A stretch of DNA of 43,988 nucleotides, taken from the NCBI GenBank assembly GCA_026134025.1, contig JAOQII010000009.1, positions 1 through 43,988 on the forward strand, in the 5' to 3' direction. Position 1 is the first letter of the stretch, and every line of letters begins with the position of its first letter. Source of the DNA: Candidatus Syntropharchaeum sp. (GTDB taxonomy: Archaea > Halobacteriota > Syntropharchaeia > Syntropharchaeales > Syntropharchaeaceae). The position numbers and the translations under genes were made by a program. A model generated the notes under the pieces. That model did no database searches. It worked only from the letters and a program-made list of their open reading frames with translations, and was not told the DNA's origin. This document shows, piece after piece, positions 1 through 43,988 of this stretch.

Positions 1-248
1 CCTACACGGAGAGGTTTATTGATGACAGGCACTTTTCGCGGGCGTATCTCAACGCCGCCGATGAGCTTCACGCCTGGCATTGCTCTGAGTTCGTCGATGA
101 AGGTGTGGTCGATGCTTATGATGAATGCGCCTCTGGTTGCTGCAAGCTCGATTCTGCCGCCGCGGTCAACCACTGCTCGTGTGAACGCCTCAACCTTTTT
201 TGGTGTGAGAGGCTCGTTCAGCCAGACGATAGATGTTTCAAGGCTCAT
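1..248 (-). CDS. Unrecognised protein, N-terminal part (runs off left edge)
   Basis: The frame opens with ATG at 246-248, inside the stop of the upstream PASTA gene (ATGA overlap), and stays open to the window edge for 82 residues. The protein begins MSLETSIVWLNEPLTPKK. The order of hydrophobic and polar stretches suggests a small beta-alpha-beta-beta-alpha-beta unit, broadly like subtilase-propeptide/ferredoxin-like folds, but that is only a guess from pattern. No signal peptide or membrane segment is visible. The overlap implies translational coupling with the three genes before it, so it is probably the fourth member of that operon. Function unknown; the C-terminal part is outside the window. 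Confidence 0.6.
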   Translation of the reverse strand, partial: MSLETSIVWLNEPLTPKKVEAFTRAVVDRGGRIELAATRGAFIISIDHTFIDELRAMPGVKLIGGVEIRPRKVPVINKPLRV

Positions 249-1126
249 TTTACAACTTTCAGATCTCTGCTGATCCGTCTCTTTGGATATATCTGATGTT
301 TCTTATATCGAGAGATATTTCTTCTTCTTTTTGCCGAGATCACGAGATCTATCGTGGATCCAGCCTCAATCTCTTTACCGGCCTCGATGCTCTGGCTTAT
401 CACGGTCCCGGGTGGTGATTCGCTCTTTTCTTCTGTCACCCTGCCTTTTTCCAGGCTAACTGATTTTAAGAGTTTTTCTGCATCATCGAGTGGGATTCCG
501 ATGAGGTTCGGGACCTTTGTCAGCTTTAGAGCGAGTTCTGAAACCGTTATGTCAACAGGACTTTCTGGGGGTGCGAGTGAGAGCGGAGATGGGATCTGGG
601 AGAGAACAGTGCCTGGCTCGACCTGGTCATTTCTTCTGTAGCTGATTTCACCAACCGTGAAATTCCTCGATGTTATCTGTTGCTTTGCTGCATCGAGTGT
701 GAGACCTATGAGGTTCGGGACCTCGTCATAGCCAAAGACCTCTTCACCGGATACTTCCTCTCTTGGGAGCATCTTTATCCTGAATCGGATCGTGCTCAGG
801 TTTTCAGGGGGCAGGGTGTCATCGAGCTTTGGAAGCTGGTAGGCTATCTCGTTCTTATCCTCGTTGAATGTTACATTTGCCTTCAGCTCAACCTCCATAT
901 CACTGACAAGATACTTGACACGCGTGCGCTTCTCTGAGAGCGTGGCCTGCATCTTCTCAAGTGCATCTCCAAAGCTTGAAACGAGGCGATCTGGTGGGAT
1001 CTTTGGGCGTTCAAGTTGAAGTCTTTTTATCTGGGTTTTAAGCTCGCTAATCTCTGCTTCCTTTGCGGTGAAATCCCTGTGAAGCTGTTCATATTTTTTC
1101 CTGTAGTCCTCTGCCATCCTAACCAC
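245..1126 (-). CDS. Cytoplasmic coiled-coil protein with two PASTA domains
   Basis: The 293-residue protein has four parts. Residues 5-40 are a charged coiled coil. Residues 70-120 are a strand-rich module containing MEVELKANVTF. Residues 135-197 and 204-266 are two PASTA repeats, each starting VPNLIG and holding the P-G-T-V turn (PGTVLSQ, PGTVISQ). The tail is very basic (KRRRN onward). PASTA domains normally sit outside the cell on Ser/Thr kinases and penicillin-binding proteins. This protein has no signal peptide, membrane helix, kinase or transpeptidase domain, which is unusual. The start is GTG at 1126, with an alternative ATG at 1117. It lies 1 base after the upstream gene and overlaps the downstream gene by 4 bases, so it belongs to one operon. 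The domain call is firm; the function is unknown. Confidence 0.8.
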   Translation of the reverse strand: MVRMAEDYRKKYEQLHRDFTAKEAEISELKTQIKRLQLERPKIPPDRLVSSFGDALEKMQATLSEKRTRVKYLVSDMEVELKANVTFNEDKNEIAYQLPKLDDTLPPENLSTIRFRIKMLPREEVSGEEVFGYDEVPNLIGLTLDAAKQQITSRNFTVGEISYRRNDQVEPGTVLSQIPSPLSLAPPESPVDITVSELALKLTKVPNLIGIPLDDAEKLLKSVSLEKGRVTEEKSESPPGTVISQSIEAGKEIEAGSTIDLVISAKRRRNISRYKKHQIYPKRRISRDLKVVK

Positions 1127-1127
1127 G

Positions 1128-1544
1128 TCATTCTTCCTTAGTCTTTGATGCAGGCGGTATTGAGACGATCTTTGCCGTTATCTGGCTTGAACCTCTGACA
1201 TCATAGTTGTAGGTGTTCTTGTAAGCCGCATTTATCGGTGCCGATAATAGGGTCGGTCTGTATCCTCGCACCTTCCCTTTTTTATCAACCTCTGCCTCTG
1301 CCTTCATTGAGAGTGCCATCTTGAGTTCAAGATTGACCTCGGGAAAGTGATACCATGGCGCCTCTATATCGTACTCAAGCTCGCCACTCTTAACTGCAAG
1401 ATCGATCGCCTTCTGTGTTGCAATCGAGTTCTCATCAAGTGCATGCTGCGCCTCTGCAAGTGAGATCCCAACAGACCTGAGGATACTGCCAAGTGGAGCT
1501 ACAAGCGCCTCAACGATCACCTTCTTCTCGTCCTTATCTACCAT
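1128..1544 (-). CDS. Unrecognised 138-residue protein, paralogue of the 1580-2209 product
   Basis: No known function recognised. Residues 13-50 form an amphipathic helical region (SVGISLAEAQHALDENSI) that closely parallels the next gene upstream (EMALAIAESQQALDMNSI). A strand segment FPEVNLELKMALSM follows, shared in outline with both neighbours, and then a polar tail. There is no signal peptide or membrane helix. The layout loosely resembles the small DUF2589-type proteins, but I cannot confirm that. It follows the upstream gene after about 35 bases and precedes the PASTA gene by 1 base. Co-expression and shared motifs suggest the products assemble together. Confidence 0.7.
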   Translation of the reverse strand: MVDKDEKKVIVEALVAPLGSILRSVGISLAEAQHALDENSIATQKAIDLAVKSGELEYDIEAPWYHFPEVNLELKMALSMKAEAEVDKKGKVRGYRPTLLSAPINAAYKNTYNYDVRGSSQITAKIVSIPPASKTKEE

Positions 1545-1579
1545 AGATCCCGCTCCTCAGGGATGTAAAAAAGGGGTGA

Positions 1580-2209
1580 TTACGAAGGTGGTGAACTCGA
1601 AGCTTCCTGTATCTTGATCGTTGGCACAGCCCGATCTGGTGGAGGCACTGGCTTCAAGGTCGTCCTGAGCAGGCTCGTTCCTGTCTCAGAGAACGTGTAC
1701 TTGGATTTGTACTTTGCATTAAAGGTTGAAGCATATGCAACCGTGGTCTCTGACTTGAGCTTGGCAGAAGCCTTTCCAAATAAGAAACTTGCCAGACCAC
1801 TCGATTTGAAACTGCTCTCAAACGTGGTTTTATTCTTGAACTTGAACTCCTTTTTATACTCTTTCTCGGTTGATCGCTCAATTTTCATCGATATTGTCAT
1901 CTTAACCTCGATGATCGACTCTGTGAACTCATAAAATCGTGGCTGGAGCCCATATGTCAACAGGTTCATCGGGTCATCATTTCTCACAAGCGTGGGCGAC
2001 CCGGTGGGATTTCCATCCTCATCAACAGGTTGCTCGATCGCAAGAATAACACTACCAGCCGGTAGTTCTGTCTCGGCAAGTGCCTGTGCAACCTCAATCG
2101 AGTTCATATCCAGTGCTTGCTGGCTCTCTGCGATAGCAAGCGCCATCTCCTTTATCATCTCGCCAAATGGAACATTCAGCAACTCCTGTCCAACACTCAT
2201 ACTTATCAT
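1580..2209 (-). CDS. Unrecognised 209-residue protein, first gene of the PASTA operon
   Basis: No known function recognised. After a short N-terminus comes a helical segment (AIAESQQALDMNSIEVAQAL), then a Pro/Gly-rich loop, the strand motif ESIIEVKMTISM, a Lys/Thr/Ser-rich beta-type region (residues 115-180) and a Pro-rich end. It shares the helix and the strand motif with the 138-residue product downstream, so the two look like duplicated members of one family. Two starts are possible: ATG at 2209, and ATG at 2200, which is better spaced from the AGAGG-type ribosome site. It has no signal peptide or membrane segment. A TATA-like box lies about 45 bases upstream, making this the operon's first gene. 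Confidence 0.7.
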   Translation of the reverse strand: MISMSVGQELLNVPFGEMIKEMALAIAESQQALDMNSIEVAQALAETELPAGSVILAIEQPVDEDGNPTGSPTLVRNDDPMNLLTYGLQPRFYEFTESIIEVKMTISMKIERSTEKEYKKEFKFKNKTTFESSFKSSGLASFLFGKASAKLKSETTVAYASTFNAKYKSKYTFSETGTSLLRTTLKPVPPPDRAVPTIKIQEASSSPPS

Positions 2210-2245
2210 CCTCTAATAATGACGTGTGTCGGTTAACTTGCAAAC

Positions 2246-2256
2246 TACTTAAAGAT
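2246..2256 (-). promoter_or_regulatory. TATA-like promoter of the PASTA operon
   Basis: On the minus strand the box reads CTTTAAGTAG. Transcription would start about 25 bases downstream (near 2225), leaving a short leader that contains AGAGG before the ATG at 2200. Inferred from spacing only. Confidence 0.4.
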
Positions 2257-2259
2257 TCC

Positions 2260-2496
2260 TCTCGATTGTATGTTGCAAATCTGCTGGATAATAGCACAAT
2301 TTAATGCGAAACTGTTGTAGATTTTTTAACCATCTCACATCAGGGGTTGGACGTACCGGGGCACATTTCCCCATGGGGCTGGAATATGAGTTTACAGGCA
2401 TATATGTGGTAACCCATGTCCGGCCGAGGTTTACGCCGAGAAGGGTGACCTCCTTGAGAAGAGCCCCTATTTTGAAGTGATCGCAGAATACAGAGT
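2260..2496. other. Non-coding stretch of unclear nature
   Basis: This gap between arcS and the PASTA operon is more G+C-rich than other spacers. It contains a CCCCATGGGG palindrome near 2370. On the minus strand one frame stays open across it and into the end of arcS, but there is no ribosome site and no recognisable protein. It could be decayed coding sequence or a structured RNA leader for the operon. I could not assign it. Confidence 0.3.
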
Positions 2497-4110
2497 TTAT
2501 TCCACCCGAACCCCCCTCACCTCCACAGCAATACCCCTGTTTGCCTCCTCCATCTCCCATCCTGACATAACAGCCTTTCCGCATCCAAATACCTTCTCTC
2601 CACAGATTAAGACCTCATCTCCTGGTCTAATCTGAGAATCTGCCACAATAACACCAGGTGCAAGCACAGATCCCCTGGGAATGAAATCATCGATCTCAAC
2701 CTGATACGTTCCAAGATCAAGAAGACGCCCTGCCCCCTCCACCGTCAATGCCATAAACCCATAGTCTGGTATCATCCTGCCGAGAGCCACATTATTTCTA
2801 CGATCAAAGACGCTACAGGATCCAATCCGACCTTTTATCTCAATATCCCCTTCAAGGAAGAGTTCACCTGCCCCTGTCCCAAACTGATAGTCGAGTGTAT
2901 CTGATACAATATCACGCTTTGTTATAACCTGCGGTACATCAGGGGTCACGAGTTCTGCAACCTTTGATCTGAGGTTATCAAGTGATATATGCGAGAGTTC
3001 CCGCCCCTCCTCGACCGTGGTATGCAGTTCGATCTCAAACTCCTCTCCAACCTCTCTGCAAACCTCGATCAGGTCTCCACTTACATGAACGATCATATCA
3101 TGATAATCCCCTCGCTCAAGAAGTGATGTGAGTGATTCTCTGATCAAATTAAGCTCTTCTTCAAACCATCTGCCTGTAACAGGTGTGTCGTAGTGTGCTG
3201 CAGGATATATAAGCTCAAGCTCTCTCGGAACAAGTGCCAAAGGGGATGTAAGGATCACCTCATGCAGGCGGGATCTCTTTCCTTTTAGCATATCGATTAT
3301 CTGCCTGTGCGTCTTTGATCTCGAGTATGGCTTTCTTTTTGAGCATGGCAAAAGGAGAAGCACACCAGCATGTGGCTTATACCGAGTTTTAACCCGTTCG
3401 ATAAATCTTCTGACCTCAACACGGTTTAAGGACTCTATCGATGATACGATAAGCTCTCGTCTTCTCACTATGGGTATTCTTCGCTCAAGGTAGTTGTATT
3501 CATGATCCAGGAGTCTCAGTGCCTCGGTGAGATACGGTTTCAACCTGCATTTATACTCAAAATACTCCCGCATACAGCCGTTTGCTATCCTGTGGCGTAT
3601 CACCTCACACTCTGTCTTGAAAATTGCAAGGTTATGTGCAAGCAGAAGCTCAAAGCTCTCATCATCCCTCATCTCATCTATTGAATGGCTGCTGCAAACT
3701 TTGCATGGGCAGAGCAGATCTTTAAGCTCGTTCAGCTCAATCTCTTCCTCTCGTGTTAAATATATCCCCTGATACGATTGTATGGTTGGAATTATATCAT
3801 CTACAAGATCCACGCCGAGATAGATGAGAAGTGCAAGATTCTCTGGTCTTGCAAGTGCGGGTGTGTACAGGGCTGTATCAGGTGGTATCTTATCCCTGAT
3901 CTTTGTGATGGTTGATATGAGCTTCCTTGAATCATTATCAAGTAATTTTGCGGCTTTAAGTATATGGACATCTTCTGGAGGAATTACAAATTTCCCTTTA
4001 CTAAGCGAATCTGAGGTGATAATATATGGCGTCTTAATCTTCTCTTCAAGCTCGAGCTTTCCGAGTCTTGCCGCACCGCATCGGCGTACAACCTCAAAGT
4101 AACGGGTCAC
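2497..4110 (-). CDS. arcS: Archaeosine synthase ArcS (TgtA2)
   Basis: ArcS modifies preQ0 at position 15 of archaeal tRNAs on the way to archaeosine, acting after the tRNA-guanine transglycosylase. The 537-residue protein is a degenerate transglycosylase fold. It carries a TGT-like zinc site (C134, C136, C139, then a His near 159) and, at about residue 255, the ArcS signature PCSKRKPYSRSKTH. A C-terminal PUA-type RNA-binding domain covers about 455-535. The start is GTG at 4110, overlapping the stop of the upstream NUDIX gene by 4 bases. The diagnostic motif separates it from catalytic TgtA. No radical-SAM partner (RaSEA) is visible in the window. Confidence 0.92.
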   Translation of the reverse strand: MTRYFEVVRRCGAARLGKLELEEKIKTPYIITSDSLSKGKFVIPPEDVHILKAAKLLDNDSRKLISTITKIRDKIPPDTALYTPALARPENLALLIYLGVDLVDDIIPTIQSYQGIYLTREEEIELNELKDLLCPCKVCSSHSIDEMRDDESFELLLAHNLAIFKTECEVIRHRIANGCMREYFEYKCRLKPYLTEALRLLDHEYNYLERRIPIVRRRELIVSSIESLNRVEVRRFIERVKTRYKPHAGVLLLLPCSKRKPYSRSKTHRQIIDMLKGKRSRLHEVILTSPLALVPRELELIYPAAHYDTPVTGRWFEEELNLIRESLTSLLERGDYHDMIVHVSGDLIEVCREVGEEFEIELHTTVEEGRELSHISLDNLRSKVAELVTPDVPQVITKRDIVSDTLDYQFGTGAGELFLEGDIEIKGRIGSCSVFDRRNNVALGRMIPDYGFMALTVEGAGRLLDLGTYQVEIDDFIPRGSVLAPGVIVADSQIRPGDEVLICGEKVFGCGKAVMSGWEMEEANRGIAVEVRGVRVE

Positions 4111-4559
4111 GCACCTTCCATCCAGTCACATAGACGAGCATTTGTAAGAAGTATCCTCGTATCCTCGTGAAGTTCGGCCCAGATCCCTTTTAGTTCATCG
4201 CATGAGACCCATATTACCTCTCCGAGATCGGAGTCAGCTCGAAGCTCGCCGCCGACAAGCATGGCTGTATAATCGATATAAATTACATGGAGTACCACAC
4301 CCTCCCCGGTCTCATCCATCACGATCCGCTCAAAAGGTGGAAGCGCACGCATAAGCTCGATCTTAAGGTGTGTCTCCTCAAAAACCTCTCTATGTATCCC
4401 CTCCTCAATTCGTTCACCCTCTTTGAGCTTTCCGCCAGGACAGATCCATTTTCCAGCCCAGAAACCTTTCCGCTCTGGTTTATGTCTGCCGAGAAGCACC
4501 CGATCATCACTATCGAGTATAACAGCTCCAACCGCAACAACAATCCCCATCCATTCCAT
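4107..4559 (-). CDS. NUDIX hydrolase (MutT-like)
   Basis: A 150-residue single-domain NUDIX pyrophosphohydrolase. The NUDIX box starts at about residue 41 (GGKLKEGERIEEGIHREVFEET) and keeps the metal-binding REVxEE core. A strand-rich N-terminus and a C-terminal helix complete the fold. Members cleave nucleoside diphosphates linked to another group, such as oxidised dNTPs or ADP-ribose; the substrate cannot be read from sequence. It overlaps arcS by 4 bases and follows the SpoIIM-like gene by 3 bases, so it belongs to the same transcription unit. ATG at 4559 was chosen; a second in-frame ATG lies 9 bases inside. Confidence 0.9.
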   Translation of the reverse strand: MEWMGIVVAVGAVILDSDDRVLLGRHKPERKGFWAGKWICPGGKLKEGERIEEGIHREVFEETHLKIELMRALPPFERIVMDETGEGVVLHVIYIDYTAMLVGGELRADSDLGEVIWVSCDELKGIWAELHEDTRILLTNARLCDWMEGA

Positions 4560-4562
4560 TCT

Positions 4563-5137
4563 TTAGATTCCTCCTATAAGTTGTGATGTAACAAACGCCT
4601 CGATAAGCGCTGCAATAAAAAGCATCGGCAGAATAACCCATAAAAAGATCCCGAGCGCGTCTATGAACTCAGATTTTATATCAAAATGCGCTTTTCTAAA
4701 TATTGTTTGTGAGATGATATCCCCGAGTCTCAAACCCACTGCTGCTGCCAGGAGAATTGCAGGAATCTCGATGATACCATGCGGCATAAGCCCAAGCATA
4801 ACAGTGCCCCAGCCCACCGACTCTTTCATGAGGTAGACAGCAAGCCCGATGAAGATGCCGTTGTATGCGAGAAAGAGTGCGGGTATCAGACCAAAACCCA
4901 CGCCTAAAATCAGGATAATGAAGCTTTTTATCGAGTTATTTATGAATATGAGAAGGAAGATCTCGATCGAGGTTGCGTTCTGTAGCCATTCAAGGATGGG
5001 ACCCCATTCAGCGAATACACCCTCCAGACTTTCAGGAAAAAGCGCACCATAGATATACCCTGCAATGATCGATAGAAGAAAGATGAGCAGGGCAATTCCA
5101 AAATGCTTCTTTATACTCTTAAGCTCTATAAAATCAC
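4563..5137 (-). CDS. SpoIIM-family integral membrane protein, start region out of frame
   Basis: The open frame predicts about 190 residues with several membrane helices and the stage II sporulation M pattern: GIALLIFLLSIIAGYIYG near the N-terminus, then INNSIKSF, FLAYNGIFIG and LMPHGIIEIP. Archaeal members are membrane proteins of unknown function. The conserved frame reaches back to about 5135 with no in-frame ATG, GTG or TTG before 4901, which is already inside the second helix. A GTG at 5137-5135 overlaps the top6B stop exactly as expected for coupling, but it is out of frame. One extra T in the T run at 5130-5133 would join it to the frame. So this is either a sequence error, a recent frameshift, or an unusual start. 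Coordinates use that GTG. Confidence 0.75.
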
Positions 5138-6954
5138 CCCATAATACTTATCACATCATCGACTCCTTCCACTATTACCGCTCGATCGATATAATCACTG
5201 CATTTATATCTTAAAACTGTTCCCTCCCGCGCACCCAGGTGGATCTTCCATAGAAGATCGTACTCACTCCCGAGTTCAACAACTGTTGGATCATGATCTG
5301 CCTCCACGGGCTTCGATGCGGTAAGATCGTGGATCCTGAAGTCCAGCACCTGATCTGTGAAGTTTGTAACCTCTATCGTAACGATTGTATCATGATCATC
5401 CACGAGCACAGCTTTCTTTACGAGGAGCTTGTTCATTATCTTTGCGATGACGGGTTGAATATCAGGCTCATCCTCCCCGAGTATCGATGCGATCCTGGCT
5501 GATATGAGGGGTAGCAGTCTTGCAATTACCATCTCCTTCTCTCGCCTCTTCTTGAGCGTGGCTTCTTTTGAGAGAAAAGCTTTAAGTGATCGCCCAAGAT
5601 CCTTCAACGCAAGAGTGATCTCGCCTGCAATAACAGGTATATCCGCTATCGCATCTTTTGATTCTGAGGTAAAGGGGATGTTCGTCGATGCAACGTGCAC
5701 CATAATAAGGAGGGGTGCAACAGGAAAACCACCAGATACCTGTTTTATCCCGTACCTCTTCCAGTCAACCTGTTCTACAGAATGCGTGATCACACACCCA
5801 CCCTGCTGGTAGAGTAGTGGGACACGATTGGCATATCGAAGAATCTTTACACGGTCGTCTGATGAAAGCTCTCCCCCATAGCAGAGTGCAACCTCAACGA
5901 TGAAAGGATCTCCAGCATGAACAGCAGGCTTTCTCGTTACCGTTTTTATAAAATCAACCTTATACTCCTTCTTGATTCCCTTAACGATCAGATCATTTCC
6001 GAGCGGTGAGAGACAATCAGGCGTGGGTGCGATGAGTTTTACTGATCTGAACGCATCAAGCAGACGCGTTGCATCATCGTGAGATAATCTTTGTGGTTTT
6101 TTCCCTCCAGAAAGTCCTGCGTTCTCAAGGATTGTATCTGCAGTCTTCTTTCCAATCCTTGAAAACTCATTTTTGAGGAAGGATTCAAGATCTTTCTCTG
6201 CAGTCATGCCGAGCATCCGCATCAGAACCCCGATCTGTACACCATCTGGATGAGGCTTCGTATCTACCGGCTTTGGTGGTGGCGTGCTCACACCTCGCTC
6301 AAAGTGTATCTGGGTACCATCAGGTTCTACGAGGTGCAGTCTTGCGTGTGGATTTACAATCGCCGTCTCTTTCAGGTATTCAAAGACTGATCGCCGTTTA
6401 TCCCTTATGTATGCCCCCTCGATCTCGAGTTCAACTCGCGTGCCATGCGGTCTATCCCACTCGATCTTTGATGACTTGATGATCGCAGGTTCGTTTCTCA
6501 GTGTATCGATCATGAGTTCGAAGTAGCTCGCATCATCAGCTATACCTCTTCTCGAGATCACATTTATCGGCTTACCTGTTGTTATCTGGGCATAAAGAAC
6601 CGCTGCAGAGATCCCTATCCCCTGCTGCCCCCTGCTCTGTTTTATCGCATGAAAGCGTGAACCATAGAGGAGTTTTGCGAATACGCGTGGAAGAGATGCC
6701 TCTTCAATCCCCGGGCCATTATCCTCGACGCTTATCCGGTATCTTGTCTTACCAACCTTCTTAATTACAACAAAGATATCTGGAAGGATCTCAGCCTCCT
6801 CGCACGCATCAAGCGCGTTATCAACCGCTTCTTTGACACAGGTCAGGAGACTACGTGTTTTTGAGTCAAACCCAAGGATCTGCCTGTTCTTCTCAAAGAA
6901 CTCGGCTATGCTGATTGAACGGTGTTTCTCCGCACTATCCTGAGCTTTACTCAT
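5134..6954 (-). CDS. top6B: DNA topoisomerase VI subunit B
   Basis: The ATPase subunit of the type IIB topoisomerase, which dimerises on ATP binding to drive strand passage by the Top6A cleavage subunit. At 606 residues it is full length. The GHKL ATPase signatures are present: N box with E42 and N46 (EAVDNALDA), DNGPG at 78-82, and GQQGIG at 109-114. A helix-two-turn-helix region and the transducer domain follow, then a C-terminal extension of about 100 residues with an immunoglobulin-like pattern. It overlaps hef by 8 bases at its start and the SpoIIM-like gene at its end. The usual partner top6A is not in this window. Assignment secure. Confidence 0.96.
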   Translation of the reverse strand: MSKAQDSAEKHRSISIAEFFEKNRQILGFDSKTRSLLTCVKEAVDNALDACEEAEILPDIFVVIKKVGKTRYRISVEDNGPGIEEASLPRVFAKLLYGSRFHAIKQSRGQQGIGISAAVLYAQITTGKPINVISRRGIADDASYFELMIDTLRNEPAIIKSSKIEWDRPHGTRVELEIEGAYIRDKRRSVFEYLKETAIVNPHARLHLVEPDGTQIHFERGVSTPPPKPVDTKPHPDGVQIGVLMRMLGMTAEKDLESFLKNEFSRIGKKTADTILENAGLSGGKKPQRLSHDDATRLLDAFRSVKLIAPTPDCLSPLGNDLIVKGIKKEYKVDFIKTVTRKPAVHAGDPFIVEVALCYGGELSSDDRVKILRYANRVPLLYQQGGCVITHSVEQVDWKRYGIKQVSGGFPVAPLLIMVHVASTNIPFTSESKDAIADIPVIAGEITLALKDLGRSLKAFLSKEATLKKRREKEMVIARLLPLISARIASILGEDEPDIQPVIAKIMNKLLVKKAVLVDDHDTIVTIEVTNFTDQVLDFRIHDLTASKPVEADHDPTVVELGSEYDLLWKIHLGAREGTVLRYKCSDYIDRAVIVEGVDDVISIMG

Positions 6955-9199
6955 ACTTTGCCCCTACAATCTCCCGTATTTTTCCTGCCGTAACCTTTCC
7001 GATCCGCTCAACCTTCACAAGTTCATCTACCGTTGCATTTATCACATTCTCGACAGATCCAAAGTGTTTCAAAAGATTTCGCGCAGATACAGGACCTATA
7101 TTTGAGATCGAAGAGATGACATACTCCTGTTCCTCCTTCAGGCTTCGGGATGACTTCTTTGAATGAGGACTGAAAGACCGCTTAGATCTATCCTGCTCCC
7201 GCTTTGCAATCTGCGCGATTAAATTAGCTGTATCACTCCCATCACGGGTGTAGAGTATCGGGATTGAGAAATCAACAGCAATCGAGACGATCGCACCTTT
7301 TATCGCATTCTCAGAAACCCGCTCTGTTTTATGAAGCACATCTCCTTCGATTATAAGAATTGGTCGCTCATATTCCCGTCTGAGATTTCCAAGCTGCTCA
7401 AATATGTTTGTATCAGAGCCGACGAGCGAATCCACAAGATCTTCCGCGCTCTTTCGCTCGATGCAGACCCGCTCACTCACAACATAATCTCCAACTTCAA
7501 GTTTTTTGAAATTAAGTTTGCAACCAAGCCTTTCAAGTGATTTCACAACCTGAGAACGCGTCTCGCGGTTATCCACAAAAACGAGAGGGCCTTCTTCTCG
7601 TTCGATCTCCTGTCCATCCTCCTCTGGCACTCCTGGATCAAGAAAATCAGACTCGTTATGCTTGATCTCATCCATCCCCTTCTTCATCATCCGCTCTTTC
7701 TGCCTGCTTATCCAGTAGTATGCCTCATCCTTTGTTTCTCTTGTGATCAGGATTATGATTCTACCTGCCCTTCTTCTTCCGGTACGTCCTCTTCGCTGGA
7801 TGTTTCTTATCTCAGAAGGTACAGGCTCATAGAAGATTACAAGATCAGCCATCGGTATATCAAGTCCTTCCTCAGCCACAGATGTTGCGACCATCACATT
7901 GTACACACCTGCCTTGAACTTCTCGATCAGTTCAACCTGTTTCTTCTGCGATAGCCCTTTATCTCCCATACGTGATGCCTGACCGATGAACCGCAGGGGC
8001 CGAACACCCTCAATCTCCTCAAGTGCCGATCTCACCATCTCGGCGCTATCTCTGAAGTTCGTGAAGATGATTATACGTGATTCTGGTTTTCGCCTGATCT
8101 CGCGCTCAACGATTCCTGTGAGCCGTTTGAGCTTTGGATGCTCAAGATCGAGTTCTTCTGCCATGTTCAGCGCTCTGATAAACATCGGATCGCGTATCAG
8201 CCGTTTTGAGGCTTTTGTTGCTGCTCTGGAGTTTGCTTCATTCAGGAGACGCTTGAAATACTTTCTAAGTGCATCTACCCCCTGGGTCTCAACAAGATCG
8301 ATCGCATGCCGGATCTTCAAAAGTTCTGCCTCAAGGGATGCTGCCCTGTAGAACCTTGGATGCTGCTGCTCTCGCAACCTAGCCTGAATCCGTGACTGAA
8401 GTTCAAGAAGCTCCATCGTTGACGTTTTCTTACCCTTATAGAGGTGAAAACCCACGTCAGCAAGCTTTCTCACACGATCGAGAAATAGTTCATCGAGTAA
8501 AGCTTTGAGCTGCACGATCTCACGGGGAGGTTCAACCCTGACCCATTCGATCTCCTTTCTGAAGATGTAGGGTAAAATATCGGGATCATCCTCACTCCTG
8601 ATCTCGACCTGCTCTATCCCAAGGTTCTCACATACCTCCTGTATCTTCGCTGCACTGCTGCCAGGAGATGCCGTAATCCCAAGAACAAGCCTGTTTTTGC
8701 CATCTTCGCGGTAACGGGAGGCGATATAGACATAAGCGTAGTTTCCATGCGCTCTGTGGCATTCATCGAAGATTACAAGAACGATATCCCTGAGATTGAT
8801 TCTCCGTGTTAAAAGATCGTTTTCGATGACCTGTGGCGTTGCAACGATGATCTTCGCTTTTTTCCAGTTTTCAACCCTTTTCTCAGGCGAAATCTCCCCT
8901 GTTGCAACGAATATTTCATCCTCTTCTATGGTGAGAACATTTCTGAGAAATGCGGCGTGCTGCTCAACAAGTGGTTTTGTAGGCGATAAAAAAAGTACCT
9001 TTCCATCCAGTGTATTAAGCCTGTCTACCAGAACCAGAAGTGCGATAACCGTCTTTCCAAGTCCTGTTGGAAGAACGACAAGTGTGGATTTCTCTTTTGC
9101 GATCTCTGAAAGGGTTAGTTGATAGTCCCGTACTTCTATTTCTCCCTGTTTAATCAATGGATGTGAGATAAAGGAACTACAAATAGAACTATCCATCAA
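6947..9199 (-). CDS. hef: Hef: FANCM-like helicase fused to XPF-type nuclease
   Basis: Hef acts at stalled forks, unwinding and cutting branched DNA. The 750-residue protein has an SF2 helicase (Walker A LPTGLGKT at 43-50, DECH at 144-147, motif VI QRRGRTGR near 485). It then has an ERCC4-type nuclease with the VDNRE...ERKSAEDL core in the last third, and a C-terminal double helix-hairpin-helix. Both halves look intact, as in Euryarchaeota where the two activities are fused. Two adjacent ATGs (9199, 9196) are possible. A TATA-like box 27 bases upstream suggests a nearly leaderless message. It runs into top6B with an 8-base overlap, pairing fork repair with topology control. Confidence 0.95.
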   Translation of the reverse strand: MMDSSICSSFISHPLIKQGEIEVRDYQLTLSEIAKEKSTLVVLPTGLGKTVIALLVLVDRLNTLDGKVLFLSPTKPLVEQHAAFLRNVLTIEEDEIFVATGEISPEKRVENWKKAKIIVATPQVIENDLLTRRINLRDIVLVIFDECHRAHGNYAYVYIASRYREDGKNRLVLGITASPGSSAAKIQEVCENLGIEQVEIRSEDDPDILPYIFRKEIEWVRVEPPREIVQLKALLDELFLDRVRKLADVGFHLYKGKKTSTMELLELQSRIQARLREQQHPRFYRAASLEAELLKIRHAIDLVETQGVDALRKYFKRLLNEANSRAATKASKRLIRDPMFIRALNMAEELDLEHPKLKRLTGIVEREIRRKPESRIIIFTNFRDSAEMVRSALEEIEGVRPLRFIGQASRMGDKGLSQKKQVELIEKFKAGVYNVMVATSVAEEGLDIPMADLVIFYEPVPSEIRNIQRRGRTGRRRAGRIIILITRETKDEAYYWISRQKERMMKKGMDEIKHNESDFLDPGVPEEDGQEIEREEGPLVFVDNRETRSQVVKSLERLGCKLNFKKLEVGDYVVSERVCIERKSAEDLVDSLVGSDTNIFEQLGNLRREYERPILIIEGDVLHKTERVSENAIKGAIVSIAVDFSIPILYTRDGSDTANLIAQIAKREQDRSKRSFSPHSKKSSRSLKEEQEYVISSISNIGPVSARNLLKHFGSVENVINATVDELVKVERIGKVTAGKIREIVGAKYE

Positions 9200-9215
9200 C
9201 CCATATAAAAGAGCA

Positions 9216-9228
9216 AAGTATAAAAGTT
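9216..9228. promoter_or_regulatory. Shared bidirectional TATA box between hef and the aspartase/fumarase gene
   Basis: TATAAAAG at 9219-9226 has its plus-strand edge exactly 27 bases before the ATG at 9246. Read on the minus strand (CTTTTATA), it is exactly 27 bases before the hef ATG at 9199. Both messages would then be leaderless or nearly so. A second A/T-rich box (9204-9210) is present but too close to hef to serve it. Confidence 0.45.
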
Positions 9229-9245
9229 CATGGGAGAATCTTTAC

Positions 9246-10664
9246 ATGATGTGTGCCAGGATCGAACGGGACTCACTCGGTGAAATGGAAGTTCCAGAGG
9301 ATGCATACTACGGGATTCACACGACAAGATCACTTGAGAACTTTAAAATCTCTGATAAAAGGTTTCAGGTTGAATTTATCGAGTCTTTGGCGATTATAAA
9401 GCTTGCTGCAGCAAGAGCAAACCACCGGCGTGGACTTCTCGATGAAAGAAAGGCGGATGCAATTCAAAAAGCGTGTCTTGAACTGATTGAGGGGGATGAG
9501 AAGTTCGCCGGACAGTTCCCACTTGATATATTTCAGGCAGGTTCAGGAACCTCTACAAACATGAATATGAATGAGGTTATCGCAAACAGAGCAGCAGAGA
9601 TACTCGGTGGTAAGAAAGGTGATAGAACAGTGGTTCATCCAAACGATGATCTCAATATGGGTCAGTCAACGAACAACGTGATCCCCGCAGCGATCCGTAT
9701 AACCGCACTCCGATTGATGGGTGGTGTGATAGGTTCGCTTAAAGATCTCAGCATAAGCCTGAAGGATAAATCAGATGAATTTAAAGGTGTTATCAAGTCA
9801 GGGAGGACGCATCTTCAGGACGCAGTTCCGATCACACTTGGCCAGGAATTTAATGCTTATCACACAGCGATTGAGAAGGATATATCCCGTCTTGAGGGTG
9901 TGAAAGCGATCTTGAGCTATCTTGGCGTCGGGGGTAACGCGGTTGGAACAGGGATAAACACATATCCAGCGTTCAGGAGGGATGTAATCGCCGAAATATC
10001 AGCGATCACGGGCATCGATTTTAAGGTTCCAGATGATGGCATCGAGATCACACAGTTTTTGACAGATCTCGCCCACCTATCCTCGATCCTGAAGCTTACG
10101 AGCCTTGATATCAATAAGATCGCAAATGATCTCAGGTTGATGGGTTCAGGTCCAAGAACCGGGCTTTATGAGATCGTGATACCAGCTGTTGAGCCTGGAT
10201 CATCGATTATGCCAGGAAAGGTCAACCCATCGATACTCGAGGCTGTGAATATGGCATGTTTCATGATACAGGGAAATGATCTCGTAGTTTCAAATGCAGC
10301 ACAGGCAGGGCAGCTCGATCTAAACACTCACATGCCGATTATCGCATACTGTGTAATCGACTCGATGAAGCTTCTATCAAGGATCGGAACAGTGATGGCA
10401 GCAAAATGCGTGGATGGTATAACAGCGAATAAAAAACGCTGTCAAGAGTTCTTTAATAACAGTATTGCACTCGCCACGATCTTAAATCCATACATCGGAT
10501 ATGATAAAGCCGCAGAGGTTGCAAAGAAGGCACTTGCATGCCGCAAAACGATACGTGAGGTGATTATTGAGGAGGGTATACTGGATGAAGAGGTGCTTGA
10601 ATCGATCCTCGATCCTGAAAGCCTTACATCTCCAAATATCGCTAATAAAAATTCGAAAGACTAA
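9246..10664 (+). CDS. Aspartate ammonia-lyase / class II fumarase superfamily enzyme
   Basis: A 472-residue member of the fumarase/aspartase superfamily, catalysing reversible elimination to give fumarate. The superfamily signature GSSIMPGKVNP is at about 317-327, with SGTSTNMNMNE near 100 and the substrate-site SGRTHLQDA near 187. The N-terminus (VPEDAYYGIHT) and the region after GITANKKRC with ILNPYIGYDK resemble aspartases, while HPNDDLNMGQSTN is closer to fumarases. Substrate is therefore unresolved: aspartate (making fumarate plus ammonia) or malate/fumarate. Two ATGs lie at 9246 and 9249, and initiation is probably leaderless. The gene is divergent from hef and appears monocistronic or co-transcribed with the next gene. 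Confidence 0.85.
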   Translation: MMCARIERDSLGEMEVPEDAYYGIHTTRSLENFKISDKRFQVEFIESLAIIKLAAARANHRRGLLDERKADAIQKACLELIEGDEKFAGQFPLDIFQAGSGTSTNMNMNEVIANRAAEILGGKKGDRTVVHPNDDLNMGQSTNNVIPAAIRITALRLMGGVIGSLKDLSISLKDKSDEFKGVIKSGRTHLQDAVPITLGQEFNAYHTAIEKDISRLEGVKAILSYLGVGGNAVGTGINTYPAFRRDVIAEISAITGIDFKVPDDGIEITQFLTDLAHLSSILKLTSLDINKIANDLRLMGSGPRTGLYEIVIPAVEPGSSIMPGKVNPSILEAVNMACFMIQGNDLVVSNAAQAGQLDLNTHMPIIAYCVIDSMKLLSRIGTVMAAKCVDGITANKKRCQEFFNNSIALATILNPYIGYDKAAEVAKKALACRKTIREVIIEEGILDEEVLESILDPESLTSPNIANKNSKD

Positions 10665-10696
10665 TAAAAGCTTGCAGTATAAAAAATAGTGAGAAG

Positions 10697-12091
10697 ATGA
10701 AAAAGACGATAATCGTGATGATACTGGTATTATACTTGCTATCCTGCTCTGGTATACCAGCATCAGCCAGCATCACAGGTTTCAATGAAACAGGCGAGTA
10801 TGCATCACTCGCGTCTGAGATAAAATCATACCCTCAGCTTGATATCGTGAAGAAGGTTGACGGTTTCAAGAAGTTTGAACCTCACTGGAACGATCGATTC
10901 CCACAGGGCTCAACGCTGATGGTATATGCCGATGCACTGGACGTGAGCCATGCAAGGTTCATACTCGTTGATTTCATATTTATTATCACAGATCCAATGG
11001 GACATATCGTATCATGGGATCGGGTGGAGGTCAGGAAGGTTGGATATGATCAGAACACCTACGTCGTCTATGAAAAACAGATCCCAGATGACTGGATCGA
11101 TGGAACATACAGGATCAAGGCATTTGTCTATGATCGTACAAACTTTACAAAGATCATGCAGTATGAATATAACTATGTGGACCATATAGGTGATGAGGAC
11201 TACTGGGATGACTTCTGGGATCTTGGAGATGACGATGATGATAACACAGAGGCGGGATTCGTAAACCCGCTCTCGACATCAAAGGTCGTCATGAAGTTCA
11301 GGGAACAACCGTTCTATATCGATCACCGCGCAAGTGTGTATCCGCCAGACCGGTTTGTTATCTCCGATCTTCGTCTGCTACCTGGCGTTGTTGCACCAGC
11401 AGAAGAGTCCTATCTCACCGTCAACGTCACAAATACCTTTACAGATGGGGGGGAGGTTGAGGTCATCTTTGTCCTCGATAATAGAACCGCAGGGGTTTCC
11501 AAGGTTGCGGTTGAGCCTTATTCAACTGAAATGGTCGATTTTGTCATCCCACCACAGGAAGAGGGAGAGCACCATATTCGTATCACATCCCCATCTTCAA
11601 ATGTAGCAAATGTGCCGATCGATGCCATCCTGAACGTCTCGATGGAGGGTGCAGAAGAGGCATCATCCGAGCTTCCAACCAACTTCGTCGTGAAATCGCT
11701 TGATATTGAAAAGATACAGGTACGTGTAAATGAGACGGTGCCGATCGGTGTAACCGTGCAGAATCAGGGTCAGACTGGAAATGGTACAATCCTGATTGAG
11801 ATAAATGGAGAGCCTGTGGGTGAGAAGAACCTTTCGCTCAGGTACCTTCAGACCGAGACCGTCTATTTCAATATAACAGAAAAAAATACAGGGACTTACA
11901 GGGTTACAATCCCAGATACACAACTTGCAAGGCTATTCTTCGTAACAGAAGAAACTGAAAGTACCACTTCGGTAATCGAATCTGTAAGATCAGCAGCCAA
12001 GGAAAAAGGGGTCTCAGCTGGGATTATTGCACTTATTCTCATACTGCTTCTACTGCTTCTGGGACTGAGGATCTACATATCGAGGCGCTAA
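10697..12091 (+). CDS. Secreted, C-terminally membrane-anchored protein with CARDB-like domains
   Basis: A 464-residue surface protein. It has an N-terminal signal peptide (basic start, hydrophobic core, cleavage near residue 22-25) and a C-terminal transmembrane helix (about 440-460) ending in ISRR. The exposed part begins with an unrecognised domain. It is followed by an acidic linker (DDFWDLGDDDDDN, about 170-182) and two beta-sandwich regions resembling CARDB/adhesion modules (about 225-320 and 335-415, with phrases such as VTVQNQGQTGNGT). No catalytic motif is visible. The layout fits an S-layer-associated or adhesive protein. It lies 32 bases after the aspartase/fumarase and is followed by a T-rich stretch. 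Confidence 0.7.
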   Translation: MKKTIIVMILVLYLLSCSGIPASASITGFNETGEYASLASEIKSYPQLDIVKKVDGFKKFEPHWNDRFPQGSTLMVYADALDVSHARFILVDFIFIITDPMGHIVSWDRVEVRKVGYDQNTYVVYEKQIPDDWIDGTYRIKAFVYDRTNFTKIMQYEYNYVDHIGDEDYWDDFWDLGDDDDDNTEAGFVNPLSTSKVVMKFREQPFYIDHRASVYPPDRFVISDLRLLPGVVAPAEESYLTVNVTNTFTDGGEVEVIFVLDNRTAGVSKVAVEPYSTEMVDFVIPPQEEGEHHIRITSPSSNVANVPIDAILNVSMEGAEEASSELPTNFVVKSLDIEKIQVRVNETVPIGVTVQNQGQTGNGTILIEINGEPVGEKNLSLRYLQTETVYFNITEKNTGTYRVTIPDTQLARLFFVTEETESTTSVIESVRSAAKEKGVSAGIIALILILLLLLLGLRIYISRR

Positions 12092-12120
12092 TTTTTCCCC
12101 TCACCATCTATTTTTTTATC
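12092..12120 (+). terminator. T-rich archaeal-type terminator candidate
   Basis: Directly after the stop at 12091 come a pyrimidine-rich run and seven consecutive T residues (12111-12117), typical of intrinsic archaeal termination. No hairpin is needed. Inferred from composition only. Confidence 0.35.
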
Positions 12121-12142
12121 CCCTCGCACCCATACTCTACCT

Positions 12143-12895
12143 ATGAAGATCGCGATCACGGGAAAAGGGGGAGTTGGAAAGACAACGCTGGCAGGCACAC
12201 TCGCAAGACTGCTCGCACAGGAGGGGAGAGACGTTGTAGCCATCGATGCTGATCCTGATATGAACCTCGCATCAGCCCTGGGAATGAGGGAAAACCCAAC
12301 ACCGATCTCAACGCTCGAAAATCTCATAGCAGAGCGTGCAGGAGAGCCTGGTGGGATTTTCAAGATCAACCCGAAGGTCAACGATATCCTTGATAGGTAC
12401 GGGGTTGAGAATAAGGATGGTGTGAAGCTCTTGACGATGGGTACGATCGAACTTGGTGGTAGCGGATGTGTATGCCCCGCATCTTCGTTTTTGAGGGCAC
12501 TTCTGCGGCACATCATCATAAAAGAGCAATTTGTGATACTCGATATGGAGGCAGGGATCGAACACCTCGGGAGGGGGACAACAAAGAATGTAGATCTTAT
12601 GATCGTCGTTGTTGAGCCAGGTATGCGATCTGTTGAGACACTATCACGTATTAAGAAGCTTGCAGGCGATATCGGGATTGTGAATATCGCTGCTGTGATA
12701 AACAAGGATGTGGGAGGGAGTGATGTGGTCAGGGAAAAGATAGAAGAGATGGGGCTTGTGATCCTTGGCTCAATCCCGTATGATACGAATTTTGTGAAGG
12801 CGGACCTTAATGGATACTCACCGCTTGATACAGGGGGGGATGCGATAGATGCAATCAAAAATATCAAGGAAGAACTTGTTAAGAGCCTTGAGTAG
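12143..12895 (+). CDS. cooC: CooC-like P-loop ATPase (CO dehydrogenase maturation type)
   Basis: A 250-residue MinD/SIMIBI-class ATPase. The deviant Walker A GKGGVGKT is at 7-14, switch I follows with IDADPDMN (34-41), and the CooC/AcsF signature cysteines C109 and C111 are in GSGCVCPAS. The ATP-driven dimer is thought to deliver or insert nickel into the C-cluster of CO dehydrogenase, or the A-cluster for AcsF relatives. No CODH/ACS subunit is encoded nearby, so the client is inferred. The gene overlaps the start of the following transglutaminase-like gene by 47 bases and sits between two secreted proteins, an unexpected setting. Confidence 0.85.
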   Translation: MKIAITGKGGVGKTTLAGTLARLLAQEGRDVVAIDADPDMNLASALGMRENPTPISTLENLIAERAGEPGGIFKINPKVNDILDRYGVENKDGVKLLTMGTIELGGSGCVCPASSFLRALLRHIIIKEQFVILDMEAGIEHLGRGTTKNVDLMIVVVEPGMRSVETLSRIKKLAGDIGIVNIAAVINKDVGGSDVVREKIEEMGLVILGSIPYDTNFVKADLNGYSPLDTGGDAIDAIKNIKEELVKSLE

Positions 12896-14411
12896 ACTTG
12901 GGATTATCGCACTGGTCATCATCCAGACGTTCCAGATGGCATCAGCAGATCTATCTCCGGTTGAGCCTGCAATCCCGGCATATCAGGATAGGTTTGAGGA
13001 TAAACCAGAAGCAAGCTCTTCTCATGAGCCGGGATACAATATCTACACAAGGGTTGAGTATCGGACATTTCTTGCCAGATCAAAGGGGGCTGTGAAGGTA
13101 TATCTTGAGAACCGGGGGGATGATGATCTCTTCGTTTACGGATACGGCCTAAAACCAGGTGGGCTTGAAGCTACCGGCATCACGGTTCATCCTGGAGAGG
13201 AACGGTATCTTGGGATGGCAACAACATTCATACCTGACGTCGATTCGGTTTCTGTCAGGATCGCGGTCTCGATACTTGCAAAGGGGAGGGGGCGTTGGTA
13301 TGACTATGGGACGGTCTACCTCGATCCCATGACACTTACAGTGGAGGGAAGTGTACCGAGCGGTAATCCAGAATATATTCTCGATCGTGGGATAAAATTC
13401 GAGAAGGTGAACGATCTGATCTTTCCGCTTGGCTCAGATCTTCGCGATGAAGCAGTATCTGCTGCAACAGCCTATCCTGGCGAGTACAATATCTACCAGG
13501 TCTGCTCGATCTTTGATCACGTCTCAGAAAGTATCGAGTATGTCTCAGATCCACCAGAAGAAGAGTACTGGCAGACACCAACAGAGACGCTTCATCGACG
13601 GCGCGGGGACTGCGACGATTATGCAATACTCATTGCAGCGATGATCGAGGCGATCGGTGGGACAGGCAGGATATATCTAACCGATGACCACATGTTTGCA
13701 GCCGTCTTTGTAGGTGATGAGGCGAGGTGTGAAAAGGTGCGAGATGCTGTGAGAGCATACTACAACACCCCGCTCACCGTCTACTTTATTGAGGATGAGT
13801 ACGGTGCCTGGATGGTTCTTGATGCGACAAAGAGCATCTATGCAGGGGGGAGCGATCTCGCCTATAAAGCATCTGATACAGTCTATGTGATCGATGTCTC
13901 TGCAAACTTCAAAGATATGCGAGAGGGCATTCATATCGGAAGAATTGCATTCTGTGAGAATATAACCGATGATGGAAGCTTTATTGAGCGAGCAGATACC
14001 AGATATGCGTCTGGTGATGTGATCCTCATCTACTACGATATCACAAACTTTGCACTCCAGGGTTCAGATGAGGGGCATGAGGTATGGCTTGAACACTCGA
14101 TCGATATACTTGATGAGGCAGGTGAGAGCGTCTTTTACAATCATGAACCCGTTGAGTTCCATGAGGTGGATGAGACACCGCCTGACCGGATCTGGGCATC
14201 ATCAAGCTATGACACATCCTGGCTTGGTAAGGGTCGATACAGGGTTCTGGTTACTGTAGAGGATCTGATAAGTGGCAAGCAGGATGAGGCATCGGCTTAT
14301 TTTGAGATTACAACAGAACGTGCTGTTATGCCAGCGATTGACCCGCTCCTATCTCTGGCAGTGGTACTTTTTGTGGGATACTTCGTGAAGCGAAGAAAAA
14401 GGTCGGAGTAA
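12849..14411 (+). CDS. Secreted transglutaminase-like (cysteine peptidase fold) protein with C-terminal anchor
   Basis: A 520-residue exported protein with a signal peptide of about 33 residues (cleavage after MASA), a beta-rich domain (about 60-165), a transglutaminase-like core and a C-terminal transmembrane helix ending KRRKRSE. The catalytic triad is visible: C255 in RRGDCDDYA, H281 in DDHMF, D325 in VLDATKS. Family members are proteases, peptide-bond-modifying enzymes or cell-surface processing enzymes; the substrate is unknown. The ATG at 12849 lies 47 bases inside the CooC-like gene. TTG at 12876 or 12888 would shorten the overlap but would also shorten the basic n-region. A C-terminal Ig-like segment (about 380-490) precedes the anchor. 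Confidence 0.8.
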   Translation: MQSKISRKNLLRALSRLGIIALVIIQTFQMASADLSPVEPAIPAYQDRFEDKPEASSSHEPGYNIYTRVEYRTFLARSKGAVKVYLENRGDDDLFVYGYGLKPGGLEATGITVHPGEERYLGMATTFIPDVDSVSVRIAVSILAKGRGRWYDYGTVYLDPMTLTVEGSVPSGNPEYILDRGIKFEKVNDLIFPLGSDLRDEAVSAATAYPGEYNIYQVCSIFDHVSESIEYVSDPPEEEYWQTPTETLHRRRGDCDDYAILIAAMIEAIGGTGRIYLTDDHMFAAVFVGDEARCEKVRDAVRAYYNTPLTVYFIEDEYGAWMVLDATKSIYAGGSDLAYKASDTVYVIDVSANFKDMREGIHIGRIAFCENITDDGSFIERADTRYASGDVILIYYDITNFALQGSDEGHEVWLEHSIDILDEAGESVFYNHEPVEFHEVDETPPDRIWASSSYDTSWLGKGRYRVLVTVEDLISGKQDEASAYFEITTERAVMPAIDPLLSLAVVLFVGYFVKRRKRSE

Positions 14412-14416
14412 TAACT

Positions 14417-14995
14417 TTACCTGCAGGCTTTCATCAACAAACCCGCCTTACGGTAGTTTCTTATCATCTCCTCCTCGATCGATGGGTTATAAAGAAGCGC
14501 GGCAGGATGCTGTAGCGGGATTATCTTGCTTGAGCCATCATCGGATAGAAAAATCTCACCAAAAACCCTGTGGAATTCTCCTTTGGCTGGCAGCAAAAGC
14601 CCGTAACGTTCAAAGGTGTATCTCGTTGCATAATAGCCCAGCGGAGCCAGTATCACTGGGTCTATCAGCTCTATCTCCTGATCCACGTATCTACCACAGA
14701 TCTCAATCTCATCGGGCCTGGGTCTTCTGTATCCAGGTAGCATACATTTGATGAGATTTGTCATGTAGATCTCCCCTCTATCGATTTTGGCGATCTTGAG
14801 TAACTTATCCAGGACTTTTCCCGAAGGTCCAATGAACATTCTCCCCTCGTTATCCTCCCGTTCTCCAGGTGCCTGAGCTATCAGCATTAGATCTGCATTT
14901 AGATCTCCTTCACCGCAGAGAGCATTTTTTCTCGTCTCAGATAGCCTGCATTTCCTGCAGCTTTTTATCTCATCAACCAGATTGGCTATACCCAT
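14417..14995 (-). CDS. udg: Family 4 uracil-DNA glycosylase (Fe-S type)
   Basis: Removes uracil arising from cytosine deamination. The 192-residue protein carries the family 4 features. Two cysteines sit at the N-terminus (C13, C16 in CRKCRL) and two in the middle (IKCMLP, EICGRY), ligating a 4Fe-4S cluster. The catalytic motif is APGEREDNEGRMFIGPSG, and the leucine-intercalation loop is LQHPAALLYNP. Length is typical for archaeal and Thermus-type enzymes. Its start overlaps the end of the GNAT gene by 10 bases, indicating a shared transcript with the acetyltransferase and CCA-adding enzyme. Confidence 0.94.
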   Translation of the reverse strand: MGIANLVDEIKSCRKCRLSETRKNALCGEGDLNADLMLIAQAPGEREDNEGRMFIGPSGKVLDKLLKIAKIDRGEIYMTNLIKCMLPGYRRPRPDEIEICGRYVDQEIELIDPVILAPLGYYATRYTFERYGLLLPAKGEFHRVFGEIFLSDDGSSKIIPLQHPAALLYNPSIEEEMIRNYRKAGLLMKACR

Positions 14996-15354
14996 CTTAA
15001 ATATCTCCTATCATCAAATCCCAACTTTTTGTAAAATGCCTTTGCAACCTCATTGCTCAAACGCACCTCAACCCACATCCTGTCACATTTACGAGATACC
15101 CATCTTACAAGCGCCTGTCCCATCCCCATTCGCCTGTATTCAGGATCGACCGCGATCGAGAAGATATGACCGTTCTTTCGATCGAATATGATGTATCCGC
15201 AGACCTTCTCGTCTTTTTCATAGACCAGAAATGAATCAGGGTAGAGCTTCGAGAAATAGATGAACGTGATCCTGTTATAGGCTGACTTCGGGAAAGATTG
15301 TGCCTCAATCTCCAGTATCCTTTCGATATCGTGATGCGTGAAGCTTCGTATCAT
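14986..15354 (-). CDS. GNAT-family N-acetyltransferase (RimI-like)
   Basis: About 122 residues from the chosen ATG at 15354. It shows the GNAT acetyl-CoA-binding loop RRMGMGQAL preceded by IAVDPEY, and the C-terminal AKAFYKKLGF motif common to RimI/NAT proteins. RimI-like archaeal enzymes acetylate protein N-termini, but the substrate here is unproven. The frame is open further upstream to 15432, but that extension reads into the end of the CCA-adding gene and has no GNAT-like content. It overlaps udg by 10 bases. Confidence 0.85.
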   Translation of the reverse strand: MIRSFTHHDIERILEIEAQSFPKSAYNRITFIYFSKLYPDSFLVYEKDEKVCGYIIFDRKNGHIFSIAVDPEYRRMGMGQALVRWVSRKCDRMWVEVRLSNEVAKAFYKKLGFDDRRYLRWV

Positions 15355-15425
15355 CTTAACCAACTTATTCTCAGGATATAAATATGCGGAATAACGTGAA
15401 CTGTACCGTCTTTCACAGGTACCAT

Positions 15426-16862
15426 TCAGCATTTTTTAGCAAAGTATCGTCTCAAAAAGATCCCAAACTCCTTATTTGATCTTAAGACATTCAAGATCGC
15501 TTCATCCTCGAAAATTCTAAAAGGTGCATTTTTAAGGTTCTTTCCAAGCGAGGTCTCGCGTAATTTTGCATCCAAAAAATCCCCTGCATATGTATATCTT
15601 CTCTCAATATCGACCACATACCTCCCATCCTCGATGTAGATTCCAAACCTCGCATCCTGATACTTTGATCTGAACTTCGAGGCATGTTTGTGATTCCAGA
15701 CAGGAGGTCCAATATGCTTCTTTATCCTGGGAAGTTCTGAGACCTCAAGCTCGAGGAGTATAACGGCATGCTCCTTCTCTGCCCATATAGCCTCCCGATG
15801 AATGCTGAACCCCTCCCGTTGCAGAAGCTCAACCGCAGCCTCTGCCGAGCGCCTAAGCTGGGGAAAGAGTATATCCTCGACGAGCGGTGGGGCATCAAAG
15901 ACGACAAATAACATTCTTGTTCCCCGTTCAGTCAGGATCGAGCAAAACTCATCGCTACAAATTCCCTCAACCTGGGGTGGGAAGAAGAAATCGATCGATG
16001 GGTCATCGAGGAATCGAGCGGCACCGTCGATGAATCTCGCAAAGTTATCGATTGACAGGGCGGCTGCGACGTTTCGCATCGGATCGACAGGGTCTATCAC
16101 GATGAGCGGGTCATTATCTTCATAATTTCCATGCGATTCGATATCGATTATCATTCCTTTCTTCCATGAGATTGATGCTTCCTTGAGCACATCCAGAAAT
16201 GAACCATAATTTATAATAAGAAGCTCTGTAAGGTAACCAGAAAAACCCTGCAATCTGAGTTCAGATCCATAAACCCCGATACCACGCATGAACTGCTTTA
16301 AAAGCAGAACCTCATCCTCGAGTCCTTTTATCTTTGAGAGGATATATCGATTGTGAAATGGCGTCCTGTCGACCGCAGACTCAATCCTGGATGGATCCTG
16401 AACCGCGAAACATGGTACAATATCAACCGCATACCTTGATCCAGCAGCATCCCCAAAGACCGCCTTGATGTAGGGATGCTCTGCATACTCCTTCTCGTAA
16501 GCGATACAGTTAAACTCCTCATCGCTGTAGTCCTTACTCACCACCCGTTTTCCAACCTCAATCCCGTTGAGTTCAAGCTCAGCCCTCATCTGGGGCGGTT
16601 CAAAGAGCATGAATAGATCCACATCGTGTTCACCAGAAACCCATGTCCCGCGGGCAGCAGACCCGACGAGCATCACATCTTCTATATCGATCGAAAGCTC
16701 TTCTGCTGCATCATGCACCTTTTTCATGATAAAATGAGCAAAACGAGAAAGACGTCTGACTTCACTTTCATCCGGCTTTACTCGTTTGAGAACTTCCTTG
16801 AAGATAGCATGGGCCCGCTGAGATTTGAACTCAGGATCCCCGCCGTGTGAAGGCGATGTCAT
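15426..16862 (-). CDS. cca: CCA-adding tRNA nucleotidyltransferase, archaeal class I
   Basis: Adds or repairs the 3' CCA of tRNAs. The nucleotidyltransferase motif is GSAARGTWVSGEHDVDLF (about 67-84), followed by DIVPCF with the third metal aspartate, the AVDRTPFHNRY motif and the RGFSGYL-type region of archaeal enzymes. The C-terminal tail domain is complete. Homology begins at about residue 20 (IFKEVLKRVKPDESEV). The only canonical in-frame start before residue 46 is ATG at 16862, which lies inside the tRNA-Val gene. An ATG at 16810-16808, right at the tRNA 3' end, is out of frame by one base. So the true initiation is uncertain: inside the tRNA transcript, non-canonical, or hidden by a one-base error. 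Confidence 0.88.
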   Translation of the reverse strand: MTSPSHGGDPEFKSQRAHAIFKEVLKRVKPDESEVRRLSRFAHFIMKKVHDAAEELSIDIEDVMLVGSAARGTWVSGEHDVDLFMLFEPPQMRAELELNGIEVGKRVVSKDYSDEEFNCIAYEKEYAEHPYIKAVFGDAAGSRYAVDIVPCFAVQDPSRIESAVDRTPFHNRYILSKIKGLEDEVLLLKQFMRGIGVYGSELRLQGFSGYLTELLIINYGSFLDVLKEASISWKKGMIIDIESHGNYEDNDPLIVIDPVDPMRNVAAALSIDNFARFIDGAARFLDDPSIDFFFPPQVEGICSDEFCSILTERGTRMLFVVFDAPPLVEDILFPQLRRSAEAAVELLQREGFSIHREAIWAEKEHAVILLELEVSELPRIKKHIGPPVWNHKHASKFRSKYQDARFGIYIEDGRYVVDIERRYTYAGDFLDAKLRETSLGKNLKNAPFRIFEDEAILNVLRSNKEFGIFLRRYFAKKC

Positions 16863-16883
16863 AACCAGCTAGACCACGGGCCC
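16810..16883 (-). tRNA. tRNA-Val (anticodon CAC)
   Basis: The minus strand folds as a cloverleaf. The acceptor stem is GGGCCCG pairing with CGGGCCC, and the discriminator A is at 16810. The D arm contains AGCTGGTTA. The anticodon stem is TCGCC/GGCGG with loop TTCACAC, giving CAC. The variable loop is five bases, and the T stem is CTGAG/CTCAG with loop TTCAAAT. No CCA is encoded, so the adjacent CCA-adding enzyme is needed. No intron. Its 3' end touches the cca gene; its 5' end is 17 bases from the gap stop codon. Confidence 0.95.
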
Positions 16884-16900
16884 TGAAATCGGATAACCCC

Positions 16901-17908
<1,008 letters not shown>

Positions 17909-17927
17909 TCAACAATCACTCCTTGAG

Positions 17928-17937
17928 CATATATATT
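17928..17937 (-). promoter_or_regulatory. TATA promoter of gap
   Basis: The minus strand reads AAAAATATATATGC here, about 40 bases before the gap ATG at 17893. That predicts a transcription start near 17905 and a leader of about 10 bases that contains little beyond the start. It lies in the 50-base gap after the atwA stop, so gap is transcribed independently of atwA. Confidence 0.5.
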
Positions 17938-17943
17938 TTTTGA

Positions 17944-19524
17944 TCACCCACATCCCATCGGACTTTCAAGCTCGTTGAAGAGTTTAACAATCTTTTCTGG
18001 TTCACCGATCGAGATTGTCTTCCCATCTCTCAGGAGCATCACCCGGTCAGCGATCGCCTGGATGAACGCATGATCATGGGAGATTACAAGATATGTCTGT
18101 CCAAGCTCCTCCCTGGATTTGAGGATTGATCGTATTAGATCTGGTTTCACGACAGGATCATCGAGTATCAGGATGTACGGCTCGCTCATAAGTGCCTGTG
18201 CCATCGCAACCATACGCCTCTCAACCTCACTCAGTGAATCTGGATAGAGGAAGCGTATCTCATCGATCCTATTTTCAGCCATCCCGACAGCTTTCAAAAC
18301 CTTCAACACCCGCTCTCCCCCCACCTCATCCGGCATTGCAAGCCCGATCGAGGATGTCAGGTTCTCATATACCGTTGACTGGTGGTGGAGGCTGTACTCT
18401 TCATGGAGCATCGAAAGATATGCCGTGACCTTTCCTTTTCCATGCTCGCCGGGTGTACGCATATCAATCCACTCATCCCCTGTCCTAACGAGTACCCTTC
18501 CAGAAGTGGGCTGTACCACACCACCGATGATCCTGCCGATTGTTGTTTTGCCTGATCCGCTGACACCGATAAGCCCGAATATCTCCCCTTCTCTTATCGT
18601 AAAACTCACACGCTGAAGTGGCTTTGCAACCCCCTCTATCCGATAAAAAACCTTTGAACAATCTTCAACGATGATCTTTGGTTCACCAATCGTAACAGGC
18701 TTTCTCACAACGTCGCCCAAACGTTCCAGCCAACCAGACTCAAGGATCTCAGACAGGGTCCCTGTAGCATCGATCCTCCCATCTTTGAGCAGGATGCATC
18801 GATCCGTGATCCTCAGTGTATCAAGCCATCTCGATGTGAGTAAGATCGTAAGCCCATCATCCACCTCGGCCCTCAACGATCGATTTATCACATCCATCGT
18901 CTTTGGATCGATCGTACCGGTTGGTTCGTCTGCAAAGAAGATAAGGGGATCGCGCACAAGCTGTCTTGCAAGTACGATGCGCTGTTTCTCCCCTGCACTC
19001 AGGTCCCTTGCAACATACGTACCTCGATGAACCATATTCACACGTTTGAGGACCTGATCGATCCGTTCATTTCGCTTTGGTTTTGGATAATCGACGACCC
19101 TCAGCGCTTCCATGAGATTGTCCCAAACCGTTGATTCTGAGTATAGCGAAAACGTGCGCTGTAACATGATAGCGGTACGGTTGAACAGGTTTTTGAAGGC
19201 CGCTGTATTTTCCATCCCCCATAAATCGAGCTCCTCAATCCCTCTTTCTGATCCACACCTCGGACAGGGTAGATCATGGACACCTGGTGGATCAAGCCAG
19301 CCACAATCACAGACCGTTAAACGATATATCACAGCACCTTTGGATGGTTTATACTCCTTGATGCCTTTGAGTGCATTCATCAGCACACTTTTACCAGACC
19401 CGCTTTCTCCAATGAGCCCGACGCTCTCTCCTTCTTTGAGCTTGAAGCTGAGATCATCGAGCACCCGCCTGCCCGAAAAGACGATCTCAAGCCCTTCAGC
19501 GATCAGGATATCCTCCTTACTCAT
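17944..19524 (-). CDS. atwA: Methyl-coenzyme M reductase activation component A2 (AtwA)
   Basis: AtwA is the ATP-binding protein of the complex that reductively activates methyl-CoM reductase. The 526-residue protein has two ABC ATPase domains. The first Walker A is GESGSGKS (39-46) and the second is GVSGSGKT (about 318-325). Each domain has its own signature loop (LSAGEKQR and the degenerate LSEVERRM). The first domain has an insertion with four cysteines (C72, C74, C87, C90; CDCG...CPRCG) that could bind zinc or a cluster. This insertion is typical of AtwA and distinguishes it from oligopeptide transport ATPases. It overlaps nfi by 4 bases (ATGA). No MCR subunits are present in the window. 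Confidence 0.9.
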
Positions 19525-20177
19525 ATTAAAACCTCTTTCTTTATTCTGTTTGCGAAAAGATGAGCCATTCTTGTAGGTTCTGGAAGTTTATACCCCCTGA
19601 TGCAGGATTTTATGAGATTTAAAGAGCTTTCAAGTGAGATCTTGTGTCCTGGCGCAACAATTAAAGGCTTACAATTCTTCTTGCTCTTGAAGTAGTATCC
19701 AACCGCCCGCTTCTGATATGTTATGAGGGATGCATCACCCACCTCCATCGGCAGATCCCCTTCACCGCAGAGGATATTCTTTGCCACACCGATCGAAGGG
19801 ATATCGAGCGTGACGCCAACATGTGTTGCCAGCCCTGCAAATCTTGGATGGTTTATCCCGCATCCATCAAGAACGAGTAAATCAGGTTTAGTTTCAAGCG
19901 ATCTGAAAGCCTCAATTATAGATGGAGCCTCTCTGAATGTTAGAAGACCTGGGATGTATGGAAAGTCCACATTCAGAATTGCAGAGGATGAATCATAAAC
20001 CTCCATTGAAGGATACTCAAGAAGAACAATCGCAGAAATTATCTTCTCATCGAAGAAAGCCTGATCTGCCCCACCTATGAGCCTGATCTCATCAAGATCC
20101 AATCTATCATCTAAGATCGTGCGTGATGCGATTTCTCGCTGTATCCTGTATAACGCCTCCAGATCTATTATCACCAC
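19521..20177 (-). CDS. nfi: Endonuclease V
   Basis: Cuts DNA (or RNA) one base 3' of inosine, initiating repair of deaminated adenine. The 218-residue protein matches the family: D38 in IGGADQAFF, FPYIPGLLTFREAP with E84, D105 in LVLDGCGINHPR, and PTRMAH near the end. The wedge motif PYIPG is intact. It overlaps cobD by 7 bases and atwA by 4 bases, forming a tight three-gene operon with otherwise unrelated functions. With the nearby family 4 glycosylase it covers both common deamination products. Confidence 0.95.
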   Translation of the reverse strand: MVIIDLEALYRIQREIASRTILDDRLDLDEIRLIGGADQAFFDEKIISAIVLLEYPSMEVYDSSSAILNVDFPYIPGLLTFREAPSIIEAFRSLETKPDLLVLDGCGINHPRFAGLATHVGVTLDIPSIGVAKNILCGEGDLPMEVGDASLITYQKRAVGYYFKSKKNCKPLIVAPGHKISLESSLNLIKSCIRGYKLPEPTRMAHLFANRIKKEVLI

Positions 20178-21253
20178 TCCTTTAAACTCTCATCGAGTGC
20201 CTCAACAAGCCTGAGATTATCCTCATGATTCCTTATTCCGATCCTGACAAATGCTGGCAGCCCAAACGATGTACAGTCACGAAGGTATATCCCCTTTGCA
20301 AGAAGTTTCTCGTTCAGGGACGCCGCACTTCTCCCTTCAAGATCTACAAGAATATAATTGGCATCACTCGCAATCGGATTCAGTGATAATCGCTTCAGCT
20401 CATCTGCAAGATACGCTTTCTCACGCTCTACAAGCTCAACCCCCCCTCTCAGATAATCAATCTCTTTTGTGAGGGTAATTGCGACCTTCTGTGCGAGAAT
20501 ATTGACGTTCCACGGTATCTTGACTGCCTTCAGTGCCAGTACAATCTCACGCGTTGCGATTAAATATCCGATCCTGATCCCTGCACACGAAAATGACTTG
20601 GTAAGTGACCTGACGATTATCAAGTTTCCGTTTTCTATCAAATCATCTGAACACCATTTTTTTGCTGAGAGGTCAGCGTAAGCCTCGTCAATGACAAGAA
20701 GTGTGTCCGTAGTTCTACAGGTCTCAAGAATATCCAGAACTTCTTCTCTTCCAAGATACTCGCCCGTCGGGTTGTTCGGGTTGCAGAGAAAGACAAGTTT
20801 GGGCTTGATCGTCTCTATATCGTGCTTGAAGGAGTCGAGATCCATCCTGAAGTTGTTCTCTCTTTTAAGTTCATGGCGGCAGACCTCTCCCCCCATCATC
20901 AGAACAGAATGGGAATATTCGCCATAGGTTGGGGATGGAATGATCGCTATATCGCCCGCTTCGATTGAGATGAGCGGAATCATAAATAGAAGCTCAGATG
21001 CCCCATTTCCAAGAAGTATCTCATCATTTGATAGGTTTAGATGTTCTGCAATTTCTTCACATACCGTCGATGAATCGGTATCCGGGTATGAACTCAGATC
21101 AAAATTGTTAAGTGATCGTAGTGATTCGAGAATCGATGGAGGCGGTCCCAATGGATTTAATGATGTACTGAAATCAAGCCTCACGTCATCCAATCCCCCG
21201 CCATGATGGCAGGCTTCAAGCTTTTTTAAGACGTCTCTGAAGATCGCACCCAT
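20171..21253 (-). CDS. cobD: Threonine-phosphate decarboxylase CobD-like aminotransferase-fold enzyme
   Basis: A 360-residue PLP enzyme of the aspartate aminotransferase fold I. The HHGGGLDDVRLDFSTSLNPLG opening is characteristic of CobD, which makes (R)-1-amino-2-propanol phosphate for the cobamide lower-ligand loop. The PLP lysine is K219 in SLTKSFSCAGIR, with CNPNNPTG at 157-164 and VIDEAY at 187-192. The C-terminal RDCTSFGLPAFVRIGIR fits CobD as well as HisC. HisC (histidinol-phosphate aminotransferase) is the main alternative. It is the first gene of cobD-nfi-atwA. Cobamide synthesis would suit the corrinoid and nickel needs implied by its neighbours. Confidence 0.82.
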   Translation of the reverse strand: MGAIFRDVLKKLEACHHGGGLDDVRLDFSTSLNPLGPPPSILESLRSLNNFDLSSYPDTDSSTVCEEIAEHLNLSNDEILLGNGASELLFMIPLISIEAGDIAIIPSPTYGEYSHSVLMMGGEVCRHELKRENNFRMDLDSFKHDIETIKPKLVFLCNPNNPTGEYLGREEVLDILETCRTTDTLLVIDEAYADLSAKKWCSDDLIENGNLIIVRSLTKSFSCAGIRIGYLIATREIVLALKAVKIPWNVNILAQKVAITLTKEIDYLRGGVELVEREKAYLADELKRLSLNPIASDANYILVDLEGRSAASLNEKLLAKGIYLRDCTSFGLPAFVRIGIRNHEDNLRLVEALDESLKEW

Positions 21254-21341
21254 ACAGGATCACTCCATTTATGAACAAAAAAGAGAAATAATAAAAAATT
21301 CGTCGTGCTTTATTCCAGCGACGCTATACGATCGCACCCGT

Positions 21342-21575
21342 TTATTCGATAACCTCTCCAAAACCAAATTTAGTTGTCACTTTGGTGATGCGAACCTGTA
21401 CCTCCTCTCCTACCTCGGTCTGGGGTACAAAAACCACATAGCCTTCAACTTTTGCTATTCCATCTCCTTCTCGACCCAATGACTCGATCTTAACATCGAC
21501 AATATCACCCTCATTGATTGGAGGACTTTTTTCATATCCACCCGAAGACTCACCAAAATCCATTTTATCTAACAC
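21342..21575 (-). CDS. Small TRAM-domain protein
   Basis: A 77-residue protein that is essentially one TRAM domain (about 18-77: GDIVDVKIESLGREGDGIAK and the VGEEVQVRITKV strand). Stand-alone TRAM proteins of this size are common in Euryarchaeota and act as RNA-binding, cold-shock-like chaperones. The start is GTG at 21575 with a GAGG ribosome site; an internal ATG lies 12 bases on. It has its own TATA box in the 87-base gap after nikO and looks monocistronic. Confidence 0.9.
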   Translation of the reverse strand: MLDKMDFGESSGGYEKSPPINEGDIVDVKIESLGREGDGIAKVEGYVVFVPQTEVGEEVQVRITKVTTKFGFGEVIE

Positions 21576-21626
21576 CTCGTATCTTACAAAAGCGCAAGTA
21601 ACTTAGAGGTTATCGCGCCCCGAGAG

Positions 21627-21637
21627 TATAAAAATAT
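21627..21637 (-). promoter_or_regulatory. TATA promoter of the TRAM gene
   Basis: The minus strand reads TATTTTTATAC about 55 bases before the GTG at 21575, giving a predicted start near 21605 and a leader of about 30 bases. It lies between the nikO stop and the TRAM gene. Confidence 0.45.
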
Positions 21638-21662
21638 TACGCCTTTATCAACCGTTTAAGCC

Positions 21663-22577
21663 TCACTCATGATGATTATATCTCCCTCTCACCTCCTCGA
21701 TCTTCTCATGCGTGTGCTCGTGGATGTGAAGGTGTATGTGCTTTCCATCTGCAGTCTCGATTGTCCGGGTGAGATGTGCGACTGCCTCATCCATACTAAG
21801 GGGCAGGTCTCTGCAGTCATATCCGAAGCATCCCAAGAGTTCAAATAGCTGGACGACATCGGGTGGGATGAGATTCGCCTCCTGGAGAAGAGACTTATTG
21901 AGAAGAACTTCTCTCATCGTGCCCTCTCCGATCATTGTCTTATTCAGGATAAAAACACGCTCTGCTATCTTCGGGACTGCGTTGACATCGTGAGTTGCGG
22001 TTATTATCGTCTTTCCCTCCTTGCGGAGTTCTTCTATCACACGTATAACCTCGAAACGGCTTCTTGGATCGAGGTTTGATGTTGGCTCATCGAGAAGGAG
22101 TATATCTGGTTCCATCGATAGTACAGTCGCAAACGCAGCCCGCTTCTTCTGCCCGAAACTTAAGTGATGAGGCATTCGATCTTCGAATCCAGAAAGCCCT
22201 ACCTTGCGAAGTGCGATCTTGACCCGCTCTTTTATTTCATCCTGAGGAAGTTCGAGGTTCATCGGACCAAACGCAAGATCATCGAAGAGTGTTGGCATGA
22301 ACAACTGATCATCTGGGTCCTGGAATACAATTCCAACCCGTTTTCTGATCTTTTTTAAATCAACATCTCCTATCTTATCACCAAAGATCTCAACCGATCC
22401 TTTCATCCCTTTAAGGATTCCGTTTAGATGTAACATAAGCGTCGATTTTCCAGCACCGTTTGGACCAAGCAGGGCTACAGACTCACCTCTTGAGATCTCA
22501 AGTGAGACTTCCTTCAGCGCCTCTGTTCCATCTGGATACGCGTATGAAAGATCTCTGATACAGATTGCGTTCTCCAT
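21663..22577 (-). CDS. nikO: Nickel/cobalt ECF transporter ATPase (NikO/CbiO) with His-rich tail
   Basis: The energising ATPase of a group I ECF transporter. The 304-residue protein has Walker A GPNGAGKS (38-45), the Q loop FQDPDDQLF, the LSFGQKKR signature, Walker B ILLLDEP and a switch His in TATHD. The last 30 residues add a histidine-rich tail ([12 protein letters not shown], then NHHE), which probably binds nickel or cobalt and may sense or buffer the ion. It is the last gene of nikKMLQO, 1 base after nikQ. Which metal is carried is inferred from the NikK/NikL genes upstream. Confidence 0.9.
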
Positions 22578-22578
22578 T

Positions 22579-23328
22579 TTATCTCACCCAAAGCCAGGGA
22601 ATATGCAACCCCACCGCAAGTACTATAATCAGCAAAGACTTTACCCAATCTATCCTCTGCATTTTAAACTCACCACCACCCCTTAAAACGCCATCATACC
22701 CACGCGAGATCATTGCATTATATACCCGCTCTGCCCGCTCGTAGCTCTTCACAAACAACATCCCTATCGCTTTACCCAGTGTTTTTATCGTATATATTCT
22801 TGTTTTAAGCTCGAAACAACGTGATTCAATTGACCTTACTATCCGCTGAAATTCCTCGAAAAAGACAAAGATGTACCTGAATGTGAAGACAAGCATCTGA
22901 ACAAGTTTATTTGGAACTTTGAGATCGATAAGGGCTTTTAAAGTAACATCAAACCTTGCGGTCCCGACCATTGGAAATATCAGTATGACGGCAGACAACG
23001 CCTTGAGTGTGATCAGCGAGCCATACCACAGCCCATAAGGGTCTATCCCTATCCTGCCATCTGTAATCTCAAGCGGGAGGATGAAAAGAAACGGTGATAC
23101 AAAGAGAAACACCCATTTGATATGCGTTAACACAAACCTGACTGGAATCCGCGATAGAAGAAGGATTACAATCGCTGCTAATAACCCCATGACCGCCATC
23201 CTGAGATCATAAACGAGAACGATCGAGAATATGAGTGTGAGAATTGATACAAGCTTCGCTCTTGAATCCCAGTTATGTAGTGGTGATCTGAGTGCGTGAT
23301 AGCGATCTATCTCGATATGTCCGATCAT
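22579..23328 (-). CDS. nikQ: Nickel/cobalt ECF transporter transmembrane coupling protein (NikQ/CbiQ)
   Basis: A 249-residue integral membrane protein with about five to six helices. It has the CbiQ-family cytoplasmic coupling helices, including SYERAERVYNAMISRGYDG, whose ARG-type motif contacts the ATPase. It couples ATP hydrolysis by the downstream ATPase to ion release by NikM. It lies 7 bases after the NikL-like gene and 1 base before nikO, so all are in one transcript. The family call is firm; nickel specificity comes from context. Confidence 0.9.
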   Translation of the reverse strand: MIGHIEIDRYHALRSPLHNWDSRAKLVSILTLIFSIVLVYDLRMAVMGLLAAIVILLLSRIPVRFVLTHIKWVFLFVSPFLFILPLEITDGRIGIDPYGLWYGSLITLKALSAVILIFPMVGTARFDVTLKALIDLKVPNKLVQMLVFTFRYIFVFFEEFQRIVRSIESRCFELKTRIYTIKTLGKAIGMLFVKSYERAERVYNAMISRGYDGVLRGGGEFKMQRIDWVKSLLIIVLAVGLHIPWLWVR

Positions 23329-23335
23329 CTATTTC

Positions 23336-23770
23336 CTATTCTCGGGCTTTCTTAAAACTCTTATACCACAGCGAAAGCCCCAGGATTCCAAGAAGATAAC
23401 CTAAACCTGCAAAGACCCTCAGGTAAAGCGGCATCTCACCCCCCTTATCGCTCCTTCCTCCAGCAGCCGCTGTCATATTGATCGTCACCTCTCCTCTGTG
23501 TCCTGTTGATTCAACGACAACATCGAATTCCTTCTCAAATCCTGGATCGAAACTGAATTTGCCTTCATCATCTGTTTTACCCTCTACATAGAGCCTTCCA
23601 TCAGGAGTGTATATCTTAACGTCTCCATCGCGAAGAGGTTCACCCCCGCCATAGTATGCCTCAATATAGATTGACTTGATTCCATAATCAACGATGACCC
23701 TGTGTGCCGATACAGTCGGGCTTACCACCGCCATCAAAAGGATTATCATCATTAGAGTTCTTATTTTCAT
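23336..23770 (-). CDS. nikL: NikL-like membrane-anchored accessory subunit of the nickel transporter
   Basis: A 144-residue protein with a signal peptide (MMIILLMAVVSPTVSA), a small extracytoplasmic beta domain containing YTPDGRLYVEGKTDDEGKFSF, and a C-terminal membrane helix ending KSFKKARE. Together with NikK, such subunits replace CbiN in many archaeal and deltaproteobacterial nickel ECF systems. It overlaps nikM by 4 bases (ATGA) and precedes nikQ by 7 bases. The name rests on position, topology and the carboxypeptidase-regulatory-like beta pattern. Confidence 0.7.
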   Translation of the reverse strand: MKIRTLMMIILLMAVVSPTVSAHRVIVDYGIKSIYIEAYYGGGEPLRDGDVKIYTPDGRLYVEGKTDDEGKFSFDPGFEKEFDVVVESTGHRGEVTINMTAAAGGRSDKGGEMPLYLRVFAGLGYLLGILGLSLWYKSFKKARE

Positions 23771-24375
23771 CTGATACCCTCCAGAATCTCTGGTTTAACC
23801 TTTGCGAGGAAACCTGCAAGTGCACCTGTAAATACCGCCTCTATCACAATCACAGGGATATGCGCTACTGCAACAAATACTGTCACGGTCTCAAACGCCT
23901 CCCCCAGCGAGAGAAGCTCGATTGAGAGCAGGAGTACTGCACCTGCGACTCCAATCCCCCCGGCAATTGCCCCAAAGATTGTTTCCTTATTTTTCAGATC
24001 GAACTTCATCCCATATCTGAAGATACCTGCAGCAAGTAGTGCCGGAACCCCCATATTTATCGCATTGATACCGATCGTTGTGATTCCACCGTGCTGAAAA
24101 AGAACCGCCTGGAGGATCAGTGCGATAAAGATCGCAGGGTATGCGAATATACCAAGCATAACCCCTGCAAAGCCGTTCAATACCAGATGGACACTTGTTG
24201 GACCCACGGGAAAATGGATGAGTGATGCCACAAAGACCGCTGCCGTAACAACAGAGAGCTTTGGAACATCCTCAACCCGCATCTTTGTGAGTGTCCATAC
24301 AATGATAAGCCCGGTTATGATGAATCCACTGATCCAGACCTGGGGTTGAAGAACCCCATCTGATATATGAACCAT
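23767..24375 (-). CDS. nikM: Nickel/cobalt ECF transporter substrate-binding membrane protein (NikM/CbiM)
   Basis: The ion-binding S component: 202 residues, about six helices. The conserved start in this family is Met-His-Ile with the amino terminus and His2 holding the metal. Here it is MVHISDGVL, one residue longer. If the initiator Met is removed, as expected before Val, the mature chain is Val-His-Ile, restoring His at position 2. The conserved internal His pattern is present (LIHFPVGPTSVHLVLNG). It follows nikK by 9 bases. Confidence 0.9.
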   Translation of the reverse strand: MVHISDGVLQPQVWISGFIITGLIIVWTLTKMRVEDVPKLSVVTAAVFVASLIHFPVGPTSVHLVLNGFAGVMLGIFAYPAIFIALILQAVLFQHGGITTIGINAINMGVPALLAAGIFRYGMKFDLKNKETIFGAIAGGIGVAGAVLLLSIELLSLGEAFETVTVFVAVAHIPVIVIEAVFTGALAGFLAKVKPEILEGIR

Positions 24376-24384
24376 CTCTTCTCT

Positions 24385-25353
24385 CTATCTTCTCCGCCTC
24401 AATAGAATCGTCAGAGCTCCGAGAATCCCGATTGTTGCAAGTATACCGACTGACGGAGATTCAGGTGTTTTATCTGACATGCCTGAAACAACCTCTTCGA
24501 GTTGAGAAACTCTTCCCTCAAGATCCTCAAGCCCTGAGGTGCCAGTTTCTTCTGCTGGTGGGAATGATTCAAATACAGGAACAACGATGACACCTCGCTC
24601 TTCCATTTCGTCTCCCTCTGCATAGACCCCAACAAACCAGATTCCAGGCTCATCGAGCGTATATGCAAAGTCTCCATCGCTGTCTGTCGTTGTGACCCTT
24701 GTGTACATCATCGGAGGATCTTCTGCGTATAGATCTTCTGCTGCTGAAACTGCTGCCTCTGCATCAGCCGTCTCGTAATACTTCTCGACCTCAACCGTTG
24801 CACCAGCAAGTGGCGAACCATCGAGGAGCGCTTTTCCTGTGAATACAAACCCTTCTTCAAGCCCGTATGGCCTCGTATATGGCAGAACCTCAACCTTCTC
24901 ACCGAGTAGAGCAGCCCATCCTTCCCAGGCTTCCTCACCGCAATGGATCACAGTTTTTGTATGATCAACAAGTTCATGCTCAGGTACGCTTAAGCTTGCA
25001 TGGACTATATAATCTCCACGTTTCTCGATTCTGAATGATACCTTGTACGCCTTGAACCCTTCGACTGTCGTCTCAACTGGATCCAATTGCGTGATAACCC
25101 CCTCAGGATCTCTCACATAGACCTCTGGTACAACAGGGCAGTCGAAGAGCACATGTTCATAAGGGTGTCCCCATGCGATCAGCACGGTCTCTGTCTCACC
25201 CAGTTCTCCGATATAGTCGGCTGGACTGACATCCATCTTGCCACCTGGAAAGAGCATCGTAAAGTGCGCAGATGCCGATCCAAGCACACAGGTTCCTAAA
25301 GCTATAACAGCCAGAAGTACAACTATCGCATTCATAATAGTACCTAATTTCAT
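24385..25353 (-). CDS. nikK: NikK-like periplasmic/surface protein (DUF4198 type) of the nickel transporter
   Basis: A 322-residue exported protein. It has a signal peptide (cleavage after about residue 29, ahead of HFTMLFPGG) and a DUF4198-type beta domain with conserved histidines. A second carboxypeptidase-regulatory-like module follows (LAGATVEVEKY...DSDGDFAYTL), then a short coiled coil and a C-terminal transmembrane helix ending RRRR. DUF4198 proteins genomically linked to NikM are termed NikK and may present nickel to the transporter. ATG at 25353 has a good ribosome site (GGTGAGG about 8 bases upstream). It is the first gene of the operon, 60 bases behind a strong TATA box. Confidence 0.8.
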   Translation of the reverse strand: MKLGTIMNAIVVLLAVIALGTCVLGSASAHFTMLFPGGKMDVSPADYIGELGETETVLIAWGHPYEHVLFDCPVVPEVYVRDPEGVITQLDPVETTVEGFKAYKVSFRIEKRGDYIVHASLSVPEHELVDHTKTVIHCGEEAWEGWAALLGEKVEVLPYTRPYGLEEGFVFTGKALLDGSPLAGATVEVEKYYETADAEAAVSAAEDLYAEDPPMMYTRVTTTDSDGDFAYTLDEPGIWFVGVYAEGDEMEERGVIVVPVFESFPPAEETGTSGLEDLEGRVSQLEEVVSGMSDKTPESPSVGILATIGILGALTILLRRRR

Positions 25354-25414
25354 ACAACCTCACCTCTTATTTTTAACTTAGCAAACAATTTGTAAAGATA
25401 AGACTATTAGTTAT

Positions 25415-25425
25415 TATTTATAAAG
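25415..25425 (-). promoter_or_regulatory. TATA promoter of the nikKMLQO operon
   Basis: The minus strand reads CTTTATAAATA after an A run, a good archaeal TATA/BRE context. Predicted start is near 25392, giving a leader of about 40 bases with GGTGAGG ahead of the nikK ATG. No NikR palindrome or nickel-cobalt riboswitch was recognised in the surrounding A/T-rich 80 bases. Confidence 0.5.
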
Positions 25426-25459
25426 TTTTTGATATTACTCGATTCTTTAGAGTATTTCT

Positions 25460-25860
25460 TTACCTCACCCCACAAAGTTCCTTCCTCTGCAACCTGAACT
25501 TCTCATGAATCACCTCTGAAAGCTCCTTATCTCCGAATTCGTCCAATGTAGTTCCAGGGTGCATTTCTTACCCTCTCCGCGATCCTGAGGTACTCATTCT
25601 TGCAAACTTCGCCCACACGCAGGAGTGCATGCCAACACCAAATCTGCCCTTGCCTGGGCAATTCACATCCTTTGCTCTGAATTCATGTCCGCAATCCCTG
25701 CACCTGTATCTATGCTGGTTGAACTGTATCACCTCGATCATGGGTGGTGGGATCTACTTGATAACCTTCTTCCCAACACCACACTCCTCCAGGTTGGTGC
25801 TACCACAGGATTCACACGAGTGAGCGGTGATCTCTTCAATCCTGTCATGGGTGCTAAAGG
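25460..25860 (-). pseudogene. Decayed IS66-like transposase (zinc-ribbon region plus a later fragment)
   Basis: Reading the minus strand in one frame gives a CxxC zinc-ribbon segment (SCESCGSTNLEE), then KKVIK, a stop, IPPPMIEVIQFNQHRYRCRDCGHEF and NCPGKGRFGVGM. After another stop comes DEFGDKELSEVIHEKF, which resembles a part much further along the same transposase family. At least two in-frame stops and a large internal deletion make it non-functional. It fills most of the 590-base gap between nikK and the AMP phosphorylase gene; the remainder is A/T-rich spacer with the nik promoter. Confidence 0.75.
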
Positions 25861-25940
25861 GTGAGTGGATTAAAATGCGTTATTCTTAGTGCCATTCATC
25901 CAGAGAATATCGATTGAAGAAAGGTTAAAAAGTTATCTAC

Positions 25941-27479
25941 TTAGAAAACTCTCCCACCAGGCATCACCTTCTCGAGCACCATGCCCTCGACATCAACAGG
26001 CTTCAACCGGTTTGCAAGCTTCACGGCATCATCAAGTCGGGTCTTGCTATCAGAGAAGATCGTATAGATAACCTCGCCCCGATCGACCTTCATCCCCATC
26101 TTCTTCTCAAGTAGTATACCGCCGCCTTTTTTCGCTGGGGCACCTGCTGCACGTGCAACCTTCACGATGCTCTTATTATTTATCGAGACGACATAGCCAT
26201 CAGCATCTGATATGACCTCTTCTGAGAATTTACCAACCTCGAGCGTATCTGATGTTATATCAGGATCTCCTCCCTGTGCCTCAATGATCTCAAGCATCTT
26301 ATCCCGCGCTTTACCGCTCTCAAATATCTCTTTCGCGTGATCTGTGCCAGTTCCTGCTCTCACCCCACCCATCTCAAGCACCATCCCTGCAATGCTCAGT
26401 GACTTCTCAACCACGCTGTTTGCAACCTCCTTTCCTTCAAGAGCAGCTAGAGCCTCTCTTGCCTCAAGAAGCGGTCCTATCGCCCTCCCAACAGGCTGAC
26501 CACCGTACGTAATCGCGCACTCAACCCTCATCCCAAGTTCCTCTGCAACGAGCATTAGATCCCTGCTATACTTCTTTGCAAGCTTCATCGATTCAACTTT
26601 GGCATTTGGGCCTACTGGAATGTCAAGCACGAGCCTCTGAACCCCACATGCCCTCTTTTTGGCGAGGATCGACGCTATGAGCTGTGGATATGGATCGATC
26701 GTTAATGGATACTCTGCCCTTATGATAAGATCGTCTGCAGGAGCGATATTAACACCACCTCCCCATGCGATCAAGCCTCCAACACGCTCTGCGATATTCT
26801 TGATCTCAGGGATCGTGAATGTAACATTGCATAAAACCTCGAAGATATCAGCTGTGCCACATGCGCTGCTTATTGCCCTTGAACTTGTCTTTGGGATCAT
26901 CAAACCTGCTGCAGCAATGATCGGAACAACTATTAGCGTTACCTTATTTCCAGGGACGCCACCGACCGAGTGAAAATCAAATACAGGCTCCTGGTCAAAC
27001 TCAATCACATCACCTGTCTCAACCATTGCAGTGGTGAGATCTTTTATCTCTCTTATCGTCATCCCTTTGGTGTAGATCGCGCTGATATAGGCTGCAAGCT
27101 CAATATCTGATAGATTTTTCTTTACAATATCATTTATAATCTGTCGTATCTGCTGGGTGTTTAATTCCATCCCGTTCATCTTATTTTTTATGTACTCGAT
27201 CGATACTGGTCTCTCAGCAGGATGTATCTCAACCACTGCGCCCACATCTTCCTCCAGTTCACCCATAACGTTAATGGGTATCCCAACCTCATGATTCTTT
27301 ACGATCTTCTGTGAGACCATTACAAGCCCTGTTATCGTTTTTTTACTGCCCCTCACCCTTACCCGATCGTTGGACATAACCCCAAGCTCGGATGCAAAAG
27401 CCGGGTTTATGACAACAAGAAATCTCGATCCTGTATCGACCTCAAGTCGTTTTATCTTACATCCTGTATTCTGTCCCAT
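25941..27479 (-). CDS. deoA: AMP phosphorylase (archaeal DeoA-type)
   Basis: Phosphorolyses AMP (also CMP/UMP) to ribose 1,5-bisphosphate and free base, the first step of the archaeal AMP pathway. It has an N-terminal beta domain (about 85 residues) found only in the archaeal enzyme, then the thymidine-phosphorylase fold with HSVGGVPGNK (phosphate loop), KTSSRAISSACGTAD and AITYGGQPVGR. Length (about 512) matches characterised homologues. I chose ATG at 27479, which overlaps the rbcL stop as TGATG; an ATG at 27491 would overlap by 13 bases. It is the last gene of a three-gene pathway operon. Confidence 0.94.
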   Translation of the reverse strand: MGQNTGCKIKRLEVDTGSRFLVVINPAFASELGVMSNDRVRVRGSKKTITGLVMVSQKIVKNHEVGIPINVMGELEEDVGAVVEIHPAERPVSIEYIKNKMNGMELNTQQIRQIINDIVKKNLSDIELAAYISAIYTKGMTIREIKDLTTAMVETGDVIEFDQEPVFDFHSVGGVPGNKVTLIVVPIIAAAGLMIPKTSSRAISSACGTADIFEVLCNVTFTIPEIKNIAERVGGLIAWGGGVNIAPADDLIIRAEYPLTIDPYPQLIASILAKKRACGVQRLVLDIPVGPNAKVESMKLAKKYSRDLMLVAEELGMRVECAITYGGQPVGRAIGPLLEAREALAALEGKEVANSVVEKSLSIAGMVLEMGGVRAGTGTDHAKEIFESGKARDKMLEIIEAQGGDPDITSDTLEVGKFSEEVISDADGYVVSINNKSIVKVARAAGAPAKKGGGILLEKKMGMKVDRGEVIYTIFSDSKTRLDDAVKLANRLKPVDVEGMVLEKVMPGGRVF

Positions 27480-28714
27480 CAAACTCCCCACTTATCAATT
27501 GCGATCCGCAACGCCTCATGATCCTTTGCATAATCCACCAGCGATACACCTCTAACCGTAGCATCCACTGCCTCACACATCGCCCTGGCACCTTCGCGCA
27601 CACCTTTCGGATGGCCTGAAACACCTCCACCTGCCTGAATCTGGATATCTCTTCCACCGAGCTTTATAAGATCAGGAACAAGTGCAGGATGAACTCCTCC
27701 AGAGCATACAGGCATAACGTCCTTTAAACCAAAGAATGGCTCGATTAACGCTTTATGAGATAGTTTATCCTCAAGCGCTGATCCATGCATCTTCCCAACA
27801 CCGAACGTACCAATATGAAGTGCATCGCCACCACAAAGCCTCACAAGCTTTGCGATTACAGTCATAGAGATTCCATGCTCTGGATTTCTTGTTAATGCTC
27901 CATGCATAGTCCTGTGAACATGGATTGGGACTTTTATAGACGGATCTTCTCTTAAAACTCTCACAGCATCAAACCCGCAGGTCAGGACGTCAACCATGAT
28001 CTCTCTGGCACCATTTGCTACTGCAAGTTCAGCAAGTTCGAGGATCTTATCCGGGGGTGAGCTAACATTTACAGCGTGAATCAACCGATGTCCAACCTCA
28101 TCAAAGACACGATCGATCGCATCACCCACAGCGGATGTCCGTTCTGAAAGTGGGCAGAAATCCTGATCAACAAGCGTCTCATCGTCCTTTGAGTTTGTAA
28201 GACCGCCGATACCTGCCTCATAGACATAATCTGCGAACCTTTGAGGAGCAAGCCCGATCTTTGGCTTCACGATCGTACCAATAAGCGGCTTATCCTTGCG
28301 CTCAAGCACATTCCTCAAGCCTTCAATCCCGAATGCAGGACCAGGGTAGTTCTTCGCAAATGCCGCCGGTATTCCAACATCCTCGAGTCGCACGCCCTTA
28401 AGATCCTCGAGACCGAATAAATTTCCTGCAACAACGCTCAAGAACTGCGGAATCCCGCCGACCTCAGGATCAAAATCATCGAGTGGGTATGCAATCTTTA
28501 CAAGACCTCCTTCGATCTCGATCACCTTTGCACCAAGCTTCTTCAGAATCACCTCTGACGTTGTTGAGATATCAGTCCACGTCCCTGTTGACTGCTCGGC
28601 GGCGATCGCACGTGCGGCCTTCTCGATCGGTAGGTCTGTTTTAACGCTGTACGTTGTAAGGACGTATCCTTCAGGATCTATCTCCTCTCCAATTGCAAGA
28701 TAATCAAATTTCAT
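27479..28714 (-). CDS. rbcL: Ribulose-1,5-bisphosphate carboxylase, archaeal form III
   Basis: Carboxylates ribulose 1,5-bisphosphate to two 3-phosphoglycerate. All catalytic elements are seen: EQSTGTWTD, KPKIG (base lysine), the carbamylated lysine in NSKDDE with both metal acids, HVHRTMH, loop 6 FGVGKMHG, CSGGVHP and QAGGGVSGHP. This separates it from catalytically dead form IV proteins. Start ATG at 28714 follows the isomerase stop by 4 bases and has a strong GAGGAGG ribosome site; the longer open frame to 28759 overlaps the upstream gene needlessly. Its neighbours (R15P isomerase, AMP phosphorylase) define nucleotide salvage, not the Calvin cycle. Confidence 0.96.
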   Translation of the reverse strand: MKFDYLAIGEEIDPEGYVLTTYSVKTDLPIEKAARAIAAEQSTGTWTDISTTSEVILKKLGAKVIEIEGGLVKIAYPLDDFDPEVGGIPQFLSVVAGNLFGLEDLKGVRLEDVGIPAAFAKNYPGPAFGIEGLRNVLERKDKPLIGTIVKPKIGLAPQRFADYVYEAGIGGLTNSKDDETLVDQDFCPLSERTSAVGDAIDRVFDEVGHRLIHAVNVSSPPDKILELAELAVANGAREIMVDVLTCGFDAVRVLREDPSIKVPIHVHRTMHGALTRNPEHGISMTVIAKLVRLCGGDALHIGTFGVGKMHGSALEDKLSHKALIEPFFGLKDVMPVCSGGVHPALVPDLIKLGGRDIQIQAGGGVSGHPKGVREGARAMCEAVDATVRGVSLVDYAKDHEALRIAIDKWGV

Positions 28715-28718
28715 ATAT

Positions 28719-29624
28719 TTAATCCTCCTCAAGCTTTTTAATGATCTCAAAAGCTGCATACGGTGATATTACACCGACCTCGGTCACGATCGAGTCGATG
28801 TATCGTGGCGGTGTTGCATCAAAGACAGGGTTCTTGACGCGGACATCAAGCCCATCGAATACCGCAGGGTCAACGATCTCTAACGGATCTCGCTCTTCTA
28901 TCTCTACGATCCTGCCCATAACAGTCTCTCTTGAGAATTTGTAGGTCTCAGCACAGACCAGAACAGGCACCCTTGCTTCGTGGGCACAGAGCGCAACCTG
29001 GGATGTCCCGATCTTATTGATGACAAAGCCGTTTGATGCAACGGTGTCAGCACCGATTATGACGATATCAACCTCCTGCATGAAGAACCTGACAGCAGAA
29101 TCCACGATCAGCGTAACATCAACTCCTTCACCTGCAAGCACTTTTGCCGTGATATAACCCTGGTGCCTGGGGCGGGTCTCTGTCGCATAGACCTTTATAC
29201 GCTTATCATCCCTGTGTGCCCTGATGATCGCCCCGATTGCGGCAGTACTGTTGCAGTGTGTGAGTATCATATCGCCATCAACGATCCTGTGAGATCCGAT
29301 ATCTGCAATTTGCGCTATCGCCTTCAAAGAACTCTCGACAAATTCATCCGCGGCGCTGGCTAAATTGTTTCTTATCTCAAGAACAGAATCACCTTTTGCA
29401 TGTCGCATCAGAAAAGAGAGAGCGTTTGATAACGATACCGCAGTTGGACGCGTATTCTTGAGCCTCATACACCCTTCTCTCAGGGCTTCAAGGTACTTCC
29501 CAGGATCCTTTTCGTCGAGATTGAGTGCGTAATCCTTGAGGGCTAAGACTGAACTCCTTGCGATCTCACCAGCCCCCCTTATCTCCATCTTCTCGATCTT
29601 TGATGCGGTCTCATCGATTGACAC
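28719..29624 (-). CDS. Ribose-1,5-bisphosphate isomerase
   Basis: Converts ribose 1,5-bisphosphate to ribulose 1,5-bisphosphate, linking AMP phosphorylase to RuBisCO. The 301-residue protein belongs to the eIF2B-alpha-like fold. The catalytic Cys is C124 in THCNSTAA and the Asp is D193 in IGADTVASNG, with NTRPTAVSLSNAL in the N-terminal half; these distinguish it from translation-factor and methylthioribose-phosphate isomerase relatives. GTG at 29624 is the chosen start because homologues have the preceding helix; ATG at 29588 would cut it off. It is the first gene of the operon, and its end overlaps the rbcL ribosome site. Confidence 0.93.
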   Translation of the reverse strand: MSIDETASKIEKMEIRGAGEIARSSVLALKDYALNLDEKDPGKYLEALREGCMRLKNTRPTAVSLSNALSFLMRHAKGDSVLEIRNNLASAADEFVESSLKAIAQIADIGSHRIVDGDMILTHCNSTAAIGAIIRAHRDDKRIKVYATETRPRHQGYITAKVLAGEGVDVTLIVDSAVRFFMQEVDIVIIGADTVASNGFVINKIGTSQVALCAHEARVPVLVCAETYKFSRETVMGRIVEIEERDPLEIVDPAVFDGLDVRVKNPVFDATPPRYIDSIVTEVGVISPYAAFEIIKKLEED

Positions 29625-29725
29625 AGTATAAAATAGGTAATATGAGCATAAGGCTTTTTTGTTGAATAGACCTCTTGCAGAATTATACTCCCCCGCAAAA
29701 CTAAATCCACGATGGGATGAATTTT

Positions 29726-30003
29726 TCGTATCTGTTTATCTCCCCCAATCATCCTACTGAAGCGACTCGCCATCCACGAAAATGCACACACCCCTCCATG
29801 CCTGAAACGTGGCGGCAACAGCGGAAGATCATCGGAACACTGCGTAATGAGAAAGGAACAACTATTCACGAAAGGATTATGACCGTATTGACAACATGGA
29901 CACAACAAGGACTCAACAGCTTTCAGATGTTGAGGACGAAGTTAAGGATGGGTGGGTAAATACATACCAGATGATCTATTCCCTAAAGTGATGCGGAGTT
30001 AGG
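29726..30003 (+). mobile_element. Internally deleted IS66-like element, copy A (MITE-like)
   Basis: This 278-base unit recurs inverted at 36981-37258 with the same length, no gaps and 13 substitutions by hand count. Read forward it encodes the N-terminal transposase piece LAIHENAHTPPCLKRGGNS. This is fused at about 29822 to the C-terminal piece RKIIGTLRNEKG...GLNSFQMLRTKLR with a stop at 29957-29959. The whole catalytic middle is missing in both copies at the same junction, so the deleted form itself was copied. No clear terminal inverted repeat is visible. It and about 85 bases of A/T-rich spacer on its left fill the gap upstream of the R15P isomerase gene. Confidence 0.8.
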
Positions 30004-30103
30004 TTGCATATCACGCTTATTCTGCTGGCTATCGTACTTCTGGCAGCATTCCCCATCGAATCGGTTTACCGAAGATCTTCCAAGCGGAGATTGAAAGTCT
30101 CTT
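30004..30103 (+). other. Orphan open stretch encoding a membrane-like segment
   Basis: Immediately right of copy A a frame reads ITLILLAIVLLAAFPIESV and then a basic tail (YRRSSKRR), ending at a stop near 30118. It looks like the C-terminal membrane anchor of a protein whose body is absent. It may be a remnant cut by the element, or chance. Confidence 0.25.
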
Positions 30104-31384
30104 TTAAGGGAAATCTGTGATCACGACCTCGCGATCCACGATACCTCTCAGAGCCTCCGAGAGATCTTTCTCTTTCGCCCTTATCTCAGCTTTAAGCGAG
30201 ATCAGATGTCTTTCTGACCGCTCCATCTCATCAACCAATCGCGTAAGTTCTCCTCTATCTGAAGCGATCGATGCTTCAATATCGTGTCTACTATCGAGTA
30301 TCCTCAGATTGGAAAGCTCAGACCCTTTTGCTTCAATTTGGTTCTGCAATAGGTTACGTCTCTCCCTTATGGCGGATAACCCGGCATCTAAGAGATGATC
30401 TATCGATTTAAGCATCTTTTCACGTTTTTTACCCTTCAGGATGGTGGAATCTCCTTCGATGATCTCCTTTATAACGTTGAGAAAACCGCTGATATCTTCA
30501 TCGAGTACCTGGATAGGAGATGCCTGAATCGAAGATAGCACGCCTCGCTCTTTCTGAGAGAGCGTACACCGCCCGGTCTCATCCAGCTTCTTTATGAGGT
30601 TGAGGGCTTTCCCGATCGGAGCGAACAATTTACTAACTTCCGATTCAAGCATCTTTAATTCTGCTTCTAACGAGATTAACTCACTTTCAAGCTCTTTGAA
30701 CTGCAACCACTCCTTATCTTCTTCAATCGCACTCAATCTTCTCTCTTGAGCCTTGATTCGCTCATTGAGTCCGGAAGATTCTTCTTTACAGCGGCAAATT
30801 CGAGCTTCCTCTGTTTCTATCCTTAATTTCAGATCCTTGATCTCTTCTACGATCTCTGGTACCCGTTCTAAATTCATTATCTCGGTTTCTTTTCCTCTGA
30901 TTGGTGTTACAAATTGGTTAATCGTCGTCCTCAATCTATTTAGGTCTGAGAGAACTTTGTTGACCTCTTCTGGAAAGAGCGATCTGACATAGTAGATGTT
31001 CTTCGATGACTTGCCAAAGACGGAATCAATGCTGGATGCGATCGTGCTACAGAATGATAGGATCGTTTTATAATCGGTCTGGTCCGGAATAACAATCTTT
31101 TCAGTGAAGGATTGAAGCTGTTTCACCATCTTATCACGGTTTGGTAGCCCCCGCTTTCTTATCTGTGCTGGTAGATCTGCATTCGGCTCGGCATGCTGGA
31201 GGTTTGAGGTGCTTTCTATGAGGTCCTCATGAATACCTTTTATCGCGTTATACGACCGATCGGCGTTTGTTAACAGATCGCGGAATAACGATTTTGATAC
31301 CGCATCCAACCAGCTATCTATCTCATCAAAGCAAACAGTGGAGGGTACCTTTTTCCTGCCTGTGAGTTTATCAAGCCATTTCAT
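30104..31384 (-). CDS. Coiled-coil protein of unknown function, coupled to livM
   Basis: A 426-residue soluble protein. The N-terminal third (1-150) is predicted helical with a conserved-looking basic opening MKWLDKLTGRKKV. Residues about 165-260 and 330-415 are long charged heptad repeats (for example ELESELISLEAELKMLESEV), separated by a helical hairpin-like region. The end is VDREVVITDFP. There is no P-loop, signal peptide or membrane helix, so it is not an SMC/Rad50 ATPase. It starts 3 bases after the livM stop and must be co-translated with the transporter permeases. No function recognised; a structural or regulatory role near the membrane is conceivable. Confidence 0.7.
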   Translation of the reverse strand: MKWLDKLTGRKKVPSTVCFDEIDSWLDAVSKSLFRDLLTNADRSYNAIKGIHEDLIESTSNLQHAEPNADLPAQIRKRGLPNRDKMVKQLQSFTEKIVIPDQTDYKTILSFCSTIASSIDSVFGKSSKNIYYVRSLFPEEVNKVLSDLNRLRTTINQFVTPIRGKETEIMNLERVPEIVEEIKDLKLRIETEEARICRCKEESSGLNERIKAQERRLSAIEEDKEWLQFKELESELISLEAELKMLESEVSKLFAPIGKALNLIKKLDETGRCTLSQKERGVLSSIQASPIQVLDEDISGFLNVIKEIIEGDSTILKGKKREKMLKSIDHLLDAGLSAIRERRNLLQNQIEAKGSELSNLRILDSRHDIEASIASDRGELTRLVDEMERSERHLISLKAEIRAKEKDLSEALRGIVDREVVITDFP

Positions 31385-31387
31385 ACT

Positions 31388-32467
31388 TCATCGTCTCCTC
31401 TTAACGCAGACCTTCATTGGTTCGGTCAGTATCGGCTCTTCCTTTATCATTCCTTCGGGTCTGTATAACAAAATCAGAAGCATCAGAATCCCAAATATAA
31501 TGTACTCAAGCCACACTGTTTCAAACGAAAGCCTGAAGAGATCTCTCAGCTCATACTTGTATGTTGTAAGCAGGATCTTGATCAGGACAAAGAGAAAAGT
31601 TCCAAGCAAAACACCCCTCTTATTCCCAACCCCTCCAAGCAGAATCATCAGGAAAGGATAGAATGTCCATTCAACCCTGCCAAAGCTCGTTGCAATGACG
31701 TTAAGCGTATAGAGCGAATAAAGAGCGCCAGCAATCGCTGCAACAGCCGATCCAAGTGCAACTGTCCTTACCCTTATCCACATAACATCTCTGCCACACA
31801 CCCTCACAACCGTCTCATCCTCCCGCATCGCCTTGAGAAGTCTGCCATAGGGTGATGTGAGGATCCTGTCCAGGAGGATGTAAATTGCTGCGGCTGTCAC
31901 GATTACAAGCAACGCAAATAGAACTATCCTCCACTCAGATGGTGCCCATGCGAATATATCAGGGACCGATGTGCCATAATACCCCCCGATTATATCAGGA
32001 TGGTAGTAGGATATCATGAAAAATACCTCACTTATCGCAAGAAGTGTTATCGCAAGATAATCCTCAGAAAGCCTTGCACTCGGGAGGATGAGGAGCGCAC
32101 CTGTCACAGCACCTGCTAACGCTGCAACAGTCAGGACGACCAGGAGGAATCCAACTCCGATCAGAGGGTTCTGCAAGATAAGATCATTCATAACGCGCTT
32201 AACTTCCCCACTTGCCACTATAATATCCCCATTTATCCCAAATAGAGCCATCAATGCTCTGTTAACAAGTGCCCCCACCGCGACCGCCCCCATAAGAACC
32301 GCAAGCGCCCTTCCAAAGTTCGGTATGCCTCCAAATCCATACTCAATATTTAAACTCAGCGAGACGATGAGGTAAAGCCCGAACCATATCGCTATATTTA
32401 GAATGATGTGCTCCAGCGACAGACTTATCCTCCTCCCCCTTTGTGCAATCGCAGAACTCTTCTCCAA
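31388..32467 (-). CDS. livM: Branched-chain amino acid ABC transporter permease LivM
   Basis: An integral membrane permease of the LivM type with about eight to ten helices. The permease coupling region is visible (SPYGRLLKAMREDETVVRVCGRD), as is the C-terminal GGVGNKRGVLLG motif shared by LivH/LivM. Membrane homology begins around SLEHIILNIAIWFGLYL. The frame is open to an ATG at 32512 that would overlap livH by 88 bases. I prefer TTG at 32467, preceded by GCAGGTG. A CTG directly after the livH stop (32422) has even better spacing from GGAGG but is not a standard archaeal start. Substrate is a branched-chain or similar amino acid by family. Confidence 0.87.
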   Translation of the reverse strand: MEKSSAIAQRGRRISLSLEHIILNIAIWFGLYLIVSLSLNIEYGFGGIPNFGRALAVLMGAVAVGALVNRALMALFGINGDIIVASGEVKRVMNDLILQNPLIGVGFLLVVLTVAALAGAVTGALLILPSARLSEDYLAITLLAISEVFFMISYYHPDIIGGYYGTSVPDIFAWAPSEWRIVLFALLVIVTAAAIYILLDRILTSPYGRLLKAMREDETVVRVCGRDVMWIRVRTVALGSAVAAIAGALYSLYTLNVIATSFGRVEWTFYPFLMILLGGVGNKRGVLLGTFLFVLIKILLTTYKYELRDLFRLSFETVWLEYIIFGILMLLILLYRPEGMIKEEPILTEPMKVCVKRRR

Positions 32468-33357
32468 CGAACACCTGCGAGACCCTGCGGTGCTAAAATA
32501 AGCACCAAACACAGAATTACAAGTGATATGACCTTTCCATAGAGAAGGACACCTGAACCAAGAATCGTTGATAACTCATACGTTACAAGCGACTCTGATA
32601 ACCCGATTACATAACCCCCGATAAGTGCGCCATAGATGTTTGAGAGCCCACCCACGATACTTGCTGCAAAGATCGATACGATGATTATCGCCCCGGTGGA
32701 TGGTACGATCTCCTGTCTGAATGGGAGAAGCGACCCAGCAAGAGTAGCAAGCGAGCCTGAGAGAAACCACGAGAATAGCCTTGTGTATTCGAGGTTCACA
32801 CCCATTATCACAGCAAGTGAGGGGTTCTCCATCGAGGCTCTCAGGGCTATCCCGAAGTTTGTCCGATAGAGCAGGAATAGAAGAACGGCGATCAAAAGGA
32901 TAATTACGAGGATAGAGATTAAAAATATACCAGATATACCAAGAATCTCAGAATCAAACGGTGTGAAGATGAATTTTGTCGCACCCTTCCCGCTTATATT
33001 GCCAAGAAATCCTGCGTATGCCCCGATAATCCCGAGTAGTACGAGATCGAGTGCTAACGTTGCGATCATGAGAATGACCGAGGCTGCCCCCCGTTTTATA
33101 AGCGGTCTCAGGATTAAAATGTACGCCCCGACACCGAGTAGACCGCCTGCTGTAAATGCTATGGGCAACGCGTAGTATGGATGCACGTCAAAGAGACGCA
33201 GAAGTGAAAGTGTGACATAAGATCCGAAGACCGCAAATGACCCCTGAGCAAAGTTTGCAACGCCTGTTGTGATGTACGTGAGTGTCAGGCCTATTGCAAG
33301 CAGTGCAAGCAGGTTTGAGTAGACGACCGCTCCCTCTATCACCGTGATCATACTCAC
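32425..33357 (-). CDS. livH: Branched-chain amino acid ABC transporter permease LivH
   Basis: A 310-residue LivH-type permease with about eight helices. It opens with a helix-rich LLALLAIGLTLTYITTGVANF, the LivH hallmark, and carries RASMENPSLAVIMGVN as the ATPase-coupling loop and GGLSNIYGALIGGYVIG near the end. GTG at 33357 or ATG at 33351 are both possible starts. It overlaps livM and is divergent from livK, 49 bases away, so the transporter is made from two opposed transcripts (livHM plus coiled-coil, and livKGF). Confidence 0.92.
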   Translation of the reverse strand: MSMITVIEGAVVYSNLLALLAIGLTLTYITTGVANFAQGSFAVFGSYVTLSLLRLFDVHPYYALPIAFTAGGLLGVGAYILILRPLIKRGAASVILMIATLALDLVLLGIIGAYAGFLGNISGKGATKFIFTPFDSEILGISGIFLISILVIILLIAVLLFLLYRTNFGIALRASMENPSLAVIMGVNLEYTRLFSWFLSGSLATLAGSLLPFRQEIVPSTGAIIIVSIFAASIVGGLSNIYGALIGGYVIGLSESLVTYELSTILGSGVLLYGKVISLVILCLVLILAPQGLAGVRWRRVLRLHKGGGG

Positions 33358-33369
33358 ACGTTAATTCAG

Positions 33370-33382
33370 AAATCTTTTTAAA
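33370..33382 (+). promoter_or_regulatory. TATA-like promoter of livKGF
   Basis: TTTTTAAAGC lies about 30 bases before the livK ATG at 33407, predicting a leaderless or nearly leaderless message. The 49-base divergent region also has to hold the livH promoter, so the two may share control. Confidence 0.35.
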
Positions 33383-33406
33383 GCTTGGCATTTAACCAAA
33401 GGGCGT

Positions 33407-34660
33407 ATGAGGGCAATAGGACTTATATTGGTTGCATTGATGGTGATGACTGCACTTTCAGGATGTGTTCAGGAAGAAGGGGCAGTTCCTGCAGAGGAGA
33501 TACCGATCGGACTTCTCATCGATCTTTCGGGACCGCTTACAACCTACGGAGAGGATATTTTAAATAGTGTCACAATCGCATCTGAGGATATAAATGCATA
33601 CTTTGAGGCGAATGATAAGCCGTACCGTGTAAAACTCTATGCTGAGGATACGCGGGTTGATCCAAAGATCACACTCGATAAGGTCATGGCACTACATGGT
33701 AGAGGCGTTAACCTCATAATAGGTCCAATGGGAAGTGGCGAGGTGAAGCAGATCGCAGAGTATGTCACAGCAAACGGGATTATAATCATCTCACCGTCCT
33801 CAACCACAGCAGTTGAGAATCTCGGAATCACAGAGCCAGAGGAGAAGAAGTATATCTACAGGTTCGTTGCACTCGATACCTTCCAGACCAGGGCGATTGC
33901 AAAGGAGCTTGATGAGCTTGGAAAAAAGGCTGTCTGCATCGCTTATGTCGGAAACGCGTGGGGAGAAGGTCTGAAAGATTACAGCCTTCCTGAACTTGAA
34001 AAATACAATATCACGGTGAAGGATTCGATCGAGTATCCAGATCCTGCACCAGCAGATTTCACACCATACATAGCAACGCTTGAGACGGCTGTTGGTGAAC
34101 TATCAAAGACCTATCAAATCGATGAGATCGCAATTGTGGTATTCAGCTATGAAGAGGCGTTCACGATGCTATCGCAGGTGAGTGATGATTCAGTTCTCCT
34201 GGATGTGACCTGGATTGGGTGTGATGGTACCGCAAAGAGCGACAAGGTTGAGGAGATCTGTGAGAAGGTCGATGCGGTTGGATTCTACAGCACACTCTTT
34301 GAATCCCGGGGAGAGGCGTTCGATCACCTGAATGCGACCTATTATGAAAGGCATGGGAAGACTGCTTATCAGTACGGGCTCAATGCATACGACGGTGCCT
34401 GGGTGCTCGCCCTTTCGTATGCAGAACTTCGTGAGAGTGAGGAGGAATACTCAGCAGATGCAATGGCCGCACTCATCCCAGAGGTTACAGAGCGTTTCAG
34501 CAGTGGAGAGTACGAGCAGAAGACAGTGAGCGGTTATATCACGCTGGATGAGTATAACGACAGAGCCTCAGGCGATTATGCAATATTCAAGGTCGCAAAC
34601 TGCACATGGACCCAGGCAGGTATATGGAGGTATGAAACAAACGAGATCGTCTGGGAATGA
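33407..34660 (+). CDS. livK: Branched-chain amino acid ABC transporter substrate-binding lipoprotein LivK
   Basis: A 417-residue type I periplasmic-binding-fold protein. The signal peptide ends in a lipobox (ALSGC, about residues 16-20), so it is probably lipid-anchored. The two-lobed fold is visible with IPIGLLIDLSGPLTTYGED at the N-lobe, LIIGPMGSGEVKQIAEY, and IIIISPSSTTA, typical of Leu/Ile/Val-binding proteins. Its ligand could be branched-chain amino acids, amides or other small organics. It is the first gene of the plus-strand unit; its stop overlaps the start of livG by about 29 bases. Confidence 0.9.
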   Translation: MRAIGLILVALMVMTALSGCVQEEGAVPAEEIPIGLLIDLSGPLTTYGEDILNSVTIASEDINAYFEANDKPYRVKLYAEDTRVDPKITLDKVMALHGRGVNLIIGPMGSGEVKQIAEYVTANGIIIISPSSTTAVENLGITEPEEKKYIYRFVALDTFQTRAIAKELDELGKKAVCIAYVGNAWGEGLKDYSLPELEKYNITVKDSIEYPDPAPADFTPYIATLETAVGELSKTYQIDEIAIVVFSYEEAFTMLSQVSDDSVLLDVTWIGCDGTAKSDKVEEICEKVDAVGFYSTLFESRGEAFDHLNATYYERHGKTAYQYGLNAYDGAWVLALSYAELRESEEEYSADAMAALIPEVTERFSSGEYEQKTVSGYITLDEYNDRASGDYAIFKVANCTWTQAGIWRYETNEIVWE

Positions 34661-35405
34661 AGACCTGCTACTTACGGTTGAAGGTATATCCAAGCACTTT
34701 GAAGGGGTCAAAGCCCTTGATGGTGTGAATATATCACTTCGAGAAGGAGAGATCGTCCTTATAATAGGTCCAAATGGTAGCGGGAAATCGACGCTGATAG
34801 AAACGATAACAGGGTTCTGCAGGGAAGATTCTGGGAGAGTGATCTTCAGAGGTGAGGATATCACCGGGCTGCCCCCTCATCTTATCTATGAACGTGGTAT
34901 TGCAAGGACATTTCAGATCCCAAGACCACTCAAACGACTTACGCTTCTTGAAAACCTGATGATCGCTGAAAAGAGTCCTGGTGATGGAATCTGGGGGAGT
35001 TTCAGGCGAAATTGGTTTGTGAAAGAAGAGGAAGTTACAGCGAGGGCGTTTGAGATCCTTGATTTTCTCGGGTTAGAGAATCTATGGGATCACCCTGTCT
35101 CAGACCTCAGTGGCGGGCAGCTGAAGCTTCTTGAGATTGGAAGGGCACTGATGCGGGATACAAAGCTTATCATAATGGATGAACCTATCGCGGGGGTCGC
35201 ACCTCAACTTGCAGAAAAAGTACTCGAGAGGCTTGAAAAGCTAAAAAACCTTGGTATCGCGCTTCTTTTAATTGAGCACAGGCTTGATCTTGTCCTTCCC
35301 TTTGTAGATAACATTTATGTAATCGCTGATGGAAAAGTAATTGCCAGTGGGCGTGAGGAAGTTCTAAAACATCCAGACGTCATAGAGGTGTATCTTGGTG
35401 CTTGA
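34632..35405 (+). CDS. livG: Branched-chain amino acid ABC transporter ATPase LivG
   Basis: An ABC ATPase of about 257 residues: Walker A GPNGSGKST, then the LivG-specific insertion between Q loop and signature (GIARTFQIPRPLKRLTLLENL, followed by a long helical stretch), LSGGQLKLLEIGRAL, and Walker B LIIMDEP followed by IAGVAP. ATG at 34632 (MKQTRSS) is chosen because the longer open frame lies wholly inside livK. It pairs with LivF to drive LivHM and is translated from the same message as livK and livF. Confidence 0.92.
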   Translation: MKQTRSSGNEDLLLTVEGISKHFEGVKALDGVNISLREGEIVLIIGPNGSGKSTLIETITGFCREDSGRVIFRGEDITGLPPHLIYERGIARTFQIPRPLKRLTLLENLMIAEKSPGDGIWGSFRRNWFVKEEEVTARAFEILDFLGLENLWDHPVSDLSGGQLKLLEIGRALMRDTKLIIMDEPIAGVAPQLAEKVLERLEKLKNLGIALLLIEHRLDLVLPFVDNIYVIADGKVIASGREEVLKHPDVIEVYLGA

Positions 35406-36114
35406 AGCGCGGTTACTAAACGGAGGATACGGCGAGCTTCAGGTTATATTCGATATCAATGCGGTAATTAAAAAGAAGCGGATTACAGCGATAATCGGAC
35501 CAAACGGGAGTGGCAAGAGTACATTTTTAAAGACACTCTCAGGTCTCGCAACGATCTATTCAGGGGAAATTATCTACGAAGATCAGGATATAACGCGAAT
35601 TTCACCCCACAGGCGGGCAAAACTCGGGATCGCATACCTTCCCCAGACAGATAACGTCTTCTCAAATCTCACCGTGAGAGAGAACCTGCAAATAGCAGGC
35701 TATCTCGTTGATAAGCATGAGATGAGAGAACGAATAGCGATTGTGCTTGATCTATTCCCTGAACTTGAGCATTTCATGAATCGGAAGGCAGGGGGCTTGA
35801 GCGGTGGTGAAAGGCAGTTTCTTGCGATAGGATCAGCCCTTATAAAACGATCCAGGATTCTTATGCTCGATGAGCCGACAGCCCACCTCTCTCCAAAGCT
35901 CTCAGGTACTATATTTGAACGGATCGTTGAACTGAGGGATAAGCTTGACCTGACGATCGTCCTGGTTGAGCAGAATGTGAAAAGAGCGCTTGAAATAGCT
36001 GATCATACATACATCCTCCAGAGTGGTCAGGTTGCGTTTGAGGGGGGGAGCAGAGGGTTGCTTGAGAGGGGAGGGATAGAGAAGTATTTTATTTCACCAG
36101 CACCCCGCTTATAA
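35398..36114 (+). CDS. livF: Branched-chain amino acid ABC transporter ATPase LivF
   Basis: A compact ABC ATPase of about 238 residues: Walker A GPNGSGKST, YLPQTDNVFSNLTVRENL (LivF-type Q loop region), LSGGERQFLAIGSAL and LMLDEPTAHLSP. It opens VLEARLLNGGYGELQVIFDI, as LivF proteins do. GTG at 35398 overlaps the livG stop; a TTG lies 3 bases earlier. It completes the five-part transporter. It ends about 30 bases ahead of the separate arlH promoter. Confidence 0.92.
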   Translation: MLEARLLNGGYGELQVIFDINAVIKKKRITAIIGPNGSGKSTFLKTLSGLATIYSGEIIYEDQDITRISPHRRAKLGIAYLPQTDNVFSNLTVRENLQIAGYLVDKHEMRERIAIVLDLFPELEHFMNRKAGGLSGGERQFLAIGSALIKRSRILMLDEPTAHLSPKLSGTIFERIVELRDKLDLTIVLVEQNVKRALEIADHTYILQSGQVAFEGGSRGLLERGGIEKYFISPAPRL

Positions 36115-36142
36115 ATGAAGGATGAGAGGGCAATCCAACAAT

Positions 36143-36152
36143 CTTATATATG
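36143..36152 (+). promoter_or_regulatory. TATA promoter of arlH
   Basis: CTTATATATG, preceded by a purine-rich BRE-like stretch, lies about 40 bases before the arlH ATG at 36186. The predicted start is near 36173, with GGGGAGATGA as ribosome site. The identical decamer occurs at 39759 upstream of the zinc-ribbon gene. Confidence 0.5.
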
Positions 36153-36185
36153 CACCCAAAGCATATTATATATTTGGGGAGATGA

Positions 36186-36881
36186 ATGAGCAGGACTTTT
36201 CGGTTCGAGCTTGAACGTGACGAACTCAATCAGCGGTTGGGCGAAGGATTTCCAGAGGGATCTATCGTCCTGATTGAAGGGGAAAATGGGGCTGGAAAGA
36301 GCACGATCGCGGAAAGGCTTGCCTACGGATTTTTATCAAATGGGCATTCCACGACGTTCATATCCACCCAGCTTACAACAAAGAGTTTCATAAATCAGAT
36401 GTACTCACTCGACTATCCGATTGGTTTGAACCTCCTGAAAGACGAATTACTCTTCATCGCTGTTACACCACTCATAAAGAGTGCAAAGTCAAGATCCGAT
36501 TTCATAGAACGGCTGATAAACGCAGAAAAACTCTATGATAAAGATGTGATCATAATCGATAAGATCTCAGAGCTTGTTAAGTACAGTATCAACCCTGAGA
36601 AGAGCATCGAGCTTGTATCTTTCTTCAAGAAGATCACAGGTATGGGGAAGATCGTTATAATCACGATTGACCCGGTAGACCTTGATTCAGATATTGTCTC
36701 ACTCCTGAGGTCTTCTGCTGATATATATATGACCCTCAAGAGCCGGGTCGTAGCAGGTGAGGTCAAACGATCGATAAATGTAAACAAATTCACCGGGGCC
36801 AAAGGCTTTGTGGGGAGTGTTATCGGTTTCAGGATCGAGCCTGGTGCAGGGCTTGTCATCGAGATTGCATCTGTCGCATAA
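36186..36881 (+). CDS. arlH: ArlH/FlaH-like KaiC-family ATPase, orphan
   Basis: A 231-residue RecA/KaiC-fold protein matching the archaellum motor-regulator ArlH (FlaH). It has LNQRLGEGFPEGSIVLIEGE, Walker A GENGAGKST at 32-40, ISTQLTTKSFINQMYSLDY (a hallmark phrase of ArlH) and a Walker B IIIDKISE. ArlH normally binds ATP and the ArlI/ArlJ motor. Here no arlI, arlJ, arlX or archaellin genes are adjacent. Downstream are only about 100 bases of non-coding sequence and the inverted transposon copy. It may be a relic of an archaellum operon or a repurposed regulator. It has its own promoter. Confidence 0.85.
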   Translation: MSRTFRFELERDELNQRLGEGFPEGSIVLIEGENGAGKSTIAERLAYGFLSNGHSTTFISTQLTTKSFINQMYSLDYPIGLNLLKDELLFIAVTPLIKSAKSRSDFIERLINAEKLYDKDVIIIDKISELVKYSINPEKSIELVSFFKKITGMGKIVIITIDPVDLDSDIVSLLRSSADIYMTLKSRVVAGEVKRSINVNKFTGAKGFVGSVIGFRIEPGAGLVIEIASVA

Positions 36882-36980
36882 AGATCGGCATTACCGCCTA
36901 TAGGACTGGCTGGAGCGCTGCTGGTTCTGGGTGCATATAGAGCATTTTGATTTACCCCCCCCATATACATCACTTAAAAC
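36882..36980 (+). other. Short spacer with C8 tract between arlH and copy B
   Basis: No gene. The same frame as arlH, after its stop, reads a short hydrophobic stretch (PPIGLAGALLVLGAY) ending at a stop near 36950. A run of eight C residues (36955-36962) follows. It may be a remnant of the next archaellum gene, but that is weak. Confidence 0.25.
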
Positions 36981-37258
36981 CCTAACTCCGCACCACTTTA
37001 GGGAATAGATCATCTGGTATGTATTTACCCACCCATCCTCAACTTCGTCCTCAACATCTGAAAGCTGTTGAGCCCTTGCTGCGCCCACGTTATCAATACG
37101 GTCATAATCCTTTCGTGGATAGTTGTTCCTTTCTCATTACGCAGTCTTCCGATGATCTTCCGCTGTTGCCGTCACGTTTCAGGCCTGGAGGGGTGTGTGC
37201 ATTTTCGTGGATGGCGAGTCGCTTCAGTAGGATGATTGGGGGAGATAAATAGATACGA
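36981..37258 (-). mobile_element. Internally deleted IS66-like element, copy B (MITE-like, inverted)
   Basis: Reverse-complement partner of the unit at 29726-30003: 278 bases, same ends, same internal junction, about 95% identity by hand count. It encodes the same N-terminal/C-terminal transposase fusion (HENAHTPPGLKRDGNS then RKIIGRLRNEKG) with the last stop preserved. Beyond both ends the flanking sequence is unrelated to copy A. The 95 bases between it and the tyrS stop hold a perfect CAAAGATCTTTG palindrome (37331-37342) and nothing coding. Confidence 0.8.
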
Positions 37259-37353
37259 TTTTTTCAGTGGTTTGTCAGGGTTGAGGGGGTGGGGTTTTTC
37301 AAAATTCTCTATTGTGTAACTCGATGAGATCAAAGATCTTTGAAAGCTTGCTT

Positions 37354-38316
37354 TTACCGCAGCTTCAATCTTACAGGCTCAATGATCCTGTTGAGATAAT
37401 CTGATGCTGCGTTCTTTAAATCCATCGGATGAAGTTTGCCTTCTTTAAATTCCTCTGATAGTAAATCGATCTTCTCAAAGTATAGATCTCCACCATATTT
37501 CTCGGGTCTTTGAATAGTGACATCATCAAAACGTGGGAATATGTGATATCGGAAGATCTCAAGGATCGGGTTATTCTCAACGTCCTTTGCAGGGCAGAAC
37601 GCCCCATTGATCTTCTTCTTTATGGCATTTGCATCATCGTCGACCGAAATATAATTACCCTGGGATGAGGACATCTTTTCGCCGTCGAGTCCGAGCAGGA
37701 TCGGGGTATGGAGACATACTGGAGCTTTATATCCAAGGCGGGGTAAATTCTCCCGTGCAAGCATGTGAATCTTTCGCTGATCAATCCCACCGACTGCAAG
37801 ATCGACATTCAGTCTCGCGATATCCATCGCCTGCATGAGCGGATAGATCATCTGTGAGACCTTCGGGTTCTCCATGCTTCGTGAGACCTCATCCATCGAC
37901 CGCTTTGCACGGTTCAAGGTCGTATCCCTTGCAAGCTTCAGGATGTTGAGCATATAATCTTCCTCGAGCTGGAAGCTTGAACCGTTCACAAACTCGGTTT
38001 TATCTGGATCAAGCCCCAGAGCGATAAAAGCCTCCTTATTCATCTGGGCGATCTTTTGAACCTCCTCGAGCGATCCTTTTTCATTCAAATAGCCATGAAG
38101 GTCTGCCAGAAGGACAACTATCTTAAATCCAGCTCTTTGAAGGTCGAGTAGCTTGTTTACGGTAAGCATGTGTCCCATGTGAATCTTTCCACTCGGCTCA
38201 TATCCTGTGTAGGCTCTTGGTGTACCTCCACCTTCGATAAGGGCTTTAAGCTCATCTTCTCTAACAACTTCCTGGGTGTTTCTCAAGATCAAACGCATTG
38301 CCTCGTCCTTATCCAT
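37354..38316 (-). CDS. tyrS: Tyrosyl-tRNA synthetase, archaeal type
   Basis: Charges tRNA-Tyr. The 320-residue class I synthetase has the HIGH equivalent KIHMGHM at about residues 44-50, tyrosine-pocket residues in TGYEPSG and QAMDIARLNVDLAVGG, and the KMSKS equivalent KMSSS. It lacks the C-terminal S4 domain of bacterial enzymes, as expected of archaeal TyrRS. It overlaps the acyl-CoA synthetase gene upstream by 8 bases and is its downstream operon partner. Confidence 0.95.
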   Translation of the reverse strand: MDKDEAMRLILRNTQEVVREDELKALIEGGGTPRAYTGYEPSGKIHMGHMLTVNKLLDLQRAGFKIVVLLADLHGYLNEKGSLEEVQKIAQMNKEAFIALGLDPDKTEFVNGSSFQLEEDYMLNILKLARDTTLNRAKRSMDEVSRSMENPKVSQMIYPLMQAMDIARLNVDLAVGGIDQRKIHMLARENLPRLGYKAPVCLHTPILLGLDGEKMSSSQGNYISVDDDANAIKKKINGAFCPAKDVENNPILEIFRYHIFPRFDDVTIQRPEKYGGDLYFEKIDLLSEEFKEGKLHPMDLKNAASDYLNRIIEPVRLKLR

Positions 38317-39730
38317 GTACTGGAATCCCTCCGCGTTCTTTATAGTAGAGCAGAGATTTTAGTGCCTTAACAGCTCTTTCAAAGCTTGGAAATACGGGAA
38401 CACCACTCTCAAGAAGTTTTCGCCCAAGTTCCCTTCGCTCGTTCTCGTAGTTGGAAGGTGTAAGTATCACAAAAAATGGTTTTCTCGATCCACCTTTAAG
38501 TTCAACGAGCATCCTGTATAATGATTCGATCGTTATCTCGTTTCTGGTCATGAGATAGAGCATGTAATGAGTTGAAATCTCAACAAGGACTGAATCGATC
38601 TTATCATCCTCTTTCGCCAATCTTATCGTCTCCTTCACGGTCTCAAGGTTTTTCCAGCTTTCAGCACCATCTATCGGATTCTTGATATTTGTTCCAATGG
38701 CAGGCATGAGCTTTGAGAGATTCTTTTTTGTCTGATCCCCAAATGGCGGTATCTCGAAGCCGTACGTCGACGCGGTATCGGTCATAACAACCGCGTGCCC
38801 ACCACTTATCGAGATAACAGCAACCCTTCTGCCCTTCGGAAGCGGAGATTTCAAGAACGCGATCGTTGTATCAATCAACTCCTCCATATTGTAAACCCGA
38901 ATCGCACCAGCCTGTTTAAGTGCAATATCCCAGATACGCGTATCTCCAGCCAATGCCCCTGTATGTGATGCAACAGCAGAGATACCAGCACCGGTAATCC
39001 CACCCTTCCAGATTATAACAGGTTTGATCTGGGTTGCTTCTTTCAGGACTTTTAAGAAACGCCTTCCATCCCTGACACCCTCGATGTATGCTGCAAGTAT
39101 CTTTGTTGACGTATCGCGCATGAGATATTCGATAAGATCGGTGCTATCGATCATCGCACCGTTGCCATAGCTTATGACCTTATCAAACCGTATACCGTAC
39201 ATATTCCCGAGTATCGCAAAGTCGAGTGCATGACCACCGCTCTGTGAGATAAAAGAGACCTCCCCAGCATCCATTGATAAATCAAACCTGAAACTCATGC
39301 CTTTTGCAGGATGATAGATACCCATGCAGTTTGGACCGATTATCTTAATTCCTGCATCATGGGCAGCCTTAACAAGCTCTTCTTCTGCTTTCAACCCCTC
39401 GCTTGTCCCAAGTTCGCCGAACCCAGAGGTAAATACCGTTGCATATCTGACGCCTTTTTTGCCACAATTTTCAAGAACCGCAAAAATTCGCTCTTTTGGT
39501 ACCTCGATAATCGCATAATCGATTCTTTCCGGTATATCAAGGAGACTTTTGTAGAACTTTACACCTTTTATAACTTCCTGTTTCCCCTCTACATTCTGAT
39601 TGACGGCGTAGATTCTTCCCTTAAAGTTTTCATGACATCTTAAAAAATAATAATCGCGGCTCTTTGATGCCCCAATTACAGCAAGTGATTCCGGGTCAAA
39701 TATACCTTCGATGCCCTCTCCCATCATCAA
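38309..39730 (-). CDS. acdA: ADP-forming acyl-CoA synthetase (acetate-CoA ligase) alpha subunit
   Basis: The CoA-ligase subunit of the archaeal NDP-forming acyl-CoA synthetase, which makes ATP from acetyl- or other acyl-CoA. The 473-residue protein has an N-terminal CoA-binding domain (AVIGASKSRDYY at 17-28) and two flavodoxin-like CoA-ligase domains. The phosphorylated histidine is H256 in VASHTGALAGD. The ATP-grasp beta subunit (acdB) is neither fused nor adjacent in this window, so it must be encoded elsewhere. Acyl specificity is not readable. Starts with several adjacent ATGs; 39730 is the first. Confidence 0.88.
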   Translation of the reverse strand: MMMGEGIEGIFDPESLAVIGASKSRDYYFLRCHENFKGRIYAVNQNVEGKQEVIKGVKFYKSLLDIPERIDYAIIEVPKERIFAVLENCGKKGVRYATVFTSGFGELGTSEGLKAEEELVKAAHDAGIKIIGPNCMGIYHPAKGMSFRFDLSMDAGEVSFISQSGGHALDFAILGNMYGIRFDKVISYGNGAMIDSTDLIEYLMRDTSTKILAAYIEGVRDGRRFLKVLKEATQIKPVIIWKGGITGAGISAVASHTGALAGDTRIWDIALKQAGAIRVYNMEELIDTTIAFLKSPLPKGRRVAVISISGGHAVVMTDTASTYGFEIPPFGDQTKKNLSKLMPAIGTNIKNPIDGAESWKNLETVKETIRLAKEDDKIDSVLVEISTHYMLYLMTRNEITIESLYRMLVELKGGSRKPFFVILTPSNYENERRELGRKLLESGVPVFPSFERAVKALKSLLYYKERGGIPVHG

Positions 39731-39758
39731 ACCTCTTAAAGCTTTTTTACCGCCCTAT

Positions 39759-39768
39759 CTTATATATG
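39759..39768 (+). promoter_or_regulatory. TATA promoter of the zinc-ribbon/topA unit
   Basis: CTTATATATG, about 37 bases before the ATG at 39797, predicts a start near 39787. Identical to the arlH box. It lies in the 66-base divergent region opposite acdA. Confidence 0.5.
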
Positions 39769-39796
39769 ATTGCACCCCAAAAGGTTTTTCGTGGAG

Positions 39797-39928
39797 ATGG
39801 TATGCCCTTCCTGTGGCTCGAAGTTGATCGAAGTTATTGAAGATCCGGAGGTAAAGCTCTGTTTCAAGTCGGTGAAACTTGAGGGCAGATTCTACATCTG
39901 CAGAAACTGTGGGAAAAAGGTGGATTAA
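39797..39928 (+). CDS. Small zinc-ribbon protein, 43 residues
   Basis: A short open frame with two CxxC knuckles: MVCPSCGSKL at the start and YICRNCGKKVD at the end, spaced as in a rubredoxin-like zinc ribbon. It has a TATA box and GGAG-type ribosome site in front and ends 22 bases before topA. The knuckle pairs and promoter make it likely to be real despite its size. Similar tiny ribbons in archaea are unassigned nucleic-acid or protein-binding factors. Its position suggests co-transcription with topA, which itself ends in zinc ribbons. Confidence 0.7.
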   Translation: MVCPSCGSKLIEVIEDPEVKLCFKSVKLEGRFYICRNCGKKVD

Positions 39929-39950
39929 CGGTAAATGAGAGGTAGCGTGG

Positions 39951-41999
39951 ATGCGATATATCATAACAGAGAAACATAATACCGCCAAGCGAATATCAGA
40001 GATCTTATCTCGAGGGAAAGCGAAACAGAAACGAATAGGAGGGGTAAACGTCTTCGTTCTCGACGATGATTGTACCGTCATCGGACTCAGCGGACACATC
40101 ATAGGCGTGGATTTCCCATCAGCGTACAACAGGTGGGAAGATGTCGACTCCGCTTCGCTTATCGATGCTGAGATCATAACGAAACCTGTGAACGAGAAGA
40201 TCGTCTCGCTCCTGAAGCAGATTGCACCTGATGCGGATGAAGTCACCATCGCAACAGATTATGATAGAGAAGGGGAGCTTATTGGTCTTGAGGCTCTTAG
40301 AATAATAAAAGAGGTGCGAGAGTCTGTTGATGTGAATCGAGTACACTACAGTGCGATTACAAAGAAAGAGATCGAGGATGCATTCTCGAATCTCGTGAAA
40401 CTCGATTATAATGTTGCTCACTCGGCAGAGGCCCGACAAATTATAGATCTGATATGGGGGGCATCGCTCACGCGGTTCATCTCGCTTGCATCAACATCAC
40501 TCGGATCAAACTTTCTGTCTGCTGGAAGGGTACAGTCACCGACACTTGCGCTGCTTGTCGATCGTGAGCGTGAGATCGAGGCTTTCATACCGACACCATA
40601 CTGGGAGATACACGCCAGGTTCGATGGTTTCGATGCAAAACATTCAAAAAATAGATTTCTGGATCACGATGAAGTCGATAACATCTTGAATAAGCTTGAA
40701 AGTGCCAAAAAAGGTACGGTCACCTCCAAAGAGGAGAAGAAGAAGATCGATCACCCGCCGATACCGTTCAATACAACTGAATTTCTACGTGCTGCAAGTT
40801 CAATCGGTTTTTCAGCCGCAAATGCAATGAGAATTGCAGAAACGCTCTATGTAAACGGATTTATCTCATATCCAAGAACCGATAATACGGTATACCCAAA
40901 ATCAATTGATTTAAAGGAAATTGTATCCCTGTTTAAGAAGGGTGTCTTCAAAGAAGAAGCTGCAGCGATCCTATCAAAGAAAGAGCTCAAAGCCACGCGG
41001 GGAAAGCGTGAGACGACCGATCACCCGCCGATCTATCCTGTTTCTTATGCCGCCAGGTCAAAGTTTAAAGCAGATGAGTGGAAGGTCTACGAGCTTGTTG
41101 TGAGGCGATTCTTTGCAACGCTCGCAGATCCTGCCGAGTGGCGTACAATGGCGGTAAAGATCGATATAAATGGTGAGATATTCAAGGTAAATGGTGCGAG
41201 AGTTGTGAATGCAGGTTGGAGGGCTTTCTATCCGTATTCAAAGACCGAAGAACGTCTCCTGCCAGAACTCGAGAAAGGAGATGTGCTCAATCTGCTTGAG
41301 ATCTTCGTTCTCGATAAAGAGACAAAACCACCATCAAGATATGGCCAGGGTCGCCTGATAAAAAAGATGGAAGATCTCGGGCTTGGGACAAAGAGTACCA
41401 GGCATGAAACAATCTCAAAATTATATTCAAGAGCTTATGTTGTCGGAAGCCCTATGAAACCGACCAGAAAAGCCCAGGGTGTGATCGATGCACTCGAGAA
41501 GTACGCTTCGATGATAACAGATCCTGATATGACCCGCATACTTGAAAAAGATATGGATAAGATCGCAGATGGTAAGATCGGAATGGATGATGTGATCGAT
41601 GAATCAAGAAAGATCCTGAAAGAGATATTTAGGGATTTGAAGGCGAATGAAGAGGCGATCGCAAAAACGATCAGAGAAGGTATGCGAGCAGATATGGTCG
41701 TTGGATCATGCCCTGATTGTGGAAAAGAACTTATAATACGCAGATCGAGGCGTGGATCGCGTTTCATCGGATGTACGGCTTATCCAGATTGTACTTACTC
41801 ACTACCACTCCCAAAGAGTGGAAAGATCGTTGTAACAGATGACGCCTGTAAGGAGCACGGCGGGTTGTTCAAGCTAAGGATAATAAACAAGGGAAAGCGA
41901 CCATGGGATCTCGGATGTCCGCTCTGCAACTTCCTCGCATGGCAGGAATCGAAAAATAATAAATCCGATGAAGCAAAGGTGGATGAAGGGGGTAGTTGA
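39951..41999 (+). CDS. topA: DNA topoisomerase I (type IA)
   Basis: Relaxes negative supercoils and decatenates by single-strand passage. The 682-residue enzyme has a TOPRIM domain (IITEKHNTAKR at the start, acidic DYDREGE near 104-110). The catalytic tyrosine is Y307 in FISYPRTDNT, and the type IA SAGRVQSPTL motif precedes it. At the C-terminus are one clear CxxC zinc ribbon (SCPDCGKEL...CTAYPDC) and a second partial one (CPLCNF). It overlaps nmd3. No reverse gyrase helicase domain is present, so the gene alone does not mark a hyperthermophile. Confidence 0.95.
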   Translation: MRYIITEKHNTAKRISEILSRGKAKQKRIGGVNVFVLDDDCTVIGLSGHIIGVDFPSAYNRWEDVDSASLIDAEIITKPVNEKIVSLLKQIAPDADEVTIATDYDREGELIGLEALRIIKEVRESVDVNRVHYSAITKKEIEDAFSNLVKLDYNVAHSAEARQIIDLIWGASLTRFISLASTSLGSNFLSAGRVQSPTLALLVDREREIEAFIPTPYWEIHARFDGFDAKHSKNRFLDHDEVDNILNKLESAKKGTVTSKEEKKKIDHPPIPFNTTEFLRAASSIGFSAANAMRIAETLYVNGFISYPRTDNTVYPKSIDLKEIVSLFKKGVFKEEAAAILSKKELKATRGKRETTDHPPIYPVSYAARSKFKADEWKVYELVVRRFFATLADPAEWRTMAVKIDINGEIFKVNGARVVNAGWRAFYPYSKTEERLLPELEKGDVLNLLEIFVLDKETKPPSRYGQGRLIKKMEDLGLGTKSTRHETISKLYSRAYVVGSPMKPTRKAQGVIDALEKYASMITDPDMTRILEKDMDKIADGKIGMDDVIDESRKILKEIFRDLKANEEAIAKTIREGMRADMVVGSCPDCGKELIIRRSRRGSRFIGCTAYPDCTYSLPLPKSGKIVVTDDACKEHGGLFKLRIINKGKRPWDLGCPLCNFLAWQESKNNKSDEAKVDEGGS

Positions 42000-43026
42000 G
42001 TTAAAGTTCTGTCCGAACTGCGGAGAAGCGACCGATGAACTCATCGATCACGTCTGCAAGAATTGTTTTATCAGAACTTTTAAGGCTGTAGAAGCGCTTC
42101 CAGAACTTGAAATTAGAGTCTGTCCGAACTGCGGAGCTTATTATCACAGGGGTAAATGGATTGAGGGTGATCTGAAAAAGGGAATCACTGATGAGGTTGT
42201 AAGAAATATCAAAGTCTCGGATCTGCTTGAAAAAACCGAGATTAAACTTGATTGTGAACTTGGTGAGCCACCCGGGGGGATTGTTCCTGCTGTTTTAAGG
42301 ATTGAAGGTGAGATTTTCAACCAATCGATTAAAGAAGAGCATAACTTCAATATCAAGATAAAGCGTGAGAGCTGTGTTAGATGTAGCAGGATGGCAGGGG
42401 GCTACTATGAAGCGATCGTCCAGATAAGGGCTGAAGGTCGCAGACCATCAGGAGAGGAGATCGATTCATGCCTTGTAATCCTCGCTGAGCGTGTTGAAGG
42501 GCATGCGAGTTTTGTGACAAAGCTTATTGATGTTAAGAATGGTGTTGATGTCTATGTTGCATCAAAGAGCGCTGCACAGGATGGTGCAAGAGAGATTATA
42601 AAGCGATTTGGCGGGGAGAGGTGTGTTTCACCAAAGTTAATTGGAAGGCGGGGTGGTAGAGATCTGTATCGTTTGACGATCCTTGTGAGGCTGCCCCGGT
42701 TTGTCAGCGGGGATATCGTATACTTCAGGGGAAGGGTTGTTCTTTTAACCTCGGTCTCAAAGCATACGGAAGGGATCTACCTTGAGAATGGTATGAAAGC
42801 AGGGAAGATGGATCTCTCAGATCTTAAGTTCTGCATGAACGTATCGGATGCAGAGGAAGCTGTACTTCTCGTGATTTATGAGAAAGAGGTGGAGGTGCTT
42901 GATCCTGAAACATTCAAGGCTGTTACCTTAAAAAAGCCGCTGTTTTTGACTGAAAGTGCAGGAGAAGAGGTTAGAGTTATTAAGATCGATGATCGGGTGT
43001 TTCTGGTGCCTGGGAAGGGTCATTAG
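41983..43026 (+). CDS. nmd3: NMD3-family ribosomal large-subunit factor
   Basis: Archaeal homologue of the eukaryotic 60S export adaptor NMD3, thought to act in large-subunit maturation or translation. It starts with NMD3-type zinc-binding pairs (FCPNCGE, HVCKNCF, VCPNCGAYYH), then the conserved ESCVRCSRMAGGYYEAIVQIRA, the eL/OB-like middle, and FVSGDIVYFRGRVVLL near the end. ATG at 41983 is chosen; an ATG at 41968 reads further into topA. It overlaps topA by 17 bases and is the last gene of that unit. Confidence 0.93.
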   Translation: MKGVVELKFCPNCGEATDELIDHVCKNCFIRTFKAVEALPELEIRVCPNCGAYYHRGKWIEGDLKKGITDEVVRNIKVSDLLEKTEIKLDCELGEPPGGIVPAVLRIEGEIFNQSIKEEHNFNIKIKRESCVRCSRMAGGYYEAIVQIRAEGRRPSGEEIDSCLVILAERVEGHASFVTKLIDVKNGVDVYVASKSAAQDGAREIIKRFGGERCVSPKLIGRRGGRDLYRLTILVRLPRFVSGDIVYFRGRVVLLTSVSKHTEGIYLENGMKAGKMDLSDLKFCMNVSDAEEAVLLVIYEKEVEVLDPETFKAVTLKKPLFLTESAGEEVRVIKIDDRVFLVPGKGH

Positions 43027-43111
43027 ATTTAAAAGGTATGGAATATAGAATAGTGTAGATAATAGCGAAGTAAATTGCGTTAAAAACAGTGGGATCCGCG
43101 TAGGTGTTTGA

Positions 43112-43903
43112 GTGAAACTTTCAACAGAGTCAATAGAATTTGCCAAAAACCACATAAAGGAGTTCTATGATTCTGATTTCTTTGTGAAACCATTTGAATT
43201 TGAGGTCCTTCAGGCATGCTGGGACGACGTACAAGGATACTTACTGGATACAGAGATTTCAGCATTCTCTGCCAAAGTTCCTATCGCCTTTGCCGCGCAT
43301 AAACCTAAAGGTGGGTTCCGTGTAGTTCACCAGCTTGATCCTATAGATTCACTGGTTTATACGGCATTGGCTTACGAAGTCGCAGAAAGTGTTGAAAACC
43401 GCCGAATACCAATTGAAGATCGGATAGCGTGTTCTTATCGGATTAAGACCGACGATGATGGGAATTTTTTCGTGAAAGACAATGGATACAACGATTTCTT
43501 CGATCACAGCGAAGAACTCGCCAATTCATATTCATACGTATTAGTTACAGATATCACAGACTTTTATAATCAGATTTACCTTCATCGCTTAAATTCCATA
43601 GAGCAGTGTTGCCCAAACAATCCAGAAATCTCAAAAGATCTTGAGAAATTTCTTATGAAACTTAATAATAAAACCTCTATGGGAATACCAGTTGGTCCTG
43701 CTGCGAGCATCATTATGGCAGAAGCAAGTCTAATTGACATTGATGAGTTCATTTTCAATCGTAATGCTAATTACGTGCGTTACGTTGATGATTTCAGGAT
43801 TTTTTCTAACTCCAAAATTGAATTAGAGTTACTACTTCAGGATCTAACCATGTATTTGTACAGTTCACATCGCCTGAACCTCTCTAGTAGTGCAACATTT
43901 TAA
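43112..43903 (+). pseudogene. Defence/unknown-group-type reverse transcriptase, truncated
   Basis: 263 residues of a single-domain reverse transcriptase. Motif A DITDFYNQIY has D147 and D150, motif B is MGIPVGPAAS, and catalytic motif C is YVRYVDDF with the YVDD at 224-227. Fingers motifs KPKGGFRVVHQLDP precede. It resembles defence-associated/Abi-like RTs (unknown-group class), not group II intron maturases, since no X/HNH domains or intron RNA are seen. It should continue after HRLNLSSS, but it ends in ATF-stop immediately before a transposase start, so the C-terminal half is cut off. GTG at 43112 is the start. The subtype cannot be assigned from this portion. Confidence 0.8.
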
Positions 43904-43927
43904 ATATGACTAGTTACCATATACTTC

Positions 43928-43988
43928 ATGGTCAACAAAAAGTATGTGGTCAAACTCACCACAGAAGACAAAGAATACCTGCAAAACT
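43928..43988 (+). CDS. IS630-family-like transposase, first 20 residues (runs off right edge)
   Basis: ATG at 43928 begins MVNKKYVVKLTTEDKEYLQN, which resembles the N-terminus of IS630/Tc1-type transposases (KKYVVxLTxEExxxL). The reading frame continues out of the window. Its position 25 bases after the truncated reverse transcriptase fits an insertion sequence that disrupted it at a TA dinucleotide near 43888-43893. Only 20 residues are visible, so the family call is tentative. Confidence 0.55.
   Translation, partial: MVNKKYVVKLTTEDKEYLQN

Follow-up and report, generated by a model that had tools for sequence, protein, structure and literature searches.

An archaeal operon of tandem paralogues, remotely related to DUF2589 by profile comparison, and a soluble coiled-coil protein with PASTA domains

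PASTA domains normally work outside the cell, where they are known for peptidoglycan and are carried by Ser/Thr kinases and penicillin-binding proteins such as PknB, PrkC, and PBP2x. A second family of interest here, DUF2589 (PF11655), is uncharacterised, and a search of the literature returned a single mention of it. The genes of this family usually come as tandem paralogue pairs (9 of 11 archaeal genomes and 7 of 8 bacterial ones), with, in Archaeoglobus-like genomes, a further gene after the pair that encodes a small protein, here called C′. In A. fulgidus, the DUF2589-related region AF0414–AF0417 is reported to be up-regulated on lactate (PMC3949148). A third point of comparison is Trypco2 (PF19631; PMC7159879), a family of trypsin-co-occurring adaptors of conflict systems. 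No study of the operon described below was found in the literature search.

The operon lies in a contig of Candidatus Syntropharchaeum (JAOQII010000009.1; host genome 1.76 Mb), and the window analysed was the full contig from its base 1 (43,988 nucleotides). Four minus-strand genes, named A, B, C, and D, occupy bases 3–2209 at the contig end, with intergenic spacings of 35 (A/B), 1 (B/C), and -4 (C/D) bases. This coupling is exactly as the first-pass annotation had described it, and the helix and strand strings quoted there were recovered in A, B, and C. Gene A (1580–2209, 209 aa) encodes a helix with AESQQALDMNSI, followed by strands with IIEVKMTISM; its true start is probably the ATG at 2200, because the homologues begin with MSVGQELL and an AGAGG is found 9 nt upstream of the former. 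Gene B (1128–1544, 138 aa) encodes a paralogue of A, the helix string shared by both being located at 2096–2131 and 1422–1457, respectively. The shared strand string is found at 1886–1915 in A, 1305–1334 in B, and 866–895 in C. Gene C (245–1126, 293 aa) has a GTG start and encodes, in this order: a long helix that is probably a coiled coil (residues 2–38; 1013–1123), a helix plus three strands (residues 45–118; 773–994) holding EVELKANVTF and LSTIRFRIKMLP, two PASTA domains (536–724, E 1.2e-13, and 335–517, E 3.1e-16), and a basic tail predicted with low confidence. Gene D (3–248) is truncated by the contig end after 82 codons and belongs to a conserved protein of 80–94 aa, intact (86 aa) in the GoM-Arc1 archaeon E37. 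By eye, its residue pattern would suit a ferredoxin-like fold. D gave no meaningful match in Pfam at E<=10, and a resemblance to the pattern of peptidase inhibitor I9, likewise noticed by eye only, is not put forward here. Purifying selection acts on each of the four genes (dN/dS 0.08–0.31 against two close relatives), and no clear transmembrane stretch is present in A–D, the highest 19-residue hydropathy being 1.75 at B residues 9–27.

When Pfam, NCBIfam, and PHROGs were searched, only the PASTA domains of C gave a convincing match; the A/B family has no entry in any of the three. That A and B are paralogues, as had been proposed, is borne out by an alignment of 50 members of the family and by the recovery of the ANME-1 A homologue with B as the query (E 3.4e-11). 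In this alignment the residues P17, Q33, and D37 (B numbering) are invariant. The AlphaFold2 model of B, of moderate confidence (pLDDT 71, pTM 0.54), shows a long helix (residues 18–53) and a four-strand meander; Foldseek found no solved-structure match for it in the PDB (best E 1.1), and the A/B, DUF2589, and D profiles gave nothing significant against the sequences of solved structures. The next matches below the A/B family itself in profile searches are DUF2589 proteins. The two profiles align collinearly over 183 columns (hhalign probability 94.9%, E 4.5e-8), a trimmed comparison gives 2.4e-7 against 0.035 for the reversed control, and a single DUF2589 sequence recovers the ANME-1 A protein at 2e-4. 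Neither A nor B matches PF11655 in Pfam at E<=1, so that the gathering threshold is not reached. On these profile comparisons, the A/B family and DUF2589 are remotely related, with full-length collinear homology and the habit of tandem paralogy in common. The first-pass annotation had named neither this kinship nor two points discussed below, namely the versions found in bacteria and the block's probable recent transfer. The operon provides the uncharacterised DUF2589 with relatives, partners, and domain fusions.

The first-pass annotation had also claimed a strand module common to the first three proteins. Compared directly, A/B and C are only weakly similar (hhalign E 0.011 over 20 columns, which are exactly the strand named there), and the part of the claim that stands is a related helix-plus-strands module in C, convincing only by way of C′. 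This protein, which lacks the coiled coil and the PASTA domains of C, has strands that match the C module, and profile comparison relates it to C (3.9e-5), to DUF2589 (5.4e-4), and to A/B (1.6e-3), with reversed-profile controls of 0.019–0.38. In the AlphaFold2 model of C, a long helix is followed by a helix and strand-meander module and then by the PASTA domains. Searched against 2891 ORFs, the C-module profile matched, outside C, first C′ (0.004) and then, from 0.045 upwards, a run of B proteins. The best decoy scored 0.49, and some decoy matches were also cassette proteins, so that composition contributes to the score. A module common to A/B and C is thus likely from profiles and models. 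A counterpart of D was not recognised in the DUF2589 loci.

The two PASTA domains previously assigned to the third protein are genuine (Pfam E 1.3e-29), and their fold is confirmed by Foldseek (3m9g, E 3.6e-10; single domain 3ouv, rmsd 1.1). The likeness to the PASTA kinases and penicillin-binding proteins ends with these C-terminal domains, since C has no signal peptide, transmembrane segment, kinase domain, or transpeptidase domain, and its PASTA domains sit on a soluble coiled-coil protein. They do not define the system either: C of ANME-1 has none, that of Methanohalarchaeum and of a haloarchaeon-like genome has one, that of the window two, and those found elsewhere three or four, with twelve in a C paralogue of one locus (L059). 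Some C proteins carry, besides PASTA, a helix-hairpin-helix/DUF4332 tail. As the PASTA count varies from 0 to 12 while the core stays, PASTA is an accessory arm, and the core consists of A and B together with the coiled coil and module of C. Archaea, which have none of the peptidoglycan that PASTA is associated with, thus carry PASTA modules on coiled-coil proteins without a signal peptide. The twelve-PASTA paralogue (1324 aa; L059 8550–12524) is encoded immediately upstream of an A-B-C-D operon that is itself intact. The host genome contains a second, sub-threshold PASTA-like match (G000:C34:18178–18291, L003; E 7.5e-4).

With B as the query, eight loci were found among GTDB genomes, in GoM-Arc1, Argoarchaeum, other Methanosarcinales MAGs, an ANME-2 MAG, Methanohalarchaeum, and the bacterium Marinobacterium mangrovicola; the A/B family profile is present in 23 of 295 Halobacteriota genomes. 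Each of the 28 archaeal loci compared, window included, has A, B, and C side by side, with spacings of -41 to 187 bases. D adjoins them in 26 of the 28, lying downstream except in L051 and L063, where it is upstream. The A/B paralogues always number two or three per archaeal locus (three in L050, L054, and L065). The absence of a conserved neighbourhood, which would have spoken against a single system, is therefore not what is observed. That the genes are chance neighbours with a chance resemblance of motifs is suggested by the shortness of the motifs and nothing further; the 28/28 synteny, the profile homology, and the purifying selection rule it out for practical purposes. Since A-B-C is kept in every locus while the flanks vary between lineages, A-B-C-D is an autonomous, portable unit. 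In several Methanosarcina-like genomes it occupies one fixed place (gene names assigned by eye), with the indolepyruvate oxidoreductase genes (iorAB) on one side and a UDP-sugar pyrophosphorylase gene or the ribosomal L3 operon on the other. Four hypothetical genes thereby become one testable system, at a fixed site in a group with genetics. A viral origin of A/B was discarded after no relatives were found in phage or viral contigs; DUF2589 itself appears in viral data in one IMG/VR contig and one unverified 4 kb phage record only.

From the constant co-occurrence, the obligatory paralogy, and the coiled coil, we infer that A-B-C-D may encode one soluble cytoplasmic hetero-oligomeric assembly, a proposal that we favour over the others and to which we give slightly less than an even chance. 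In such an assembly, A and B, like the related module in C, would carry a common unit, consisting of a long helix, one face of which bears an invariant Q and D, and then a strand meander. The paralogues would co-assemble through this unit, as suggested by its presence in two or more copies at every locus. C would join or crosslink the assembly through its N-terminal coiled coil and display PASTA arms of variable length (0–12 copies, sometimes with a helix-hairpin-helix domain) as spacers or ligand-binding arms, while D would be a small accessory subunit. Against this proposal stand the usual extracellular location of PASTA, the weak direct similarity between the A/B and C profiles, and the moderate quality of the B model, which matches no solved structure.

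Bacterial versions of the cassette bear on this proposal and on the alternatives. In Marinobacterium (L018), there are four A-like genes, and an OmpA domain (E 5.2e-6) is encoded by one of them; the locus further holds a C-like gene for a coiled-coil/PASTA protein and a B gene to which PASTA is fused. In favour of the assembly, the fusion and the OmpA domain on an A paralogue tie the modules together. On a Sphaerotilus plasmid (L129 8643–11422), five hypothetical genes in a row encode a D-like protein (E 7.5e-6 against the haloarchaeal/Methanohalarchaeum D profile), two A/B proteins, a short C′-like protein, and a coiled-coil protein, the last two recognised by eye. The A/B family is rare in Pseudomonadota, being found in none of the 398 other genomes of the sample. 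As for the bacterial DUF2589 loci (L130, L131, and L147–L154), six of ten have a same-strand peptidoglycan hydrolase gene nearby, of several types: GH24 lysozyme (two), muramidase PF11860, GH19 (two), and Amidase_3.

One alternative, to which these six loci point, is an envelope- or lysis-related role, in which the proteins would act on or outside the wall without a signal peptide, through lysis or another route, and PASTA/OmpA-type modules would bind wall or glycan, as the combination of both domains in the bacterial cassette may also suggest. This is rather unlikely in our judgement: no peptidoglycan hydrolase gene is found among the archaeal A-B-C-D neighbourhoods listed or in the Sphaerotilus locus, C of ANME-1 has no PASTA, and A–D have no clear transmembrane segment. 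In addition, Methanosarcina-type archaea have no peptidoglycan. Returning to the assembly, a broader proposal, which we regard as tentative and less likely than not, is that the A-B-C-D, Marinobacterium/Sphaerotilus, and DUF2589 cassettes are branches of a single family spanning archaea and bacteria, whose members would be self-assembling machines made of tandem paralogues of one helix-plus-meander unit, with wall-type modules (PASTA, OmpA) added, or wall hydrolases as partners, according to lineage. Were this true, the family would represent an undescribed class of particle.

Three further features of the DUF2589 loci were noticed. Hydrolases of unrelated families recur beside DUF2589 in L130, L131, L148, L149, L150, and L152. 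A conserved uncharacterised protein of about 88 aa is common to L131, L147, L149, and L150. A different three-gene operon, encoding DUF2589, a GDYIG protein, and a third protein (L096 4835–6847, L151 4845–6881, and L154 3285–5415), occurs both in an archaeon and in two members of the Pseudomonadota set.

The patchy distribution of the cassette and its probable transfer would also be expected of a conflict or defence adaptor module akin to Trypco2, and one Marinobacterium cassette protein, with a short helix-plus-strands look by eye, does match that family weakly (E 0.023). Such a role is nevertheless improbable, since A, B, C, and D have no Trypco2 match at E<=1 and no peptidase, MoxR, vWA, or STAND genes, nor other conflict-system partners, were noticed adjoining the operon. 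The Trypco2 profile was found in none of the 197 genomes of the Halobacteriota sample, the host included. PADLOC gave no match to system-specific proteins, only to the PASTA part of the PD-T4-6 kinase models, and the fixed site beside iorAB and the ribosomal protein L3 genes is unlike a defence island.

Regarding its origin, the operon and the region upstream of A (bases 5–2310, minus strand) are 94% identical in DNA to the GoM-Arc1 archaeon E37 (L011 7247–9540). The other close copies are also of GoM-Arc1 type (83%, 81%, and 80% DNA identity over the main stretch), and the ANME-1 copy shows no more than 43% identity in B. The same-genus genome G057 does not have the operon, and shares 72–77% DNA identity with the contig over long stretches between 7 and 26 kb. 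Contamination by the whole contig is excluded by this remainder. The operon has probably been transferred horizontally into the host in recent times, and the simplest reading of the sequence comparisons, because the other close copies are GoM-Arc1-type, is that the source was a lineage of that type. It is important to note that the block begins at contig base 1–5 and that the 94% identity ends at base 2310; along with the lack of the operon in G057, this would fit an assembly chimera with a GoM-Arc1 relative, in which case the operon would not belong to the host genome, whatever its function. A chimera seems unlikely to us, as the identity to the closest relative compared is 94% and not 100%, the G+C content does not set the block apart (0.479 versus 0.464 ± 0.013), and beyond the block the contig truly belongs to the genus; even if real, it leaves the nature of the operon itself unaffected. 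A few kb beyond the probably transferred block, topoisomerase VI subunit B (5134–6954) shows no more than 54% protein identity to E37, and it has no convincing match in G057 or in the sampled ANME-1-family genomes. Further along, an ECF-type cobalt/nickel transport cassette (22599–25439; cbiM/cbiQ/cbiO-like ORFs, by eye) shows 97% DNA identity with G057, as opposed to 72–77% for the stretches beside it, and this difference points to a probable second recent exchange on the contig.
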